This document shows positions 1 to 64,000 of a stretch of DNA of 64,000 nt, piece after piece. Source of the stretch: Psychrobacter cibarius. GTDB taxonomy: Bacteria > Pseudomonadota > Gammaproteobacteria > Pseudomonadales > Moraxellaceae. The translations under genes and the position numbers were made by a program. The stretch is from NCBI RefSeq assembly GCF_016107535.1, contig NZ_JABASQ010000007.1, positions 1 to 64,000 on the forward strand. Reading direction: 5' to 3'. The notes beneath the pieces were generated by a model. It was not told the origin of the DNA. It did no database searches and saw nothing but the letters and a program-made list of their open reading frames with translations. Each line of letters starts with the position of its first letter. Position 1 is the first letter of the stretch.

Positions 1-545
1 GATTAATACGCTTAGTTTACCAAGTTTACCTCTACGGTTTCTTCAGCATAGCTCAGACTTTGGTGGTGCTGACGATAGTGCCTATTAGTGTCGGTATGCT
101 GATTAAACGTTATGCACCAACCGCTGCCGATCGTTCACAAGTCTATGTGTCTCGATTTGGGGTGATGTTTTTAACGTTTTTAGTGCTATTTTTGGGCTAT
201 GTCCAACGCAATATCATTGTCGACGCCTTTATCGCTACGGGTCCCGTATCGGTATTATTAAATCTCTCAACCATGGCGCTCGGTTATTATAGTAGTAAAT
301 GGTTCGGTCTCAACTGGGCGCAAAGAACCTCGGTGACGCTAGAAGTCGGTTTGCAGAATAGCACCTTGTCGATATTTATGGCATTGACGTTATTATCTAA
401 CTACGACATGTCGATGATGCCAGCCATTTATACCTTGGTGATGTTCTTAAGCGCGGGAATTTTGGTGCGCATATTTAGCGCTCAACACGATAAGCTAAGA
501 AAATCTGAAATAGAAAATAGCGTGTTGGCAGCGCGTATGCTGTAG
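1..545 (+). CDS. Bile acid:sodium symporter (BASS) family protein, 5' end outside window
   Basis: The reading frame is open to the left edge, so this is the C-terminal part (about 180 residues) of a longer membrane protein. Several hydrophobic segments are visible, and the motif EVGLQNSTLS matches the Glu-Gln-Asn sodium-site region of the BASS family, whose members import bile-acid-like organic anions or export small organic acids with sodium. The substrate cannot be told. A TTG at position 60 could look like a start but lies inside a membrane segment and is not the real one. A hairpin terminator follows. Confidence 0.8.
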   Translation, partial: LIRLVYQVYLYGFFSIAQTLVVLTIVPISVGMLIKRYAPTAADRSQVYVSRFGVMFLTFLVLFLGYVQRNIIVDAFIATGPVSVLLNLSTMALGYYSSKWFGLNWAQRTSVTLEVGLQNSTLSIFMALTLLSNYDMSMMPAIYTLVMFLSAGILVRIFSAQHDKLRKSEIENSVLAARML

Positions 546-551
546 ATGCTG

Positions 552-592
552 AAAACCCATAACAGGTTTAAATATTGAACCTTGTTATGGGT
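552..592 (-). terminator. Hairpin terminator between convergent genes
   Basis: Inverted repeat with arms near 554-568 and 578-592 (one bulged base). Read on the minus strand the stem is followed by a short T run, so it best serves the FNT gene; it may also stop the BASS gene. Confidence 0.6.
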
Positions 593-644
593 AATAGGTG
601 AATTATCTATTTATAGCATTTAGCATTAACCAATACCAATCAAG

Positions 645-1748
645 TCAAGGTCGGCGGGTATTTATACTGCTTCTAGCTTCCGCTTGTTCACTAGCCGTTT
701 GTTCTTTTACTTTTTCGATTTGAAATAAGAAGGTACGGTTTTTGAGTACCGCCACAAACACCACGCCGCCGACGGTATTGCCCACCAATATCACTACTAA
801 AAACAGTAAATAACGCCCCAAGCTGACGGTATTGCCATATAGCAAGGCAGAAAAAATCTCAATGTTGCCCACGATACTGTGGTGCAATCCTAAAAAACCA
901 ATACTGCCAGTAATAAGCGTTACCAAAACGATGCGGCTAAGGGTGTCGCGTGCTGAGGTCACAAGCCAAGCGGTGACTCCCATCATCCAGCCTGCCAAGA
1001 TGGCACTACCAAATATGACCCACCACCTAAACCCTAAAATGTGTTCGGCATAAGTGTCGATGTCGCTCACGCTAAACAGCTGCATATTTAAACCCAACCC
1101 TATCATCAATGCGGCAAACAAACAGCCGCCAACGATGTTGCCAGCGATGACAATACCCCAAAGGCGTAGTAATTTATGCAGCGGTTCAATTTTGTTAAGC
1201 ACAGGTAGGCTTAATAGTGAGGTTTGTTCGGTGAATAATAGCGACTGACCAATGACGACGATGATAAAGCCAATTGGGTAAAGTAGGGAGGCGAGCACGA
1301 TCGCGTATTGGCTTGGTAGTACACTACTCAACAGTGCAAAAGCCGATAAAATCATAAAGAAGCTAATGCCAATCTCAAGCCCAGCGGTAAAAGCACTGGT
1401 AAATAGCGAGCCAAGCGAGCGCTCAAAGGTTTCTTTGGCATCCATCACTTGCTCAACCAAGATACTGGCATAGCTCTTTGCTTGACTTAAATTGTCATCA
1501 TTGGCGACTTTTTTGATGGTTTCTTTATCTGCTTCGCTCATATCTTCAGAGAAATCTTCGTCTTCTAAACTTTCTGTCGCCTCGGTATCATCTGGCATCG
1601 CAGTCTTGCTAACGTCTTTACCCTCAGCAACAGATGGTTGATAAGCGCTATCATCAATCAAGCGCTTATCGTCTATTTCATTAGCGTTAGATTCATTAGC
1701 TTGAGAGTGGCTGCTATGGTTATAGGTGTGCTCGGTATCTTTGGACAC
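645..1748 (-). CDS. Formate/nitrite transporter (FNT) family protein with long acidic N-terminal extension
   Basis: Residues from about 110 to 345 form the six-helix FNT fold: an amphipathic FERSLGSLF entry, GLEIGISFFMILSAFALL, a GLHHSIVGNIE loop carrying the conserved His, and a late GNTVGG glycine-rich loop. It most resembles the YfdC branch, pentameric channels for small monovalent anions in the inner membrane; the true substrate is unknown. The first 110 residues are Asp/Glu/Ser-rich, predicted disordered and not part of the fold. The long frame starts at a GTG without a clear ribosome site, so translation could begin further in. It is divergent from valS. Confidence 0.8.
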   Translation of the reverse strand: MSKDTEHTYNHSSHSQANESNANEIDDKRLIDDSAYQPSVAEGKDVSKTAMPDDTEATESLEDEDFSEDMSEADKETIKKVANDDNLSQAKSYASILVEQVMDAKETFERSLGSLFTSAFTAGLEIGISFFMILSAFALLSSVLPSQYAIVLASLLYPIGFIIVVIGQSLLFTEQTSLLSLPVLNKIEPLHKLLRLWGIVIAGNIVGGCLFAALMIGLGLNMQLFSVSDIDTYAEHILGFRWWVIFGSAILAGWMMGVTAWLVTSARDTLSRIVLVTLITGSIGFLGLHHSIVGNIEIFSALLYGNTVSLGRYLLFLVVILVGNTVGGVVFVAVLKNRTFLFQIEKVKEQTASEQAEARSSINTRRP

Positions 1749-2065
1749 GGTCGGCTCGCTGTTTATAAGATCATGATTTTAGGATAAAGACGCCATTTAT
1801 ATGCTAGTGATGTTATAAAATATATCTCATAGCATGACCCATATTTTATAACATCACTAGCACTTATTTTGTGGGATTCTCATTCGATTGAGGGCCTTTA
1901 TGGGCTTTTGCGCTTATTAATGGGGCAATGCCACTCTGCAAGTCTGATAAATTGCCTTAGCATCTAACAAAATCTGCCTATCTGCGTTAAAATCACTCTA
2001 TTCATGATTTTCCTAATTTTTATATTCGCTTTAATCACATTCAATCAATAAAAGATAATGCCATT
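1749..2065. other. Intergenic region between divergent FNT gene and valS
   Basis: No gene is visible. The region must carry both divergent promoters and contains the long inverted repeat at 1802-1862. The sequence close to valS is AT-rich and no T-box-like structure was recognised. Confidence 0.6.
1802..1862. repeat. Perfect 22-bp inverted repeat with 17-nt loop
   Basis: Arms 1802-1823 and 1841-1862 are perfect reverse complements, beginning TGCTAGTGATG. They can form a long AT-rich cruciform or RNA hairpin. The repeat stands between two divergent gene starts and so is not an obvious terminator; it could be a regulatory hairpin, a binding site or a remnant mobile element. Confidence 0.8.
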
Positions 2066-4999
2066 ATGAGTAACCACAACCTCACCACATCTATTCAAGC
2101 GGCCTTAAGCCAGTTAGAGAATGCGTACAATCCTGCAGAAGTCGAAGCAGGTATGTATCAAGGCTGGGAAGAAAGCGGCTATTTTAAGCCGACCTTTGAT
2201 AAAGAAGAGTCGTTCTCTATCGCCTTGCCACCGCCGAACGTCACTGGCTCGCTGCATATGGGTCATGGTTTTAACAATGCGATCATGGATGCGCTCACGC
2301 GCTATCACCGTATGGATGGTGACAATACGCTGTGGCAACCGGGTACGGATCATGCCGGTATCGCGACTCAAATGGTCGTTGAGCGTCGTTTGGAGGCGCA
2401 AGGACTCAAACGCCGTGACATGACGCGTGAAGACTTCGTCGATAAAGTGTGGGAATGGAAAGAAGAGTCGGGCGGCAATATCACTAGCCAAATTCGTCGT
2501 TTAGGCAGCTCGGTTGATTGGTCACGTGAGCGTTTTACCATGGATGATGGTCTGTCTAACGCGGTAAAAGAAGTGTTCGTACGCCTATTCGATGATGGTT
2601 TGATATATCGTGGTAAGCGTTTGGTCAACTGGGATCCAAAGTTCCAAACTGCATTGTCTGATTTAGAAGTAGAAAACCACGATGAAAAAGGCAGTTTGTG
2701 GCATTTCCGCTATCATTTCACGGATAAAGACCTAACCACCCAAGATGATAAAAACTATCTTGTGGTAGCCACCACGCGTCCTGAGACATTGCTTGGTGAT
2801 ACGGCTGTCGCGGTCAATCCTAGCGATGAGCGTTATGCACATTTAGTCGGCAAAACTATTACCTTGCCAATTACGGGTCGTGTCGTGCCTATCGTCGCTG
2901 ATGATTATGTCGAAAAAGACTTCGGTACGGGCTGCGTAAAAATCACCCCAGCGCACGATTTCAACGATTATGAGTTGGGTCGTCGTCACAGCTTGCCATT
3001 GATTAATATCCTTGATGAGCGCGCCAATATCTTAGCATCGATGGAAGTGTATCCTGACCTGCAGACACGTGAGCCAGAGCTAGAAACCACGCCAAGCGAG
3101 TATGCAGGACTTGAGCGTTTTGCCGCTCGTAAGTTCCTCGTTGAGCAAGCAGGTGATCAAGGCTGGCTAGAAGAAGTAGAGGACTATGCACTAAAAGCTC
3201 CGCGTGCTGAGCGTGGCGGCACGATCGTTGAGCCGTGGTTGACCGATCAGTGGTATGTCGCTGTTAAAGAGCTTGCCAAGCCTGCGATTGACGCGGTAGA
3301 AGACGGCAGCATTGAGTTCGTCCCTGCGCAGTACAAAAACATGTATATGTCGTGGATGACCGATCTGCAAGACTGGTGTATCAGCCGTCAGTTGTGGTGG
3401 GGACATCGTATCCCTGCATGGTATGACGATGCAACTGGTGAAGTTTATGTCGCCCGTGATGAAGCCGAAGTGCGTAGTAAATACAGTCTCGGCGATGACG
3501 TAATCTTACGCCAAGATGATGACGTGCTCGATACATGGTTCAGCTCAGGTCTATGGACGTTTAGTACGCTTGACTGGGCAGACGTCAACGCTGACCCACG
3601 CGTGATGGATACCTTCCACCCAACCAGCGTGTTGGTGACAGGTTTTGACATTATCTTCTTTTGGGTTGCCCGCATGATCATGATGACCATGCACTTCGTG
3701 AAAAACGAAGATGGCACGCCGCAAGTACCGTTTAAGACCGTCTATGTGCATGGTCTGGTACGTGATGGCAATGGTCAAAAAATGTCAAAATCGAAAGGTA
3801 ACGTCTTAGATCCGATCGACCTAATCGACGGTATTGATCTAGAAGCATTGGTCGAAAAACGTACCAGCAATATGATGAATCCAAAAGACGCGGCCAAAAT
3901 CGAAAAGCAAACGCGTAAAGAGTTCCCAGAAGGCATCCCAGCCTTTGGTACAGACGCACTGCGCTTTACCTTCACATCTTTAGCCAGTACCGGTCGTGAC
4001 ATCAACTTTGATCTAAAGCGGGTCGAGGGCTATCGTAACTTCTGTAATAAAATCTGGAACGCCAGCCGTTTTGTACTCATGAACTGTGTCGATAGCGAAG
4101 GCAATGCCAAGCCTATCGACCAAGCGGCAAACCCTGAGGTATGGGAATTGCCAGAAAAATGGATCATGAGTCGTCTGAACTCTACCGTTGCCGACATCCA
4201 TCAGCATTTCGCTCAGTATCGTCTCGATATGGTCAGCCAAGATATCTATGAGTTTATCTGGAATGAGTACTGTGATTGGTATGTTGAGCTTGCCAAAGCC
4301 AGTCTAAATGATGACTCGGTATCTGACGAGCGTAAAGCGCAAATCCGCTATGTACTGCTGCATGTGCTAGAGACGGCGCTACGCTTTAGCCATCCAATCA
4401 TGCCGTATCTGACCGAGCAAATCTGGCAGACGGTCGCACCACTATTAGGTCGCAAAAACACTGACAGCATCGTGGTCGCTGACTATCCAAAAACGGATGA
4501 CGCACAAATCAGTGAGCAGGTTGAGGCGGATATGGCGTGGCTACAGGAGCTAATCGCGAGCGTCCGTAACATCCGTGGTGAGATGAAACTGGGCAATGCT
4601 GTACGTCTGCCAGTGCTACTACAAAACGTCTCTAGCGATGAAGAGGCGCGTCTCTCCCGTATCAAAAACCAGTTCAAAGCGCTTGCCAAAGTCGAGAGCT
4701 TGGAAATCGTCAAAGAAGGTGATGAGGTGCCATTGTCATCATCAAGTATGGTCGGTCAGCTACGCGTACTCGTACCGATGAAAGGGTTGATCGATCCAAC
4801 GGCTGAGCTGGCACGTCTGGGCAAGTCGTATGATAAGTTGAAAGGTCAAGCCGAAGGTATCGCGCGTAAGCTTGGTAATGAAGGCTTCGTCAGTAAAGCC
4901 CCTGCGGAAGTGGTCGATGCTGAGAAAGCGAAACTGGCTGAGCTAGAAGGGCAGTTGACGGCAATGACAGCGCAGATGGAGCAGCTGAAGGCGTTGTAA
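2066..4999 (+). CDS. valS: Valyl-tRNA synthetase
   Basis: Class I aminoacyl-tRNA synthetase charging tRNA-Val in the cytoplasm. The protein has 977 residues, slightly longer than E. coli ValS. The [14 protein letters not shown] segment near residues 55-68 holds the HIGH-type motif, and KMSKS is near residue 572. Between them lies the CP1 editing domain with [15 protein letters not shown], which hydrolyses Thr-tRNA-Val. The anticodon-binding helical domain and a C-terminal coiled coil (about 910-977) complete it. It is monocistronic, ends in its own terminator, and is followed by the AT-rich island. Confidence 0.98.
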
Positions 5000-5024
5000 A
5001 CAAAGCGTAAATATCTAGAGTAAT

Positions 5025-5058
5025 AAAAAGCGCTGTCACATTAGTGATGGCGTTTTTT
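5025..5058 (+). terminator. Rho-independent terminator of valS
   Basis: A-rich stem AAAAAGCGCTGTCAC pairs, with two imperfect positions, to GTGATGGCGTTTTTT across an ATTA loop, ending in a T run 25 bases after the valS stop. Confidence 0.85.
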
Positions 5059-5386
5059 ATTGTTTACTTTAAAAAGATTATTGGACTGCAAGTCATAACA
5101 GATAACTGTGAGAAAGGTTTTTTACAAGCTTAATCGATAGAATGTAACGAAAAAATAGACTTCTGTTAACATTATTTGTAATGAAGTCACTATTTAAAAA
5201 ATGTATAATCCATGCGTAAGAATAAAATATCATATTATTCAAGATGTATATTAGGAAATATCGATGTAACTCTATTGATAATACTATTATGATAAATATG
5301 TTCAAAGGATACAATCTCATTAAAGTATGCTCTTAAAGATACTGTGATTAGCGTAGCTGAATGTTATTACACACTCTAAACCTTAA
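5059..5386. other. AT-rich non-coding leader of the toxin-antitoxin-chaperone island
   Basis: Composition drops sharply to AT-rich just after the valS terminator and stays so through 6665. A frame of 75 codons on the minus strand is low in complexity and not credible. No consensus promoter could be assigned with confidence, although the three-gene cassette must start here. Confidence 0.5.
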
Positions 5387-5932
5387 ATGTTACTGGTCGT
5401 TTCAACTGTGAATATATCTACACTAAAAGGCATCCACGGTACGACTAAGTATCATGCAGAATCTATCCTCGTTAACGGATTTAAAGTAGACCCTGATGGA
5501 AAAGTGGGTAAAGCAGGACGAGGAGTATACTTCTGGCATTATCTCCATGATAGAAGTACTGCAGTATATTGTGCCAATGCATGGACAAACTTTGCTAAAA
5601 AACAGGGTTCTTATGATCAAGAAAAGGATTGTACATTAGTTAACATTGAGGTAGAAATATTAACTAATGTCGATAGTATATTGAATTTTGAAGGTCAAGT
5701 TCAGGAGAGCTTTAATAAAGCTTTTCCTATAGGTAGTTACGATGAGAGCAGCTATGGAGCAAAATTAGATGTATTTATTGAAGAATTGGAAAGTAACCTT
5801 TCTTGTAAGTTTAATTTAGTAAAAATTAATTTATCTGTGCCAAATTTGGGAAGAAATGTAGCGTTTGCTAATTCTTTTCCAGCTATCATTATCAAAGACG
5901 ACGTAGATATCAATATATTAGATAGTTTCTAA
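5387..5932 (+). CDS. ADP-ribosyltransferase-like toxin, CmdT-like (first gene of toxin-antitoxin-chaperone cassette)
   Basis: 181 residues. The N-terminal part reads HGTTKYHAESILVNGF, then GKAGRGVYFW, then STAVYCANAW. This is the His ... Gly-X-Gly-X-Tyr-Phe ... Ser-X-Ala-X-Tyr pattern of the PARP-type ADP-ribosyltransferase fold, with His17 and the Tyr of VYFW as the likely NAD-binding pair. The third catalytic residue cannot be fixed by eye. With a small protein and a SecB-like chaperone directly downstream, the best reading is the toxin of a CmdTAC-type system, in which CmdT ADP-ribosylates mRNA on phage infection. A GTG at 5408, closer to the HGT motif, is an alternative start; neither has a clear ribosome site. 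The gene is much more AT-rich than its neighbours, suggesting transfer. The KptA RNA phosphotransferase shares the fold but lacks this gene context. Confidence 0.7.
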   Translation: MLLVVSTVNISTLKGIHGTTKYHAESILVNGFKVDPDGKVGKAGRGVYFWHYLHDRSTAVYCANAWTNFAKKQGSYDQEKDCTLVNIEVEILTNVDSILNFEGQVQESFNKAFPIGSYDESSYGAKLDVFIEELESNLSCKFNLVKINLSVPNLGRNVAFANSFPAIIIKDDVDINILDSF

Positions 5933-5956
5933 TATTAAAATTTAAGGGGAATATAT

Positions 5957-6265
5957 ATGAACCTTCAGCAAGCATTAGAAAAAACAGTTGAAAGAATTCA
6001 ATCTACTGCAAAAGAAGATATGAAGGAAAAGCTTTCAAGAGTAGAAAAAAAAGCTTTTGTAAGCACTTTAAACCAATTATGGAAATTTAACATATCATCT
6101 TCGGAATCAGATGAATTTTCTGTGATTGAGGAGACTATATTGGTAAGCCATATTTGTGCGAAAAGATATAGAACAACTGATAGCCTAAAAGTAATACTGA
6201 AGACTATTGATAATTCTGTAACTAATACTACTTGTAACAGTAAAAAATATCTTTTAGCTGCGTGA
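5957..6265 (+). CDS. Putative chaperone-dependent antitoxin, CmdA-like
   Basis: 102 residues, not similar to anything I recognise by sequence. A ribosome site (AAGGGG) precedes the ATG. The N-terminal half is charged and probably helical (KTVERIQSTAKEDMKEKLSRVEKK). The last residues are KKYLLAA, close to the YALAA end of the ssrA degradation tag, so a ClpXP-type degron is plausible. Its position between an ART-like toxin and a SecB-like chaperone gives the role: an unstable antitoxin that needs the chaperone to fold and to be shielded from proteolysis. It has no obvious DNA-binding motif. The function is inferred from context. Confidence 0.6.
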   Translation: MNLQQALEKTVERIQSTAKEDMKEKLSRVEKKAFVSTLNQLWKFNISSSESDEFSVIEETILVSHICAKRYRTTDSLKVILKTIDNSVTNTTCNSKKYLLAA

Positions 6266-6269
6266 GAAT

Positions 6270-6665
6270 ATGAAACATCATCCGATACAACTTAAATCAA
6301 TACAGGTAAATAAACTCTACTTAGAAGTTCTAAATAGAGATATAGCCACCAAAGAAGAAATAGAAATTGATGTTCAATTTAAAGTCGGTTCTAAATTACC
6401 AGCACCTGACGATGATATTATTATAGTCAACTTTATTTGTAATGTTACTCAAGAAGATGGATTCAATATACAGATTGATATTTTTGGAATATTCGCTTTA
6501 GAAGGTAGTTTTCCAAGAGATAAGTTAGATCATTGGTCTCGTAATAATGCTCCTTTAATACTTATGCCTTATGTCAGAGAGAATGTTGCATCTTTATGTG
6601 TACGTTCTGATTTGAATTTCCATTTGCCTTTGGTAGAGGTGCCTACTATACGGTATGGAAAATAG
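6270..6665 (+). CDS. SecB-like chaperone of toxin-antitoxin-chaperone system, CmdC-like
   Basis: 131 residues, starting 4 bases after the previous stop, so translationally linked. The C-terminal half reads FGIFALEGSFPRD, then LILMPYVRENVASLCVRSDLNFHLP. This follows the SecB pattern (GIF, P-E/D, a C-P-x-x-L-x-PYxRE-like segment, then Arg and a Leu-Pro near the end). It also has the strand-rich SecB N-terminal half (YLEVLNRDIATKEEIEIDVQFKV). General export SecB genes are usually near grxC or gpsA and are more conserved. This divergent copy in an AT-rich cassette is best read as the dedicated chaperone of a TAC system that stabilises the antitoxin. A terminator follows. Confidence 0.75.
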   Translation: MKHHPIQLKSIQVNKLYLEVLNRDIATKEEIEIDVQFKVGSKLPAPDDDIIIVNFICNVTQEDGFNIQIDIFGIFALEGSFPRDKLDHWSRNNAPLILMPYVRENVASLCVRSDLNFHLPLVEVPTIRYGK

Positions 6666-6694
6666 TAGTAAATAATTCTATTCTGTTTCAAACT

Positions 6695-6729
6695 AAAAAC
6701 CGCCACAGCAAATACTGTAGCGGTTTTTT
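6695..6729 (+). terminator. Rho-independent terminator closing the TAC cassette
   Basis: AAAAACCGCCACAG pairs with CTGTAGCGGTTTTTT across a 6-base loop. It lies 30 bases after the chaperone stop. Confidence 0.88.
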
Positions 6730-6787
6730 AACGTCAGTAATTAGTCTATTATCTTCAAAGGAATAATACGCTAACGTAAGGAATACC

Positions 6788-8083
6788 ATGAACAATCTCA
6801 CCGTCGGACAACGCGCGCCCTTAAGCAACATTGCCATTGACGATACCGCACCCATCACGCTCAAGTTCACCCGCCAAAGCCCAGTAGAGATGGATATCAG
6901 CTGCTTTGCCTTAGATGCAGCGGGCAGACTGATCAATGATGATTACATGGTGTTTTATAATCAGCCAACCTCACCGTGCGGGCAAATCAAGCTCACCCAT
7001 TACGAGTCACAGCCAACGTCCTCTAGCAGCATCCAAGCCGAGTTTGAAGTGAATTTATCCAAACTGGCTACTAATATAGACAGCTTGTTTTTTGTATTAT
7101 CAGCCGACACGCCGCTCAATCAAATTCAATCGTTAGAGATTGGCATTTGGCAGCAGTCGCAAAAGGCGCAGGCAGAATGTCAAGCAGCAGACTTTGCCCA
7201 GCAGCAAGCCAGTATGTTGATGCAGCTTTATCGTAAGAGTGGCGTGTGGCGAGTATCTAACGTCGCGCAAGGCTTTAATGGTGGACTTGCCGCCATCGTG
7301 CAGCATTTCGGTGGCGATGTAGAAGAGAGTAGCTCGCAAGTACTCGAGCCGACCGCAACGCCAGTTCAAGCAAAACCGTCGCTAGAAAAAATCATGCTAG
7401 AAAAAGCACCAAAACTGGTCAATCTGGCCAAAAAAGCCACGATATCGCTTGAGAAACGCCAATTACAACAATTAACGGCAAAAGTGGCGTTGGTGCTAGA
7501 CGCCTCAGGCTCAATGAATAAACAGTACAAAAAAGGCCGCGTGCAAGAGGTGGTCAATCGCATATTGCCATTGGCAGTGAACTTCGATGACGACCAAGCG
7601 CTAGACTGCTGGGCGTTTGCCCGAGATCCGCAGTATTTGGGCGAGATTGGACTGAGCAACTATGACGGTTTCATTAACAACGCTCATGGCGGCTGGCGTA
7701 AATGGGCACTTGGCCCACGCATCAACAATGAAGCAGAGGTCATGAAAGCCGTGACGGAGTTTTATCAAAAAGACGGCTTGGATGTGCCTATCTACGTACT
7801 ATTTATCAGTGATGGCGGGGTGAATGATAATCGCGGTATCACTAAAGTCATGACGGAAGCTGCGAAATTACCGATATTTTGGCAGTTCGTAGGCTTAGGT
7901 GGTCGTGGTTATGGCATCTTAAAAAAACTAGACGATATGACAGGGCGCGTGATTGATAATTGTGACTTTTTTGAACTCGATGATTTGGATGATATCAGCG
8001 AAGAATCTCTTTACGAGAGCATGTTAGAGGAATTCCCAAACTGGTTAAAAGAAGCACGCGAGATAGGATTGATAGCGAAATAA
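6788..8083 (+). CDS. TerF-like stress protein: TerD-type domain fused to von Willebrand A domain
   Basis: 431 residues. Residues 1-150 resemble a TerD domain (calcium-binding beta sandwich of tellurite and stress resistance proteins; SLEIGIWQQ near its end). A Lys/Glu-rich linker follows. From about 230 there is a VWA domain whose metal site is DASGSMNK (residue 238 onward) with a later ISDGGVND acidic loop. This matches the cytoplasmic TerF/YceC-type stress proteins. The start has a good AAGGA ribosome site. No other ter genes are in the window, so a role in tellurite resistance is not supported; general envelope or phage stress is possible. Confidence 0.8.
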   Translation: MNNLTVGQRAPLSNIAIDDTAPITLKFTRQSPVEMDISCFALDAAGRLINDDYMVFYNQPTSPCGQIKLTHYESQPTSSSSIQAEFEVNLSKLATNIDSLFFVLSADTPLNQIQSLEIGIWQQSQKAQAECQAADFAQQQASMLMQLYRKSGVWRVSNVAQGFNGGLAAIVQHFGGDVEESSSQVLEPTATPVQAKPSLEKIMLEKAPKLVNLAKKATISLEKRQLQQLTAKVALVLDASGSMNKQYKKGRVQEVVNRILPLAVNFDDDQALDCWAFARDPQYLGEIGLSNYDGFINNAHGGWRKWALGPRINNEAEVMKAVTEFYQKDGLDVPIYVLFISDGGVNDNRGITKVMTEAAKLPIFWQFVGLGGRGYGILKKLDDMTGRVIDNCDFFELDDLDDISEESLYESMLEEFPNWLKEAREIGLIAK

Positions 8084-8110
8084 CTAAATTAGGATATTAT
8101 CTTCAACGAT

Positions 8111-8145
8111 AAAACCGTTCATAGTCTAACTATGAGCGGTTTTTT
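8111..8145 (+). terminator. Rho-independent terminator of the TerF-like gene
   Basis: AAAACCGTTCATAG pairs with CTATGAGCGGTTTT across a short loop, followed by T residues. Confidence 0.88.
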
Positions 8146-8344
8146 ATTGCTAAAAATTCAGTCAAAGGTTGTGAGCTCACTTACCCAACCACTAACCAAA
8201 CATACCTATTGATAGCAAAAACCTCGTAAAAATAGCCTTGTACCGTTTTGAGTGATATTGCATGCTTAGCTACCTATATAGGTAGGCAGTTCTATAAATG
8301 ATTATCCGGTTTAAGAATCTAGCTGTCTAACCTTTATCGAATAT
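8146..8344. other. Non-coding stretch upstream of repeat copy A
   Basis: No gene is seen. It holds a perfect 16-bp palindrome at 8270-8285 (CTACCTATATAGGTAG), which has the look of a repressor operator, but no regulator or promoter can be tied to it. The MITE-like copy begins at 8345. Confidence 0.4.
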
Positions 8345-8518
8345 TAGGGCGTATCCTCAATTCAATTGATAGTCATCTAAATGGGTTAAAAATGGCTAAA
8401 TCTTGCCAAACGGCGTTAAATAGCTGACTAATATCTCGATATTATCTGCGCTATTTTCCTTGTTTGACTGCAATTTATCTCATTTTTATCACCATTTTTA
8501 AAATGAGGACACGCCCTA
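8345..8518 (+). repeat. MITE-like element, family 1, copy A (174 bp)
   Basis: Ends are TAGGGCGTATCCTCA and TGAGGACACGCCCTA, terminal inverted repeats with one mismatch, bounded by TA on both sides. Copies of the same 174-bp length occur at 39669-39842 and, inverted, at 44049-44222. Identity to copy B is roughly 85 percent by eye. The element has no coding capacity of its own, so movement by an unlinked transposase is inferred. A TTGACT hexamer at 8464-8469 and TATCAC at 8487-8492, spaced 17 bases, could be an outward promoter for the next gene. Confidence 0.85.
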
Positions 8519-8550
8519 GCCCTTCCATATCATTCAATGACAGTATTTTT

Positions 8551-8973
8551 ATGAGCCAACACAAAAAAGCCTTTTATTATCGACCCAAAACCAATCAGCA
8601 TAACAGCCCAACGGTGCGTTGGACGTTTGTCATACTGGGCTGGCTATTTTTTGTATTAGGGATTATCGGCGTGTTACTGCCGGTCATGCCTACCGCGCCT
8701 TTTATATTACTAGCGGCAGGTTGCTGGGCACGTAGTTCGCGGCGCTTTCATTTCTGGTTGATTAATCATAAATACTTTGGGAAATTTGTCCGCGATTGGG
8801 AAAATAATCATGCGGTGCCACTCTATGCTAAGTGGTTAGCGACAATAATGATGACTATTTCAACAACGATGTTGTTTTTTAATATTCCCACCGATATGAT
8901 ATGGATGGCATGGCTGGTAGCCGTGGTCTGTACTGGGGTAGCGGTCTATTTGTTCCGTTTGCCAAATGCTTAA
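8551..8973 (+). CDS. DUF454 (YbaN-like) inner membrane protein
   Basis: 140 residues. After a basic N-terminus come a hydrophobic helix (WTFVILGWLFFVLGIIGVLLPVMP), the family motif PTAPFILLAAGCWARSSRRFHFWL, and two further helices. The motif LPVMPTAPF with the following Arg/Ser-rich loop is diagnostic of DUF454. The function of the family is unknown. I chose the ATG at 8551, because the frame upstream (from 8464) is repeat sequence also found elsewhere in the window. The MITE-like copy ends only 32 bases before this start. Confidence 0.8.
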   Translation: MSQHKKAFYYRPKTNQHNSPTVRWTFVILGWLFFVLGIIGVLLPVMPTAPFILLAAGCWARSSRRFHFWLINHKYFGKFVRDWENNHAVPLYAKWLATIMMTISTTMLFFNIPTDMIWMAWLVAVVCTGVAVYLFRLPNA

Positions 8974-9041
8974 AATACGTTGATTTTCAGGTCAAAAATC
9001 GTAAAAAATAGGCTTTAGTTACATGAAAGCTAAGATAAGAC

Positions 9042-9070
9042 TTGCGAAATCAGGATGTTCCCCCTATAAT
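9042..9070 (+). promoter_or_regulatory. Sigma-70 promoter of the cold-shock gene
   Basis: TTGCGA (9042-9047) and TATAAT (9065-9070) are separated by exactly 17 bases. Transcription from about 9077 would give a leader of some 140 nt, as usual for cold-inducible csp genes whose mRNA leader controls translation. Confidence 0.65.
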
Positions 9071-9217
9071 ACGTCCAAGCTTAAGAGCAGTTCTGCACCA
9101 AATCATTACCTCGTAGTATTAGTTATAATCCTTCGTTTTAATATTTATCGTTCAGTAGCTATTTGCAAGCGTTATCGGTCACTAGGCCATTAATAAATTT
9201 AAAAGTAGGATTATATT

Positions 9218-9427
9218 ATGTCAGACGTTCAAAAAGGTACAGTTAAGTGGTTCAACGAAGCTAAAGGCTTTGGTTTTATCGCTCCAGAAACTGGCGCAGA
9301 CGTTTTTGCTCATTACAGCGAAATCACTGGTTCAGGCTTCAAAACTTTAGCTGAAGGCCAAGAAGTTGAGTTCACTGTAACTCAAGGTCAAAAAGGCCCA
9401 CAAGCCCATAACATCGTTGCTATCTAA
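9218..9427 (+). CDS. CspA-family cold-shock protein
   Basis: 69 residues, a single OB-fold cold-shock domain. RNP1 is KGFGFIAP and RNP2 is DVFAHYSEI (VFAHY in place of VFVHF). It begins [11 protein letters not shown] as in CspA homologues. It acts as a single-stranded RNA/DNA chaperone in the cytoplasm. An AGGA ribosome site lies before the ATG, after a leader of about 140 nt, and a strong terminator follows. Which paralogue it is cannot be told. Confidence 0.95.
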
Positions 9428-9457
9428 TTTGTCCTTATAGACACTTAGAGCAAGATG

Positions 9458-9491
9458 AAAAAAAAGCGAACCTTCGGGTTCGTTTTTTTTC
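9458..9491 (+). terminator. Rho-independent terminator of csp gene
   Basis: An A run and GCGAACC pair with GGTTCG and a long T run, around a UUCG tetraloop. Confidence 0.93.
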
Positions 9492-9607
9492 GTCTAAAAT
9501 TTGGTGTAGATTACTTATAAAAAAGCCTACTTACTATGTTAATAGTCGTAGGCTTTGTGGATTCTGCATAAACTTATAGTGGACAAGCTATCATAGGAAT
9601 GAGCGTC

Positions 9608-10690
9608 TTATAAAAAACTGATACCAATATTAATCAATCCACCGCCAACGATCAGCCAAGCAAACATAATCGCCCCCAAAATAAGGGGTTTAACGCCAGC
9701 TTGTTTAATAGCGCCCAAATGCGTGGTTAGACCAAGTGCAAACATCGCCATGGTGAGCAGCACATCGTCTAGCATCACCATACTACGCTCAAAGCTTGCG
9801 GTCATCGGCACCCAAGTGTGCAGTAAGACGATGGCAATGAATATGAAGGCAAACCAAGGGACTTTGACTTGTTGAACGCGATTCATAAACGATGGTTTTT
9901 TGCCATTGTCGCTGTTACCTTTGGTTAAGGCAAACGATAAAATAAGTAAAAAAGGGGCAAGCATCATGACGCGTATCATCTTGGTGACAACCGCTGTGTC
10001 ACCCACTTCGGGACTGACTGCGTTACCAGCGACGACGACTTGCGCCACTTCATGAATGGTGGAACCCGTATAAATCCCGTACTGCTGAGCATTCAACCAA
10101 GGTTGCAACCAACCAAGATGGTATAAAAACGGATAGAGCAACATCGCAACCGTACCAAAGACCACCACTGTCGCCACGGCAATAGTGACTTTGTGCGCTT
10201 CTGCTTTGACCACAGGCTCGGCGGCAATCACCGCGGCGGCACCGCAAATGCTTGCGCCTGACCCAATCAATAGCGTCGTTTGTTTATCGACTTTTAACCA
10301 TCGGGTACCTATCCAATAGGTGAGTAAAAAGGTCGATGTCAATACCAAAGCGTCGCTCATCACCGCAGACAGTCCGACACTTGATACTTGTGTTAGGGTC
10401 AGCTTAAAGCCATAAAACATGATGGCGAGGCGCAATATTTGACCTTTGGCAAATGCCACGCCGACACTTAAGCGCTCAGCAAGGTTAGGATAGACCGTAT
10501 TGCCCAATACCATACCAATGAGAATGGCTAAAGTGAGAGAAGACAAACCAACGATACGTCCATTTGTCCATGTGTTTACACTAGTATTGAGCCACAAACA
10601 AAATAAGCTGCCAATCAGCACGACGATGAGCCCTGCTAAATGGCGGCTGCGCGGGAAATAGTTATTTACTGATTGGGTCAAGGCGTACAT
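9608..10690 (-). CDS. YeiH/UPF0324 family putative sulfate (or anion) exporter
   Basis: 360 residues with about ten membrane helices. Family signatures include AILIGMVLGNTVYP, RLAIMFYGFKLTLTQV, the SGASICGAAAVIAAEPVVKA segment and GSTIHEVAQVVVAGNAV. The family was annotated as conserved hypothetical protein 698; YeiH is thought to export sulfate or sulfite-related anions, and the substrate here is not proven. The start is an ATG with an AGGA ribosome site. It is divergent from a LysR-type gene, the same pairing as yeiE-yeiH in enterobacteria, so control by that regulator is likely. Confidence 0.88.
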   Translation of the reverse strand: MYALTQSVNNYFPRSRHLAGLIVVLIGSLFCLWLNTSVNTWTNGRIVGLSSLTLAILIGMVLGNTVYPNLAERLSVGVAFAKGQILRLAIMFYGFKLTLTQVSSVGLSAVMSDALVLTSTFLLTYWIGTRWLKVDKQTTLLIGSGASICGAAAVIAAEPVVKAEAHKVTIAVATVVVFGTVAMLLYPFLYHLGWLQPWLNAQQYGIYTGSTIHEVAQVVVAGNAVSPEVGDTAVVTKMIRVMMLAPFLLILSFALTKGNSDNGKKPSFMNRVQQVKVPWFAFIFIAIVLLHTWVPMTASFERSMVMLDDVLLTMAMFALGLTTHLGAIKQAGVKPLILGAIMFAWLIVGGGLINIGISFL

Positions 10691-10930
10691 GACTGACTGT
10701 CCTATTATGTATTATGTATTATCTATAATCGAAATAAGCATAAGCTTATGAATAGACATTATAAGGCAGACCAATCTATAATAAAAACAGATTAATTAGA
10801 TAAAAGCTATCGATTTTTTAGGTTAATAAAAGTCTTTGGGCTAAAAAGATGGTTTTTTAGATCATGGAGGATTTTAAAAATAATAGGTGGTTTTTAGGTT
10901 GTATCAATAAGATAGGGTGTCAGAGAAATT

Positions 10931-11866
10931 ATGAAGAAAGCCATGCAGGTATTACCAAAGATTACTCTCAAGCAATTATCAGTGTTTGTCAGTATTTATC
11001 AAACGGGTAGTACCAGCCGTGCCAGTGAAGCGCTGCATTTATCGCAGTCGGCGGTCAGTAGTGCGCTGACAGAATTAGAAGCAAGGCTGCAAATGCCACT
11101 GTTTGAGCGCGTCGGACGTAGGCTCAATCAGCACCCCAACGCCCATCCTATTTATATACAGGCGCAAGCTATCTTGGGGCAGGCCTTAACTCTAGAGCAT
11201 TATCATAAGCATCAAGCAGGGCAGATTCATATCGGTGCCAGTACCACGATTGGAAATTATGTGCTGCCGCCGCTGCTTGCCAAGCTATATGCGACGCTAC
11301 CCGATGCCCATATCGATATGTATATCGCCAATACTCAAGAAGTGGTCAGCGAAGTTGAACAATTGAATATTGATATTGCGCTGGTAGAGGGTATGCCACG
11401 CCCCACAGATATGAAAGTCATTGAGCAGCGTGCGTGGCGGACAGATACCTTGATGATCTTCACCAAGCGTGATAGCAAATGGTTGACAGACATGGCAGCG
11501 TATAACGATGCGGATAATTGCTACGAGCTTAGCATTGCACAACTGGCAAAGCTGCCGCTATTGGTACGAGAGGCAGGGTCAGGTACACGGCAAATTATTG
11601 ACGAGCAGCTGCTAAAGCATTTGCCTGATGCGGAAATTGTGATGGCGATTCAGCAGTCGGAAGCTATTAAGCATATGGTGAATGCAGATATTGGTCTTGG
11701 CTGTTTATCACAGCATGTCATTCAGGCAGAGCTGACAGCAGGAGCGCTGGTACAGGTGAAAGTCGCGGACATCGATTTGTCACGAACTTGGTGGCTAGTG
11801 TGGCATAAAGCCCGCCATCAAAGCCCGATTTGGCAAAGCTTTATTGATATTTTGACAGAAGATTAA
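10931..11866 (+). CDS. LysR-family transcriptional regulator (YeiE-like)
   Basis: 311 residues. The N-terminal winged helix-turn-helix is at about 13-72 (LKQLSVFVSIYQTGSTSRASEALHLSQSAVS and beyond). A substrate-binding domain follows from about residue 95, with the loop REAGSGTRQIIDEQL typical of the CysB/YeiE group. It is divergent from the YeiH-type exporter across 240 bases that should hold the operator. YeiE responds to sulfite in enterobacteria; that effector is only an analogy here. An alternative start lies at the ATG 12 bases downstream. Confidence 0.9.
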   Translation: MKKAMQVLPKITLKQLSVFVSIYQTGSTSRASEALHLSQSAVSSALTELEARLQMPLFERVGRRLNQHPNAHPIYIQAQAILGQALTLEHYHKHQAGQIHIGASTTIGNYVLPPLLAKLYATLPDAHIDMYIANTQEVVSEVEQLNIDIALVEGMPRPTDMKVIEQRAWRTDTLMIFTKRDSKWLTDMAAYNDADNCYELSIAQLAKLPLLVREAGSGTRQIIDEQLLKHLPDAEIVMAIQQSEAIKHMVNADIGLGCLSQHVIQAELTAGALVQVKVADIDLSRTWWLVWHKARHQSPIWQSFIDILTED

Positions 11867-11922
11867 TTTTAGTAGTAAATATAGAGGTATTAGCGAGAAT
11901 CTCTACTATTTTAATTAGTAAT

Positions 11923-11957
11923 AAAAAAGCGCAATGTCAGACAATGCGCTTTTTTTA
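11923..11957. terminator. Bidirectional terminator between LysR and UspA genes
   Basis: The stem AAAAAAGCGCA / TGCGCTTTTTT has A and T runs on both sides, so it can serve both convergent genes. Confidence 0.85.
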
Positions 11958-12014
11958 ATGAGCTTTTTTAATAGTTTTAACTAACTTGAAAACAACGTTA
12001 AGTCTTTTCTTAAA

Positions 12015-12476
12015 CTACTTATTCACAGGCTTATCCAATCTCACGACTAAGCTGTCGCATGGGACGTTAGGCAAGATATTATCTGCCGTCGCGCCACTGA
12101 GCCAAGCAGCGATACCATGGCGTTCATGACGACCGATGACCAGCAAATCAACGTCATGCTTGTGACAATAGTTGACGATACCTTCACTGTTAGAGATGGC
12201 AGTGGTCACTTCAGAATTCACCGCATGTAAGTCGTTACGGTCCAAAAACTGTGCCAATTTAGCGCGCGCTTCTTGACAGCGTTCATCGTCAATCTCATCG
12301 TATAAGCTGGAAGCTGGCACCAGCTCATAGCCAAAGCCAACCATGGTATCTTTGACGATATGCAATACCGATAACTTGGCGTTAGGACGATTCTCGACGA
12401 TACGTTTGGCCTTTTGGGCGACCACATCAGCATCGGACATTAAGTCGGTGACCAATAAAATATGTTCGTAACTCAT
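12015..12476 (-). CDS. Universal stress protein, UspA family
   Basis: 153 residues forming one Usp domain. It opens YEHILLVTDLM and ends with the nucleotide-binding pattern G-x2-...-G-x9-G-(S/T): VIGRHERHGIAAWLSGATADNIL, then DSLVVRL. Such proteins are cytoplasmic, usually dimeric, and induced by growth arrest. A clear AAGGAG ribosome site supports the start. It is monocistronic. Confidence 0.92.
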   Translation of the reverse strand: MSYEHILLVTDLMSDADVVAQKAKRIVENRPNAKLSVLHIVKDTMVGFGYELVPASSLYDEIDDERCQEARAKLAQFLDRNDLHAVNSEVTTAISNSEGIVNYCHKHDVDLLVIGRHERHGIAAWLSGATADNILPNVPCDSLVVRLDKPVNK

Positions 12477-12913
12477 GAGCGGCTCCTTGTGACAGATGAT
12501 TTTAACTATAGCACTACTGATGGCTGCTGTTAAGTAAGCTTTGAGTTCGCTTTGTGAAAATCCGACATTCTGCCATATTAGTCATCTTTATTACTACAGT
12601 ATCTTGACTTATGAAGGTGCGAACCCCATCTAATTCCGTTAGGCAAATTCTTTTTAATTTATACCGGCGCATAGCTGTCATTTAAAATGATGCACGGGTA
12701 CATGCCATTAAATTTGAATATTACTCATAGGTTAATCACAATAATACTCACAATATTTTTATATAAATATCATATAAAAAACACCCTACGATAAGTACTA
12801 AATACACTATTTATCTATTGTTTACTCCGATTTTATTTTATCGCCACTGGCTATATTTAGTCATTAATCGCATATTATTCTAAATAAAATTAGAGCAATC
12901 CATAAGGAAAATT
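12477..12913. other. Divergent intergenic region, UspA gene / M16C peptidase gene
   Basis: 437 bases without a credible coding frame, AT-rich in its second half (12720-12900). It should hold both promoters; no specific operator or structured RNA is recognised. Confidence 0.5.
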
Positions 12914-15900
12914 ATGACCAACACGTTATCTACTACTGATCTAACTTTGCATCCTGCCTTTGAGCTGATTGAGCACCGCCATATCGATGCATTATCGATG
13001 GACGTATTGATAAGCCAACACGTCAAAACAGGCGCGATGCATTACCATTTGGCACATCCGAGTGACGAAAGTGCCTTTTTGGTGGGCTTTCGAACTCAGC
13101 CAATGGATTCAAAAGGTGAGGCGCATATTTTAGAGCACGTGGCTTTATGTGGCTCTGAGAAGTTCCCCGTTCGTGACCCGTTTTTCTCCATGATTAAACG
13201 CTCATTAAACACGTTTATGAATGCGATGACCGCTGCCGATTGGACAGCGTATCCGTATGCGACGCAAAATAAAAATGACTATTTTAATTTGCTAGCCGTT
13301 TATCTGGATGCGTCGTTTTTTCCGAATATTCATCCGCTGGATTTTGCCCAAGAAGGCATTCGTGTAGAGTTAGACGAAAATGACAAGCCGCAATTTAAAG
13401 GTATCGTTTTTAATGAAATGAAAGGCGCAATGAGTGGTGAGATTGACCAGTTGTATCATACGGTCGCCCATCATCTGTTCCCAACGACGACGTACCACTA
13501 TAATTCGGGCGGCGATCCTGCCGATATTCCTGACTTGACCCATACTGAGCTGGTTGAATTTCATCAGAGCCATTATCATCCGTCAAACAGCGTGATTATG
13601 AGCTTTGGTAATATTCCAGTCGCTGAAACCCAAGCCAAAATCCATGAAGATGCCTTAATTCAGTTTGAAGCGGGCAAAAAGCACGTATCGCGTCCTGAAA
13701 AACGCCTGTCTGCACCGATTAGCGCGGTTGACACTTATACCGCTGACGAAGCTGGTCCTGACCAAACCCATCACGTGATTGCATGGTTATTACCATCGAT
13801 TACTGATCCCAAGCAGCGTTTGGCACTGCGTCTATTAGAAGGCGTGTTGGTTGAGCATGCTGGTTCGCCGCTGCGTGCGTATCTAGATAGCCATCCACTC
13901 GGTAAAGCTCCAAGTCCGCTACTAGGGCTGGATGACAGTCATTATGAGATGGTTTTTTATACGGGTCTGCGCGGTTCAAACCCTGAACATGCCGAAGCGG
14001 TAGAGCAAGGCATTATTGATTTGCTTAAAGAGGTTGCGAGCAAACCGATTGATGATGAAACGATTGAGACGATTCTGCATCAAATCGAGATTGATCAGCG
14101 TCATATCGGCGGCGATAGCATGCCGTATGGTCTGAATCTGATGCTAGAAGGCTTTAGCACTGCTATTCATGACGGTAATCCTATCGATGTATGGGAAGTC
14201 GACGAGCATTTGCAATGGCTGCGTGAACAAGTAAAAGATGCGCAATGGTTACCGAATTTAATCAAGCAGCATTTGCTTGATAATCAGCACCGTGTCCGTG
14301 TCACTCTGACGCCTGATAGTGAAAAAACCGCCCGTTTGGCAGCAGCTGAGCAGGCTCGTCTTGATACCATCGAAATGGATTTGACCGCTGATGATAAAGC
14401 TATCTTAAAACAACAAGCGTTAGATTTGACAGCGCGCCAAGCAGCGCCTGATGATTTAAGCTTATTACCAAAAGTGGGTTTAGAAGACGTACCGACTGAT
14501 ATTAGCTTTAAGCAAGGCACGCAAAAGCAGATTAATTTAAGTGGCAAAGACAGCACCTTATTTGAATATGAAGCAGGCACTAATGGCTTATATTATTATC
14601 AAATAATTGTACCGTTGACTGATGCGATTGGTAGTGAGGATACAAACGAGCTACCCGTTAATGAAGTCATTAATCATCCGCTGTTGCCTATCTATTTAAG
14701 CTTATTGTCAGAGCTAGGTACAGATTCTCTAAGTGCCCATGAAATGCAGGCCAAACAAGCGGCGCATTCATCAGGGGTGACTGCTAGAATTAGCCAACGT
14801 ACCAATGTCGATGATAGCCAAGCGATTAGCAGCTACTTTGTGGTGGCAACGCGCGCGCTGAATCGTAAACCTGAAGCGATTGATTTGCTCAAAGAAGTCA
14901 TGGAACACAGTATCTTTAGTGAGCATGATCGTATCAAAGAGATTTTGCAGCAGCGTCAAGCAGGCTGGCAGTCAAACCTTGCCGGTTCTGGACATTCTTA
15001 TGCCATGCAAACCGCCAGCCGTGGTATGAGTCGTCAAGCGCAATTAGAGTACGTGCGCAGTGGTCTGCCAGCATTGAACGCGCTAAAAGATTTCTTAACC
15101 CATGCCAGTAGCGATGATGCACAGTGGGATAAATTAGCAACCAGTTTGATGGACTTACATCAGCGTTTGATCAGCTTGCCTAAACACGCAGTCATTATTT
15201 GCGAAGCGGAGCAAACTGAACGCTTAAGCAATTTAATCGTTGATAGCTGGAAAGACAGTCAAGCGCCAAAAATTGCAGCGCAGTTAAAAAATTCTGATGC
15301 GAGCATCGACGCCAATATCCCAAGCGAGTTTGCCGAATTGCAACTTGATGCGGCGTTAAATGGTGAGAAAGACGCGGTCGAAGCGCTAGAAAGTGATGTG
15401 GCGCTCGATGTTGAAGACTTGGCGTGGCTAGTGCCGACCAACGTCTATCATAATGCCAGCGCTTATACCGTGCCAGCGGCTGATCATCCTGATACGGCAG
15501 CCTTAATGGTATTGGCACCTTATCTACGCAATGGTTATCTGCATAGCGCTATTCGTGAGCGCGGCGGTGCTTATGGCGGCGGTGCGGGCTACGATGCCAA
15601 TGCCTGTGCCTTTAAGTTCTTTAGCTACCGTGACCCGCAGTGTGCTGAAACTTTTGCCCATTTTGATGCCAGTATCGAGTGGCTATTGAATGAGCCACAA
15701 ACCGATGAGCAATTAGAAGAAGCCATTTTAGGAATCATCTCAGGAATGGATAAGCCCGGTTCTCCAGCAGGGGAGGCGGTTAAAGCCTGCTTTGCAGATT
15801 TGCATCATCGCGGTGTAGAGTGGCAGCGTAAAATGCGTGCCTCAATACTGGCCGTGACCGTGGCTGACTTGCAGCGAGTTGCTAAGCAATACCTGCAAGG

Positions 15901-15991
15901 TCAAAAGCATGTACGTGCAGTACTTGCGCCTTATGATAAAGAAGCAGCAGTACAAGAGTTAGGCTTTAACGTTTGTAAAATTAAGAGCTAG
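12914..15991 (+). CDS. M16C-family zinc metallopeptidase (presequence-protease/PreP-like)
   Basis: 1025 residues, the usual length for the M16C group, which degrades peptides in a closed chamber made of two halves. The inverted zinc motif HILEH lies near residue 71, followed by CGSEKFPVRDPFF and SLNTFMNAMTAADWTAYP, both diagnostic of PreP. FNEMKGAMSGEID holds the later active-site region. The C-terminal half has RERGGAYGGGAGYDANACAFKFFSYRDP, the Arg/Tyr segment that binds substrate. There is no signal peptide, so it is probably cytoplasmic. The ATG follows an AAGGA site, and a strong terminator ends the unit. Confidence 0.93.
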   Translation: MTNTLSTTDLTLHPAFELIEHRHIDALSMDVLISQHVKTGAMHYHLAHPSDESAFLVGFRTQPMDSKGEAHILEHVALCGSEKFPVRDPFFSMIKRSLNTFMNAMTAADWTAYPYATQNKNDYFNLLAVYLDASFFPNIHPLDFAQEGIRVELDENDKPQFKGIVFNEMKGAMSGEIDQLYHTVAHHLFPTTTYHYNSGGDPADIPDLTHTELVEFHQSHYHPSNSVIMSFGNIPVAETQAKIHEDALIQFEAGKKHVSRPEKRLSAPISAVDTYTADEAGPDQTHHVIAWLLPSITDPKQRLALRLLEGVLVEHAGSPLRAYLDSHPLGKAPSPLLGLDDSHYEMVFYTGLRGSNPEHAEAVEQGIIDLLKEVASKPIDDETIETILHQIEIDQRHIGGDSMPYGLNLMLEGFSTAIHDGNPIDVWEVDEHLQWLREQVKDAQWLPNLIKQHLLDNQHRVRVTLTPDSEKTARLAAAEQARLDTIEMDLTADDKAILKQQALDLTARQAAPDDLSLLPKVGLEDVPTDISFKQGTQKQINLSGKDSTLFEYEAGTNGLYYYQIIVPLTDAIGSEDTNELPVNEVINHPLLPIYLSLLSELGTDSLSAHEMQAKQAAHSSGVTARISQRTNVDDSQAISSYFVVATRALNRKPEAIDLLKEVMEHSIFSEHDRIKEILQQRQAGWQSNLAGSGHSYAMQTASRGMSRQAQLEYVRSGLPALNALKDFLTHASSDDAQWDKLATSLMDLHQRLISLPKHAVIICEAEQTERLSNLIVDSWKDSQAPKIAAQLKNSDASIDANIPSEFAELQLDAALNGEKDAVEALESDVALDVEDLAWLVPTNVYHNASAYTVPAADHPDTAALMVLAPYLRNGYLHSAIRERGGAYGGGAGYDANACAFKFFSYRDPQCAETFAHFDASIEWLLNEPQTDEQLEEAILGIISGMDKPGSPAGEAVKACFADLHHRGVEWQRKMRASILAVTVADLQRVAKQYLQGQKHVRAVLAPYDKEAAVQELGFNVCKIKS

Positions 15992-16022
15992 TTCACTTAA
16001 AGTCTATTGACTTAATTGCTAT

Positions 16023-16067
16023 AAAAAACCGCCGCTTTCAGTATTTATATTGAAAGCGGCGGTTTTT
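16023..16067. terminator. Strong bidirectional terminator
   Basis: A GC-rich stem of more than 15 bp (AAAACCGCCGCTTTCA with its complement TGAAAGCGGCGGTTTT), A run before and T run after. It lies between the convergent M16C and serine-hydrolase genes. Confidence 0.93.
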
Positions 16068-16121
16068 ATTTTGGGCGAGTCTTTTAAAGCGCTATTTCTT
16101 AGAGACTGGTTTTTTAAAGTC

Positions 16122-17450
16122 TTACTTTTTGATTAAGTAATTGGCGACTGCTTTATAGGCAGGTAAAGAAGTTGGGTCGATTTTACCGTTACTAGCATCC
16201 GGATATGACGCAAAACGAACGATGACCATATCGGCTGCTGGATCCACATAGACAGTTTGACCGTGGACGCCGCGTGCCGCATAGATGGGCGTGGGGTTAT
16301 TAAATAACCACCACATGCTTGTGTAGCTACCGTTAGTCAGCTGCTTATAATCGGCTTTCGCAAAAGCTTCTTTATCGCCACCCGCTTCGATATTATCAAC
16401 GACCGCAGCTGGGAATAAGCGCTCACCATTAATCTCGCCTTTATTGAGCATCAAGCTACCAATGCGTGCCATATCATGCAAACCTGCACTAAGACCGCCG
16501 CCAGCAAACGGCGTACCTTTAGCATCGACCGTCATATAGGCGCTTTGTTCAGCGCCGATTTTTTGCCAGATGCGTTCCGAGAGTAATTCATTCACCGCTT
16601 TACCAGTCGTACGCGAAATAATCCAACCTAGCGCGTCGCTATTAATGGTTCGATAGTTGAACGCTTCCCCATGTTCGCCGTTCTTCTTAACTGTTTGCAG
16701 GTACTCAAAGTAACCATTGGGTCCTTTATAGTCTTTCGGTTTTGGTAGTGGGCTTGCCGCTTCTGAATACTTCCAGATATCGGCATTAGGATCGGCATAG
16801 TCTTCGCTATAATCGAGCGCTGTGGTCATGTCCATGACTTGGCGTACGGTTGCATCACCAAAGCCACTGTTTTTGAGCTCTGGAATGATAGACGCCACCA
16901 AAGCTTTATCGTCAAGCTTACCTTCGGTCACGAGGATTTCTGCTAACAGCCCAGTCATTGATTTGGTCATCGACATCGCCGCATGATTGCCCAGCTCATT
17001 GAGGCAGCCGTTTTGGCGCTCGTATACCACCTTGCCATGATGCATGACCATAATGCCGTCAGTATAATTGGCATCCAGTGATTGCTTCCAAGTCATCGGG
17101 CGCTTACTGTTAGTAGGCATAAAGGTGATGGCATCGATGTTTTTATCTAACGCATAGCTGAGCTTGGAAGGCGCACCGATACCGCGACTGACGTCAGTGG
17201 TGGGCATCAATTCACGGATATGACAGACCGTCCAGCGCAGCTTGGGAAAACTAAAAAAATTAGAGGAGGGTTGAGTAATCAGTTTATCAGCAGGCGGCGG
17301 AAAACCTTGCATCTAGCCAAGCGTTTGTGGGTCGGATTGTTTGGCGGTTAACCGTGCATCTTCCGCATGGCTGGTGATACTTATACTGGTTAGGGTCATG
17401 GCGATGGTCAGCGGTAGTAGCGGTAAAGAGCGTTGCAATAAAGTCAGCAT
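16122..17450 (-). pseudogene. Exported serine hydrolase (class C beta-lactamase fold) interrupted by an in-frame TAG after the signal peptide
   Basis: An ATG at 17450 with a GAGAG ribosome site opens a typical signal peptide: basic start, a Leu-rich core, and Ser-His-Ala before the likely cleavage. After 45 codons the frame meets TAG at 17313-17315, then continues at once in the same frame as MQGFPPPADK for 396 codons to 16122. The long part is a beta-lactamase/6-aminohexanoate-dimer-hydrolase-like enzyme: S-M-T-K (Ser114 to Lys117 of that part) is the SxxK nucleophile motif, YRTINSD the YxN-like motif, and VHGQTVYVDP takes the place of KTG. One base change (TGG to TAG, Trp to stop) would explain the break. 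Translation from the internal ATG would give a cytoplasmic, unexported protein. It could also be a sequencing error or rare readthrough. Confidence 0.75.
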
Positions 17451-17493
17451 AATACTCTCGCAAGTCGGCTTAAACGATTAACTTCAGACAATA

Positions 17494-17552
17494 AAAAACC
17501 ATTGATAAGTGGCTATATTCAAAACTTAGCATAAGACTTATCAATGGTTTTT
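17494..17552 (-). terminator. Terminator-like long inverted repeat downstream of the Nudix gene
   Basis: Arms 17494-17510 and 17536-17552 are perfectly complementary over 17 bp, with A and T ends. It lies about 75 bases after the Nudix stop and just upstream of the serine-hydrolase start. The 25-base loop is long for a terminator. Confidence 0.65.
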
Positions 17553-17626
17553 ACCAACCACTTTTGTAAAGCAGTTGATTTTTTATAAGGTTATTTTTTA
17601 TAACTCTATTCTTTATATGCTTAGGG

Positions 17627-18190
17627 CTAGTAGCGCTTGATCGCTTGGTCTTTACCGATGATATCTTGATGAATAGGGAAGTTTTCATGGTTATCGTATT
17701 GCTTGCGGTCAGCAAAGTAGCTTTTTAGGGTACGACGTACCGCTTCAAAGGCAAGTTTGTCCCATGGAATGTCTTCTTCGGTAAATAACGCACAATCGAG
17801 GCTTTCAGAGCCGATGCCATAAGCACCGTCTTTTAGCTCAGTGATATAGATACTATAGATTTGCCCGATATCAGGAATATCATATAAGCAATATAAATGC
17901 GGATTGATGACGACCGCTTCTGCTTCTTCAAAGCTTTCACGAGCGGCCCCTTCTGCCATGGTTTCGCCATTTTCCATAAAGCCAGCTGGCAGTGTCCATA
18001 AGCCATACTGTGGCTCGATCGCGCGGCGACATAGCAGTACCCGATGCTTATGCACAACGAGTGATCCACAAATCACTTTTGGATTTTCATAGTGAATATA
18101 GTGGCAATTGGGGCATACCAAGCGTGGGATATTATCCGTGGCTGGTATTTTGCGTTCCGCTTCATGACCGCATTGTAAACAATAGCGCAT
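17627..18190 (-). CDS. Nudix hydrolase with N-terminal zinc ribbon
   Basis: 187 residues. The N-terminus has CLQCG and CPNCHYIHYENPK, a four-Cys zinc ribbon. The Nudix box GFMENGETMAEGAARESFEEAEA follows around residues 70-92 and fits G-x5-E-x7-RE-x2-EE. Proteins with this layout hydrolyse ADP-ribose, FAD or NADH-like dinucleotides; the substrate here is not known. It is related to, but shorter than, NudC. It is cytoplasmic and monocistronic. Confidence 0.9.
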   Translation of the reverse strand: MRYCLQCGHEAERKIPATDNIPRLVCPNCHYIHYENPKVICGSLVVHKHRVLLCRRAIEPQYGLWTLPAGFMENGETMAEGAARESFEEAEAVVINPHLYCLYDIPDIGQIYSIYITELKDGAYGIGSESLDCALFTEEDIPWDKLAFEAVRRTLKSYFADRKQYDNHENFPIHQDIIGKDQAIKRY

Positions 18191-18527
18191 ATCAACTGCC
18201 TTATTTAATGATAAATATATATGATAAATAGAAATGAGAAAAAGGATTGTCGTTCTTTGAAGAATTATGATTCTTATTTTATAAAATAGTATGACTTTAG
18301 CTTATCAGATGTTATGTGATCATAGCTGTTAATCCTAAGATAACACAAATTCTCATCATACTGGCAGTGATAATAACAAGCACACAGGTTTGCGCAACTG
18401 CTTACGGCTACGATTGCTATTAATGAATGCATCAGTAGGCAGAGCAGGACAGTCACATAAAGTATATGCAGTCACGATAAGATTGCGCTAGGCTAGACTC
18501 ACGCTAACTATTGAATGATAGCTTTAC
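18191..18527. other. Non-coding stretch
   Basis: AT-rich, no credible gene. It contains a 14-bp palindrome near 18277-18290 (TATTTTATAAAATA) and the promoter region of the Nudix gene. Confidence 0.4.
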
Positions 18528-18743
18528 CTATAACGAGACTAATGGCTGCCGCGACTGGTGTTGTTCTAAATAAGGGCAATCAGCAAAGCGCGCGCATTTG
18601 TCAGAGTAGGGGGTGTTAAAAAATGCCACTTTACGTCGCCAAGCATAACGATGAATGAATGAAGGCCAGCATGTAGATGCGATACGCGTAGCAATAACAC
18701 TGGCGCAAGCGTTGTACACATTGCGAGAGACTAGCTCCACCAT
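18528..18743 (-). CDS. Small Cys-containing hypothetical protein (uncertain)
   Basis: A 71-codon frame from the ATG at 18743 (or 82 codons from a TTG at 18776), divergent from the downstream Nudix gene. It contains MVELVSRNVYNACASVIATR and, near the end, DKCARFADCPYLEQH, which has the look of a conserved Cys-rich module rather than random sequence. I recognise no family. It may be a real small protein or a chance frame. Confidence 0.35.
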   Translation of the reverse strand: MVELVSRNVYNACASVIATRIASTCWPSFIHRYAWRRKVAFFNTPYSDKCARFADCPYLEQHQSRQPLVSL

Positions 18744-18781
18744 CCGATGCTTAATTCTAATAAAAATATAGGGCAATAATC

Positions 18782-19516
18782 ATGTTACTTCCCCCGCAGT
18801 CGCTACGTTTTGATGAATTTTCAGTCGCTGTGCCGGACTTTATTCGTTATCCCACTATTAGAACGCTGGCGGAACGGGTGCAGCATGAGACCTTAAATGC
18901 CGTCACCAGTCCTGCGTTGTATGAGGCTAGCACTTCTCGTAGCACTCGCATTCTAGATAGCTTGTATCAAACACCCATTGCCGATGCCTCGGTATTGGTT
19001 GCCATTACCCATGAACGCCATCCAAAGCTGCTACTGACACGCCGCGCTGCGCACATGAACAGCCATGCTGGCGAGGTCTCTTGCGTTGGTGGTAAACATG
19101 ACGCAGGCGACGGTAATAATGTCGTTACCGCTTTGCGTGAAGCCTGTGAAGAGACCGCACTACCACCTAATAAAGTCCAGCTAATTGGTCAATTGCCCAT
19201 CCAAACCTCTAAAAGTGGTATGAGTGTGCGTCCTATTGTGGCGCTGATTGCGCCAGATTTATTATTAGTCCCTGAGCTTGGCGAAATTTCGCGCATTTTT
19301 TGGGCAGATTTTGAAACCTTGCTGACTCAGCCTACTGTCGAGTATGCGGTAGAATATGCAATGCAAGATAAGATCGCGACCATTCTTACACCTAGCTGGC
19401 AAGTGGATGGTGAAACGGTTTGGGGTCTGACAGGACGAGTCATTGCTAGTCTGTTAGAAACAGGCTTTGATCGCCAGCTTGAGTGGTATTATCGTATCCA
19501 AAATACGCGCAATTAA
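18782..19516 (+). CDS. Nudix hydrolase, CoA pyrophosphatase (NudL/YeaB)-like
   Basis: 244 residues. LLLTRRAAHMNSHAGEVSCVGGKHD matches the NudL-specific region (LLTxR, then H-x-G-x-V, then GG), and the Nudix box continues to ALREACEETAL. The family cleaves CoA and its derivatives to 4'-phosphopantetheine and 3',5'-ADP. The usual Ser-Phe-Pro-Gly-Gly is Ser-Cys-Val-Gly-Gly here, a mild departure. The start is an ATG close to a divergent small frame. A C-terminal part rich in Trp/Tyr follows. Confidence 0.85.
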   Translation: MLLPPQSLRFDEFSVAVPDFIRYPTIRTLAERVQHETLNAVTSPALYEASTSRSTRILDSLYQTPIADASVLVAITHERHPKLLLTRRAAHMNSHAGEVSCVGGKHDAGDGNNVVTALREACEETALPPNKVQLIGQLPIQTSKSGMSVRPIVALIAPDLLLVPELGEISRIFWADFETLLTQPTVEYAVEYAMQDKIATILTPSWQVDGETVWGLTGRVIASLLETGFDRQLEWYYRIQNTRN

Positions 19517-19591
19517 TCCGTAAGGCGGCTAACGGCTGACGTTTAATCACTATTCGTTTTATTTTAGCTACTATGCTTTATTTATAATTCC

Positions 19592-20980
19592 CTACTTATA
19601 ATATTCATCATTTTTCTTTAGCCACCAGTTCATATTATCTTGGCGTTTGGCGCGGAAGGCTTCTAATTTTTCGGCTATCGTTTGATTGTGTTGGCGTGCC
19701 GTATCGAGCGCAAAGAGAATCGGCACCGATGATAAGACACCAAAGCGGATTTTTGATTTTGGTAAATCCAGCCCATCACCGATATCATCGCCGACCAAAG
19801 TACGGGTTACACTAGCATTGACCATCTCAACGAAACGCCCTCGCCGATTGTCTTCGCCCATCAGCTGACGCGGCAAATCATGCAAGGCTTTGGCTAATGG
19901 TTGCCCCATTTTAAAATCAAGTTGCTGAATTGATAAATAAGTATAGAGCCATTCCCAACAGGCGGTTTCATCTTTTGGCAGGCGCTCTAAGTCAACCCCC
20001 ATCCAATAACTGGCAAGATTCCATAGATGCAGAATACCTGCCGCTTCTTCAGTGCTGATGCGTGCGCCAAGCAGCCGTAACCCGCGCATAATCAACAATG
20101 AAAACTGCAAATGAGTAGCAATCATATCAGTTTGATTGATAGGAAGACCCCAATAATCAGTATTCCAGCTGCCATCTGGGTTGTGATGTTGGTCGGCATT
20201 TGGTATGACGCCTTTAGCAGCATTGCCTTTACCTTTGAGCAAGTTTTGCCGTACTAGGGTATGAATTTGCCGCACCTTAATTGATTGCCGCCAACCTTCA
20301 GAACCAATCGCCAATACTTGCTCGATAGACTGACGTTGATTATGGGCGCTTGTATTTGGCTTATGTAATAGGGGATGTTCAGAAACGGCTAGGATATAGG
20401 CATACGTACGCATCAGGCGCGGCAGGGCATCGTGCATCAATGCGCCTGTCTGAATGAGCGGAAGGGAGAGGGCAGGAATGCTGTAGCCTGCCATCAGGGC
20501 AACATTACGTAGTAGCCAAATCAGCATCAGCGGATAGCGTCGATAGGCAACCGCACCGATTTGGGCAAGCTTGGGATCGAACCAATCGGGATGACGGCTA
20601 AATTGTTCAGTCAAAACGTTAAATGCAGAGTTGTTTGTGAGATTAGCATCGAATTTATTGCTATTGCTATTGCTATTGCTATTGCTACTGTCGCTGATAA
20701 TAAGTTGCTGTAAAGGCTTGGCAAAACGGATGCCGTCAGCGGCTAACGCATCTGCCACTGGATCACCAATATCGTAGCCTGCGACTATTTCATTTAATAA
20801 ATCTTGCGAGATAACGAAGTCTTTTGGCAATAAGTAACGCTTGATGCGCTTTAATACTTGCAAGTCGCTATGGTCATCAATCGCGGTCGTCCGTCCGTGA
20901 CGCTGATAAGGTTTTATTGAGGATTTTTGGTGATTCAAAGTATCAGCCGTCTGTTTATCAGTTATGTTGATTGAATCCAT
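19592..20980 (-). CDS. DUF2236 (oxygenase MpaB / latex-clearing-type) family protein
   Basis: About 462 residues from the ATG at 20980; a TTG at 21004 is a weaker alternative. Core segments include DPVADALAADGIRF, a helix-rich middle, DYWGLPINQTDMIATHLQFS and the HLWNLASYWMGVDLERLP region, all typical of DUF2236. The family includes haem-type oxygenases such as MpaB and the rubber oxygenase Lcp; bacterial housekeeping members are uncharacterised. Near residue 110 there is a run of Ser-Asn pairs encoded by a hexanucleotide repeat. The family is usually cytoplasmic or membrane-associated. Confidence 0.75.
   Translation of the reverse strand: MDSINITDKQTADTLNHQKSSIKPYQRHGRTTAIDDHSDLQVLKRIKRYLLPKDFVISQDLLNEIVAGYDIGDPVADALAADGIRFAKPLQQLIISDSSNSNSNSNSNKFDANLTNNSAFNVLTEQFSRHPDWFDPKLAQIGAVAYRRYPLMLIWLLRNVALMAGYSIPALSLPLIQTGALMHDALPRLMRTYAYILAVSEHPLLHKPNTSAHNQRQSIEQVLAIGSEGWRQSIKVRQIHTLVRQNLLKGKGNAAKGVIPNADQHHNPDGSWNTDYWGLPINQTDMIATHLQFSLLIMRGLRLLGARISTEEAAGILHLWNLASYWMGVDLERLPKDETACWEWLYTYLSIQQLDFKMGQPLAKALHDLPRQLMGEDNRRGRFVEMVNASVTRTLVGDDIGDGLDLPKSKIRFGVLSSVPILFALDTARQHNQTIAEKLEAFRAKRQDNMNWWLKKNDEYYK
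20657..20690. repeat. Hexanucleotide microsatellite (CTATTG)n inside the DUF2236 gene
   Basis: Four perfect tandem CTATTG units at 20661-20684, flanked by partial or variant units (ATTG, CTACTG). On the coding strand they give alternating Ser and Asn. Unit changes keep the frame. Confidence 0.9.
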
Positions 20981-21042
20981 ATTTATTAAATGCCTTCTTA
21001 CCAAATGCTTTTCTATTAGATCATTTCACAAGGCCAATAGTA

Positions 21043-21627
21043 TTAGTAGCTATTTGACTGGTTTAGAGCTTCTAATTGTCTTTGCGTGGTGTTCATACGG
21101 CGTTTGGCTTTACGCAGCTCGTCGGCTAATGACAGTAAGCGCGCGCGTGCTTCTTTTTCATTAGCAAAGTTTAACATCGCCCCACTTTCTAGCTTATCAA
21201 ATTCTTCTTGGTAGGTTTCTATGAGGCGTTTGTCTTTGTCTAACTGATTGTCTAAGGCGTAATAGTCTAAGCCTTTTTGATTGGCAGTTTGTAGTGTGTT
21301 CGCCAAGGTTAAGGGGCAGACATTATTGAGCTGACGTCCGCGCCGACCGACATTGTAAGCATTACTGGTCGTGCAGTATTGCTTAAGCCCCAGCTGGCGG
21401 CCGCGCTCCCATGCCAGATAGTTGGGGGCAACACTGGCCTTGGCACAGGCTTTGGCATGTGATGCAAGGCGATCTGATGGGTAACCTGCCACGCCATCGT
21501 TGTAGCCAATAGCCTGCCAGTCACCAACGAGGCACTCCTGCTTAGAGAGCGTGGCACAGCTTGATAGTAAAACAATGCTACCAAGAAGCGCTAAGCTTAA
21601 CGAAGGCCGCAGTACAAACTGTCGCAT
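21043..21627 (-). CDS. DUF2799 lipoprotein
   Basis: 194 residues. The N-terminus is a lipoprotein signal with lipobox LLSSC, so the mature protein starts at a lipidated Cys in the envelope. A central block has GDWQAIGYNDGVAG, WERGRQLGLKQYCTTSNAYNVGRRG and NNVCP, the DUF2799 pattern of repeated G-x2-(R/D)-G and three Cys. A charged C-terminal coiled coil (about 130-190) follows. The function of the family is unknown. Confidence 0.85.
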   Translation of the reverse strand: MRQFVLRPSLSLALLGSIVLLSSCATLSKQECLVGDWQAIGYNDGVAGYPSDRLASHAKACAKASVAPNYLAWERGRQLGLKQYCTTSNAYNVGRRGRQLNNVCPLTLANTLQTANQKGLDYYALDNQLDKDKRLIETYQEEFDKLESGAMLNFANEKEARARLLSLADELRKAKRRMNTTQRQLEALNQSNSY

Positions 21628-21729
21628 GATTATCTCTTCTATGGCTGTTGATGCAAGTGCTGATATGGCTAATGAAAAATACTTTTAATGAACCATGCTC
21701 GGCTGCCAAAGTACGTGAACTATAAAATA

Positions 21730-21769
21730 ATAAGCCACTGATAAGCTAAATCGCCTTTAAGTGGCTTAT
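21730..21769 (-). terminator. Probable terminator of nhaA
   Basis: A 10-bp inverted repeat (ATAAGCCACT / AGTGGCTTAT) with a 20-base loop, directly after the nhaA stop. The T run on the minus strand is weak. Confidence 0.5.
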
Positions 21770-21776
21770 CTTCTTA

Positions 21777-22979
21777 TTAATGAGGGCGAGTCAGATCGAC
21801 TGAGGTGCCACTGACATTGTCTTTCAAGCTGACTTTGAGCATGAGGTAACCTGCGATACCAGAGACGATTGAGCCCATAATAATACCTAAGCGCTCATCA
21901 AATAAGGCTGTTTCACCAGCAAATGCCAGACCGCCAATGAACAGACTCATGGTAAAACCAACACCACAGAGTAAGGCTGCACCGTAAATCTGCTTATAAT
22001 TCATGCCTCTTGGCATGGTTGAGATACCAAGCTTAAAGATTAACCAGCACATGATCATCACGCCCAATTGTTTACCGATGAATAGACCAGCCGCAATACC
22101 AAGCGGTACCGAATGGAACAGCTCAGCGAAGCCTGCACCTTTGAGGGATATGCCTGAGTTGGCAAATGCGAATAATGGCAAGATACCGAAGGCAACGGTG
22201 TTATGTAAATCGTGCTCTAGCTCTTCTAATGGTGAGTGCTCAGGATCAGTACGGTCAAACATAGGAATAAATAGTGCTAAGACCACGCCAGCCAAGGTGG
22301 CATGGATGCCGGATTTGAGTACCGCAATCCACATGATCACACCGATCAGTAGATAAGGCGTGATGCTGGTGACGTTGCGACGATTGAGAAGGTATAAGAA
22401 GGGTAGACATAGACCTGCCACTGCCAATGACTCTAATGACAAATCACTGGTATAGAATAAAGCGATGATTAAAATGGCGCCAATATCATCAAAAATAGCA
22501 ATCGATACTAAAAATACCTTTAAAGAGTTGGGGACGCGATTGCCTAACAAACTCAAAATACCTAGGGCAAAAGCAATATCGGTCGCGGCTGGAATCGCCC
22601 ATCCTTTCCAAAACTCAGGCTCGTTATAGTTAAAGAGCAGATAGACAATCGCTGGCATAATCATGCCACCGAGCGCCGCACCAGCTGGCAGGATGATTTG
22701 CTTAACGTTAGACAGCTCACCGATCAGCACTTCACGCTTGAGCTCAAGTCCCACTAAGAAAAAGAAAATCGCCATCAAACCGTCATTAATCCAGTGATGA
22801 GCGTCTTTAGCGATAGCGAACTCACCGATTTGAATGGCAACGGGTGCGTGAATAAAGCCCTCATACCACACATTGAGAGGGGAGTTGGCAATAATCATTG
22901 CAGCAATGGCAGCCAATGCTAGGACGATACCGCCCGCTGCCTCAAATTCAAAAAATGCTTTAATCCTGCGTATTGCCAT
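21777..22979 (-). CDS. nhaA: Na+/H+ antiporter NhaA
   Basis: 400 residues, as in E. coli NhaA, with about twelve membrane helices. Signatures are [26 protein letters not shown] near residue 65-90, [21 protein letters not shown] with the paired Asp of the ion site (ATDIAFA and [15 protein letters not shown]), and [18 protein letters not shown] near the C-terminus. It exchanges sodium for protons across the inner membrane for pH and salt homeostasis. A GAGGA site precedes the ATG. It fits a marine or cold, salty habitat. Confidence 0.97.
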
Positions 22980-23488
22980 ATCATCCTCATTTGCTAAACA
23001 CGAATTACAAATTAATCCAATAACCTCAAATATCTATGACACGACTCATAAAGACATGATAGACAGCAACAGTTTCTCATACTCTTATTGATATAGACAA
23101 CAAAATACGTCAACCAAAAGTTATAAGTGCCGCTTGCCACATTAATAATAGCGATATTATAAAGTCGATAGAGCAGACAAAAGCGTGCTCAGTCGTTACA
23201 TACTTTTAATCAATCGCTGCTTATTTTAGATACTTATTAGGCCGTTAGACAAATCTAGCAGACTTTTTTACGTTTTTGGCTTTTTTTAGCGTTTTATCTT
23301 TATAATGATTGGCATTTTGTGATGTTCTGTCACAGCTTTAATACATATCAGCAGTACTATCAGCTAATGAATAGCAAAGTTGATAGCAACATTGCTACTA
23401 ATATTTTATTTCCTGTTCTTAAAGCCAGTTCTTAAAGCCAGTTTTAGAACTTACTCATTTTCCATCATAAAATTTACAGGTCAGCGTC
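22980..23488. other. Divergent intergenic region nhaA / TSUP permease
   Basis: 509 bases without a credible gene. A 13-bp unit GTTCTTAAAGCCA occurs twice in tandem at 23415-23440, just upstream of the permease gene, possibly an operator or slipped duplication. Confidence 0.5.
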
Positions 23489-24244
23489 ATGGACTTATCG
23501 CTTTCGTTAGAGGTTATATTAATGCTTACCGCTGTGGCAGCGTTGGCAGGCTTTATTGATGCCATCGCTGGTGGTGGCGGTTTATTGACCATCCCCGCTA
23601 TGTTACTTGCCAATATCCCACCAGTGCTAACGCTCGGTACCAATAAGCTACAAGCCGCTTCAGGTGCGCTAGCAGCCTCTATTACGATGATTAGAAAAGG
23701 GGTGGTCAAACCGCAACGTATCAAAGTAGCCATTGTTGGCGCTTTTATCGGTTCTGTTCTCGGCACTATCGCTGTACAGATGTCGCCGCCAGATCTGCTT
23801 GAGACACTCATTCCGTTTTTGATTGCGGCTATCGGGATTTATACTTTGTTTGCGCCTCGACTTGGCGAAGTAGAAGCTGCGCCGCGTATCTCAGAAGGCA
23901 AATGGCAAAAAGTGGTTGCACCATTAATTGGTTTTTATGATGGTTATATTGGACCAGGCACAGGGATGTTTTTTGCGCTCGGCAACGTGGCGTTGCGCGG
24001 TCGTCAAATTATCGAAGCGACAGGCGCAGCAAAGGTATTGAATCTATCGACCAATATTGGCTCGTTAATATTCTTTATTTTGGGCGGTAATGTGTTGTGG
24101 AAAGTAGGGCTTGCCATGATGGTGGGACAAACGATAGGCGCGTATTTTGGCTCTCATATGGTGGTCAAGGGCGGTAGTAAGCTGATTCGTCCGATGATTG
24201 TAGTGGTATGCTTGGCGATGATAACCAAATATGTTTTTGGTTGA
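23489..24244 (+). CDS. TSUP (TauE/SafE/YfcA) family permease
   Basis: 251 residues with seven to eight helices. GFIDAIAGGGGLLTIPAMLL near the N-terminus and GTNKLQAASGALAASI follow the YfcA pattern, and GFYDGYIGPGTGMFFALGNV marks the second half-repeat. The family moves sulfite, sulfonates or other organic anions, or is involved in sulfur metabolism; no substrate can be given. It is monocistronic with a terminator. Confidence 0.88.
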   Translation: MDLSLSLEVILMLTAVAALAGFIDAIAGGGGLLTIPAMLLANIPPVLTLGTNKLQAASGALAASITMIRKGVVKPQRIKVAIVGAFIGSVLGTIAVQMSPPDLLETLIPFLIAAIGIYTLFAPRLGEVEAAPRISEGKWQKVVAPLIGFYDGYIGPGTGMFFALGNVALRGRQIIEATGAAKVLNLSTNIGSLIFFILGGNVLWKVGLAMMVGQTIGAYFGSHMVVKGGSKLIRPMIVVVCLAMITKYVFG

Positions 24245-24278
24245 TTGCTTTTCATTAAGTAAATGTATTTAGTAAAGC

Positions 24279-24312
24279 AAAAAAACCTCAGCTAATATGA
24301 CTGAGGTTTTTT
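24279..24312. terminator. Bidirectional terminator
   Basis: AAAAAACCTCAG pairs with CTGAGGTTTTTT across a 10-base loop, between the convergent permease and symporter genes. Confidence 0.9.
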
Positions 24313-24355
24313 ATGTATCGTGAATAAATTATCAAAATCTATTCAATACAAGTGC

Positions 24356-25732
24356 CTAGCGGCGACGATCGATATCATCGTACTCACTGCCCATGATTCC
24401 ATCACTAAAGACTTCAGAGAATTCACGCTCATTGTCTTCATCAATATGACCATCAAACACGTCTTTTGCACCAGCGTTAGGATCGTTATAAATAGCCAAA
24501 TCCATTTTGCCTTCTGATTTTGCCACAATAGCTGTCACGGCAGCATCACCACCGACGTTCACTGCGGTACGTAACATATCAAGGATACGATCCACACCTA
24601 AGATAAGACCGATGCCTTCGATAGGTAGACCGACTTGGGCAAATACCATTGATAGCATAATCAGACCAACACCCGGTACACCAGCGGTACCGACGGAAGC
24701 CAAAACGGACATTAGAATGACAGTTAGATACTCAGTTACGCCCAAGTCAATACCATAAATATTGGCAATGAAAATGGTCGCAGTACCTTGCATGATGGCG
24801 GTACCATCCATGTTGATGGTCGCACCGAAAGGCACTGTAAATGAGGCAACTGAGTTATTAACGCCCATGCGCTTGGTGACCGTACGCAAGGTAATAGGAA
24901 TCGTCGCGTTCGAGCTTGACGTACTAAAAGCAAAAATCTGAACTTCACGCATTTTTGCCAAAAAGGTTTTGATGGATAAGCCCGAAGAGACTTTGAGTAC
25001 AATCATCATAGTGACAAAGAAATGGAATGCCAATGAGCCGACCAATACCGCCACATAACCGAGCAGTGACCAAATCAAGTCTAAACCCAGCTCGGCCATT
25101 GCTTTGGTCAATAGCGCAAATACACCATAAGGTGCAAGATTCATAATGATGGTCACCATTTTTAAGATGACTTCATTGATTAATTCTAAGCTCTGCACTA
25201 AGCCTTTGGCAGGTTTACCCACCATCAAGATACTAACACCGATCAAAATAGCAAAGAAAATAATCGATAACATATCACCATTTGCCATCGCGCTGATGGG
25301 GTTTGATGGGATAATATTAGAGAACACATCTAGCAGCGGCGGCGCTGAAGCTGCTTCAAATGCCGCTTCGGTTTCGATATTCATGCCTTTACCGATACCA
25401 AATAGCACGCCAAGCCCAATTGCTGTTGCGATAGCGAGTGCGGTGGTGATCATATAAATAATGAACGTTTTGGTACCAATACGACCAAGCAAACGAATGT
25501 CACCAATGCCGCAAACGCCGCAAATCAGTGAAATCAGCACCAAAGGCACGACTAGCATTTTGAGCGAGTTGACAAATAGCTTGCCGACAATGGCGAGGAA
25601 GCCATTGGTAATGTACGTATGAATGAAACCGCCTTCAGCGTTCAGTCCTGAATAGTTTATAAACAATCCCAGTATGATACCGAGTACCATAGCGACAATA
25701 ATCTTGCCGGTCAGTCCCATATTTTTCCACAT
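24356..25732 (-). CDS. Dicarboxylate/amino acid:cation symporter (GltP/GltT-type)
   Basis: 458 residues of the DAACS family. The serine-rich hairpin and following helix are clear (FSTSSSNATIPITL), as is helix 7 with NMDGTAIMQG and the GVPGVGLIMLSMVFAQVGLP second hairpin. DRILDMLRTAVNVGGDA carries the Asp/Asn/Arg residues that bind substrate. It imports glutamate, aspartate or C4-dicarboxylates with protons or sodium. An acidic tail of about 50 residues follows the transport domain. Confidence 0.92.
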   Translation of the reverse strand: MWKNMGLTGKIIVAMVLGIILGLFINYSGLNAEGGFIHTYITNGFLAIVGKLFVNSLKMLVVPLVLISLICGVCGIGDIRLLGRIGTKTFIIYMITTALAIATAIGLGVLFGIGKGMNIETEAAFEAASAPPLLDVFSNIIPSNPISAMANGDMLSIIFFAILIGVSILMVGKPAKGLVQSLELINEVILKMVTIIMNLAPYGVFALLTKAMAELGLDLIWSLLGYVAVLVGSLAFHFFVTMMIVLKVSSGLSIKTFLAKMREVQIFAFSTSSSNATIPITLRTVTKRMGVNNSVASFTVPFGATINMDGTAIMQGTATIFIANIYGIDLGVTEYLTVILMSVLASVGTAGVPGVGLIMLSMVFAQVGLPIEGIGLILGVDRILDMLRTAVNVGGDAAVTAIVAKSEGKMDLAIYNDPNAGAKDVFDGHIDEDNEREFSEVFSDGIMGSEYDDIDRRR

Positions 25733-26008
25733 AACTTATATCCTTTGTGTACGTGCCCCAGTAACGGATAGATAGGCTGCTCACATCAATGTGATTGTTG
25801 CCATTATTCTCATCACCGCTCTTGCTACGTCTATTAAATTCTTTCAACTTCCACTTAGTGTCACGTTTTCGGAGCACAATATAAAATAATTGTTAAGGAT
25901 ACTGCAACGTTTTTTTATGACTAAAGTAATATAAATCAATAGTTAAGTTTTCTGCGCCGAATTTTTCGCGAGTAAAGTAGGTAAATGACAAGGCATCTTG
26001 ACCAATAT

Positions 26009-26300
26009 TAGGGTGTGTTGAACATTCAAAAATAGATATTGCTGATCGTTAAAACTGTGCCAGACAAGGCGTAAAATGACGATCATGTTCATGCCTTAAT
26101 TAGTTTTATAACACATTTTTTATATGGAGCTGGGAGAATTTAGTATTATTTCCAATATTAATAGAGGGAGACAGGGCTGTTTTTTGCCATTTCATTGTTA
26201 AAAGTAGACGCTTAGAATGAACAGACTTACTATTTTTAACGTCGAACTGCCTAAAAAACAGTCTCTGTCAGTGTCATGGTTGAATCATCAAACACGCCTT
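26009..26300. repeat. Possible degenerate MITE-like element (third type)
   Basis: The left end AGGGTGTGTTGAACATTCAA and the right end, whose reverse complement reads AGGCGTGTTTGATGATTCAA, are imperfect inverted repeats about 290 bases apart. There is no coding potential inside. Only one copy is in the window. Confidence 0.4.
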
Positions 26301-26326
26301 AATGGTTAAAAATGGCGATTCATAAC

Positions 26327-26359
26327 TAAAAAAAGACTGCTCAAATGGGGCAGTCTTTT
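26327..26359 (-). terminator. Displaced minus-strand terminator (probably of the acyl-CoA dehydrogenase gene)
   Basis: AAAAGACTGC / GCAGTCTTTT stem with an extended A run at 26327-26334, giving a T run on the minus strand. The nearest gene reading into it is the dehydrogenase ending at 26620, but repeat copy A lies between. Confidence 0.6.
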
Positions 26360-26394
26360 CTAAGTGAATGATCAGAATGTATCGTGCAAGGTTT

Positions 26395-26503
26395 CTATAG
26401 TCATTCCACTATAAAAGTATTACTGCGTTAACCTCGCTTGAAGTATTAAATATACATCTACACTCGGTTGCCTTGTACTACTTTTAAATTGAATCGACTA
26501 TAG
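26395..26503 (+). repeat. MITE-like element, family 2, copy A (about 108 bp)
   Basis: Ends CTATAGTCATTCCACTATAA and, reverse-complemented, CTATAGTCGATTCAATTTAA form imperfect terminal inverted repeats ending in AAAAGTA. A second copy at 43931-44038 differs at only two positions that I can find. It is non-coding. Confidence 0.85.
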
Positions 26504-26619
26504 CAGCCTTAAAAGCTATTGTTTTTTAAATATTTTAAGCCTGATTCTTTTGTTCCTTGTTATTTCGAAGCCTATTGTTTCAAAGCTTGTCATTTTAAGA
26601 ATTATCAAAGCTTTTTATT

Positions 26620-29565
26620 TTAAACTTTGTCACTTTCATCACGGCGTAGACCATCCTGCCATTTAGGATCAGTAGCGGCAGATTTGTCTATATCATCCTT
26701 CACATTTTCTGCATCTTCAGATATTTCAGAAGGCTCTAGGTCGTCAGCATTATGTTGATTCAGACGATGGTTGTTACTCATGCGTTCACTTAAGTGTGAC
26801 TCTGCATCACGGTGGCGATGATCTAGTGCTTCCACCTCAGGCTCAGACTCATCAAAGTCGGTCTGTGCACGTACCTCCTCAATAGTATCTTGCTCTTTGA
26901 CCATTTCTACATCACCGTCACTCTCATAACCATGATTGGGGTTGGCATCGCCAGTGGGTTTGTCTGTACTGACGGGCGTAGCCAAATCATTAGAGTTGAC
27001 ATCATTTTCAGCTGTCATATTTGTCGCAATACCATTTCTGGCTTGCGCGTCATTTTTCAATTGTGCATAGTCCGTTAATTGCTGTACGGCATTATCAAGG
27101 CTGTGTGGATTGGTGCGCTCTTGGGCATGCAATAAATGTTTATCGAACACGTCAGTCAATAATGAGTCAAAGCGTATGGCGTTGTACTGAATAAGCACTT
27201 CAGCTTCTTCTTCGGTAATATCGCCGTTTTGGCTGGCATATACCACATGATCCTCAAAAGTAAGCCCTTCAAAACTGTCCTTGTGTTCAGCCTTTTTAAA
27301 CCTCTGCCATAATGGCTCGATGCTCAGTAGCGTTTGATAAGCGTGTTCCATACGTCCAGTGACATCATCGGCTTCAGTATTATAATAAACCATGGTTTTG
27401 AGGTAATCACGGAACGGGTTGGCTTCAAAGTCATCCATAAAAGCATCGCCCAGCTTGCGTTTAAGCTCATCGCTTGGCGGCGTAAAGATAGAGCCGCTGG
27501 GGAAAGTCACAAAACTGACCAAACTGGCCGCCATACGATTAGGGAAGTTTGCAAAAAAGGCTTCAAAAGCTTCTTGAATGGTATATAAGCTATTTTGTAA
27601 GGCAACCTCAGCATGCAAGCGTTCGGAAGCTGATTTAGTACCATGCTCATAAAACTGCAAAATAGCAGTGCTAATGAATAAATGGCTATGAATATCAGCT
27701 AAGCGTCCAGACAGCATCTCTTTACGTTTTAAGTCACCAGCGAGCAACCCTAACGCCATATCAGCCGTTAAGGCAAAGCTTGCGCTCAGGCGGTTGATGT
27801 GTTTATAGTAGGGACGAGTAAAGCTGTCCGCGAAGCTGGGTGCATGATTACTGCCACCGACATAACCTGCGACAAATGCCTTTGCGCCGCGATTAAAGGT
27901 ATAACCCAAATGTTTAAAAAACAGTGTGTCGAACTGTTTGAGTGCGCCTTCTTTATCTTCGCTTTGCAGCAATTGCAGCTCATCAAAGAGATAAGGATGG
28001 CAACGCATCGCACCTTGACCAAATATCATGAGTGAGCGCGTCAAGATATTTGCGCCTTCAACCGTGATAGATACTGGAATTGCCTGATAAGGGGTGGCCA
28101 AAAAGTTACGTGGACCCATCTGTACCGCGCGACCACCAACCACATCCATACCGTCATTGACCACACTGCGCATGGTTTCAGTCGCATAGTATTTTGCCAT
28201 TGCCGTCATCACTGATGGTGTGCCGCCTTGGTTCAGACCGCAGGTGACGAGGTGACGAAATGCCTCTAGCATATAAGTGTTACTTGCCATGCGGCTGGTA
28301 GCGTCTTGGACGCCTTCAAACTTGCCAACAGAGATTTTAAACTGTTCGCGTACTTTGGCAAAAGCACCGACAGACAGATACGTCATTTCACTGGCTGAGG
28401 TTGATAAAGCTGGTAAAGAGATGCCGCGACCAACGCCCAAGCACTCCATCAGCATACGCCAACCGCGACCCGCATTTTCGACGCCGCCGATAATGTAATC
28501 TAGTGGAATAAAGACGTCTTTACCATCGACTGTACCATTCATAAATGGCGAGCCAATTGGATTATGGCGTGGTCCTATAACGACGCCTTCATGGCTGGCA
28601 GGAACGAGCGCACAAGTGATACCGTAATCGGTCTTATCAGGATTGCCAAGCAAACCTTCAGGATCGTGCATCTTGAATGCTAAACCCACGACTGTGGCGA
28701 TAGGGGCGAGGGTAATCCAGCGCTTAGAAAAATTCATACGCAAACCGAGCACTTGCTCGCCCTCATGCGTACCATAACAAACCACCCCTGTATCTGGAAT
28801 CGCACCAGCATCGGAGCCTGCTTCTGGGCCCGTCAAACCAAAGCAAGGTACCTCGTCACCTTTGGCAAGACCGGGTAGCCAGCGCTGTTTTTGTTCGTCT
28901 GTACCATAGTGCATCAACAGCTCACCAGGGCCGAGCGAGTTTGGCACCATACAGGTAACCGCAGCGGTCGGCGAGCGCGAAGCGATTTTGCTCATGATAC
29001 GGCTTTGTGCATAAGAGCTAAAATCTAAACCGCCAAACTCTTTTGGAATGATTAAGCCTAAAAATCCATTGGCTTTGATAAATTGCCACGCTTCAGGCGA
29101 CAGCTCTTTGTCTTCATGCTGAATTTTCCATTCATCAAGCATGGCGCATAGTACTTCTACTTCATTATCAATAAAGCTTTGCTCTTCTGCCGACAGCTCT
29201 GGATAGGGATATTGAGCAAAAGTGTCCCAGTTGGGATTGCCCATAAACAGCTCTTTTTCCCACCAGCTGGTACCCGCATCGAGTGCTTCGCGCTCGGTAT
29301 CGCTCATGCTCGGCATTGCCCCGCCCAAAGTCTTGTAAACAGGTCTGGTAATCAGTGACTGACGAATAGGGGCGACGAGCAAAACGATGCAAAGTAAAGC
29401 AATTGGTATCCCCAAAATGAGCGACCAAGGACTGATAAAGGCAGTGACAAGGACGGTAACTAGGGCAACGATACTGCCTGTGACTCGTGATAGGGACAAT
29501 AAAAAGATGGCCAAAACCATGGCTAATTGAATAATGATTGCCAAAATAAATAAGCCAATTGCCAT
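26620..29565 (-). CDS. fadE: FadE-type acyl-CoA dehydrogenase with long acidic C-terminal tail
   Basis: 981 residues against about 814 in E. coli FadE. The first 70 residues hold two membrane helices. The dehydrogenase domain follows, with LTGPEAGSDAGAIPDTG and FSKRWITLAPIATVVGLAFK (FAD/substrate region), NGTVDGKDVFIPLDYIIGG, and GGRAVQMGPRNFL. The FadE-specific C-terminal domain continues to about residue 830. It catalyses the first, FAD-dependent step of fatty-acid beta-oxidation at the membrane. The last 150 residues are an Asp/Glu/Asn/Ser-rich tail with no homology that I recognise. It is monocistronic. Confidence 0.9.
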   Translation of the reverse strand: MAIGLFILAIIIQLAMVLAIFLLSLSRVTGSIVALVTVLVTAFISPWSLILGIPIALLCIVLLVAPIRQSLITRPVYKTLGGAMPSMSDTEREALDAGTSWWEKELFMGNPNWDTFAQYPYPELSAEEQSFIDNEVEVLCAMLDEWKIQHEDKELSPEAWQFIKANGFLGLIIPKEFGGLDFSSYAQSRIMSKIASRSPTAAVTCMVPNSLGPGELLMHYGTDEQKQRWLPGLAKGDEVPCFGLTGPEAGSDAGAIPDTGVVCYGTHEGEQVLGLRMNFSKRWITLAPIATVVGLAFKMHDPEGLLGNPDKTDYGITCALVPASHEGVVIGPRHNPIGSPFMNGTVDGKDVFIPLDYIIGGVENAGRGWRMLMECLGVGRGISLPALSTSASEMTYLSVGAFAKVREQFKISVGKFEGVQDATSRMASNTYMLEAFRHLVTCGLNQGGTPSVMTAMAKYYATETMRSVVNDGMDVVGGRAVQMGPRNFLATPYQAIPVSITVEGANILTRSLMIFGQGAMRCHPYLFDELQLLQSEDKEGALKQFDTLFFKHLGYTFNRGAKAFVAGYVGGSNHAPSFADSFTRPYYKHINRLSASFALTADMALGLLAGDLKRKEMLSGRLADIHSHLFISTAILQFYEHGTKSASERLHAEVALQNSLYTIQEAFEAFFANFPNRMAASLVSFVTFPSGSIFTPPSDELKRKLGDAFMDDFEANPFRDYLKTMVYYNTEADDVTGRMEHAYQTLLSIEPLWQRFKKAEHKDSFEGLTFEDHVVYASQNGDITEEEAEVLIQYNAIRFDSLLTDVFDKHLLHAQERTNPHSLDNAVQQLTDYAQLKNDAQARNGIATNMTAENDVNSNDLATPVSTDKPTGDANPNHGYESDGDVEMVKEQDTIEEVRAQTDFDESEPEVEALDHRHRDAESHLSERMSNNHRLNQHNADDLEPSEISEDAENVKDDIDKSAATDPKWQDGLRRDESDKV

Positions 29566-29912
29566 GACTGTCTCCTTTTATAACGCTAAACCAAAAGCGC
29601 GAAAAATGTGTGTATTAAAGTATTTGAATAAATCTTGTTGTTATTTTTGCTGATGTTTAGAGGTCTGTTGACCAAATTAAACCAATGAGCCGTTATGGAT
29701 TTTGTAGCATATTTTATAATCAATTTTAATTTGTTGAGCATTTTACAAAAGTGGCTTTGATAACTGTCTAACCAGTGACAGACAAATAAAAGACAAATTT
29801 AGCCATCAATATGAAACAGTTGCCGATAACTATCAATAGCTAAAGTGCTACGCTGTGTCGATTATATGTATCAAGATTTTCTCATATAGGCAAAAATAAC
29901 AGTCGTGATTAA
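29566..29912. other. Intergenic region upstream of fadE
   Basis: 347 AT-rich bases. No gene or recognised operator; it should contain the fadE promoter. No clear terminator for the upstream radC-like gene is visible. Confidence 0.45.
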
Positions 29913-30596
29913 TTATCCAAAAGGCGCTAAGCCGCTTTCGGCATAAGATAATGTCTCATTGCGCCCAACAATGATGTGGTCTACCAAGGATAAATCGATT
30001 AAATCGCAGGCTTTCTTTAGCTCGTAAGTTAATAAGTTGTCTGCCGTTGAAGGGGTCGCATCGGTATGTGGATGATTGTGTGCGACGATGAGTTGGCTGG
30101 CGGCGTGACTCAAGGCATGACGCAGAACGTGTTTGATACAAACGGAGCAAGAGGAGATGCCGCCAGTAAACAGTATCTCAAAATTAATGAGATTTAACGC
30201 ATTGTCTAAGCAAAGTACCGCAAAGACTTCGCGATGCTCCCCGCGCAGCTGAGTGCTGATATAGTCTTTGACCATTTGCGAGCGCCCAAGTGCGTGACCA
30301 GTTTTAAGCTGACTGTCCAAATAACGCGTGCCCATCTCAAGTGAGGCCAATATCTGCGCGTATTTGGCAGGACCAATACCATGACAAGCCAGTACAGTCT
30401 CTTGCGGCGCTGCCAATAATTCTGCCAAGCTACCAAATTGCTCAATCAAATGACGCGCCAATTCGATAGCTGACTGTGACTGCGTACCTGTGCGCAGAAA
30501 TATCGCTAATATCTCGGCATCGGATAAATGAGCTGCCCCAAATTTTAGTAGTTTTTCACGTGGTCTATCATCTTCATGCCAGTCTTTAATCGCCAT
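29913..30596 (-). CDS. radC: RadC-family JAB/MPN-domain protein
   Basis: 227 residues from the ATG at 30596, chosen because AAGGAG lies 5 bases upstream; a longer frame reaches 30659 without such a site. The N-terminal UPF0758 helix-hairpin-helix region has GIGPAKYAQILASLEMGTRY. The metal site of the C-terminal JAMM domain is HNHPHTDATPSTADN. RadC was once linked to DNA repair, but its function is unsettled. It is divergent from coaBC, the usual neighbour in proteobacteria. Confidence 0.94.
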   Translation of the reverse strand: MAIKDWHEDDRPREKLLKFGAAHLSDAEILAIFLRTGTQSQSAIELARHLIEQFGSLAELLAAPQETVLACHGIGPAKYAQILASLEMGTRYLDSQLKTGHALGRSQMVKDYISTQLRGEHREVFAVLCLDNALNLINFEILFTGGISSCSVCIKHVLRHALSHAASQLIVAHNHPHTDATPSTADNLLTYELKKACDLIDLSLVDHIIVGRNETLSYAESGLAPFG

Positions 30597-30717
30597 TGTC
30601 ACTCCTTGAGAATGGATTGCTGCCAGATATATTGAGTAAATACGGAAATTCTTACCCAACTTATCTCATAATTGTTACTATAAGCGCAATTTTATCTTTC
30701 AACTTTTTATTGATGCC

Positions 30718-32142
30718 ATGCTTATGTCCAATATTGTGCTTGCTATCACTGGCGGTATCGCCGCCTATAAATCTGCTATCTTTGCCCGCCTATTAATCAA
30801 GGCAGGCTTTGATGTGCGTGTCATTATGACCACAGGCGCACAAGCTTTTATTACGCCACTGACCCTGCAAGCTTTGACTGGCAATGAGGTGCATATCTCA
30901 TTACTCGATGAAAAAGCAGAAGCGGGGATGGGGCATATCGAATTGGCAAAATGGGCGGACTTAATCATCATTGCCCCAGCCTCTGCCAATACGCTGGCGC
31001 GTCTCGCGATGGGTATGGCTGATGATTTATTGACAACCGTATGCCTTGCAACGGCGGCACCAGTCATCATTGCGCCAGCCATGAATCAGCAGATGTGGGC
31101 GCACCCTGCGGTCAATCTCAATGTCCAAACCCTGCGTGATATGAATTATCAAATTATTGCGCCTGCTAGCGGTGAGCAAGCCTGCGGTGATGTGGGAGCA
31201 GGGCGTTTGCCTGAACCTGAGCAGCTCTTGGCAGAAGTGTTATTATTTAACGCCATGCAAACCACGCCGCAATTATTGGCAGGTAAACGCGTGGTAATTA
31301 CTGCAGGACCGACGGTAGAAGCTATCGATCCGGTGCGCTACTTGTCCAATCACTCTACTGGCAAGATGGGCTTTGCATTAGCACGTGCGTGCGTGGCTGC
31401 TGGTGCAGATGTTATCTTGATTGCGGGCGGCAAAGTGGCACTGCCGACACCGCTGAATGTCACACGTATTGATGTATTGTCGGCTAAAGAGATGCTGATA
31501 GCAGCCCAGCAGTGCGTGGATGGTACGCACAGTGCGCTACAGTATGTGCCTGAAGATAAGCACGACCATTCTCACGATCACGAACACGATCATAACCATC
31601 AACATGAACATCATGGCGAGTGTGATTGCGGCGATGATCATAGCCATAGTCATAACCACAGCCATGAGATTGATGATGAGGAGCATGCTCATAGCGAGAA
31701 TCAAAATGTAATGGCGGATATCTTTATTGCCACTGCGGCTGTCGCTGACTATCGCACTGAAGAAGCTGCCCCGCAAAAAATTAAAAAAACCCAAGATGCT
31801 ATGACGTTGAGTTTGGTCAAAAACCCTGATATTTTAGCGACGATTTCGCTTGCGCATCCAGCGCTGTTTGTCGTTGGTTTTGCAGCAGAAACGCAAGATA
31901 TCGAGCGCTATGCTCGTGGCAAACTGGTGTCTAAAGATTTAGATTTGATCGCTTGTAATGATGTTTCCCGAGCAGACATTGGTTTTGCTAGCGATGACAA
32001 TGCCATGCAGGTATTTTTCTCAGAGCGTTATGAGCACGATAGCGTCACACTTGAGAAGGCGAGCAAAGATAAGATTGCCGAGCAGTTGGCTGGCATCATT
32101 GGTGAGATAATATGGCAACGCCACAATGGTCACAATGCCTAG
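30718..32142 (+). CDS. coaBC: Bifunctional CoaBC (phosphopantothenoylcysteine decarboxylase/synthase) with His-rich insertion
   Basis: 474 residues against about 400 for the family. The N-terminal flavin-binding CoaC domain has LAITGGIAAYK, the catalytic His in MGHIELAKWAD, PAMNQQMW, and the flap Cys in GEQACGDVGAGR. The CoaB synthase domain starts near 190 (VVITAGPTVEAIDPVRYLSN, STGKMG) and has PQKIKK with the conserved Lys. It makes 4'-phosphopantetheine for coenzyme A in two steps. Between residues 281 and 331 a segment with about 17 His, plus Asp, Glu and a Cys-Asp-Cys, breaks the CoaB domain; it looks like a metal-binding loop. It is divergent from radC and followed by a TSUP permease 33 bases on. 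Confidence 0.95.
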   Translation: MLMSNIVLAITGGIAAYKSAIFARLLIKAGFDVRVIMTTGAQAFITPLTLQALTGNEVHISLLDEKAEAGMGHIELAKWADLIIIAPASANTLARLAMGMADDLLTTVCLATAAPVIIAPAMNQQMWAHPAVNLNVQTLRDMNYQIIAPASGEQACGDVGAGRLPEPEQLLAEVLLFNAMQTTPQLLAGKRVVITAGPTVEAIDPVRYLSNHSTGKMGFALARACVAAGADVILIAGGKVALPTPLNVTRIDVLSAKEMLIAAQQCVDGTHSALQYVPEDKHDHSHDHEHDHNHQHEHHGECDCGDDHSHSHNHSHEIDDEEHAHSENQNVMADIFIATAAVADYRTEEAAPQKIKKTQDAMTLSLVKNPDILATISLAHPALFVVGFAAETQDIERYARGKLVSKDLDLIACNDVSRADIGFASDDNAMQVFFSERYEHDSVTLEKASKDKIAEQLAGIIGEIIWQRHNGHNA

Positions 32143-32175
32143 TTATGTCACTATTAATCCAGATATTAGGTCTTA

Positions 32176-32964
32176 ATGTTTATGGCTAATATGATGGATA
32201 GTGATAGCACCCAGACGTTGCTCTTGATGGTAATCTTTGCGCTGGCATCGTTGCTACACGGTATTAGTGGGCTGGGTGTGACGTTGGTGACGACCACTGC
32301 GCTTGCTAGTATCTATCCGTTACCACATGCCATTGTGTTGGTCATTTTTCCGTCATTATTGCTTAATGCCATGACTTGGCTCGCGGGTGGCGGGCGCACA
32401 ATCTGGCAAAATTTCATCTATTACGGCAGGCGCTATTGGTTACTGGCGTTGACCAGCTTAGTTGGTAGTATTCTAGGCGCGAAGCTCTTACTATGGATCG
32501 ATAGCGCCTATATTTTATTACTATTGGCAGCGGTTATTGGTTTTTACGTCATAAGCAGCTTGCTTGGTAAGCAACTCCGTCTACCTGCTACCAAGCCTGT
32601 GTTAATCATCGTTGGTTTTAGTGCAGGGGTGATTGGTGGCTCGACTAATGCCATGTCGACCATATTGATGATGTATCTACTGTCTGCCAGCGATGATAAA
32701 AACACCATCGCTAAAGTCGGAAATATGTGCTATTTTTTGGGTAAAATTGCCCAAATAATTGTATTACGTGAGCCTATTATGGCGCTCAGCAGTGGTGAAT
32801 GGCAGCTGATTACTCTGCTTAGTGTACTATCGATTGCTGCGCTTTTAGTTGGCATCCGCTTGCGTCGCTATTTGCCTCAAGCGCGCTTTCGTCAGCTTAT
32901 TTTATTGATACTTATCGTGCTTGGTATTCGTGTCGGCTGGCAGGGAGTTATGGCATTTTTATAA
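32176..32964 (+). CDS. TSUP (TauE/SafE) family permease
   Basis: 262 residues, about eight helices. The N-terminal segment LASLLHGISGLGVTLVTTTALA and the second-half GFSAGVIGGSTNAMSTILMMYLL are the two family glycine-rich motifs. It is shorter and different in its motifs from the permease at 23489. It probably shares a transcript with coaBC, 33 bases upstream. The transported anion is unknown. A downstream ATG (MANMMDSD, 6 bases on) is an alternative start. Confidence 0.82.
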   Translation: MFMANMMDSDSTQTLLLMVIFALASLLHGISGLGVTLVTTTALASIYPLPHAIVLVIFPSLLLNAMTWLAGGGRTIWQNFIYYGRRYWLLALTSLVGSILGAKLLLWIDSAYILLLLAAVIGFYVISSLLGKQLRLPATKPVLIIVGFSAGVIGGSTNAMSTILMMYLLSASDDKNTIAKVGNMCYFLGKIAQIIVLREPIMALSSGEWQLITLLSVLSIAALLVGIRLRRYLPQARFRQLILLILIVLGIRVGWQGVMAFL

Positions 32965-33004
32965 GATAGCTCGCTAGGCATTTGGCTGTTTAGATGCTAT
33001 CTTA
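32961..33004. terminator. Possible bidirectional terminator
   Basis: ATAAGATAGC (32961-32970) and GCTATCTTAT (32995-33004) are perfect inverted arms with a 24-base loop between convergent genes. It lacks a strong T run. Confidence 0.4.
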
Positions 33005-33012
33005 TGCGCGCA

Positions 33013-33930
33013 TTATTTTGTTATTTCATTAAAAAATATCTGTTGCGTCAAACGAAAGGTATTACAGTGCGCCTCAACCACATCGTCGATATCTTCTGAA
33101 TAGCCACCACCCATCACGATAGCGATAGGAATTTTAGCGGCTTTTGCTTGGCGTAACACATATTCATCACGCGCCTTACAGCCCTCTATCGTCAGCCCTA
33201 ACTTTCCTAGTTTATCAGTTGCCAGCACATCGACAGCGGATTGATAAAATATCATATCTGGCGCAACGTCGCTAATCAAACGTGGTAATGTCGCCTCTAG
33301 TAACTGCAAATACTCCGCATCGCCAGTATCATTGTCTAGCTCAATATCCAAATCTGATACTTGCTTTCGAAATGGATAGTTCTTTGCGCCATGCATACTA
33401 AAGACAAATACGCGCGGCTCACCTGCCATAATACTGGCATTGCCATTGCCCTGATGGACGTCTAAATCAACCACCAAAATCTTTTGCGCTTGTCCACGAT
33501 TTAATAATAAATTACTCGCGATACAAACATCATTAAACACGCAAAACCCTTCGCCATGATCAGCAAACGCATGATGCGTGCCACCTGCGACATTCATCGC
33601 CGCGCCATATTGCTGCGCATATAATGCACATTCATAAGTGGCATGAGCAATATAACGGCCGCGCTCTACCAGCTCTGGTGTCATTTCAAAGCCAATGGCA
33701 CGCGCTTCCTTTCGTGGTAATGTCTGAGTTTTCAGCTGATACCAGTAGTCCGCAGTATGCGTGGTCAAAATCTCATCTTCGCTCAAACATGCAGGGGCAA
33801 AAAAGTTGTCGGTACTGATAGTGCCTTCAGCCAATAGCCGCTCGGGAATCATGGTGTATTTTTGCATAGGAAAGCGGTGTTTTTCAGGCACAGAATATCG
33901 AAAAATATCAGAGTAAGCAATTTTTAGCAT
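33013..33930 (-). CDS. Histone-deacetylase-family (AcuC-like) hydrolase
   Basis: 305 residues. Zinc-site and catalytic motifs are in order: AGGTHHAFADHGEGFCVFNDV (the His-His pair), VVDLDVHQGNGNASIM (Asp and His ligands), and GGGYSEDIDD near the end. Bacterial members remove acyl groups from proteins (AcuC acts on acetyl-CoA synthetase) or small amides; the substrate is unknown. It is cytoplasmic. It may be transcribed with the two minus-strand genes upstream. Confidence 0.9.
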   Translation of the reverse strand: MLKIAYSDIFRYSVPEKHRFPMQKYTMIPERLLAEGTISTDNFFAPACLSEDEILTTHTADYWYQLKTQTLPRKEARAIGFEMTPELVERGRYIAHATYECALYAQQYGAAMNVAGGTHHAFADHGEGFCVFNDVCIASNLLLNRGQAQKILVVDLDVHQGNGNASIMAGEPRVFVFSMHGAKNYPFRKQVSDLDIELDNDTGDAEYLQLLEATLPRLISDVAPDMIFYQSAVDVLATDKLGKLGLTIEGCKARDEYVLRQAKAAKIPIAIVMGGGYSEDIDDVVEAHCNTFRLTQQIFFNEITK

Positions 33931-34048
33931 AGTGTTAGAGGATGTCTTTTTTGAAAAGTATTTTAAGGATAAATAGGTTTAAGCGCTTTGAAAGTAAGGT
34001 ACAGATGAGACATTGTAAAAGCTATGGATAGCTATGGTAGTCAGTTCA

Positions 34049-34864
34049 TTACTGCACAAATTGCGTTGGCAAAAAAAAGGTTCTAGAATCTGATTGGTGA
34101 CGTAGCTCGGTCAGCAATGTCGGTAAGTCTTCCGCAGGGTTTTGATTATCGATCAAATCACTAAATATCTCATTCGCGACCGTGGTCATCGCGATGACAC
34201 TTTGCAATAAATGCTCGATAGCATCATTACCGATGCCTACCGCTTCGACATCGATAGCGTGTTTGTAGCGTATTTCGCCATCATTGACATCCATTTCTAG
34301 ATTGCCGATTAGCAAGTCATAATTTATTTGAGTAATCAGTAGCATCGCCGCGCTTTGATGACTCTCTGGTATTAAAAATGGCAAAATTCCATAGACTGCC
34401 AGCAGCTTATTGTTTTCTTGCACGCGAAACAAATAGCCGCAATCGAGACTTCTATTGCGCATTCTAAGCGATAAGTGATGCGATTGTTGACGGTCATTGT
34501 TTTTGTTGCCACTGCTTTTGGGTCTATAGTGAGTATAGTGCCATTGCTTATCATTAAAGTACTGTTTCAGAAAATCGATAATGGGCGTGTCGCTAGCTTC
34601 GTGTTGACTGGCACTCGAGTTAAAGGCGTCAGTTTCTGAATATTCGCTTGTGTTTTTGACATCAGATTCAGAATCGATTTTGGTATCATCATGAGCGTCA
34701 CTAGTATCCTCATCATCTGTATCACTACTATATGTATCACTACTATATATGTCATGAGACTCTGTTTGCGTCATATCCATTTCAACTTCATTAGCCTGCG
34801 CTGCTGAACCAGTCAGTAACTGTTTGAGTTTTTGCCACAAGCTGAGTGTATTACGTTGACTCAT
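34049..34864 (-). CDS. YbjN-domain protein with acidic low-complexity N-terminal region
   Basis: 271 residues. Residues 90-250 fit the YbjN fold (ALL-like start IIDFLKQYF, then LLITQINYDLLIGNLEMDVNDGEIRYKHAIDV, then HLLQSVIAMTTVANEIFSDLI). The family is described as putative sensory transduction regulators related to type III chaperones; its function is unclear. Residues 25-90 are Asp/Ser/Thr-rich, with a duplicated Tyr-Ser-Ser-Asp-Thr encoded by a 15-bp tandem repeat at 34721-34750. It lies 65 bases after the unknown gene upstream. Confidence 0.72.
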   Translation of the reverse strand: MSQRNTLSLWQKLKQLLTGSAAQANEVEMDMTQTESHDIYSSDTYSSDTDDEDTSDAHDDTKIDSESDVKNTSEYSETDAFNSSASQHEASDTPIIDFLKQYFNDKQWHYTHYRPKSSGNKNNDRQQSHHLSLRMRNRSLDCGYLFRVQENNKLLAVYGILPFLIPESHQSAAMLLITQINYDLLIGNLEMDVNDGEIRYKHAIDVEAVGIGNDAIEHLLQSVIAMTTVANEIFSDLIDNQNPAEDLPTLLTELRHQSDSRTFFLPTQFVQ

Positions 34865-34929
34865 AAGTATGGTGCTGTCAAATAAATGAATGATATGGAA
34901 AATTGAGACAAATACGTTAAGACAGTAAA

Positions 34930-35982
34930 TTATTGACCATTAAGTGCTAAACTTTCTTTGATATTCGGTTGCTCATAAAACACTTGTAACATTTCACGAG
35001 TATGTGCCGTCAACCACTTGCTTTCTATGGCATCGTGCACCACAGGTAATAGTGCTGTACTTAATTGAGTCATGGCTTGCTCATCAATATGAAGACTCGA
35101 AACTACCGTCGCAATAGTATCTGACTGATGATTGCCATACCAAGTATCGATGCTCGCTGCCACAAGGCTGTGTAAGTAAGGTGACTGGCGCAGGCGGTTA
35201 TAGCTTTGCTGAATGCTGGCTTCGATATGATCGATGCTGCTGTTGTCAGGTTCATCACGCAGATAAGTCTGTAGATGACTGACAGGCTGGTCTTTGATTC
35301 GCGCCCAACCAGTGATTAATAATCGCGCGACTTCGTCATTTGATAAATGCTCTTGCGCATTGGCTTCTGCGCGGCGTGCTAAATCTTTAATATTACGATG
35401 CAAATACGCCTGCAGTTTTTCGTCAAGGTTTCTATTGGTCGCCTTTTCAAAAGAGCTGCGCCCAAATTTCATCAGTTTACCAGCAGCGCCTGCTTTATCC
35501 AGCGTGGACTCCATAAAGTCATTAATGGCATGATATAGCGTTTGGGTTAGCAAATCGGCAAAAGTCTCGTTGCCGACCAGGGTGTGAATCAAGATATTAC
35601 GCTGCTGATCGTGGCTACCGATATAGTTGGCAAGGGTTTCAACTTGAGTGTCATCCACCAGCTCAGACAACGGCACGTTATCATTGACTGGATGATAAAT
35701 AATCGTATGCAAGATATCGCGAATATCTTTACGCATCATATCCGTCATCGGTTGATTGAGTAGCCAGTCATTACTCAGCTGTTGCAAATCATCGGCGCTG
35801 ACATATTTATTTAATGGCTGTGCAGCAAACCATTGCCATGCCTGCATAAACAGCGGTTCAGCTTGCATGCGTAGCCATTGCTGCATAAAGGCAACTTGTG
35901 CCTCGATTAAGCCATCTATGGTTAGCGCTGGCATATCTAAATTTTGGTTATCTTTTGAAGTCGGCATAGGTTTTGAGGTCAT
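34930..35982 (-). CDS. Conserved-looking hypothetical protein, mainly helical
   Basis: 350 residues from the ATG at 35982, or 364 from one at 36024. I do not recognise a family. It is largely alpha-helical, with Gln/Asp/Leu-rich segments, no membrane helix and no signal peptide. A central block reads FADLLTQTLYHAINDFMES, then GKLMKFGRSSFEKATNRNLDEKLQAYLHRNIKDLARRAE, which looks like a conserved core. It is the first gene of a minus-strand set (this gene, YbjN-like, HDAC-like) and is divergent from ccmA. Confidence 0.6.
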   Translation of the reverse strand: MTSKPMPTSKDNQNLDMPALTIDGLIEAQVAFMQQWLRMQAEPLFMQAWQWFAAQPLNKYVSADDLQQLSNDWLLNQPMTDMMRKDIRDILHTIIYHPVNDNVPLSELVDDTQVETLANYIGSHDQQRNILIHTLVGNETFADLLTQTLYHAINDFMESTLDKAGAAGKLMKFGRSSFEKATNRNLDEKLQAYLHRNIKDLARRAEANAQEHLSNDEVARLLITGWARIKDQPVSHLQTYLRDEPDNSSIDHIEASIQQSYNRLRQSPYLHSLVAASIDTWYGNHQSDTIATVVSSLHIDEQAMTQLSTALLPVVHDAIESKWLTAHTREMLQVFYEQPNIKESLALNGQ

Positions 35983-36100
35983 AATAATCGACAATTTGTT
36001 ATACTGTGTGGGTGGGGTAAGCATAAAGTATTATGCCATGAACGTCATCTGTGTTTGTGATGAATATTGACTGCCGCTTAATAAATAATGAGAGGTTTTG

Positions 36101-36730
36101 ATGACAGCTCTGAATACCGCCTTACTTGCGCTTGATGAGCTGACCGTTCAGCGCGGCGAAATCCCTCTATGTGAAGGGGTTGTTCTCAATCTGACAGCTG
36201 GTAGCATTTGCCATTTAATTGGTGCCAACGGTACTGGTAAGACGACTTTACTGATGCAGCTGGCTGGGTTATTGCCAGTGTTAAGCGGTGAGGTTTATTA
36301 TCAAGGAGCAGCGAATTTACCTATTCAGCCTTTGTACGTGTCGCACCAGTTGGGTATACATCCAAATCTCACGGTCGCACAAAATCTGACTTTTCTGCTA
36401 AATTTATATGGGATTAGCCCAAGCGTTACTGATATTGATGACGCCTTGGCTTGGGTGGGATTACAAGGCTTTGAGACGATTAGCTCAAGCCATTTATCTG
36501 CTGGGCAAACCCGCCGCATTACCCTTGCAAGGTTATATTTATTGACCCCTGAGGTGACACCATTATGGCTACTCGATGAGCCTTTTACTGCCCTTGATGT
36601 CGATATGGTAGCGCGAATGGAAGACAGATTGCGCGATTTTGCCCATGAAGGCGGCGCTATATTAATGACCAGTCATCAGGCCGTTGGTGTTGCCAATCAA
36701 GTGCTCGATTTGTCCGATTATATGGTTTGA
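36101..36730 (+). CDS. ccmA: Cytochrome c biogenesis ATP-binding protein CcmA
   Basis: 209 residues, the usual length. Walker A is GANGTGKTTLL, the signature is LSAGQTRRITLARLYLL, and Walker B is PLWLLDEPFTALD. CcmA drives release of haem-loaded CcmE from the CcmABCD complex at the inner membrane. I chose the ATG at 36101 because GAGAGG lies just before; an in-frame TTG precedes it. It is the first gene of ccmABCDE. Confidence 0.96.
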   Translation: MTALNTALLALDELTVQRGEIPLCEGVVLNLTAGSICHLIGANGTGKTTLLMQLAGLLPVLSGEVYYQGAANLPIQPLYVSHQLGIHPNLTVAQNLTFLLNLYGISPSVTDIDDALAWVGLQGFETISSSHLSAGQTRRITLARLYLLTPEVTPLWLLDEPFTALDVDMVARMEDRLRDFAHEGGAILMTSHQAVGVANQVLDLSDYMV

Positions 36731-36788
36731 ATACTAGTTTGCATACTCTCAGTATAAGTGTCCCAAGCATCCGTAGAAGAGCAAATAA

Positions 36789-37526
36789 ATGATAGAAACA
36801 GACGGTCCAGTACAAACAGTGAATAAAAGCTCAAATGCTGACTTAGCTGCGGTGCGCGGTATCAGATTTATACAGTTGTGGCGGCGCGAGTGGCAAGTCA
36901 AACAGCAAGGCGCCGTGCAGTGGCTGTATCCGCTAGTGCTATTTTTGGTCATTATCACCTTATTTCCGCTAGCAGTGGGTAGCGAGCCTGCGCTATTGCA
37001 ACGCCTTGGCGTGTCGGCGGTGTGGATTGCTGCTTTATTGTCACTGGTCATGGGTGTCGATGGTTTGTTTAAGCCCGCCCTTGATAATGGCACACTGGCG
37101 CAATTGGTCGTTGCCAAAGCGTCATTGCCCTTATGGGTGTTGATTCGTTTGGTTATCCATTGGATTTTTAGTAGTGGTATTGTGGCAGCGCTTAGTTTAC
37201 TTGCCGTGCCTTTGTTTCAGCTTAGTTGGTTTGAGGCGTGGATATTGATGGCTTCTATTGTGACGGGTAGTCCGATGTTGTTGATGCTGTCAGCGGTCGC
37301 GAGTAGTTTGACGCTGTCATTAAAGAATGGTGCGGTGCTAGTGCCTTTGATTGCATTACCGATGCAGTTGCCTGTATTGATTTTTGCCACAGGAGCGGTT
37401 GATTTATTTGCCACTGGTCTCAATGGTTTACCGATACTGGCTTTATTATTAGCAGGTAGTATTATCTCGGTTTTGGTGATGCCATGGGTGATTGCCATGA
37501 CGTTAAAAATGGCGTGGTTGAATTAA
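36789..37526 (+). CDS. ccmB: Haem exporter membrane protein CcmB
   Basis: 245 residues with six helices. LWRREW at the start, LYPLVLFLVIITLFPLAVG, and LSLVMGVDGLFKPALDNGTLAQLVVA match CcmB, as do GSPMLLMLSAVASSLTLSLKNGAVL and LPMQLPVLIFA. It is the membrane partner of CcmA. An N-terminal extension of about 25 polar residues is present. It starts 58 bases after ccmA. Confidence 0.95.
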   Translation: MIETDGPVQTVNKSSNADLAAVRGIRFIQLWRREWQVKQQGAVQWLYPLVLFLVIITLFPLAVGSEPALLQRLGVSAVWIAALLSLVMGVDGLFKPALDNGTLAQLVVAKASLPLWVLIRLVIHWIFSSGIVAALSLLAVPLFQLSWFEAWILMASIVTGSPMLLMLSAVASSLTLSLKNGAVLVPLIALPMQLPVLIFATGAVDLFATGLNGLPILALLLAGSIISVLVMPWVIAMTLKMAWLN

Positions 37527-37605
37527 AAACGACATAAGTTGTGTACAACTCTCTGTATTGAGAGTTTGTAATAAAAACCCCTATAAAAAACCTTTGTATT
37601 AACAG

Positions 37606-37635
37606 CATGTTGAAAACTGGCAATTTTGCTATAAT
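37606..37635 (+). promoter_or_regulatory. Candidate extended -10 promoter before ccmC
   Basis: TGCTATAAT at 37627-37635 is an extended -10 element, with a poor -35 (TGTTGA-like) about 16 bases upstream. It would give ccmCDE a promoter independent of ccmAB. Confidence 0.45.
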
Positions 37636-37767
37636 AGTCAGTTAACTAAGCAAACAATCACTTGTAGATTTTATCCAGTGTTTAACGCCGGCAGGTTAAC
37701 AGGTAGTCGCGCCCATGATGCGCTATATCGGTTACAACCAATACGCTGTGCCAATAGGTTTATTCCC

Positions 37768-38556
37768 ATGCCCAACTTGAATAACGTCTCATCTCCTAGC
37801 TTGTGGCAGCGCATCTGGCAAGGCTTTTTGACCACTGTGGGTACCAAGCAGTTTTTTCGCATTTTTTCGCCTTGGGTCAAGTGGTTAGCCATATTAGCCA
37901 GTATTTGCTTGTTGATCGGTAGTGTCTGGGGTCTCGCTTTTGCGCCGCCTGATTATCTGCAGGGTAATAGCTATCGCATTATCTTTATCCACGTACCCGC
38001 TGCCAGTATCGCCATTTCCATCTATTTTGCCTTAGCAGTGCTAGGGGTCATTTTTTTAGTTTGGAAAATTAAGACCGCCAGTCTGGTGGCACAGGCGCTT
38101 GCTCCGCTAGGATTCTTGCTCTGTGTGATTAGCTTAATCACGGGCTCTATTTGGGCGAAACCCACTTGGGGTACTTACTGGGTTTGGGATGCACGTTTGA
38201 CATCTATGCTCATCTTGGCATTTTTATATGCGGGCGTGATGGCATTATTTGCAGCCTTTGAACATACTGCCAATCGCGGCAAAGCGGCTGCTATTTTATC
38301 GATTGTTGGCGCAGTAAATCTGCCCATTATCAAGTATTCGGTACAGTGGTGGAACACCTTACATCAAGGCTCAACCTTTACTTTGACCGCCGCGCCCAAG
38401 ATGTCAGCAGATATGTGGATGCCCTTATTACTGATGATTATTGGTAGTTATTTATTAGTGGCAACATTAGCGATTTATCGTACCAATACCCTTATCTTGT
38501 ATCGTGATCAAGGCAAAGCGTGGGTCAAGGAATACATTCGCAGGCAAGCTAAATGA
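37768..38556 (+). CDS. ccmC: Haem transporter / CcmE haem-loading protein CcmC
   Basis: 262 residues from the ATG at 37768, chosen to remove a non-homologous N-terminus (a GTG at 37678 would add 30 residues). Six helices flank the WWD domain, seen as WAKPTWGTYWVWDARLTS. Conserved His in IFIHVPAAS and VQWWNTLHQGSTFTL ligate haem. It transfers haem to CcmE. It sits 240 bases after ccmB. Confidence 0.95.
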   Translation: MPNLNNVSSPSLWQRIWQGFLTTVGTKQFFRIFSPWVKWLAILASICLLIGSVWGLAFAPPDYLQGNSYRIIFIHVPAASIAISIYFALAVLGVIFLVWKIKTASLVAQALAPLGFLLCVISLITGSIWAKPTWGTYWVWDARLTSMLILAFLYAGVMALFAAFEHTANRGKAAAILSIVGAVNLPIIKYSVQWWNTLHQGSTFTLTAAPKMSADMWMPLLLMIIGSYLLVATLAIYRTNTLILYRDQGKAWVKEYIRRQAK

Positions 38557-38600
38557 CGGTCATGACTGTCGCCAAAAAAAATCACGGCTAGGAAAATATT

Positions 38601-38822
38601 ATGCAGCCTTACTTTTATAGCGTATCTGAATTTCTTGCCATGGGTAAGCATGGTGTTTTTGTTTGGTCATGCTGGGCAATTACCGTTGGCATGATGCTGG
38701 CTTTTGTTATTTATAGTCGTAGACAACGACAGGCTTTAATCAAGCAGTTGACCATTCAGCAAGCGCGGCAAGCACAGCGTACTGCTAAAACAACCATGCC
38801 TGTCACCAAGCAGCCTAATTAG
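38601..38822 (+). CDS. ccmD: Haem exporter protein CcmD
   Basis: 73 residues. SVSEFLAMGKHGVFVWSCWAIT leads into a single membrane helix and a basic cytoplasmic tail (RRQRQALIKQL), as in CcmD, the small subunit needed to release holo-CcmE. It is located between ccmC and ccmE as expected. Confidence 0.93.
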   Translation: MQPYFYSVSEFLAMGKHGVFVWSCWAITVGMMLAFVIYSRRQRQALIKQLTIQQARQAQRTAKTTMPVTKQPN

Positions 38823-39092
38823 CTAGTAGGTTCGTCCTATCTAGCGTTAGCCGTTAATTTTTAGCCACTCAATCTGCAATTAGCACCTAATAAAGAGGTG
38901 ACTGCCACAGAGGTTATAGAGCTTATTGATTTGTCCGAAAAATGCTACCATATAACCATTAGAAGAGTACGATTAGAAAGACATTTTTAGAACGTTTTTC
39001 TAATGGTAGTTTCTTCAAATTTTTCTGTTTTATATATTTGTATGGCATTGACTATAATTTATAAAACAGTGACTCATCAATGAGGTAGTGGT

Positions 39093-39593
39093 ATGAACGC
39101 AGTTCGTCGCAAAAAACTGATGTGGGTTATGTTTACGCTTGCAGGGGCGGCGATAGCCGTGGTATTGGTTCTTTATGCCATTGGGCAACAGACCGATTAC
39201 TACTTTGATGCTACCGCGATTGCACAAGGTGAAGCACCACAAGATAAGCGTATTCGAGCAGGCGGTATGGTCGTTGCGGGTAGTGTCCAGCGCGCAGAAG
39301 ACAATCCACTAAACGTTGAGTTTGCCATTACTGACTTTCAATCGACAGTACCAGTGACTTATCAAGGTATTTTGCCAGATTTATTTGCTGAAAACTCAGG
39401 TGTCGTAGCGACAGGTAAGATGCAGGGTGATACTTTTGTCGCTGGAGAAGTCTTGGCGAAGCATGATGAAAACTACATGCCGCCAGAAGTGGCCAAATCG
39501 ATGAAAGAAAACAACCGTAGCGGTGTAGTGCCTCCTTCTGAGCAATATAATCCTGCTGAAAAGGTGCACGAGACTGATACCTTACAGCAGTAA
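39093..39593 (+). CDS. ccmE: Haem chaperone CcmE
   Basis: 166 residues. An N-terminal anchor ([26 protein letters not shown]) is followed by an OB-fold with [13 protein letters not shown] and [13 protein letters not shown]. The haem-binding His is in [12 protein letters not shown], matching the H-D-E-x-Y motif. It carries haem in the periplasm to the CcmF/H ligase. It starts 270 bases after ccmD and is followed by a strong terminator, so ccmF, ccmG and ccmH must be elsewhere. Confidence 0.96.
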
Positions 39594-39614
39594 TTATATA
39601 GTCCATATCATAGT

Positions 39615-39652
39615 AAAAGAGCCGCTAATAATATATTAGCGGCTCTTTTTTT
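39615..39652 (+). terminator. Rho-independent terminator after ccmE
   Basis: AAAAGAGCCGCTAATA pairs with TATTAGCGGCTCTTTT, followed by more T residues. Confidence 0.93.
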
Positions 39653-39668
39653 ACATGAATTTTAGTAC

Positions 39669-39842
39669 TAGGACGTGCCCTTAGTTCAACCGATTAACCT
39701 CTAAATGGGCTAAAAATGGCTAAATTTTGCCAAACATCGTCAAATAGCTTATCAATATCTCGATATTATTTGCGCTACTTTCCTTGTTTGACGGCAATTT
39801 ATATCATTTTTATCACCATTTTTAAAATGAGGACACGACCTA
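39669..39842 (+). repeat. MITE-like element, family 1, copy B (174 bp)
   Basis: Begins TAGGACGTGCCCTTAG and ends TGAGGACACGACCTA, with TA at both borders. It has the same length and orientation as copy A. It lies between the ccmE terminator and the stop of the aldo/keto reductase, 28 bases from that stop. Confidence 0.85.
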
Positions 39843-39870
39843 ATGAGTTTTGATAATTTCTTATAAGAAC

Positions 39871-40719
39871 TTAGTCGTCCCATTCAGGCGAGTAATCTGG
39901 ATGCTTAATTTTGCGCCCATCAGTACGAGCTAAGCTGCTGATTTTCTCAATATCATCCGCACTTAATTGCACATTGATAGCATCTAGATTGCCTTGTAAA
40001 TGGTCAGGGTTAGCAGTCTTTGGGATAGCAATACGATGCTTGTCTGCCAGAATCCAAGCCAATGATATCTGTGCTGGCGTGACATTATGTCTGTCAGCGA
40101 TTTCTTTAATAATCTCATTATCGAATACATCACCGCGTGCAAGTGGTGAATAAGCTTCGAGTAGAATGTGGTGATTGTTCAAAAAAGTCTGCAAGGTTTT
40201 TTGCTTGATGAAAGGATGAAACTCAACCTGATTGACCACAATCGGTACATCAGCATATTTCTCAGCTTCAATGATATTGGCAATATTAAAGTTAGAGACG
40301 CCGATATGGCGTGTCAAACCTTGTTTCTGTAGTTCGCACAAAGCAGGAATGGTTTCGGATAAAGGAACACGGTCATCCGGCCAGTGCAATAGTAGTAAAT
40401 CAACATAATCAGTATCTAAATCTGCTAAAGAGCGTTTGGCGGCTGCAATCAATTTCTCAGGCTCAAACTTCATATCATCAGGAAAAATCTTTGTGGTCAA
40501 AAAGAACTTATCCCGAGATACCCCTGATTGTTTGATACCTTGACCCACTTCTTTTTCATTGCCATAAGCTTGAGCGGTATCGATGTGCTCGTAACCCATT
40601 TTCAACGCTTGACTGACGACATCAACACAATCTTGACCAGTCGATTGCCATGTGCCAAGCCCTAGTACAGGAATATTTGCTTGTCCAGCGGTACGAATAT
40701 TATAAGTTTTAGCACGCAT
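39871..40719 (-). CDS. Aldo/keto reductase (2,5-diketogluconate-reductase-like)
   Basis: 282 residues, a TIM-barrel NADPH reductase. The tetrad is visible: Asp and Tyr in HIDTAQAYGNEKEVG, Lys in LTTKIFPDD, His in LLLLHWPDD. The family signature GVSNFNIANI and the cofactor motif IPKTANPDHLQGNLDA follow. It reduces small aldehydes or ketones in the cytoplasm; the substrate cannot be named. It is monocistronic. Confidence 0.92.
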   Translation of the reverse strand: MRAKTYNIRTAGQANIPVLGLGTWQSTGQDCVDVVSQALKMGYEHIDTAQAYGNEKEVGQGIKQSGVSRDKFFLTTKIFPDDMKFEPEKLIAAAKRSLADLDTDYVDLLLLHWPDDRVPLSETIPALCELQKQGLTRHIGVSNFNIANIIEAEKYADVPIVVNQVEFHPFIKQKTLQTFLNNHHILLEAYSPLARGDVFDNEIIKEIADRHNVTPAQISLAWILADKHRIAIPKTANPDHLQGNLDAINVQLSADDIEKISSLARTDGRKIKHPDYSPEWDD

Positions 40720-41020
40720 CTTATTATCCTTGTTATTTATGTATTTATTGATAGAGCATCAAATCATCAATATTCTGATCACCCTCTCTATTTGACCTAC
40801 CCACTATAGAAAAAATTGGCAGCAAGTAAAAGGGCACGTGACGCTTTCCTACAAAGGACAAACAGGCTGTAACGTCATTTTTAGTAACTGATAGACAGCA
40901 GCGCGCGGTTAAAAAATAAAAATCGTAAAATCGAGCCCATAAAAAACGCCCATCACTATCTAGCAATGGGCGTTTACAATCGGGACGAAGACGATATTTA
41001 AGTGTTTTTGGCTTAAGAGC
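40720..41020. other. Intergenic region between aldo/keto reductase and metQ
   Basis: 301 bases with no credible gene. It contains the metNIQ terminator (40941-40975) and the reductase promoter region. Confidence 0.5.
40941..40975 (-). terminator. Rho-independent terminator of metNIQ
   Basis: On the minus strand AAACGCCCAT pairs with ATGGGCGTTT, followed by a T run, about 45 bases after the metQ stop. Confidence 0.88.
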
Positions 41021-41980
41021 TTATTGAGCAGCCGCTTCTACAGGTGCAGGTTTTGTTGCGGTATCCGTGTGCGCACTGTGATCAGAGCCCCAGATTTTTG
41101 GGTACTTATAGCCTGGGAAAGTTTCATGAGCATACTTTTTAAAGGCTTCTGAGTTATATGCATTGGTCACATCTTCGACCCATTTTTTGCCAGCATCTGC
41201 TGATTTGATGGCTGACCAGTTGACATAAGCAAAGCTAGGCTCTTGAAATAGCGCTTCAGTCAGCTTGATACCAGCATCCGTGGCATAGTTGCCATTGATG
41301 ACGGCAAAGTCGACTTCATCACGAGCACGTGGCAATTGAGCGGCTTCTAACTCAATGATTTCAATGTCGTATTTGCTGTTATCAGCGATGTCAGTTTTTG
41401 ATGCCGTTAGCGGATCAATATTGTCTTTTAGCGTGATCCAGCCAAGATCATCCATCATTACCAGCGCACGAGCAAAGTTACTTGGATCATTTGGGGCAGA
41501 GACTCTCATGCCTTTATAAACATCATCAAGCGTGGTCTTTTTACCTGAGTAAATGCCAAGTGGAGCAGTAGGTACTTGGAAAACTTCTACCAGATCAAGA
41601 TTGTTTTCTTTTTTGAAGGTATCAAGATAAGGCTTATGCTGGAAGATGTTGATATCCAAATCACCTTCAGCCAAGGCAAGGTTTGGGCGTACATAGTCAG
41701 TAAAAGCAATCAGCTCAACTTCGTAACCTTGCGCTTCCAGTGAGCTTTTCACTTGGTTACGCACCATATCAGCGAAGTCACCTTCGGTGGTACCGATGAC
41801 GATTTTGGTATGCTCAGGATCGATATCGCTAGCGGCAGTCTCTGCTGTTGAGCCTTCCGTAACAGGCTCTTTAGTTGCTTCTGGTGCTGATGAGTTGTTG
41901 CAACCAACCAAGACTAGGCTTGATACGCCAACGGCAGCAAATGCAGTCGCTAACTGACGGCTGATATCTGTTAATTTCAT
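41021..41980 (-). CDS. metQ: Methionine-binding lipoprotein MetQ
   Basis: 319 residues. The signal peptide ends in the lipobox LVLVGC, so the mature protein is a lipid-anchored periplasmic binding protein. The NlpA/MetQ fold shows KIVIGTTEGDFADMVRNQV, LAEGDLDINIFQHKPYLDTF, and RVSAPNDPSNFARALVMMDDLGWI. It delivers D/L-methionine to MetNI. Both tails (about 24-50 and 305-319) are Ala/Glu/Thr-rich. It is the last gene of metNIQ, 219 bases after metI. Confidence 0.94.
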   Translation of the reverse strand: MKLTDISRQLATAFAAVGVSSLVLVGCNNSSAPEATKEPVTEGSTAETAASDIDPEHTKIVIGTTEGDFADMVRNQVKSSLEAQGYEVELIAFTDYVRPNLALAEGDLDINIFQHKPYLDTFKKENNLDLVEVFQVPTAPLGIYSGKKTTLDDVYKGMRVSAPNDPSNFARALVMMDDLGWITLKDNIDPLTASKTDIADNSKYDIEIIELEAAQLPRARDEVDFAVINGNYATDAGIKLTEALFQEPSFAYVNWSAIKSADAGKKWVEDVTNAYNSEAFKKYAHETFPGYKYPKIWGSDHSAHTDTATKPAPVEAAAQ

Positions 41981-42199
41981 GGAACTTCCTTAATAAGAGG
42001 GATGGGATGGAGGGCAAACGCTGGCCATTAAAAAAGCAACATTAGGGATAGTAATGCTGCTAAGTTAACGACTGTTAAGTTAGTATCAAAATTAAAGGGT
42101 CTCAGTAACAAAGTCAAGCATTTTGCTTAGGATGAATCGGCATTAAACCCTGAGTATTATTCATATTAGCGTTAACTGACTTTGTCTAAGTCTTTTTGT

Positions 42200-42886
42200 C
42201 TATCGTTTATCCAAACGGTTGGCCAACCAATTACCCGATGCTTGAATGGAGACGACCATTATTGATAGGACAATAACGATAAAAATCATCACCTCCGTTT
42301 GATAACGATAGTAGCCATAACGAATGGCCAAATCCCCCAGACCACCGCCGCCAATCATACCTGCCGCTGCTGAATAAGAGAGCAGGCTGATACAGAGAAT
42401 CGTCACGGACAATACCAGTCCTGAGCGTGCTTCATTGAGTAAGACTTTAATAATGGTCAAAGGACGTGCGCCCATAGACTCGGTCGCCTCAATGATACCG
42501 CGTGGCACTTCACGTAAGTTTTGCTCGACCAAACGGGCAAAATAAAACGAACCTGCAATGGCGAGTACCAATGAGGCCGCAATCGGTCCAATACCCGTGC
42601 CAACGATAGCCTTCGTAAATGGGCTCATGGCAATCATCAAAATGACAAATGGGAAAGCGCGCATAAAGTTGGTGATACCACCAAGCAGACCATACAATGT
42701 TTTGTTTTGCAAAAACTGTCGATCACTGGATAAAAACAAAAATACGCCAAACAACCCACCGATGACAATGGCCACCGTCGTTGAGATGCCAAGCATAATA
42801 AATGTATCAATAAACGCGTTCACAATCTCTTTGCGCAGGGCAAACAGCTTGTCTATCGAGGCGGACAATTCACTACCAGTTAACAT
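42200..42886 (-). CDS. metI: Methionine ABC transporter permease MetI
   Basis: 228 residues, five helices. The ABC coupling loop reads EATESMGARPLTIIKVLLNEARSGLV, and GMIGGGGLGDLAIRYGYYRY is typical of MetI. It forms the dimeric membrane channel for MetN. It begins 19 bases after metN. Confidence 0.95.
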   Translation of the reverse strand: MLTGSELSASIDKLFALRKEIVNAFIDTFIMLGISTTVAIVIGGLFGVFLFLSSDRQFLQNKTLYGLLGGITNFMRAFPFVILMIAMSPFTKAIVGTGIGPIAASLVLAIAGSFYFARLVEQNLREVPRGIIEATESMGARPLTIIKVLLNEARSGLVLSVTILCISLLSYSAAAGMIGGGGLGDLAIRYGYYRYQTEVMIFIVIVLSIMVVSIQASGNWLANRLDKR

Positions 42887-42905
42887 ATTTATTTCTCCTG
42901 CCTCA

Positions 42906-43676
42906 TTAGTCTTCGTGCACTAAGCCTTTGCCAATCGGGGTGGTCGCTTGAATCAGACCGTCTCTCACATCCGCAACTTCCAAGAGTTGACCTTGATGCA
43001 GTAATGCGGCGCGATCACACAGCCTACGGATGACACTCATCTCATGAGTCACAATCACAATGGTGACGCCAAGTTGTTCGTTGATATCACGTAGACAAGT
43101 CAACAAGCTGCGAGTCGTCGCAGGATCAAGCGCACTGGTTGGCTCATCAGCCAATAATACTTTAGGACTGGGGGCAATCGCTCTGGCAATACCGACACGC
43201 TGTTTTTGTCCGCCTGACAGCTGCGCAGGGTAGTGACCAGCGCGGTCTGTTAGATCAACAATCTCTAGGCAATCCATCACTCGTTTATGAATGTCGCGGC
43301 TCGGATATCCTGAAACGGTTAAATTAAAGGCCACGTTGTCAAAAACAGTACGATTGGACATCAGATTAAATTGCTGAAAAATCATACCAATATTATGCCG
43401 AGCGATACGCAATTCACTGGCAGACAATGTGGTCAAGTCGGTGCCATCGACGATGACTTGACCAGCATCTGGACGCTCAAGCATATTGATTAGGCGTAGC
43501 AAAGTAGACTTACCGGCACCCGAGTATCCCATTAGGCCGAAGATTTCGCCTTGCTGGACAGATAACGAGGTCGGTTCAACGGCAGTAAACCAATGTGGTT
43601 TGCCATCTTTGCCTTTGATTGATCGGTCGCTTAAAAAACTCTTGGTCACATTGTTTAAGACAATCATGTCATTCAT
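42906..43676 (-). CDS. metN: Methionine ABC transporter ATP-binding protein MetN, without NIL domain
   Basis: 256 residues from the ATG at 43676 (a TTG at 43694 would add 6). Walker A is GYSGAGKSTLL, the signature LSGGQKQRVGIARA, Walker B VLLADEPTSALD, and the switch His is in VTHEMSVI. E. coli MetN has about 343 residues, the extra part being a C-terminal NIL domain that binds methionine and inhibits transport. Here the protein ends just after the ABC domain, so this feedback should be missing. It is first in metNIQ. Confidence 0.93.
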   Translation of the reverse strand: MNDMIVLNNVTKSFLSDRSIKGKDGKPHWFTAVEPTSLSVQQGEIFGLMGYSGAGKSTLLRLINMLERPDAGQVIVDGTDLTTLSASELRIARHNIGMIFQQFNLMSNRTVFDNVAFNLTVSGYPSRDIHKRVMDCLEIVDLTDRAGHYPAQLSGGQKQRVGIARAIAPSPKVLLADEPTSALDPATTRSLLTCLRDINEQLGVTIVIVTHEMSVIRRLCDRAALLHQGQLLEVADVRDGLIQATTPIGKGLVHED

Positions 43677-44219
43677 GGAGGGCTCAAAATTCAATAATTT
43701 TTTTAATAGTCACAAACGCGCTGTCGGGCCTCTTTAACAATGTAAGAAGCCAATTAAGAAACAACCGTTAATAACCCTATAATAAGGGGCGCTAATATAG
43801 CATATTATCGAGCACTTTGGATATGAACATCCGTGACAGGCTTATGATTAATAGCTATTAGTAAGAGGGGTTTTGTAGAATGTGAGTCGAGACGATCCAG
43901 TAGAATGAAGTGTCTGTTCATAGCACCTTATATAGTCATTCCACTATAAAAGTATTACGGCGTTAACTTCGCTTGAAGTATTAAATATACATCTACACTC
44001 GGTTGCCTTGTACTACTTTTAAATTGAATCGACTATAGCATCGCTGACTAGGTCGTGTCCTCATTTTAAAAATAGTGATAAAAATGAGATAAATTGCCGT
44101 CGAATAAGGAAAATAGCGCAAATAATATCGAGACATTGATACGCTATTTGACGATGTTTGGCAAAATTTAGCCATTTTTAGTCCATTTAAAGGTTAATAG
44201 AGTGAATTGAAGGCACGTC
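43677..44219. other. Intergenic region with two adjoining MITE-like elements
   Basis: 543 bases between metN and the histidine kinase stop. It holds family 2 copy B (43931-44038) and, ten bases further, family 1 copy C (44049-44222). The remaining 250 bases next to metN should carry its promoter; no SAM riboswitch or methionine-operator pattern was recognised. Confidence 0.65.
43931..44038 (+). repeat. MITE-like element, family 2, copy B
   Basis: TATAGTCATTCCACTATAAA to its far end GAATCGACTATAG. It differs from the copy at 26395 at two positions near the middle (T/G and C/T in the block around GCGTTAAC). Confidence 0.85.
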
Positions 44220-44222
44220 CTA
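44049..44222 (-). repeat. MITE-like element, family 1, copy C (174 bp, inverted)
   Basis: On the minus strand it begins TAGGACGTGCC and ends GAGGACACGACCTA, with TA borders; the orientation is opposite to copies A and B. Its first bases, TAG, are the stop codon of the histidine kinase (44220-44222). Confidence 0.85.
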
Positions 44223-46397
44223 GTCATGCTGGTGATAATGTGGGTCGTGCTTGACTGGTATGACAACTAAAAACCTGGTATGTCCATTCAACGTATCAGT
44301 AATGATGCGCCCTTGATGTGCGGTAACGATTTGTGATACTAGCGATAAGCCCAGTCCAGAACCTTTATTTTTTTGTTGCAACCGCACAAATGGACTAAAT
44401 ACTTCTTCACGTTTGTCTTCTGGAATACCCGTGCCTTCATCAATCACTGCCAATACTGCATATTTCGGTAATGGGCGTACAGGATCGGTCTTGGCTTTTT
44501 TTAGATGCTTGGCAAACAAGCCTTCTTTGCGCGGTGTACTGAGTACTTCTGTAGAATTTTGAGTGTTATTTTGAGCATCACCCTTGTCGCGTGTATTGCC
44601 ACCTTTATTTATTATGGCACCTTTGGATTTAGGAATTGCATCATTCAAGGCAGTACTCTTAGCGTCATTGATAACTGCAGATGGCTCTTCAGTGTCAGGA
44701 ACTGCTTTCCAAACCACCTTTTTAATTTTGTCAGTCAAATCATTGGTAAAGTTATGATAATTAGCAATCAATGAGGATGCACTGGTGCTTCCAACGGTAT
44801 CGCTACTGTTGACTAAGTTTGTCGAAGTGCTTGAGTCAGTTTGAACACTATCCATATCAGTAGATTCTGTTAAGGTTGCACAGGTCTCAATAGAGTCAAT
44901 GTCGCTGTTGGTATTAATATCAGCCTTATCGATTTTAGTCTCTATATTCACATCGGCATCGGTATCAGAATTGAGATCATGCTCAACCGCAATATTTTCT
45001 CCGTTTCTATATATCGGTGGTGCTGGCAACACGATAATAGCATCCGTTGCTTCAGATTTAACTTTACCAGTACTATGAGAAGAATCGTTTGAGTGTGTAT
45101 TACTATGCGCAATATGATTATGCGTATTGTCTTCATTAACCTCGATTGGTTGGTGATAGGAGTCAAAATCAGAGCTATTATAATCGGCAAAGCTACTGCA
45201 GAGTATCGTTTGTAGCAGGTAATCAGGTATGGTATCTGCTTCATCAATAGTTTGCACACCATACAATAGTACCGTCACGGGTGGCTTGCCGTGTAGCATG
45301 GCATTGGTTAACAAGTTGCGAATCAAATGGGTCAACATCGATGATTGACCATCGATCACAATATGTTCACCAATGAGCGTCGCTTCAGGATAATGTTGCC
45401 GTTCTTGATTCACCAGATCGTATAAATCTAAACTTTCAACTTGCTGCAAGGCATGACCGGCGTCTAAACGACTCACCAATAAGATACTCTCTACCAAGTC
45501 GTTGAGCCCTGACAAATCGCGGTTAATCGCTTGCGCACGTTTATCAAACTTTGCTTTGGTATCAGATGGTAGCGCCCCTGCGAGCATATCCATCATCTCA
45601 ATCTGTAAGCGGATACGAGTAATGGGGGTACGTAGCTCATGAGAAGCATGTGCTAAGAGCAGGTTATTGGCATCGATAAGGTGTTCGATTTTTTGTGCTG
45701 CTTGGTTAAATCCACGCGCTAGTGAGGCGATCTCATCGTTACCACGAGCATTCACCCGTACGGTAAAATCACCATCACCCAGTTGCGCCATCTGCTGGCT
45801 CATCTGATTGATGCGCCAAGTGATGGTACGAGCAATCCACCACAGGACGCCTGCCATAATAAGTAACAGTAGTAGTGTGCCAGTAAATAAATTCAGCGCA
45901 GAGGAGAGTACTGGTTTTTTAGGCGGTAAGCGTGATTCATACAAAAGCGTATAGCCGGTGCTGCTATAAACCTGAGCTTGCTTGGTAGGGGAGGTGTCTG
46001 CGAGAGAGGGAAAAACGCGTGAAAATAAAGAGGGCGGTGCGGGCAACTCCAACGGCAAATCGCTGTTATCCGTTTGCATTAGCAATCGACCTTCGTTGTC
46101 ATACAAGCCCATCTTTGCCTGTAATGACTCATCAAAGATATCAAAGCTCTTTTTGACCACTGCTAGCATAAAGCGCGCTTGCAAGCGATTGTCCTCGCTA
46201 ACAGAGATATTCAGCTCGTGCAAGAAAGGGTCTATTTGTCCTAAAATCTGGGTGGCCAATACTTCTGATCGAATACTTGCATCTTTGTCGTGCACAAGTT
46301 GCGTCAACAGCACCATCGCCACTGCAAATAAAATAAGTGCCAGCATGACACTGGCAAATAACTTGGCAAATACCGAACGAAATCCCAACTGCTGCAT
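44220..46397 (-). CDS. Sensor histidine kinase with large low-complexity insertion inside the ATPase domain
   Basis: 725 residues. TM1 is at about 10-32 and TM2 at 165-190, with a periplasmic domain between; HAMP follows (ITWRINQMSQQMAQLGDGDF). The HisKA box HASHELRTPITRIRL has its His near 250. The N box LIRNLLTNAMLHG is near 360-370. Then about 250 residues of Asp/Ser/Thr/Asn-rich sequence intervene before DEGTGIPEDKREEVF (G1, about 653) and GSGLGLSLV (G2). The parts are otherwise those of an RstB/CpxA-like kinase that phosphorylates the regulator encoded just upstream. The insert falls where the ATP-lid side of the fold begins. The stop lies within a MITE-like copy, so the native end may be changed. 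Confidence 0.88.
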   Translation of the reverse strand: MQQLGFRSVFAKLFASVMLALILFAVAMVLLTQLVHDKDASIRSEVLATQILGQIDPFLHELNISVSEDNRLQARFMLAVVKKSFDIFDESLQAKMGLYDNEGRLLMQTDNSDLPLELPAPPSLFSRVFPSLADTSPTKQAQVYSSTGYTLLYESRLPPKKPVLSSALNLFTGTLLLLLIMAGVLWWIARTITWRINQMSQQMAQLGDGDFTVRVNARGNDEIASLARGFNQAAQKIEHLIDANNLLLAHASHELRTPITRIRLQIEMMDMLAGALPSDTKAKFDKRAQAINRDLSGLNDLVESILLVSRLDAGHALQQVESLDLYDLVNQERQHYPEATLIGEHIVIDGQSSMLTHLIRNLLTNAMLHGKPPVTVLLYGVQTIDEADTIPDYLLQTILCSSFADYNSSDFDSYHQPIEVNEDNTHNHIAHSNTHSNDSSHSTGKVKSEATDAIIVLPAPPIYRNGENIAVEHDLNSDTDADVNIETKIDKADINTNSDIDSIETCATLTESTDMDSVQTDSSTSTNLVNSSDTVGSTSASSLIANYHNFTNDLTDKIKKVVWKAVPDTEEPSAVINDAKSTALNDAIPKSKGAIINKGGNTRDKGDAQNNTQNSTEVLSTPRKEGLFAKHLKKAKTDPVRPLPKYAVLAVIDEGTGIPEDKREEVFSPFVRLQQKNKGSGLGLSLVSQIVTAHQGRIITDTLNGHTRFLVVIPVKHDPHYHQHD

Positions 46398-46499
46398 TAA
46401 ACCATCTCTACTATCAGCCGTTTATATCGACTTATACTTCTAATTTGCGTAAACAAATCAAAAGTATGGTTTTTATCGATTAATTTGCCGCTTTTGCGA

Positions 46500-47222
46500 T
46501 CAAACCTGATCAGTGGCAAATTGATAACCAACACCGCGTACCGTAATAATACGTTTTGGCTGGCGTGGGTTGTCTTCAATTAAAGCACGCAGACGCGAGA
46601 TATGAACATCAATGGCGCGATCGATATTATCTGAGCTGTCATCATTGGGCATGGCTTGCCACAGTTGCTCGCGATTCAATACTTTACCAGAATGGGTGGC
46701 AAAGTAATGCAATAATTGAAACTGATGCGTCGTTAAACGAACAGGCTCATCATCGATGGTCACTTCATGGCTGTCAGGGAACACGCTCAAACGACCAAAG
46801 GTTAAGCTATCAGACTGGCTATCTGCTTGATTGGGCTGCTCATGACGGCGAATAACAGCACGGATTCGAGCGAGAAGCTCACGTGGCTCAAAAGGCTTAG
46901 ATATATAATCGTCAGCACCCATCTCAAGACCTAGCACGCGATCGGTGGTATCACCTTTCGCTGTCAACATGATAATTGGCACTTTATTGGTCATGTTGTT
47001 TTTATTGCCGCGAATTTTTTGACACACTTGCATACCATCCATATCAGGTAGCATTAAGTCAAGCACGACCAAATCAATATCACGCTCTTTGGCATCCAAT
47101 AAATCAAGCCCTTCTTGACCAAGCCCTGCATGATGGACGTCATAATAATTCATGGTCAGGTAATCGCTGATTAACTCAGCTAGATCAGGATCATCTTCGA
47201 TTAATAAAATCTGCTTGCTCAT
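46500..47222 (-). CDS. OmpR-family response regulator
   Basis: 240 residues. The receiver domain has the acidic pair in LIEDDPDLAE, the phosphorylated Asp in VVLDLMLPDMDG, a Thr in MLTAKGDTTD, and Lys in YISKPFEPRELLARIRAVIRR. The winged-helix DNA-binding domain (about 140-237) has LTTHQFQLLHYFATHSGKVLNREQL and RVRGVGYQF-like VRGVGYQFATD. It resembles RstA/CpxR. An AGAGGA site precedes the ATG. It is paired with the kinase 102 bases downstream. Confidence 0.95.
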   Translation of the reverse strand: MSKQILLIEDDPDLAELISDYLTMNYYDVHHAGLGQEGLDLLDAKERDIDLVVLDLMLPDMDGMQVCQKIRGNKNNMTNKVPIIMLTAKGDTTDRVLGLEMGADDYISKPFEPRELLARIRAVIRRHEQPNQADSQSDSLTFGRLSVFPDSHEVTIDDEPVRLTTHQFQLLHYFATHSGKVLNREQLWQAMPNDDSSDNIDRAIDVHISRLRALIEDNPRQPKRIITVRGVGYQFATDQV

Positions 47223-47519
47223 GGGTTATCCTCTAGTTGTTGTTATGGTTGGCCAAACGTTTCATCTGTTTTAATATTTTGTATCACGATAAATACATCG
47301 CTGATTTTAGGATCTCAAACAGTTAAAAGATTAAGCCTCTATATTTTCAAACTTTTTAAGATTTCTCAAACTTTCAAGATATTGAATCATTTAATATCAA
47401 TGATTCAGAATACTCGGTTAATGCTATATATTATATGGTCATATTGCCTAATTACGCAGTTACAAAACAAGAGAGGCTTTGTTAATGTTTCTACACAATG
47501 TAACTGTCGGCATGCATAG

Positions 47520-48833
47520 CTATGAGACATTGACTTTTTTACCTTTAGCATCAGCCGGTAAATCAGCCAAACAAATCAAACTGTCGTTGCTAATACCCGC
47601 AATTAAATATTGCTTTGTGATAGGGTCATATTCGACTACTTCAATAGGCTGGCGTGTCAGGCGCTGATCCTGTCCAATAATCCACACGTTAGCAGTCAAC
47701 GGTGACAGAGGCTTATATGGTGACGTTTGTAATTCTGTCAAGTCAACATCGTGCAACGCCCGCTTAGGCACGATAGTGCCCACATCTATTTGACCATAAT
47801 TAACCCGCCCCGTGACTTTCATATCTGGCAATAACTTGTCTCGACTTGCTTCATTGTCAATGACGTTAACATAGACCAACAGCTTTTTCGGCTGGCTGGT
47901 CGCGGTCAGTTTACTGACTTGTCCTGTGAACTGTTCCGACATACCTTCAGCTGTAAAATTGACAGTCTGACCAACCGAAAGTTGCGGTTCTGCTTGGATA
48001 GGTAGGATCGCGATAAAGTGTAATTTAGTTTCATCGCTAAGCTGTAATAAAGGCGTGCGCGCCTCTAGTCTTTGACCTGCTTTGGCATATAAGTTTTTTA
48101 CACGGCCAGAAAAGCTGGCACGCACAGTGACCAAATTATACTGATTCTGCTGCGGTTTTAAGCTCGCCGTGCTATTAGCGCTGGTTTGGTCATTGTTTTT
48201 AAGGTTGCCGACTGCGTTTTTAGGAGTGCCCACTGTGGCGTTTGCTGCTGCCTCTTCTTTGTTAGCAATTGGGTCGTTTTTAGTGGTTGTTGCGCTATTT
48301 TCTGCTGTAGGCTGATTGGGTTTTGAGCTAGCGTCTGTTTTTTGTGAGTGTGTTTGCTTTACATCAACCGCATCGTTCGTCATCTCAGAATCTGGGGCAA
48401 CGCTGTTCGATTTTGAAGATTGTTCCTTAGCTGGGTTGGATGCATCTGCTGTTTTGCTTTCTGATTGCACGCGTCGAACAATAAGCAGCGGCATATCTTT
48501 TTCTACCCATTGACCCTCAGTAACCAGTATTTCTTCGACGTTAATGGGGTATGCAGCGATAAGCTTAGTCTGTTTGATAGGTTCGATCTTACCTTGTAAA
48601 CCAAGACTGGGCTGATAACGTGAAGGTTTTATGCTCAATATATGATCTGGCGTCATGGTCACACTATCGTCGGTAATGACAATAGGGGTATCTACAGTCT
48701 CACTGTTTTCTGCAGTCACAGGCTCATTGGTAGGCGGTGATGGCTGACAGGCAGCAAGAAGAAAAGCACTCAGTAGATAGGTGCTATTTTTTAAAAAATT
48801 ACAAGCCGTCATAGCAGTCACCATAGTAGTCAT
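47520..48833 (-). CDS. Membrane-fusion (HlyD/RND adaptor-like) lipoprotein with disordered insertion
   Basis: 437 residues. A lipobox LLAAC near residue 28 predicts a lipid anchor. The first half of the lipoyl-like domain is LQGKIEPIKQTKLIAAYPINVEEILVTEGQWVEKDMPLLIV, and the second is VTVRASFSGRVKNLYAKAGQRLEARTPLLQLSD. Between them, where adaptors have a helical hairpin, lie about 100 Ser/Asn/Ala/Lys-rich residues. A beta-barrel domain and membrane-proximal domain follow. Adaptors link inner-membrane pumps to outer-membrane channels, but no pump or TolC gene is beside this one. It is monocistronic, and the two-component pair follows downstream on the same strand. Confidence 0.75.
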   Translation of the reverse strand: MTTMVTAMTACNFLKNSTYLLSAFLLAACQPSPPTNEPVTAENSETVDTPIVITDDSVTMTPDHILSIKPSRYQPSLGLQGKIEPIKQTKLIAAYPINVEEILVTEGQWVEKDMPLLIVRRVQSESKTADASNPAKEQSSKSNSVAPDSEMTNDAVDVKQTHSQKTDASSKPNQPTAENSATTTKNDPIANKEEAAANATVGTPKNAVGNLKNNDQTSANSTASLKPQQNQYNLVTVRASFSGRVKNLYAKAGQRLEARTPLLQLSDETKLHFIAILPIQAEPQLSVGQTVNFTAEGMSEQFTGQVSKLTATSQPKKLLVYVNVIDNEASRDKLLPDMKVTGRVNYGQIDVGTIVPKRALHDVDLTELQTSPYKPLSPLTANVWIIGQDQRLTRQPIEVVEYDPITKQYLIAGISNDSLICLADLPADAKGKKVNVS

Positions 48834-49501
48834 CGTTTTATTATATAGTGAATTGCCACTGGGTGAAATAAGCGCAAAAAACTTAATAAACCGCTGACGT
48901 TAAGGCTACTAAATCCAGTCATTAGCTAAGCTAGGAGTGACAGCAAGTCTGAACAAATTTTTATATTACTGACCAGTTCGAATATTGGCTCACTCATAAC
49001 TGGAAATTAGTCGATAACTGTGCTAAAACAAACATAACAAAATACAATGATACATTTTTATCACAAAAGAAAATTATTCAGCAATGTGCCCATCGTTTCT
49101 ATATAATGCAGAAATATCATAAGGTTGATGGTTCTTTTACTTCGAGCTTACCTCTTTTATCGTCATGGTCATCAGTAATAAAAGGTACTCTACCTTGTTT
49201 GAAGCCAAATACGGTTGCAGTGGACGATAATAAAAGCAAAATAAGTCGTCTAAAAAGCCATAGGTTTGGCGCAATTTAGTAAGCTTATTAATTAGAAAGT
49301 GCGTATAGTAGCCCATGTTGACGCTCTGTTTGACAGGCGGATACTGGCAGCTGATATGTTGACTGTCATAACATATGGTAATGCAAATTTAGCGTCTCAT
49401 ATCAGTCCAATAATGAATGATATGACAGGTTGAAATAACCGTTAAATTTTTGCATTGATGGATGGTATTAAGAATAAATAGTCGTTTATAGGACACTGAT
49501 A
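48834..49501. other. Long non-coding region upstream of pilG
   Basis: 668 bases with no credible gene on either strand. It should contain the divergent promoters for the membrane-fusion lipoprotein and the Pil-Chp cluster. A TTGACA hexamer at 49330-49335 lacks a good -10 partner. No other structure is recognised. Confidence 0.5.
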
Positions 49502-49879
49502 ATGGAAAATAATTTTGATGGTTTAAAAGTAATGGTGATTGATGATTCAAAAACCATTCGCCGTACCGCAGAGACTTTATTACAAAAAGCGGGTTGCGAA
49601 GTTGTGACCGCCATTGATGGTTTTGATGCTTTAGCAAAAATTGTCGATAACAATCCAGATATTATTTTTGTCGACATCATGATGCCGCGTTTGGATGGCT
49701 ATCAGACTTGTGCGCTAATAAAAAACAACCCTGATTATGCCAGCAAACCTGTGATTATGTTGTCGTCTAAAGATGGCTTATTTGACAAAGCGCGTGGTCG
49801 TATTGTGGGTTCAGATGAGTATCTGACCAAGCCATTTAGTAAAGATGAGCTGTTCGAGGCAATTAATCAGTACCGCTAA
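49502..49879 (+). CDS. pilG: Twitching motility response regulator PilG
   Basis: 125 residues, a single receiver domain. Asp pair in VMVIDDSKTIRRTAETLL, phosphorylated Asp in IIFVDIMMPRLDGYQTC, Ser in MLSSKDG, Lys in YLTKPFSKDEL. PilG is one of the two CheY-like outputs of the Pil-Chp system that control type IV pilus extension. It opens the cluster, with an AGGA site before the ATG. Confidence 0.95.
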   Translation: MENNFDGLKVMVIDDSKTIRRTAETLLQKAGCEVVTAIDGFDALAKIVDNNPDIIFVDIMMPRLDGYQTCALIKNNPDYASKPVIMLSSKDGLFDKARGRIVGSDEYLTKPFSKDELFEAINQYR

Positions 49880-50161
49880 TATAAATAAGTCCGCTTGTAG
49901 ATATATCGTTAAATATCGTCTTACAAGTTGGTATGATTTATGCATTGCTATGCTTTATATAGAATCAGATAAATTAGGCTAGGCATTACGGTTAAGAGAT
50001 TTAGTATTGATAAAATATTACTAATAACTGCTCAATATTTAATCGAAACTGTTAAGAGAATTGCCCTGCCATTCATGGTTGGCGTGCTACTTTCAGTCGG
50101 ATTGTCTCAATAATATAACAACATATCCTTATGGATACTTTCGAAAATAAAGGAAATTCCT

Positions 50162-50524
50162 ATGACTACAGTTTTAGTCATTGACGACTCACCATCTGAG
50201 ATGGCGAAATTTCGCGACATGCTTGCCAGACATAATTTTAAAGTATTAGAGGCGATAAATGGTGAGCAAGGTTGCCAGATGGCCATTGATCACTTACCAG
50301 ATGTCATTTTAATGGACGTGGTTATGCCTGAGATGAACGGTTTTCAGGCCACTCGCAAAATTACTCGAGGTAAGACCACCGCGCATATTCCAGTGATTAT
50401 GATCAGTACCAAAAATCAGGAAACCGATCGAGTTTGGGGAAAACGCCAAGGCGCTAAAGAGTATATGGCAAAGCCCGTTGACGAAAATGGATTGGTTAAT
50501 ATCATTCGTAAAGTAATGGAGTAG
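50162..50524 (+). CDS. pilH: Twitching motility response regulator PilH
   Basis: 120 residues, a single receiver domain. VLVIDDSPSEMAKFRDML, VILMDVVMPEMNGFQATRKI and MISTKNQETDRVWGKRQGAKEYMAKPV match PilH, including the PilH-type DRVWG segment. It is the second CheY-like output, opposing or buffering PilG. It is separated from pilG by 282 bases, with its own ribosome site (AAAGGAA). Confidence 0.95.
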   Translation: MTTVLVIDDSPSEMAKFRDMLARHNFKVLEAINGEQGCQMAIDHLPDVILMDVVMPEMNGFQATRKITRGKTTAHIPVIMISTKNQETDRVWGKRQGAKEYMAKPVDENGLVNIIRKVME

Positions 50525-50527
50525 ATT

Positions 50528-51058
50528 GTGGCTTCCAGAGGGTTTATTGAGCTTCTGCGTTTAGCAGACTTGGCACGCGCGCGCAAAAGTGGTCGCCGCG
50601 GTGGACAAGAGTATGACTGGCAAGGTGTGGTATTCGAGATTGGCGGACAGCGGTTAGTTGCACCGATGGGTCAAGTATCAGAAGTATTGGCCATGCCAGA
50701 GTATACCAGCTTGCCTCTAGTGAAGCCTTGGATGCTAGGCATCGCCAATATTCGCGGACGCCTATTGCCAATCACCGATTTGTCTCAGTTTCTACAGGTT
50801 CCTAGTCGTTTAACGCAAATGAGCCAACGAAAAGTCATTGTCATTGAACATGACAATCTCTTTTCAGGACTGTTAGTGGATCAAGTTATTGGGATTGAAC
50901 AATTTACGCATGATCAATACCGTGCAGAAGCTATAGAGCCTAATTCGCCCTTTGCTCCTTATAATCACGGTAAGTTCTTTAAAAATGAGCAAGATTGGTA
51001 TGTTTTTATGCCAAGCCTGCTCGCACAAGACCTGCAGTATACCGATGCTGCAATATAG
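50528..51058 (+). CDS. pilI: CheW-like adaptor PilI
   Basis: 176 residues with one CheW domain (FEIGGQRLVAPMGQVSEVLAMP, then MLGIANIRGRLLPITDLSQFL, then LLVDQVIGIEQF). It starts at a GTG 3 bases after the pilH stop with a GGAG site inside pilH, so the two are translationally coupled. It joins the receptor PilJ to the kinase ChpA at the membrane. Confidence 0.94.
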   Translation: MASRGFIELLRLADLARARKSGRRGGQEYDWQGVVFEIGGQRLVAPMGQVSEVLAMPEYTSLPLVKPWMLGIANIRGRLLPITDLSQFLQVPSRLTQMSQRKVIVIEHDNLFSGLLVDQVIGIEQFTHDQYRAEAIEPNSPFAPYNHGKFFKNEQDWYVFMPSLLAQDLQYTDAAI

Positions 51059-51235
51059 CAGTCGATAACAGCTATCTGGCTGCTATAACGATGACGAAAT
51101 AATAGCGAATGACATGATACGGTTGGGTGTCAGTATTCATACAGGCTTTGCTAATCACTGTTGTTTTTATAACAATAAGATTGTCAAAGTCAGTCACGAT
51201 GAGACTTTGATGATTGTTTGAAAGGAATACGTACG

Positions 51236-52648
51236 ATGAGTGATGTTATAAAGAAACCTGTAGCTGGTACGAACAATACAACAGATGGCAAGGACGCTAA
51301 TAGCAAGTGGAAGTTATTGTTAGGGTTTTTTGTGCTAATAAGTGTGGCCTGCCTGATTTGGCTGGTCAATTCGTTATCGTCAGTAAGTCAGTACTTGGCT
51401 GATTTTAATCAATCCGTTACTTTACCAGCGATTATATTTGTCGTAGGAGTATTAGGTATCCTCTTTGCTCTGTATCAGTTACTGAAGCAGCGTGGGGGAT
51501 CAGAGCGTCTACTCATTGAAAAAGAAACCTTGCGTCGTCGTCAGGAAGCAGAAGCGGAATCTGAGCGAGCGCGTCAAATTCAAGAAGAAAATGAACGTAA
51601 CCAGATTGCTATTCTACGTCTACTTGATGAATTGGGTGATTTAGCAGAAGGCGATTTGACGGTTAATGCCACCGTATCAGAAGATTTTACTGGGGCAATT
51701 GCTGACTCAGTGAACTTTGCGATTGACCAATTACGTCAATTGGTTTTGGTTATTAACAACACGGCTGACCGCGTTTCGCAGTCTTCAGACCAAACACAGA
51801 TGAATGCAGTCGAACTTGCTGAAGCATCTGAGCACCAAGCACAAGAAATTGCTGGTGTATCAGCGGCTATTAATGAGATGACAGTATCGATTGACCAAGT
51901 TTCGAACAACGCTTCAGAATCAGCGACTGTTGCTCAGCGCTCAGTAGCCATCTCTCATAATGGAGCGGAAGTTGTACAGCGCTCTATTGAAGGTATGAAC
52001 GTGATTCGTGATCAGATTCAAGAGACCTCAAAACGTATTAAGCGTCTTGGTGAGTCTTCGCAAGAAATTGGTGATATCGTTGGTTTGATTAATGATATTG
52101 CTGACCAGACCAACGTTTTGGCATTGAATGCTGCTATTCAGGCATCGATGGCAGGTGAAGCTGGTCGAGGCTTTGCGGTCGTTGCTGATGAAGTCCAACG
52201 TCTTGCTGAGCGTTCAGCTAACGCTACCAAACAGATTGAAACCTTGGTAAAAACCATTCAGGCAGATACCAACGAAGCAGTTATGTCAATGGAATCGACG
52301 ACCTCTGAAGTTGTGCGCGGTGCACGTTTGGCAAAAGATGCTGGTGAAGCGCTAGAAGAAGTGCAGAGCGTTTCTAATACCTTGGCTGACTTGATTCAAA
52401 ACATCTCAAACGCTGCTTTGCAGCAGGCAGAATCTGCTGGTCACATCTCTCATACGATGAATATTATTCAAGATATTACCTCACAGACCTCTTCTGGCAC
52501 AATGGCAACCGCGCGCTCTATTGGTGAGCTGAGCGAAATGGCTGCAGCATTGCAAGAGTCAGTCACTGGTTTTAAAGTGTCGAACGATGATGAGCTACTA
52601 GAAAACGAGATGTTGGACACCGAAGAAGCGTTATCAGCAAGTGTGTAA
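51236..52648 (+). CDS. pilJ: Methyl-accepting chemoreceptor PilJ (short sensory region)
   Basis: 470 residues from the ATG at 51236 (AAAGGA upstream; a TTG 18 bases earlier is less likely). Two membrane helices (about 31-50 and 70-90) enclose only some 20 periplasmic residues. A helical HAMP-like linker follows, then the MCP signalling hairpin with [52 protein letters not shown]. aeruginosa PilJ has about 680 residues and a large periplasmic domain; here that sensory part is nearly absent. Confidence 0.9.
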
Positions 52649-52742
52649 TGACAAGTGTTAACGTCAAGTAGGTGTTAGACCACTGACCGTCTTTAAATTA
52701 ATGTGTTAATAATATGCTGTGCAGATACGATGATTTGCAGCA

Positions 52743-53735
52743 GTGACTATAGCAGGTGACGTGAATAATTTTACTCAACCAGACAGCAATTCTATCAAAG
52801 CAGCCAAACCCTCGTTGATTAAGGGTTTGCTGCAGGCAGACAGTTTTGATGTGCAGCAGTGGCAGCGATATATAGAACAAGAGATAGGTTTTGTTCTACC
52901 CAATGTCCAGCTGCAATGGTTGATAAATGCGATTGAACACACGGCATTATCACATGGATTGACAGTTGAAAAGCTGTGGTGTCAACTACCAAATAATGAT
53001 GAAATACGCCAACAGTTATTGGATAAAGTACTGATTCACGAAAGTCGTTTTTTTCGCCATATGCCTTCTATCGATTTTGTCACAAAGTGTGCATTACAGC
53101 ATCAGCGCCAGCAGCTTACTGCCACTAGTACTGATCGTGGTCACAACAATGATGCTAATGATTTATTTCGCATTTGGAGTGTTGGTTGTGCCAGTGGACA
53201 AGAAACATGGTCATTGGCGATGAGCTTGGCTTCTGAACAATTGATTAATTATACGATATTGGGTACAGATGTCAGCCAACAAGCCATTACAAAAGCACGA
53301 CTAGGGCAGTATGATAAGCGGCAGCAGTCGTTAATTCCAGACCTGTGCCAGCAGTTCGTTCAGCCATTGCGAGCTAAGTGTGATATCAGCCAATCGCACT
53401 TTTATAAGGTATCTACCGCAAAAAAGGCGATGACTGGCACTCAGACCGACTGGCAGATTGCGCCAATGTTACGACGCTATGTTAGCTTCGCTTTACACAA
53501 TATTATTGAGCAAAAACCACCTACTTCGCACCTTCAGCATGTCATTATCTGTCAAAATATGCTGCTATATTTTCGCAAGTTTGATCAGCGTGATATTTTG
53601 GCAAGGCTATCAGAGCAGTGTGCGTTAGGTGGATATATTATATTGGCTCCAGGTGAGGCGTTGTTTTGGCGTCCTTCAAATATGCGCCGTATTGCGCACC
53701 CACAGGTTAATGTGTGGCAAAAAATTAATGCCTAG
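52743..53735 (+). CDS. pilK: CheR-type methyltransferase PilK
   Basis: 330 residues. The SAM-binding motif is IWSVGCASGQETWSLAMSLA, followed by ILGTDVSQQAITKARLGQYD and LRRYVSFALHNI; VIICQNMLLYFRKFDQRDILARL is the CheR C-terminal block (usual Arg-Asn is Gln-Asn). Active residues for methylating PilJ glutamates seem present. The frame starts at GTG 52743; a GTG at 52761 has a better-spaced AGGTGA. It lies between pilJ and chpA as in Pseudomonas. Confidence 0.88.
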   Translation: MTIAGDVNNFTQPDSNSIKAAKPSLIKGLLQADSFDVQQWQRYIEQEIGFVLPNVQLQWLINAIEHTALSHGLTVEKLWCQLPNNDEIRQQLLDKVLIHESRFFRHMPSIDFVTKCALQHQRQQLTATSTDRGHNNDANDLFRIWSVGCASGQETWSLAMSLASEQLINYTILGTDVSQQAITKARLGQYDKRQQSLIPDLCQQFVQPLRAKCDISQSHFYKVSTAKKAMTGTQTDWQIAPMLRRYVSFALHNIIEQKPPTSHLQHVIICQNMLLYFRKFDQRDILARLSEQCALGGYIILAPGEALFWRPSNMRRIAHPQVNVWQKINA

Positions 53736-53765
53736 ATTAGTGCCTAGACAAGTTAGGATAACCCT

Positions 53766-56700
53766 ATGAAAAACCAGCCCAATGACATAGTGACGCTTGA
53801 GTGGTTATTACCACTGTTTAATCAGCAATTATCACAGATATCTGATGGCTGGCAGTTAGACGCTGATAGCGCTGATTATGAGCAGATGGTGCAACATTAT
53901 CATCAGGTTGGCGGCGCGCTAACGATGATTCGCCTTAATTTGTTAGCAGATCTTGCCAATAAACTGAGCTTGCTGGCAGATGTGAGCAGTCGCGAGCGTA
54001 TTTCTGCTAACGACCGCCGCATTGGTCAGTTTTCTCATCGCTTACTACAGCGTGAGTTGAATCAATACGCAGGTATGGGTAATCACAACACCGTTTTAAT
54101 TGATAATGCTGCTGAGGAGCTTACTCAAGCACTATCGAAACTGGGGGTAGCGCCAGATATCTCGGTCAGCTTGGCGAATACTCAGCATAAGAATCTAAAT
54201 AATCATGCTATCGATGATCATATTATCGATGGTATCAATAGCATCGAAGTGATGATGCCGGCGAATAGAACGGCGACGCATTTAGCTGATTATCACTATC
54301 AACAATTATTACTGGTTTGGCGACAGCAAGTACAAGCGTTATTGAGTGCCAATACCAATCAACCGTCCTTATTGACTACACTAGAAAGAGTCAGCCAATA
54401 CTTATGGCAGACCACTCAACATGATGACTTACAACGCCTTTGGTACTTAACGGAACTGTGGCTAAATGACCTTGCTCATAATGACACCCCATTACCTGAG
54501 CATTATGCGTCATTGCTAAGTCAGCTGGATCAAGTAATAGAGTCTCGCACTCAGCAAGCTGAGTTATCATCAAGCGTTATTCGAAGCTTAATCATAAGGG
54601 TGTATATTGAACTAAATAGCCTTGCTCAAAGTAGCAAGCGCACTCAGTCACTTCTAAATGATTTGTCGCAAACGTCGTCAACGGGATCACGTTTTTTACC
54701 ACGTATACTCAGTGAGCTTGAGACACTTATCTTTACTTTGGATAAGCCAGACACGCTTCTCATTCCTTTACAGAAAATACAAAGTCAACTCGAAGGTCGA
54801 GGTTGGACTTATTACGTGTCGCAAATACATGAAATTGTTACAGACATAGAGCAGGCTCTATCATCAGAAACAGGATTTGCGCAAGAACAATGGCAGATTG
54901 AGCGTCAGCTTCAAGAGCTATATAACGCTATCTATCATACCGAACAGACGATATCTCTCAAGATAGGGGATGCCGCTTCTTTTACGACATTGTCTGCAAC
55001 GTTTGAAGCTATTGAAACGCAGTCGGAAGCAAGTCCTGTGACGGCTTCTGTTGGTGGAAGTTTACGTGAGCTGCGCATCGCGGTAGAAGATGTCAAACAA
55101 AGCTTTCATGAATATGTACAGCGTCAAGACACTGACTTACTGCCCATTGCTGCTGATTTTACCGATATTGGCGATGCTTTTGCCGACATGGGATTGCCAT
55201 CAATTCGTCAAACCATGAATGATATGGCAAGTATATTTACACAATTGACCATTCATGAGATTGACGTACTCAGTTGGGATGTGACTCAGGCATTGGCTGA
55301 AGGACTAACGTCTATTGAATTGTTGCTTGACTACCTTGCGCAGCAGGTTTTTGACCCGCAGCTATTAATGCGGGCAAATGAGTATACTGCGACTGCCGCC
55401 CAACTTCTTACTCATTATATTGCATCGCCAGAGACCATTAAAGACACTTTCCTTACCCAAAAATCTGTAGCGACCAACGTATTGCGTTACGATGATAGTG
55501 GCGAGATTGCTCCTGCTAATAGTCAAAATGATGTTGCTAACCAAGCTTTGACTGATGTAGATCATGAGCGTGTGGTAGGGCAAGATACGGCTGATGGTGA
55601 TAGTACGGAGAGTGACGCATTAACGCGTGCTCGTGAGCAAGTTAAGCCTGATAATTTTGAGATGGACGCAGAGATTCGTGACATCTTTATCGAAGAGGTG
55701 ACGGAAGTCATTGCTGATTTAGAAGACTTTTTACCTATTTGGCAGCAAGATTCAAAGGATTTAACCCCACTCACTGAGGTGCGTAGAGGGTTCCATACCT
55801 TAAAAGGCTCAGGACGTATGGTTGGGGCTTTTAGCATCAGCGAGATGGCATGGTCGATCGAAAATCTGCTCAATCGTCTGTTAGATAAAACGCTGCCTGT
55901 TACAGATGACGTCGTAAATCTGGTGATGGATACGGCAAAACGGCTACCAGCATTAGTGATAGATTTTGAAGCGCAACAATCTCCAAGCTTTGATCCTGCT
56001 ATTACTATTCTACAAAGCCATAACCTCATGACACAGCAACCTATCAATGCTGGGCTGACTATATTAGATGCTGTCACTGCTGATTCAGACTCAGCATTAG
56101 AACTATCGCCTCCATTCGATGATGATGCTGAATTGCTAACTGCTCTCGACATGAGCAATGAATCAAACGAGACAACTACTGATAGTACAAAGAGCACTGC
56201 TGTTGCTTCCTTATCTGCTATTGATATTCCAGCGATACTCAAACCTTTTATGCAAGAAACCGAGCAGCTATCGGCAGATGCTCATGATGCCGATCCTGAT
56301 ATTAAAGAGATATTCTTAGAAGAAGCTGATGAAGTATTGGCTGAGATTGTACCTTTATATGAAGATTGGCGATTATTGCCAGCCGACTTAAGCGGATTGG
56401 TGGATATTCGTCGAGGGTTCCATACCTTAAAAGGTTCCGGTCGTATGGTCGGTGCAAATTATACGGCTGAGCTGGCTTGGGCTATAGAAAATATGCTTAA
56501 TCGCATTTTGGATCATAGTGTGACTGTCTCAGCAGATATGCGTCAGCTTATTGCTGATGTGCTAGCTGCCTATCCTGCGATGCTAACAGTATTTGAAAAT
56601 GACAGCCAAAATTATCCAGCGATGGTGCCTTTATGGATCGCATGCGCCAATGCTTATAGCAAAAAGCAAGAGGACGAATTTAGCTATTCTGCTTTGTATG

Positions 56701-59700
56701 AGCAAGCATCAAATAGTTCTGAGGATGAGACCATCCAAGCGTCAGTACCATCGCCTGCTATTGATGAGCATAGCCCGACCCAAGATAATCTTAATACAGA
56801 GATAGATACCACGCTGCAGACGATTAATTCTGTCAATGAAATGATAGCAGAAGCGCCTATTTATTTAGCACCGCAAAGCGAAGAAGAAAAAATGTTTTGT
56901 GAGATTTTTATCGACGAAGCAGAAGGACTGTTGCAAGATATTGACCAATTCGTTGATGAGCATCAAGATCAGTCTTATATTGAAGTGACGGATGAGATTG
57001 TCCGCGCATTTCATACCTTGCGAGGGGCTTCAGGTTCTAGTGCTTTAGCAGCGATCAGCGAGGTTAGCGCAACGATAGAGCATAGCTTAGAGCTACTGCA
57101 GCAGCAAGATACTGCCATGAATGCTCAACATCTAGAAGCATTGGCGAAGTCTGCTACGCTAATGGACGGTTATTTAAACAACTATAAGCAAAACGTTCAG
57201 CCACAAAATATATCGATCGAAGATGCACAAAGTCAGCAAGATATAGCCTCATTGCAAGCTATGCTTGGTGATCAATACGTCATTAGCGATGATAAGGTCA
57301 CGGCTGATAACAAACCAACGATAGAGCAGTTGTTAGATAATAATATTGATGAACTATTGGATGCTGAGTGGGAGTTAGATGACGCACTTAATCATTCTGA
57401 GACAGCACATGTTCAGGGCTATATATCGCAGCAAATATCGCAAATAGCTTACTTAGCCAATAAAGCAGAAGCGTTTCCAAAATTCACTTTTATTCTTAAT
57501 GAGTTGGGTCACGCTTATGCCTATTTGAAAGATAATATTGATACAGCAAGAAATATCGATACCCAAGCGGTTTTACACGCTGGTCATGCTCAATTGGTTG
57601 GTTTGTTCGACGCATTGGCTGGTAGCACGTCATTGAAGATTGACCAACAAGTTATTGAAGATCTACAACGTATTTACCAAGACGATGATAGCAATGGTGA
57701 TGAGGGTATCTTTGTCGTGAGAGCCGTTGCAGCACCTGAGCTACAGCTTGAATCTATTGATACTGATGCTGAGCTATTAGAGATATTTTTAGAAGAAGCT
57801 CAAGAGCTCGATGCCGCGCTGGATGAGAGTTTTAATAAGTGGCGTGCTGATATCAGCAATATAAATGCGCTAAAAGTTTTACAGCGCCATCTGCACACTA
57901 TCAAAGGTGGTGCGCGAATGGCAGGTATTCGTAGTATTGGTGATCTGACCCATGAAGCTGAAAGTGTCTATGAAGCATTTGTAGAGAATAGAAGAATACC
58001 GACACCACAATGGCTTGAAATAATGCAAATAGTGCAAGACACAATGTCGTTGCAAGTACTGCATATCGTAAATCATAAAAAATCATTTTTTGCTTCAGCG
58101 CTGATAGAGCAGTTACAACAGTTTGTAAAAGCCCAAGCCTTGCCAGAAACGGTAGAGCTAATCATACCTATACCGAAAACCCACTTCGAACCTGAAGCAC
58201 AAAATAGGGTGGCTAACAACGCTCACCTCAGCGCTGACGTATCTGATACCTTGAGCCTAGACATGATGATTAAACAGTCATGGGCGAATGGTTTGCCAGA
58301 TCCTGATATATTGTCGGTGTTTTTAGAAGAAGCTGAAGAGCTTACCAATCGTAATAAGTATCTGCAACTGTTCTTAACAGATACCAATAATACGACAGCA
58401 TTACAGGCATTGCAGCGTGATTTGCATACCATCAAAGGTGGCGCACGAATGGTCACCGCAGCTGGTATCGCTGATCTGGCACATGAAATGGAATCGGTTT
58501 ATACAGATTTTGTAGATAATCGTCGTCCTGCTACCAAAAAAGTATTGGAGTTGCTGGTTGCCAGTCATGACTGGCTTGCTGATGCAATATCTATCCTTAG
58601 ACAACATGTCAATCCACCGACGCCTGCGCTATTGATTGAGGCATTGCAGCAATTTAGTAAAAATCCTGACAGCTTAAAGCAAATTCCTAAAGAATCCCTA
58701 CAATCGCAGCATGAAGCGCTCTTTATTGCTAGAGAACAGCAAGACTCACAGTATCTGGCAAAAGATATTAGCGAGATGCCCTCTATGCTCAGCAGTACGG
58801 GTGAGGAAGATCAGAGTGCCAATAATAATGAGATGATTCGTATCTCAGGTGGTTTGATCGAGCATATGATTAACCTGTCTGGTGAGTCAGCCATCAACCG
58901 TGCTCGTATCGATATGGGCATGAGTAGCTTGACCAATAGTATCGAAGATATGGGTATTACGGTACAGCGCTTGGCTGATCAGTTACGTCGAATGGAAATC
59001 GAGCTTGAGGCGCAGATCTTGTCGCAGATAGACGATGAGCTGATTAATCATGAAGGGTTTGACCCTCTAGAGATGGATCAATATTCTTCTTTAAATCAGT
59101 TATCCAAATCTTTGACAGAGTCAGCCTCAGATTTGATTGATATTAATCATACTTTATTAGAAAAAACACGAGACAGTGAAAGCCTTTTATTACAGCTGTC
59201 TCGTACACAGACCGAGTTGCAAGATGGGCTTATGAATTCACGTATGGTGCCGTTTACGCGCTTAACGCCACGTCTTGAGCGTATCGTACGACAAACTGCC
59301 AATGAGCTGAATAAATCTGTTGAATTAACGATCATCAATGCCGATGATGAGATGGATAGAACCATTCTAGAGCGCATCACTTCACCGCTTGAACATATGC
59401 TCCGTAACGCCGTCGATCATGGTATCGAAAATACCTCAACGCGTTTAAAAGCAGGTAAAGAGCGTAGTGGTCGCATTACTCTTGAAGTAAATCGAGAAGG
59501 TAGTGAGATTGTCATTCAGTTAATAGATGACGGTCGCGGCATCGATGTAGAAGCCGTTCGTAATAAAGCCATTTCTCAAGGCTTGATTGATGCAAATGAT
59601 AACAGCCTAACAGATCTTGATATCATGCAGTATATTTTCCATGCTGGATTGAGTACCAGTAAGCAAGTAACGCAGATTTCTGGACGTGGCGTGGGCATGG

Positions 59701-60674
59701 ACGTGGTCATCAGCGAGATTCGTCAATTAGGTGGTGCTGTATCGGTTGTCTCAGAGCTGGGCAAAGGCTCACGCTTTACGATGCGTTTACCACTGACGGT
59801 TGCGGTATCTGATGCATTGGTTGTGCGTGCCGCGGATCGCTATTATGCGATACCTTTGGTACAGATTGAGCGTGTGGTCCGGATTAATCCAGAGAAGCTT
59901 TATGACTATTACCAGTCAGGCGATGCAACGTTGAACTTTGAAAATGTTGATTATCGAGTGCGTTATTTAAATGAGATTTTGTCAGGCAATGAACTGAATG
60001 AGCTGGTCGTTAATACCAATACCAGTTTGCCACTTATTATCATTAAGAACCGTAGCGGACAGAATATTGCATTGCAGGTTGATCAGATTGCAGGGTCACG
60101 TATCGAAGTCGTGGTCAAACCTCTAGGACAACAGTTATCGAATCTACCAGGTATTTCAGCAGCGACTATCATGGGCGATGGTTCAGTAATGCTTATCTTA
60201 GACCTGATTGCTTTGATGCGTAATGCGCAGTTGGTCAAAAATATCTCACAATCTGCTGATTCTAAACGTAGTCGTTTAGAGTTTAAGTCTACTATTTTAG
60301 TGGTGGATGACTCTGTTACCGTACGTAAAGTGACGTCACGTTTCTTAGAGCGCCAAGGGTTTACTGTGGCGGTGGCAAAAGATGGTATCGATGCGATTGA
60401 GATATTACAAGACATGATACCAGACATGATATTGCTCGACATTGAGATGCCACGTATGGATGGTTTCGAGGTGGCTACTCAAGTGAGACACAGCAAGCGC
60501 TTACAACATATCCCAATCATCATGATCACATCACGTACAGGTGAAAAGCATCGTGAGCGTGCACTGGAAATTGGTGTGAATGATTACATGGGTAAGCCAT
60601 TCCAAGAACAAGAGCTACTTAATAAAATCCAGCACATACTGGGTCAAAAGGTCAGCTTAACTTATGAAGGATAA
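53766..60674 (+). CDS. chpA: Hybrid chemotaxis histidine kinase ChpA (CheA/PilL-like)
   Basis: 2302 residues. Phosphotransfer modules come first: a degenerate N-terminal one around HYHQVGGAL (His46), then clear Hpt sites at His677 (HTLKGSGRM), His886 (HTLKGSGRM), His1083 (HTLRGASGS), His1377 and His1554 (both HTIKGGARM). The CheA dimerisation region starts near 1690, and the ATPase has NAVDHG (about 1880), DDGRGID (about 1920) and GRGVGMDVV. A CheW-like domain runs from about 2010, and a C-terminal receiver domain from about 2177 with DIEMPRMDG (Asp near 2224). It phosphorylates PilG and PilH to control type IV pili. AGGA precedes the ATG; the stop overlaps chpB. Confidence 0.96.
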   Translation: MKNQPNDIVTLEWLLPLFNQQLSQISDGWQLDADSADYEQMVQHYHQVGGALTMIRLNLLADLANKLSLLADVSSRERISANDRRIGQFSHRLLQRELNQYAGMGNHNTVLIDNAAEELTQALSKLGVAPDISVSLANTQHKNLNNHAIDDHIIDGINSIEVMMPANRTATHLADYHYQQLLLVWRQQVQALLSANTNQPSLLTTLERVSQYLWQTTQHDDLQRLWYLTELWLNDLAHNDTPLPEHYASLLSQLDQVIESRTQQAELSSSVIRSLIIRVYIELNSLAQSSKRTQSLLNDLSQTSSTGSRFLPRILSELETLIFTLDKPDTLLIPLQKIQSQLEGRGWTYYVSQIHEIVTDIEQALSSETGFAQEQWQIERQLQELYNAIYHTEQTISLKIGDAASFTTLSATFEAIETQSEASPVTASVGGSLRELRIAVEDVKQSFHEYVQRQDTDLLPIAADFTDIGDAFADMGLPSIRQTMNDMASIFTQLTIHEIDVLSWDVTQALAEGLTSIELLLDYLAQQVFDPQLLMRANEYTATAAQLLTHYIASPETIKDTFLTQKSVATNVLRYDDSGEIAPANSQNDVANQALTDVDHERVVGQDTADGDSTESDALTRAREQVKPDNFEMDAEIRDIFIEEVTEVIADLEDFLPIWQQDSKDLTPLTEVRRGFHTLKGSGRMVGAFSISEMAWSIENLLNRLLDKTLPVTDDVVNLVMDTAKRLPALVIDFEAQQSPSFDPAITILQSHNLMTQQPINAGLTILDAVTADSDSALELSPPFDDDAELLTALDMSNESNETTTDSTKSTAVASLSAIDIPAILKPFMQETEQLSADAHDADPDIKEIFLEEADEVLAEIVPLYEDWRLLPADLSGLVDIRRGFHTLKGSGRMVGANYTAELAWAIENMLNRILDHSVTVSADMRQLIADVLAAYPAMLTVFENDSQNYPAMVPLWIACANAYSKKQEDEFSYSALYEQASNSSEDETIQASVPSPAIDEHSPTQDNLNTEIDTTLQTINSVNEMIAEAPIYLAPQSEEEKMFCEIFIDEAEGLLQDIDQFVDEHQDQSYIEVTDEIVRAFHTLRGASGSSALAAISEVSATIEHSLELLQQQDTAMNAQHLEALAKSATLMDGYLNNYKQNVQPQNISIEDAQSQQDIASLQAMLGDQYVISDDKVTADNKPTIEQLLDNNIDELLDAEWELDDALNHSETAHVQGYISQQISQIAYLANKAEAFPKFTFILNELGHAYAYLKDNIDTARNIDTQAVLHAGHAQLVGLFDALAGSTSLKIDQQVIEDLQRIYQDDDSNGDEGIFVVRAVAAPELQLESIDTDAELLEIFLEEAQELDAALDESFNKWRADISNINALKVLQRHLHTIKGGARMAGIRSIGDLTHEAESVYEAFVENRRIPTPQWLEIMQIVQDTMSLQVLHIVNHKKSFFASALIEQLQQFVKAQALPETVELIIPIPKTHFEPEAQNRVANNAHLSADVSDTLSLDMMIKQSWANGLPDPDILSVFLEEAEELTNRNKYLQLFLTDTNNTTALQALQRDLHTIKGGARMVTAAGIADLAHEMESVYTDFVDNRRPATKKVLELLVASHDWLADAISILRQHVNPPTPALLIEALQQFSKNPDSLKQIPKESLQSQHEALFIAREQQDSQYLAKDISEMPSMLSSTGEEDQSANNNEMIRISGGLIEHMINLSGESAINRARIDMGMSSLTNSIEDMGITVQRLADQLRRMEIELEAQILSQIDDELINHEGFDPLEMDQYSSLNQLSKSLTESASDLIDINHTLLEKTRDSESLLLQLSRTQTELQDGLMNSRMVPFTRLTPRLERIVRQTANELNKSVELTIINADDEMDRTILERITSPLEHMLRNAVDHGIENTSTRLKAGKERSGRITLEVNREGSEIVIQLIDDGRGIDVEAVRNKAISQGLIDANDNSLTDLDIMQYIFHAGLSTSKQVTQISGRGVGMDVVISEIRQLGGAVSVVSELGKGSRFTMRLPLTVAVSDALVVRAADRYYAIPLVQIERVVRINPEKLYDYYQSGDATLNFENVDYRVRYLNEILSGNELNELVVNTNTSLPLIIIKNRSGQNIALQVDQIAGSRIEVVVKPLGQQLSNLPGISAATIMGDGSVMLILDLIALMRNAQLVKNISQSADSKRSRLEFKSTILVVDDSVTVRKVTSRFLERQGFTVAVAKDGIDAIEILQDMIPDMILLDIEMPRMDGFEVATQVRHSKRLQHIPIIMITSRTGEKHRERALEIGVNDYMGKPFQEQELLNKIQHILGQKVSLTYEG

Positions 60675-61668
60675 TGCACGTGTCTTGGCGCTAAGAGGAA
60701 AAAACAAGGATGATATTAAGGTGATGGTAGTGGCAGAAGACCATCATCAGCGTATGGCCTTTTCAGATACTGTACGCAGTTGTGGTTTTAGCCTTGTTGG
60801 CTGTATGTCACGGGCGCAACTGCAAGAAAAACAGGGGCGCTCTGATACCTCGGTTGACATCTGGCTAATAGATAGTGATTACGACGACAGTGTGGTATCC
60901 GCGACTACGGCATCTAAACCTGCTGCGGTGTTGGTGGGTTTTAGTCAAGCACCTTACCTAAATGAAGCGCCGCAATATGCCAAATGGCAGCGCAAATTAA
61001 AGCGTAAGCTGGCACATATGCTGGCATTACCCGTTTTAATGGATGCACCCGTGCACAAACCTGATAATGCTGATGCAGACTGGCGCTACGTAGTATTTTT
61101 GGGTGCTTCTATGGGTGGGCCGAGTGCTATAAAAGAATTTTTGGATAACTTGTCGGCGACGCTACCAGTGTGTATTTTGCTGGCGCACCATTTTAATAAA
61201 ACGATGATTGGCACACTGCCACGCATCCTGAATCGCCATAATGACTGGCATTGTCAGGTGATTACTTCTTCGCAGCGTTTAAGAGCAGGCCAGTGTCTTA
61301 TAGCTCCTATTGATAAGCAGATTGTTTGTGACTCTACTGGTCGAGTTATATTACTAGAGCAAGCTTGGGAGGGTGAGTATAAGCCCGCGATTGGTCAGAT
61401 TCTTAAAAACACCAGCGACGTTTATGGTAGCGAGCTTATCAATATTATATTTTCCGGCATGGGTAATGATGGTTCGCAGTATCTGGATCTCATTCAAGAA
61501 AATAACAGTCAATTGTGGGTACAAGATCCCAGCTTAAGCGCTTGCCCAAGTCAACCTCAGGCGATTATTGATTCAGGGTATTGTGGTTTTATTGGCAGTC
61601 CAGCCGATTTAGCACAAAAACTAACAGACTATATTGATGAAAGATTAGTAGTAGCCCCTTTGCATTAA
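60664..61668 (+). CDS. chpB: CheB-type methylesterase ChpB
   Basis: 334 residues, starting 11 bases inside the chpA end. The N-terminal half resembles a receiver domain but its acidic pocket is degenerate (VVAEDHHQRMAF, then IWLIDSDYDDS). The C-terminal methylesterase domain has the triad: Ser in LGASMGGPSAI, His in LLAHHFNKTM, Asp in FSGMGNDGSQYL. It removes methyl groups that PilK adds to PilJ. Confidence 0.93.
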   Translation: MKDNARVLALRGKNKDDIKVMVVAEDHHQRMAFSDTVRSCGFSLVGCMSRAQLQEKQGRSDTSVDIWLIDSDYDDSVVSATTASKPAAVLVGFSQAPYLNEAPQYAKWQRKLKRKLAHMLALPVLMDAPVHKPDNADADWRYVVFLGASMGGPSAIKEFLDNLSATLPVCILLAHHFNKTMIGTLPRILNRHNDWHCQVITSSQRLRAGQCLIAPIDKQIVCDSTGRVILLEQAWEGEYKPAIGQILKNTSDVYGSELINIIFSGMGNDGSQYLDLIQENNSQLWVQDPSLSACPSQPQAIIDSGYCGFIGSPADLAQKLTDYIDERLVVAPLH

Positions 61669-61685
61669 CTGATTGTGAGCGATGT

Positions 61686-62201
61686 ATGAAACAAATTTTG
61701 AAACATTCGTTTGAGGCAGTGAGTTTACTGATCACAAATAACGGTATGCTTGATGTCACTATTGTGCCAGCATTTGACCAACCTGATTGGCTTATTCCAA
61801 GCAGCCTGATTTTGAGTGTAGATGATTATAATGAGCGCACGGCAACCTATGAATGGCAGCAGCAAAAGGTAATGATATGTCACCTGCTACCACAGGATCA
61901 AATGCCAGATACCATGATTGTATTAGAGGGCAATACTACCGATCATCGCTTAGCTTTACAAACGGCAGGCGAGCTGCACCACCGACAAGTGCGTATTTCT
62001 GAGGTTAAAGATATTGACGTTCCTGAGCAATTTAACAGCCCTAAGCATGCCGATAATATAGACAGCGACAAAACAGCCCTACCTTTTGATGAAAACGTTA
62101 TGCTATCCTATCTTTTCCAAACGGTTATGATTGATGATAAGGCTTATTTGGTGCCCGACTTAGACAAAATTGCGCATCAATTGGTCGATTTAGACAGTTA
62201 G
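61686..62201 (+). CDS. chpC: CheW-like protein ChpC
   Basis: 171 residues, the last gene of the Pil-Chp set, 17 bases after chpB. The sequence is divergent, but WLIPSSLILSVDDYNE and RQVRISEVKDIDVPEQF fit the weakly conserved ChpC CheW fold. It probably couples additional receptors to ChpA. The assignment relies partly on position. Confidence 0.8.
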   Translation: MKQILKHSFEAVSLLITNNGMLDVTIVPAFDQPDWLIPSSLILSVDDYNERTATYEWQQQKVMICHLLPQDQMPDTMIVLEGNTTDHRLALQTAGELHHRQVRISEVKDIDVPEQFNSPKHADNIDSDKTALPFDENVMLSYLFQTVMIDDKAYLVPDLDKIAHQLVDLDS

Positions 62202-62347
62202 CTTCTCGCTTATATCAGGGTTATTTTTCACTATCAGAGAAATAGGGTTACCCAATTACTTTGATGATTGCTAATCGTTGAATGAGTGGTTGTTTTGTCT
62301 ATAACATTGATGATAGATAATTAGTGATGAGGGTAATAGGACAGCTC

Positions 62348-62875
62348 ATGAATAGTATCAATTCAAATGTGTCAAAGTGGCCAGTCAGCAGCCGGATATT
62401 TCACTGGATCAGTGCAGTTTTACTGTTGGTTACGTGGATAATGATTTTGTTGTACGATAATCTGGATAACAATCTTTATATTGGGTTGCATAAAGCGTTT
62501 GGTATTAGTTTGTTATGTTGGATGATAGCACGGGTGCTTAATCGTGTATTTATTAAGGCGCCGCCACCTGTACCGATGCCAAAGTGGCAGTTATTAGCCT
62601 CTAAACTGTCGCATTTTGGCTTATATGCCTTATTAATTGCAATGCCAATAGCTGGTTTGCTGATGTCCGTTTATGGTGGACGCCCCGTCGATATTTTTGG
62701 CTTGTTTCAAATCCCTGTATTTGTCACACCAGATAGAGGGTTGGCACGCTTTTATAATGACCTGCATACTGATATTATTTGGCCGACCATTATTGCCTTT
62801 ACACTTATTCATATCGGTGCTGCTCTATATCATCAGTTTGTCAAAAAAGACAATTTGATAGCGCGTATAAAATAA
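62348..62875 (+). CDS. Cytochrome b561-family protein
   Basis: 175 residues from the ATG at 62348, chosen because TAGGA lies about 8 bases upstream; the frame extends 8 codons further. Four helices carry the haem ligands: His in SSRIFHWISAVLLL, GLHKAFGISLLCWM, KLSHFGLYALLIAMPIAG and LIHIGAALYHQFVKKDN. Members of the YodB/CybB group are inner-membrane di-haem proteins that pass electrons to or from quinone. It is monocistronic. Confidence 0.92.
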   Translation: MNSINSNVSKWPVSSRIFHWISAVLLLVTWIMILLYDNLDNNLYIGLHKAFGISLLCWMIARVLNRVFIKAPPPVPMPKWQLLASKLSHFGLYALLIAMPIAGLLMSVYGGRPVDIFGLFQIPVFVTPDRGLARFYNDLHTDIIWPTIIAFTLIHIGAALYHQFVKKDNLIARIK

Positions 62876-62930
62876 TGGTATCAAAATAATCGTAGGCTGC
62901 TATAGGTAAACCTACTATTTCATGCCATAT

Positions 62931-62966
62931 AAAAAAGCCCTAAGTTATGATACTTAGGGCTTTTTT
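62931..62966. terminator. Bidirectional terminator between cytochrome b561 and minE
   Basis: AAAAAAGCCCTAAG pairs perfectly with CTTAGGGCTTTTTT across an 8-base loop. Confidence 0.94.
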
Positions 62967-62984
62967 GTTTTTCTAAGACAGCGC

Positions 62985-63278
62985 TTATTTTTTGTGTTCA
63001 GGTAGACTGATATTCATCTCTAATACGTCTAGGCTGTCCTCAGAACGATGATTGATATTCACATCATCAATCTGTACGCCATTAACATATTTGTTGACCA
63101 CTTCTAAAATCTCACGTTTCATTTTTTCGATACGATCAGCTGTTAAGCGGTTGTTTAAGCGATTTTCGCTCGCAACGATAACCTTAAGACGCTCAGTAGC
63201 CATATTAGCGCTACCTGCGCTACCACTGTCGTCAGTACCAAATAGGCTACTCCAAAATCCTTTTTTCTTCGTCATCAT
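62985..63278 (-). CDS. minE: Cell division topological specificity factor MinE
   Basis: 97 residues. [15 protein letters not shown] is the MinD-activating helix/strand, [14 protein letters not shown] the central helix, and [12 protein letters not shown] the last strand. MinE stimulates MinD ATPase so that the Min proteins oscillate and place division at mid-cell. The first ATG at 63278 overlaps the minD stop (ATGA), but GGAGG is better spaced for the second ATG at 63275. About 10 residues (Gly/Ser-rich) extend the usual N-terminal region. Confidence 0.97.
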
Positions 63279-64000
63279 TGACCTCCAAACCAGCGCTGTA
63301 ATAGACTCTTTTTCTTCACGTCAATATGACGTAGTGGGCGTTCTTCACCTAAGAAGCGGGCGACGATGTCATCATAACATTGACCAGCAACTGAATCGGT
63401 ATAATGAATGACAGGCTCACCATGGTTAGATGCTTCAAGCACTGAGTGACTTTCAGGAACAACCCCAAGTAACGGAACTTTTAGGATATCATTTGAAATG
63501 GTATCAATGTCCATCATCTCGTTGGCTGCTGCGCGCTCGGCATTATAACGAGTAATAATCAAATGCTCACGTACAGAGCCTTGGTTTTCTTCAACCTTTT
63601 TGGTCTGGCTTTGCAAGATACCGATAATACGGTCTGAGTCACGCACTGAGGAAATCTCAGGGTTGGTGACGATGATCGCTTCATCAGCATGATACATGGC
63701 GAGTTGTGCACCGCGCTCAATACCAGCTGGTGAATCACAGATAATATAGTCGAACTGTTTAGACAGCTCAGACATAACCTCTGCCACCCCTTCGTCTGTC
63801 AGGGCGTCTTTATCACGCGTTTGACTGGCGGGTAGGATATACAAGTTTTCAAGCTGTTTGTCTTTGACCAGTGCTTGCGACAAGCGTGCGCTACCGGTGA
63901 TGACATCAACAAAATCATAAACAATTCGGTTTTCACAACCCATGATTAAGTCTAGATTACGTAGACCCACATCAAAATCGATAACGACTGTCTTATAGCC
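63275..64000 (-). CDS. minD: Septum site-determining ATPase MinD, 5' end outside window
   Basis: The frame is open to the right edge, reading [22 protein letters not shown] at the cut, so about 30 residues with the Walker A motif are missing. Visible are [16 protein letters not shown] (switch II, Walker B-like), [17 protein letters not shown], and a basic amphipathic C-terminus ([13 protein letters not shown]) that binds membrane. MinD recruits MinC and MinE. It overlaps minE by 4 bases. minC is expected beyond the edge. Confidence 0.97.

What the first reader, a model, noticed from the sequence alone, without database searches (positions are those of the whole stretch)
44440..45250. A 250-residue disordered insert inside a histidine kinase ATPase domain
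Between the N box (near residue 365) and the G1 box (near 653) there are about 250 Asp/Ser/Asn/Thr-rich residues, where kinases usually have about 40. All catalytic boxes remain intact and the frame is unbroken. A flexible insert at this place could affect ATP-lid movement or bind metals or partners.
Basis: partly seen in the sequence, partly recalled or inferred. Interest (0 to 1): 0.6.

Follow-up and report, generated by a model that had tools for sequence, protein, structure and literature searches.

The report
Motif-carrying disordered loop in kinase
A bacterial sensor kinase of Psychrobacter carries a long, floppy, fast-changing loop in the middle of its ATP-binding domain, and four short pieces of that loop have been kept nearly unchanged, which suggests that they do a job, although which job is not yet known.

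Summary
The kinase (window 44220-46397, minus strand, 725 aa) has 283 residues between N box and G1 box; nine other kinases of its genome parsed by motif have 18-65, four from other genomes of the family 21-25. The insert (residues 382-645) is 42% D/S/N/T. It is genus-wide: 61 of 61 Psychrobacter orthologues have 140-319 residues there; 21 Moraxella orthologues 65-124. The two halves are predicted to form an ordinary ATPase fold, with the insert in the loop between two adjacent strands.

It is neither featureless nor a known domain. Three fast-evolving polar linkers (omega 0.37-0.48) separate four short islands under purifying selection (0.03-0.12): a helical base after the N-box strand, a PAPPIYKNGE hairpin, an amphipathic IKKxxW helix, and a basic RKESLFAKHLKKAK stretch before the G1 strand. 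With islands defined on sequences not used for the rates, all 10 species clusters agree in direction. The outer two also occur, looser, in Moraxella; the inner two only in one Psychrobacter clade, where the helix has decayed on several branches.

Best reading: a hairpin loop that became a string of docking motifs on the catalytic domain. Partner and effect are inferred. New variant of a known kind.

The parts
44220..46397 (-). sensor histidine kinase, 725 aa: two membrane helices (inferred from sequence), periplasmic region, HAMP, HisKA, HATPase_c split by the insert
   Evidence: ORF; Pfam; model
45684..45839 (-). HAMP domain, residues 187-238
   Evidence: E 9e-14
45456..45668 (-). HisKA (dimerisation and phospho-acceptor) domain, residues 244-314
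   Evidence: E 2.4e-11
45288..45317 (-). N box and following residues, 361-370
   Evidence: sequence; N361, N365, A366, H369, G370 invariant in 76 aligned orthologues
44463..45254 (-). the insert as trimmed here, residues 382-645 (264 aa)
   Evidence: trimmed length 121-300 in 61 Psychrobacter, 46-105 in 21 Moraxella, 90-115 in 5 of a third genus
45159..45254 (-). island I1, residues 382-413: predicted helices 384-388 and 392-405; A387, P391 and L394 in 61 of 61 Psychrobacter
   Evidence: omega 0.06 over 379-413
45030..45158 (-). linker A, residues 414-456, fast evolving
   Evidence: omega 0.37 over 414-455; pLDDT under 50 to residue 453
44991..45029 (-). island I2, residues 457-469, PAPPIY[KR]NGE, predicted beta hairpin; Y[KRCQ]NG in 52 of 61 Psychrobacter
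   Evidence: omega 0.12 over 456-470; pLDDT 87 but about 60
44763..44990 (-). linker B, residues 470-545, fast evolving
   Evidence: omega 0.48 over 471-540
44697..44762 (-). island I3, residues 546-567, predicted amphipathic helix with IKKxxW; full pattern in 44 of 61 Psychrobacter, the Trp in 48 of 61
   Evidence: omega 0.09 over 541-567; helix 543-562, pLDDT 42-59
44535..44696 (-). linker C, residues 568-621, fast evolving
   Evidence: omega 0.38 over 568-622
44463..44534 (-). island I4, residues 622-645, basic RKE[GS]LFAKHLKKAK stretch before the G1 strand; F628 and K636 in 60 of 61 Psychrobacter; looser form in Moraxella
   Evidence: omega 0.03 over 623-640
44250..44462 (-). second half of the ATPase domain with G1, F and G2 boxes, residues 646-716
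   Evidence: Pfam 645-716
46500..47222 (-). OmpR-type response regulator, 240 aa, directly upstream, taken as the cognate one
   Evidence: found in 79 of 80 loci around the kinase; 100% identical in another Psychrobacter genome, 90% in Moraxella, 47% or less outside three genera

Best explanation
The insert is a lineage-specific expansion of the hairpin loop between the N-box and G1 strands of an EnvZ/OmpR-like sensor kinase that, within the genomes searched, occurs in Psychrobacter, Moraxella and one further genus of the family (shown). The trimmed loop is 46-115 residues in the sister genera and 121-300 in Psychrobacter (shown; that it grew rather than shrank is inferred). Two short elements at its ends, a helical base and a basic stretch, are shared with Moraxella; two inner motifs (a PAPPIYKNGE hairpin and an IKKxxW amphipathic helix) occur in one clade of Psychrobacter and are under purifying selection while the linkers between them drift (shown). 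How it most likely works (inferred): the loop is a flexible tether that presents short docking motifs from the catalytic domain. These motifs bind either the kinase itself (dimerisation helices, the other protomer) or a partner such as the response regulator or the membrane, and so tune the kinase/phosphatase balance or place the protein. The ATPase core itself is ordinary.
For: Length and spread: 61 of 61 Psychrobacter with N box-G1 distance 140-319 (median 267), 21 Moraxella 65-124 (median 79), 5 of genus g28 109-134. Restriction: the RR is 80-100% identical in nine genomes of g1, g31 and g28 and at most 47% in the rest of 41 genomes, one g28 genome among them. Islands: profile, alignment, residue counts. 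Selection: omega islands 0.03-0.12, linkers 0.37-0.48, folded core 0.01-0.03. Control with islands defined on 28 sequences and tested on 33 others: islands 0.05, linkers 0.41, core 0.02, islands below linkers in 10 of 10 clusters; pS of islands and linkers is alike (0.239 and 0.235), so the constraint is on the protein, not the DNA. Structure: the core is predicted to fold with the insert present (residues 321-380 pLDDT 87-96) and the insert lies between strands 374-381 and 646-653; the CA fragment of an orthologue matches kinase CA domains at Z 17.5, rmsd 1.9, 133 of 147 residues. I3: hydrophobic moment median 0.48 over 44 sequences, reached by a median 3% of shuffles; its Trp stands in 48 of 61 sequences. 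Spacing between islands varies (38-80, 42-105, 31-98 residues, 43 sequences), as for tethers. Precedents: WalK tail (PMC9087282, abstract), RNase E microdomains (PMC4435900, abstract), CckA CA sheet edge (PMC8534201, passages).
Against: No partner, ligand or functional effect was tested. I2 has high confidence (pLDDT 87) only in the full-length model of the window protein; in the CA-only model of an orthologue it stays a hairpin at about 60. The full I3 pattern is missing from 8 of the 52 sequences that keep I2, on five branches of the tree; four of these (L020, L035, L045, L047) keep the Trp, four do not, so I3 is dispensable in some species. Eight deep Psychrobacter and L058 lack I2 and I3. 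In the deep cluster L051/L053/L061 islands and linkers hardly differ (0.27 and 0.32). I1 and I4 are loose in genus g28. The genome also carries polar inserts in other proteins, e.g. CoaBC, which favours a general habit for the linkers. I1 and I4 alone may simply cap the hairpin.
Confidence: 0.6

Rival explanations
1. Neutral loop growth: a surface hairpin that tolerates insertions, in a genus that readily adds D/S/N/T/H-rich stretches; the insert has no function of its own.
For: Length varies 121-300 in one genus; linkers have omega 0.37-0.48; other window proteins carry similar internal stretches: CoaBC 274-343 and the adaptor 124-235, and the CoaBC stretch is absent from three Moraxella genomes and one deep Psychrobacter.
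Against: Four islands are held at omega 0.03-0.12 beside linkers in the same loop, in 10 of 10 clusters with disjoint definition; no loss of I2 was seen within the clade that has it (L058 at its base lacks it); I4 is about as constrained as the folded core (0.03 against 0.01-0.03).
Confidence: 0.25
2. Structural elaboration only: I1, I2 and I4 pack on the ATPase core as an extended hairpin cap that stabilises it, with I3 and the linkers as loose filler.
For: I1 helices have block pLDDT 81-94 in both models apart from their last residues; I2 has 87 in one model; I1 and I4 flank the strands and are shared with Moraxella.
Against: I2 confidence is not reproduced; I4 (46-57) and I3 (42-59) have low confidence; I3 is conserved as an amphipathic helix; spacing of the islands varies widely.
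Confidence: 0.12
3. Metal-binding or ATP-lid-modulating loop.
For: Many acidic and some His residues in the window copy.
Against: Acidic and His residues of the linkers are not conserved; no conserved His/Cys cluster in the islands; the ATP lid lies between the F and G2 boxes, after G1 in sequence.
Confidence: 0.03

Closest known systems
EnvZ/OmpR-type sensor kinases (HisKA + HATPase_c)
   Same: HAMP-HisKA-HATPase_c order, catalytic boxes, OmpR-type regulator next door; NCBIfam EnvZ is the best-scoring profile (124.7 bits) and the EnvZ chimera 4cti the best solved relative by sequence; CA fold of an orthologue Z 16.9 with 4kp4
   Different: Far below NCBIfam's EnvZ cut-off (415 bits); a 264-residue insert where the other kinases measured here have 18-65 residues from N box to G1
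S. mutans WalK C-terminal tail with the W-acidic motif (PMC9087282, abstract)
   Same: Disordered segment of a histidine kinase with a conserved Trp motif; there it binds the regulator
   Different: A C-terminal tail, not an insert within the ATPase domain; Trp among acidic residues, here next to basic ones; no binding tested here
RNase E noncatalytic region with microdomains (PMC4435900, abstract)
   Same: Disordered region with short conserved motifs gained once with few losses
   Different: C-terminal region of a ribonuclease; partners known; tandem repeats proposed as progenitors, none found here
MORC2 GHKL ATPase with coiled-coil insertion CC1 (PMC5811534, passages)
   Same: Lineage-specific insertion in an ATPase module of the same superfamily
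   Different: Ordered antiparallel coiled coil of 80 residues in the transducer-like domain, not a disordered loop between the N and G1 boxes
CckA CA domain with c-di-GMP at the edge of its beta sheet (PMC8534201, passages)
   Same: A site at the edge of a kinase CA sheet is used to control kinase against phosphatase activity
   Different: Small-molecule site; no disordered insert is described in the passages seen

Membership tests
HisKA/HATPase_c sensor histidine kinase | HisKA with phospho-acceptor His and HATPase_c with N, G1, F, G2 boxes | tested here: met
   Pfam HisKA and HATPase_c over their cut-offs; H253, N361, N365, D653, G655, G657, F667, F670, G679, G681, G683 invariant in 76 sequences; CA fold Z 17.5 for an orthologue fragment
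EnvZ (NCBIfam equivalog NF007004) | score over the curated cut-off of 415 bits | tested here: not met
   124.7 bits
OmpR regulator (NCBIfam NF007005) | score over the curated cut-off of 331 bits | tested here: not met
   217.8 bits
W-acidic motif tails as in WalK | conserved Trp surrounded by acidic residues in a C-terminal tail | tested here: not met
   the conserved Trp is followed mostly by K/R and lies inside the ATPase domain
Disordered region with microdomains (SLiM string) | short motifs under stronger constraint than flanking disordered linkers | tested here: met
Disordered region with microdomains (SLiM string) | each motif binds a partner | not testable with these tools
   no binding data
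Fusion with a known domain | a Pfam domain in the insert | tested here: not met
   no Pfam match at E <= 0.001 within 382-644; the insert finds only itself in its own genome at E <= 10
MORC2-type coiled-coil insertion | paired long antiparallel helices | tested here: inconclusive
   one helix of about 20 residues predicted in the insert beyond I1, at low confidence

The most novel reading that the evidence does not exclude
A sensor kinase has turned the loop between its N-box and G1 strands into a tether carrying docking motifs, so that its catalytic domain itself recruits a partner (regulator, membrane or another protein) or restrains its own movement: a way of control that I did not meet in the papers found here, built up step by step in one genus.
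Probability: 0.35. Interest if true: 0.65.

Novelty: new variant of a known kind. Interest (0 to 1): 0.45.

Why it matters
Histidine kinase ATPase domains are usually treated as a compact, interchangeable engine. This one carries up to 300 extra residues between two neighbouring strands and has motifs under selection there, with natural versions from 46 residues (Moraxella) to 300 (Psychrobacter). That series makes it a good case for how a loop becomes a disordered regulatory region in bacteria, and for testing whether the catalytic domain can be a docking platform.

Tried and rejected
Metal site: no conserved His/Cys cluster in the islands. Tandem-repeat origin: none found at score 30 or more. 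Paralogous source of the insert: the insert finds only itself in its genome at E <= 10. DNA-level constraint as the cause of the islands: synonymous differences are alike in islands and linkers. A second kinase with such an insert in the same genome: not seen among the 9 frames parsed and 6 read by eye; the rest of the 22 were not measured. Plasmid origin of the system: megablast of the regulator found no plasmid record (near records may be left out there). Docking of I2 on the core: hinted at, not reproduced; left open. Identity with the Moraxella catarrhalis MesRS system: the paper is not held; only passages of a review were seen (PMC8895709); untested.

Literature: five searches bear on kinases with disordered or long inserts and one on low-complexity proteins of Psychrobacter; none listed a histidine kinase with a disordered insert between N and G1 boxes by title and abstract start. 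Searches were about Moraxella regulators and CckA. This covers only the open-licence library and those terms.

BfmS was considered from memory as the relative behind the weak hits in other genera of the family; that label, also in a notebook entry, comes from no call on those proteins (one search lists BfmR only as one of many solved relatives of the regulator). A regex survey of the adaptor's insert parsed 8 of 80 loci and that of CoaBC 6 of 30, so no count is built on them. 11 of the 87 orthologues were left out of the first structure alignment and 39 of 87 from the second, mostly near-duplicates in the first. Of 1,830 pairs of Psychrobacter sequences only the 64 of moderate divergence entered the rate tests.

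Full report
WHAT IS THERE. The gene at 44220-46397 (-) encodes a 725-residue sensor histidine kinase with HAMP (187-238), HisKA (244-314) and a HATPase_c domain of which Pfam sees only the second half, 645-716. Directly upstream lies an OmpR-type regulator, 46500-47222 (-). The order adaptor - regulator - kinase - MetN/MetI-like transporter genes is widely kept: in 80 loci around related kinases the regulator is found in 79, the adaptor in 76 and a MetN-like gene in 74 (some contigs end early). Titles of related contigs place the window in Psychrobacter, nearest to P. glacincola and P. immobilis isolates (80 best of 87 kept).

Between the N box (361-366) and G1 (653-658) lie 283 residues. In the same genome 22 other HATPase frames are listed; nine could be parsed by motif and have 18-65; one parse (L101) was dropped as spurious; six of the unparsed were read by eye and reach about 58 at most; the rest were not measured. 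Four kinases from other genomes of the family have 21-25. Taken from the end of the N-box-side strand, the insert is residues 382-645, 264 residues, window 44463-45254. It is 42.0% D/S/N/T against 23.1% in the rest of 45 window proteins; the next richest 264-residue stretch has 34.5%.

IT IS GENUS-WIDE AND DIFFERS ALONG THE FAMILY. All 61 Psychrobacter genomes examined hold the kinase with an open frame, with N box-G1 distance 140-319, median 267. In genus g28, not named here, 5 of 6 genomes have it at 109-134. The other genera of the family gave only weak best matches, none below 1.6e-23. The regulator tells the same: 80-100% identity in nine genomes of these three genera, at most 47% in the others of 41 genomes, including G077 of g28. 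So the pair is a system of this group, and even its shortest loops (N box-G1 65) are at the upper end of what other kinases here have.

IT IS NOT FEATURELESS. A profile of 87 orthologues and the alignment (42 of the 87 shown) reveal four islands. I1 (382-413) follows the N-box-side strand; A387, P391 and L394 stand in 61 of 61 Psychrobacter, P391 and L394 also in 21 of 21 Moraxella, but not in most of g28. I2 (457-469) reads PAPPIYKNGE; Y[KRCQ]NG is present in 52 of 61 Psychrobacter and in no Moraxella or g28 sequence. I3 (546-567) reads about FTxDLTDKIKKVxWKAVP; the pattern IKKxxW is present in 44 of 61 and the Trp column in 48 of 61; the helix has a hydrophobic moment of median 0.48, reached by a median 3% of shuffles (44 sequences). 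I4 (622-645) reads RKE[GS]LFAKHLKKAKxEP; F628 and K636 stand in 60 of 61 Psychrobacter, and a looser basic form is in Moraxella (K636 in 18 of 21).

SELECTION. From 1,830 pairs of Psychrobacter sequences I used the 64 whose synonymous difference in the core lay between 0.08 and 0.5. dN/dS is 0.01-0.03 in the core, 0.06, 0.12, 0.09 and 0.03 in I1-I4, and 0.37, 0.48 and 0.38 in the three linkers. As those islands were chosen on the same data, I repeated it with islands defined only on the 28 sequences that are in none of the 64 pairs: islands 0.05, linkers 0.41, core 0.02; islands are below linkers in 10 of 10 species clusters, though in the deep cluster L051/L053/L061, which lacks I2 and I3, the gap is small (0.27 and 0.32). 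pS is alike in islands (0.239) and linkers (0.235), so the protein is what is conserved. Pairs within a cluster are not independent, and alignment in the linkers is uncertain.

HISTORY. A tree of 450 core columns (FastTree; rooted on g28 by choice, support not examined) puts I2 and I3 in one clade of Psychrobacter; L058 at its base has neither, and 8 deep Psychrobacter that group beside Moraxella in this tree have neither. The full I3 pattern is missing from 8 sequences that keep I2, on five branches; L020, L035, L045 and L047 of these keep the Trp. No loss of I2 was seen within the clade. That the loop grew in steps, rather than by one fusion, is my inference from the range of lengths; ancestral lengths were not reconstructed.

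STRUCTURE. In the AlphaFold2 model with 76 of the 87 orthologues aligned (mean pLDDT 67.8, pTM 0.43), residues 321-380 have block pLDDT 87-96 and 641-720 75-92 except 47 at 671-680, so the core is predicted to fold with the loop in place. The insert lies between strands 374-381 and 646-653. I1 forms helices 384-388 and 392-405 (93 and 87, falling to 51 at its end), I2 a small hairpin 462-469 (87), I3 a helix 543-562 (42-59), I4 has 46-57; linkers are under 50. A second model, of the ATPase fragment of orthologue L016 with 48 of 87 sequences, repeats the I1 helices (94 and 81), the I2 hairpin at only about 60 and the I3 helix at 51-70. So docking of I2 on the core is not established. The fragment aligns with kinase CA domains at Z 17.5 (3a0y, rmsd 1.9, 133 of 147 residues) and Z 16.9 for EnvZ 4kp4. 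Coordinates and PAE were not available.

MECHANISM. Shown: a lineage-specific loop with constrained islands in relaxed linkers; predicted: an ordinary ATPase core. Inferred: the loop is a tether for docking motifs on the catalytic domain. The variable spacing of the islands (38-80, 42-105, 31-98 residues; 43 sequences) fits tethered motifs better than one folded unit. What they bind is open; the regulator, the kinase's own dimerisation helices, or the membrane (basic I4, amphipathic I3) are candidates. Precedents for each half of the idea exist: a Trp motif in the disordered WalK tail is needed for binding the regulator (PMC9087282, abstract); RNase E holds microdomains in a disordered region (PMC4435900, abstract); c-di-GMP at the edge of the CckA CA sheet controls kinase against phosphatase activity (PMC8534201, passages); MORC2 has a functional insertion in a related ATPase module (PMC5811534, passages).

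AGAINST AND ALTERNATIVES. The linkers look like part of a habit: CoaBC in the same window has a His/Asp-rich stretch (274-343) that one deep Psychrobacter (G005) and three Moraxella genomes lack, their two match pieces lying about 9-28 bases apart, and the efflux adaptor has a polar stretch at 124-235. So neutral growth explains the linkers well; it does not explain the islands. A purely structural cap is possible for I1, I2 and I4.

NOVELTY. It is a member of the HisKA/HATPase_c kinases with an unusual loop. It is not EnvZ by NCBIfam's cut-off, not a W-acidic tail, and holds no Pfam domain in the insert. Of nine literature searches, the five that bear on it listed no kinase with such an insert (see Tried and rejected); that is a weak negative. 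I call it a new variant of a known kind.

Noticed in passing
30718-32142 (+), protein residues about 274-343: CoaBC (flavoprotein/DFP enzyme) carries an internal His/Asp-rich stretch (HDHSHDHEHDHNH...) between conserved parts; similar ones in four other genomes parsed (two Psychrobacter, two g28), missing in deep Psychrobacter G005 and in three Moraxella genomes by match gaps.
   Followed up: partly
47520-48833 (-), protein residues about 124-235: HlyD/RND-type periplasmic adaptor with a polar, low-hydrophobic stretch of about 110 residues at the place where adaptors usually have their helical hairpin (place recalled, not tested); 90-117 residues in the 8 loci parsed of 80.
   Followed up: partly
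5387-5932 (+): 181-residue protein without Pfam match at E <= 0.01; its HGT...GF...GRGVYF pattern recalls PARP/ADP-ribosyltransferase folds (from memory, untested). It lies near a TerD/TerF-like gene (6788-8083).
   Followed up: no
53766-60674 (+): 2302-residue CheA-like protein with five Hpt matches, HATPase_c, CheW and a receiver domain, in a cluster that looks like pil-chp (name recalled).
   Followed up: no
46500-47222 (-): The regulator is unusually conserved: 100% identical over 240 residues to that of genome G089, whose kinase (L045) is only 80% identical.
   Followed up: partly
L105, a kinase elsewhere in the window's own genome (C33:82311-82703): Another kinase of the genome has a Ser/Thr/Asp-rich stretch of about 45 residues before its GTGLGL box, that is in the ATP-lid region.
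   Followed up: no
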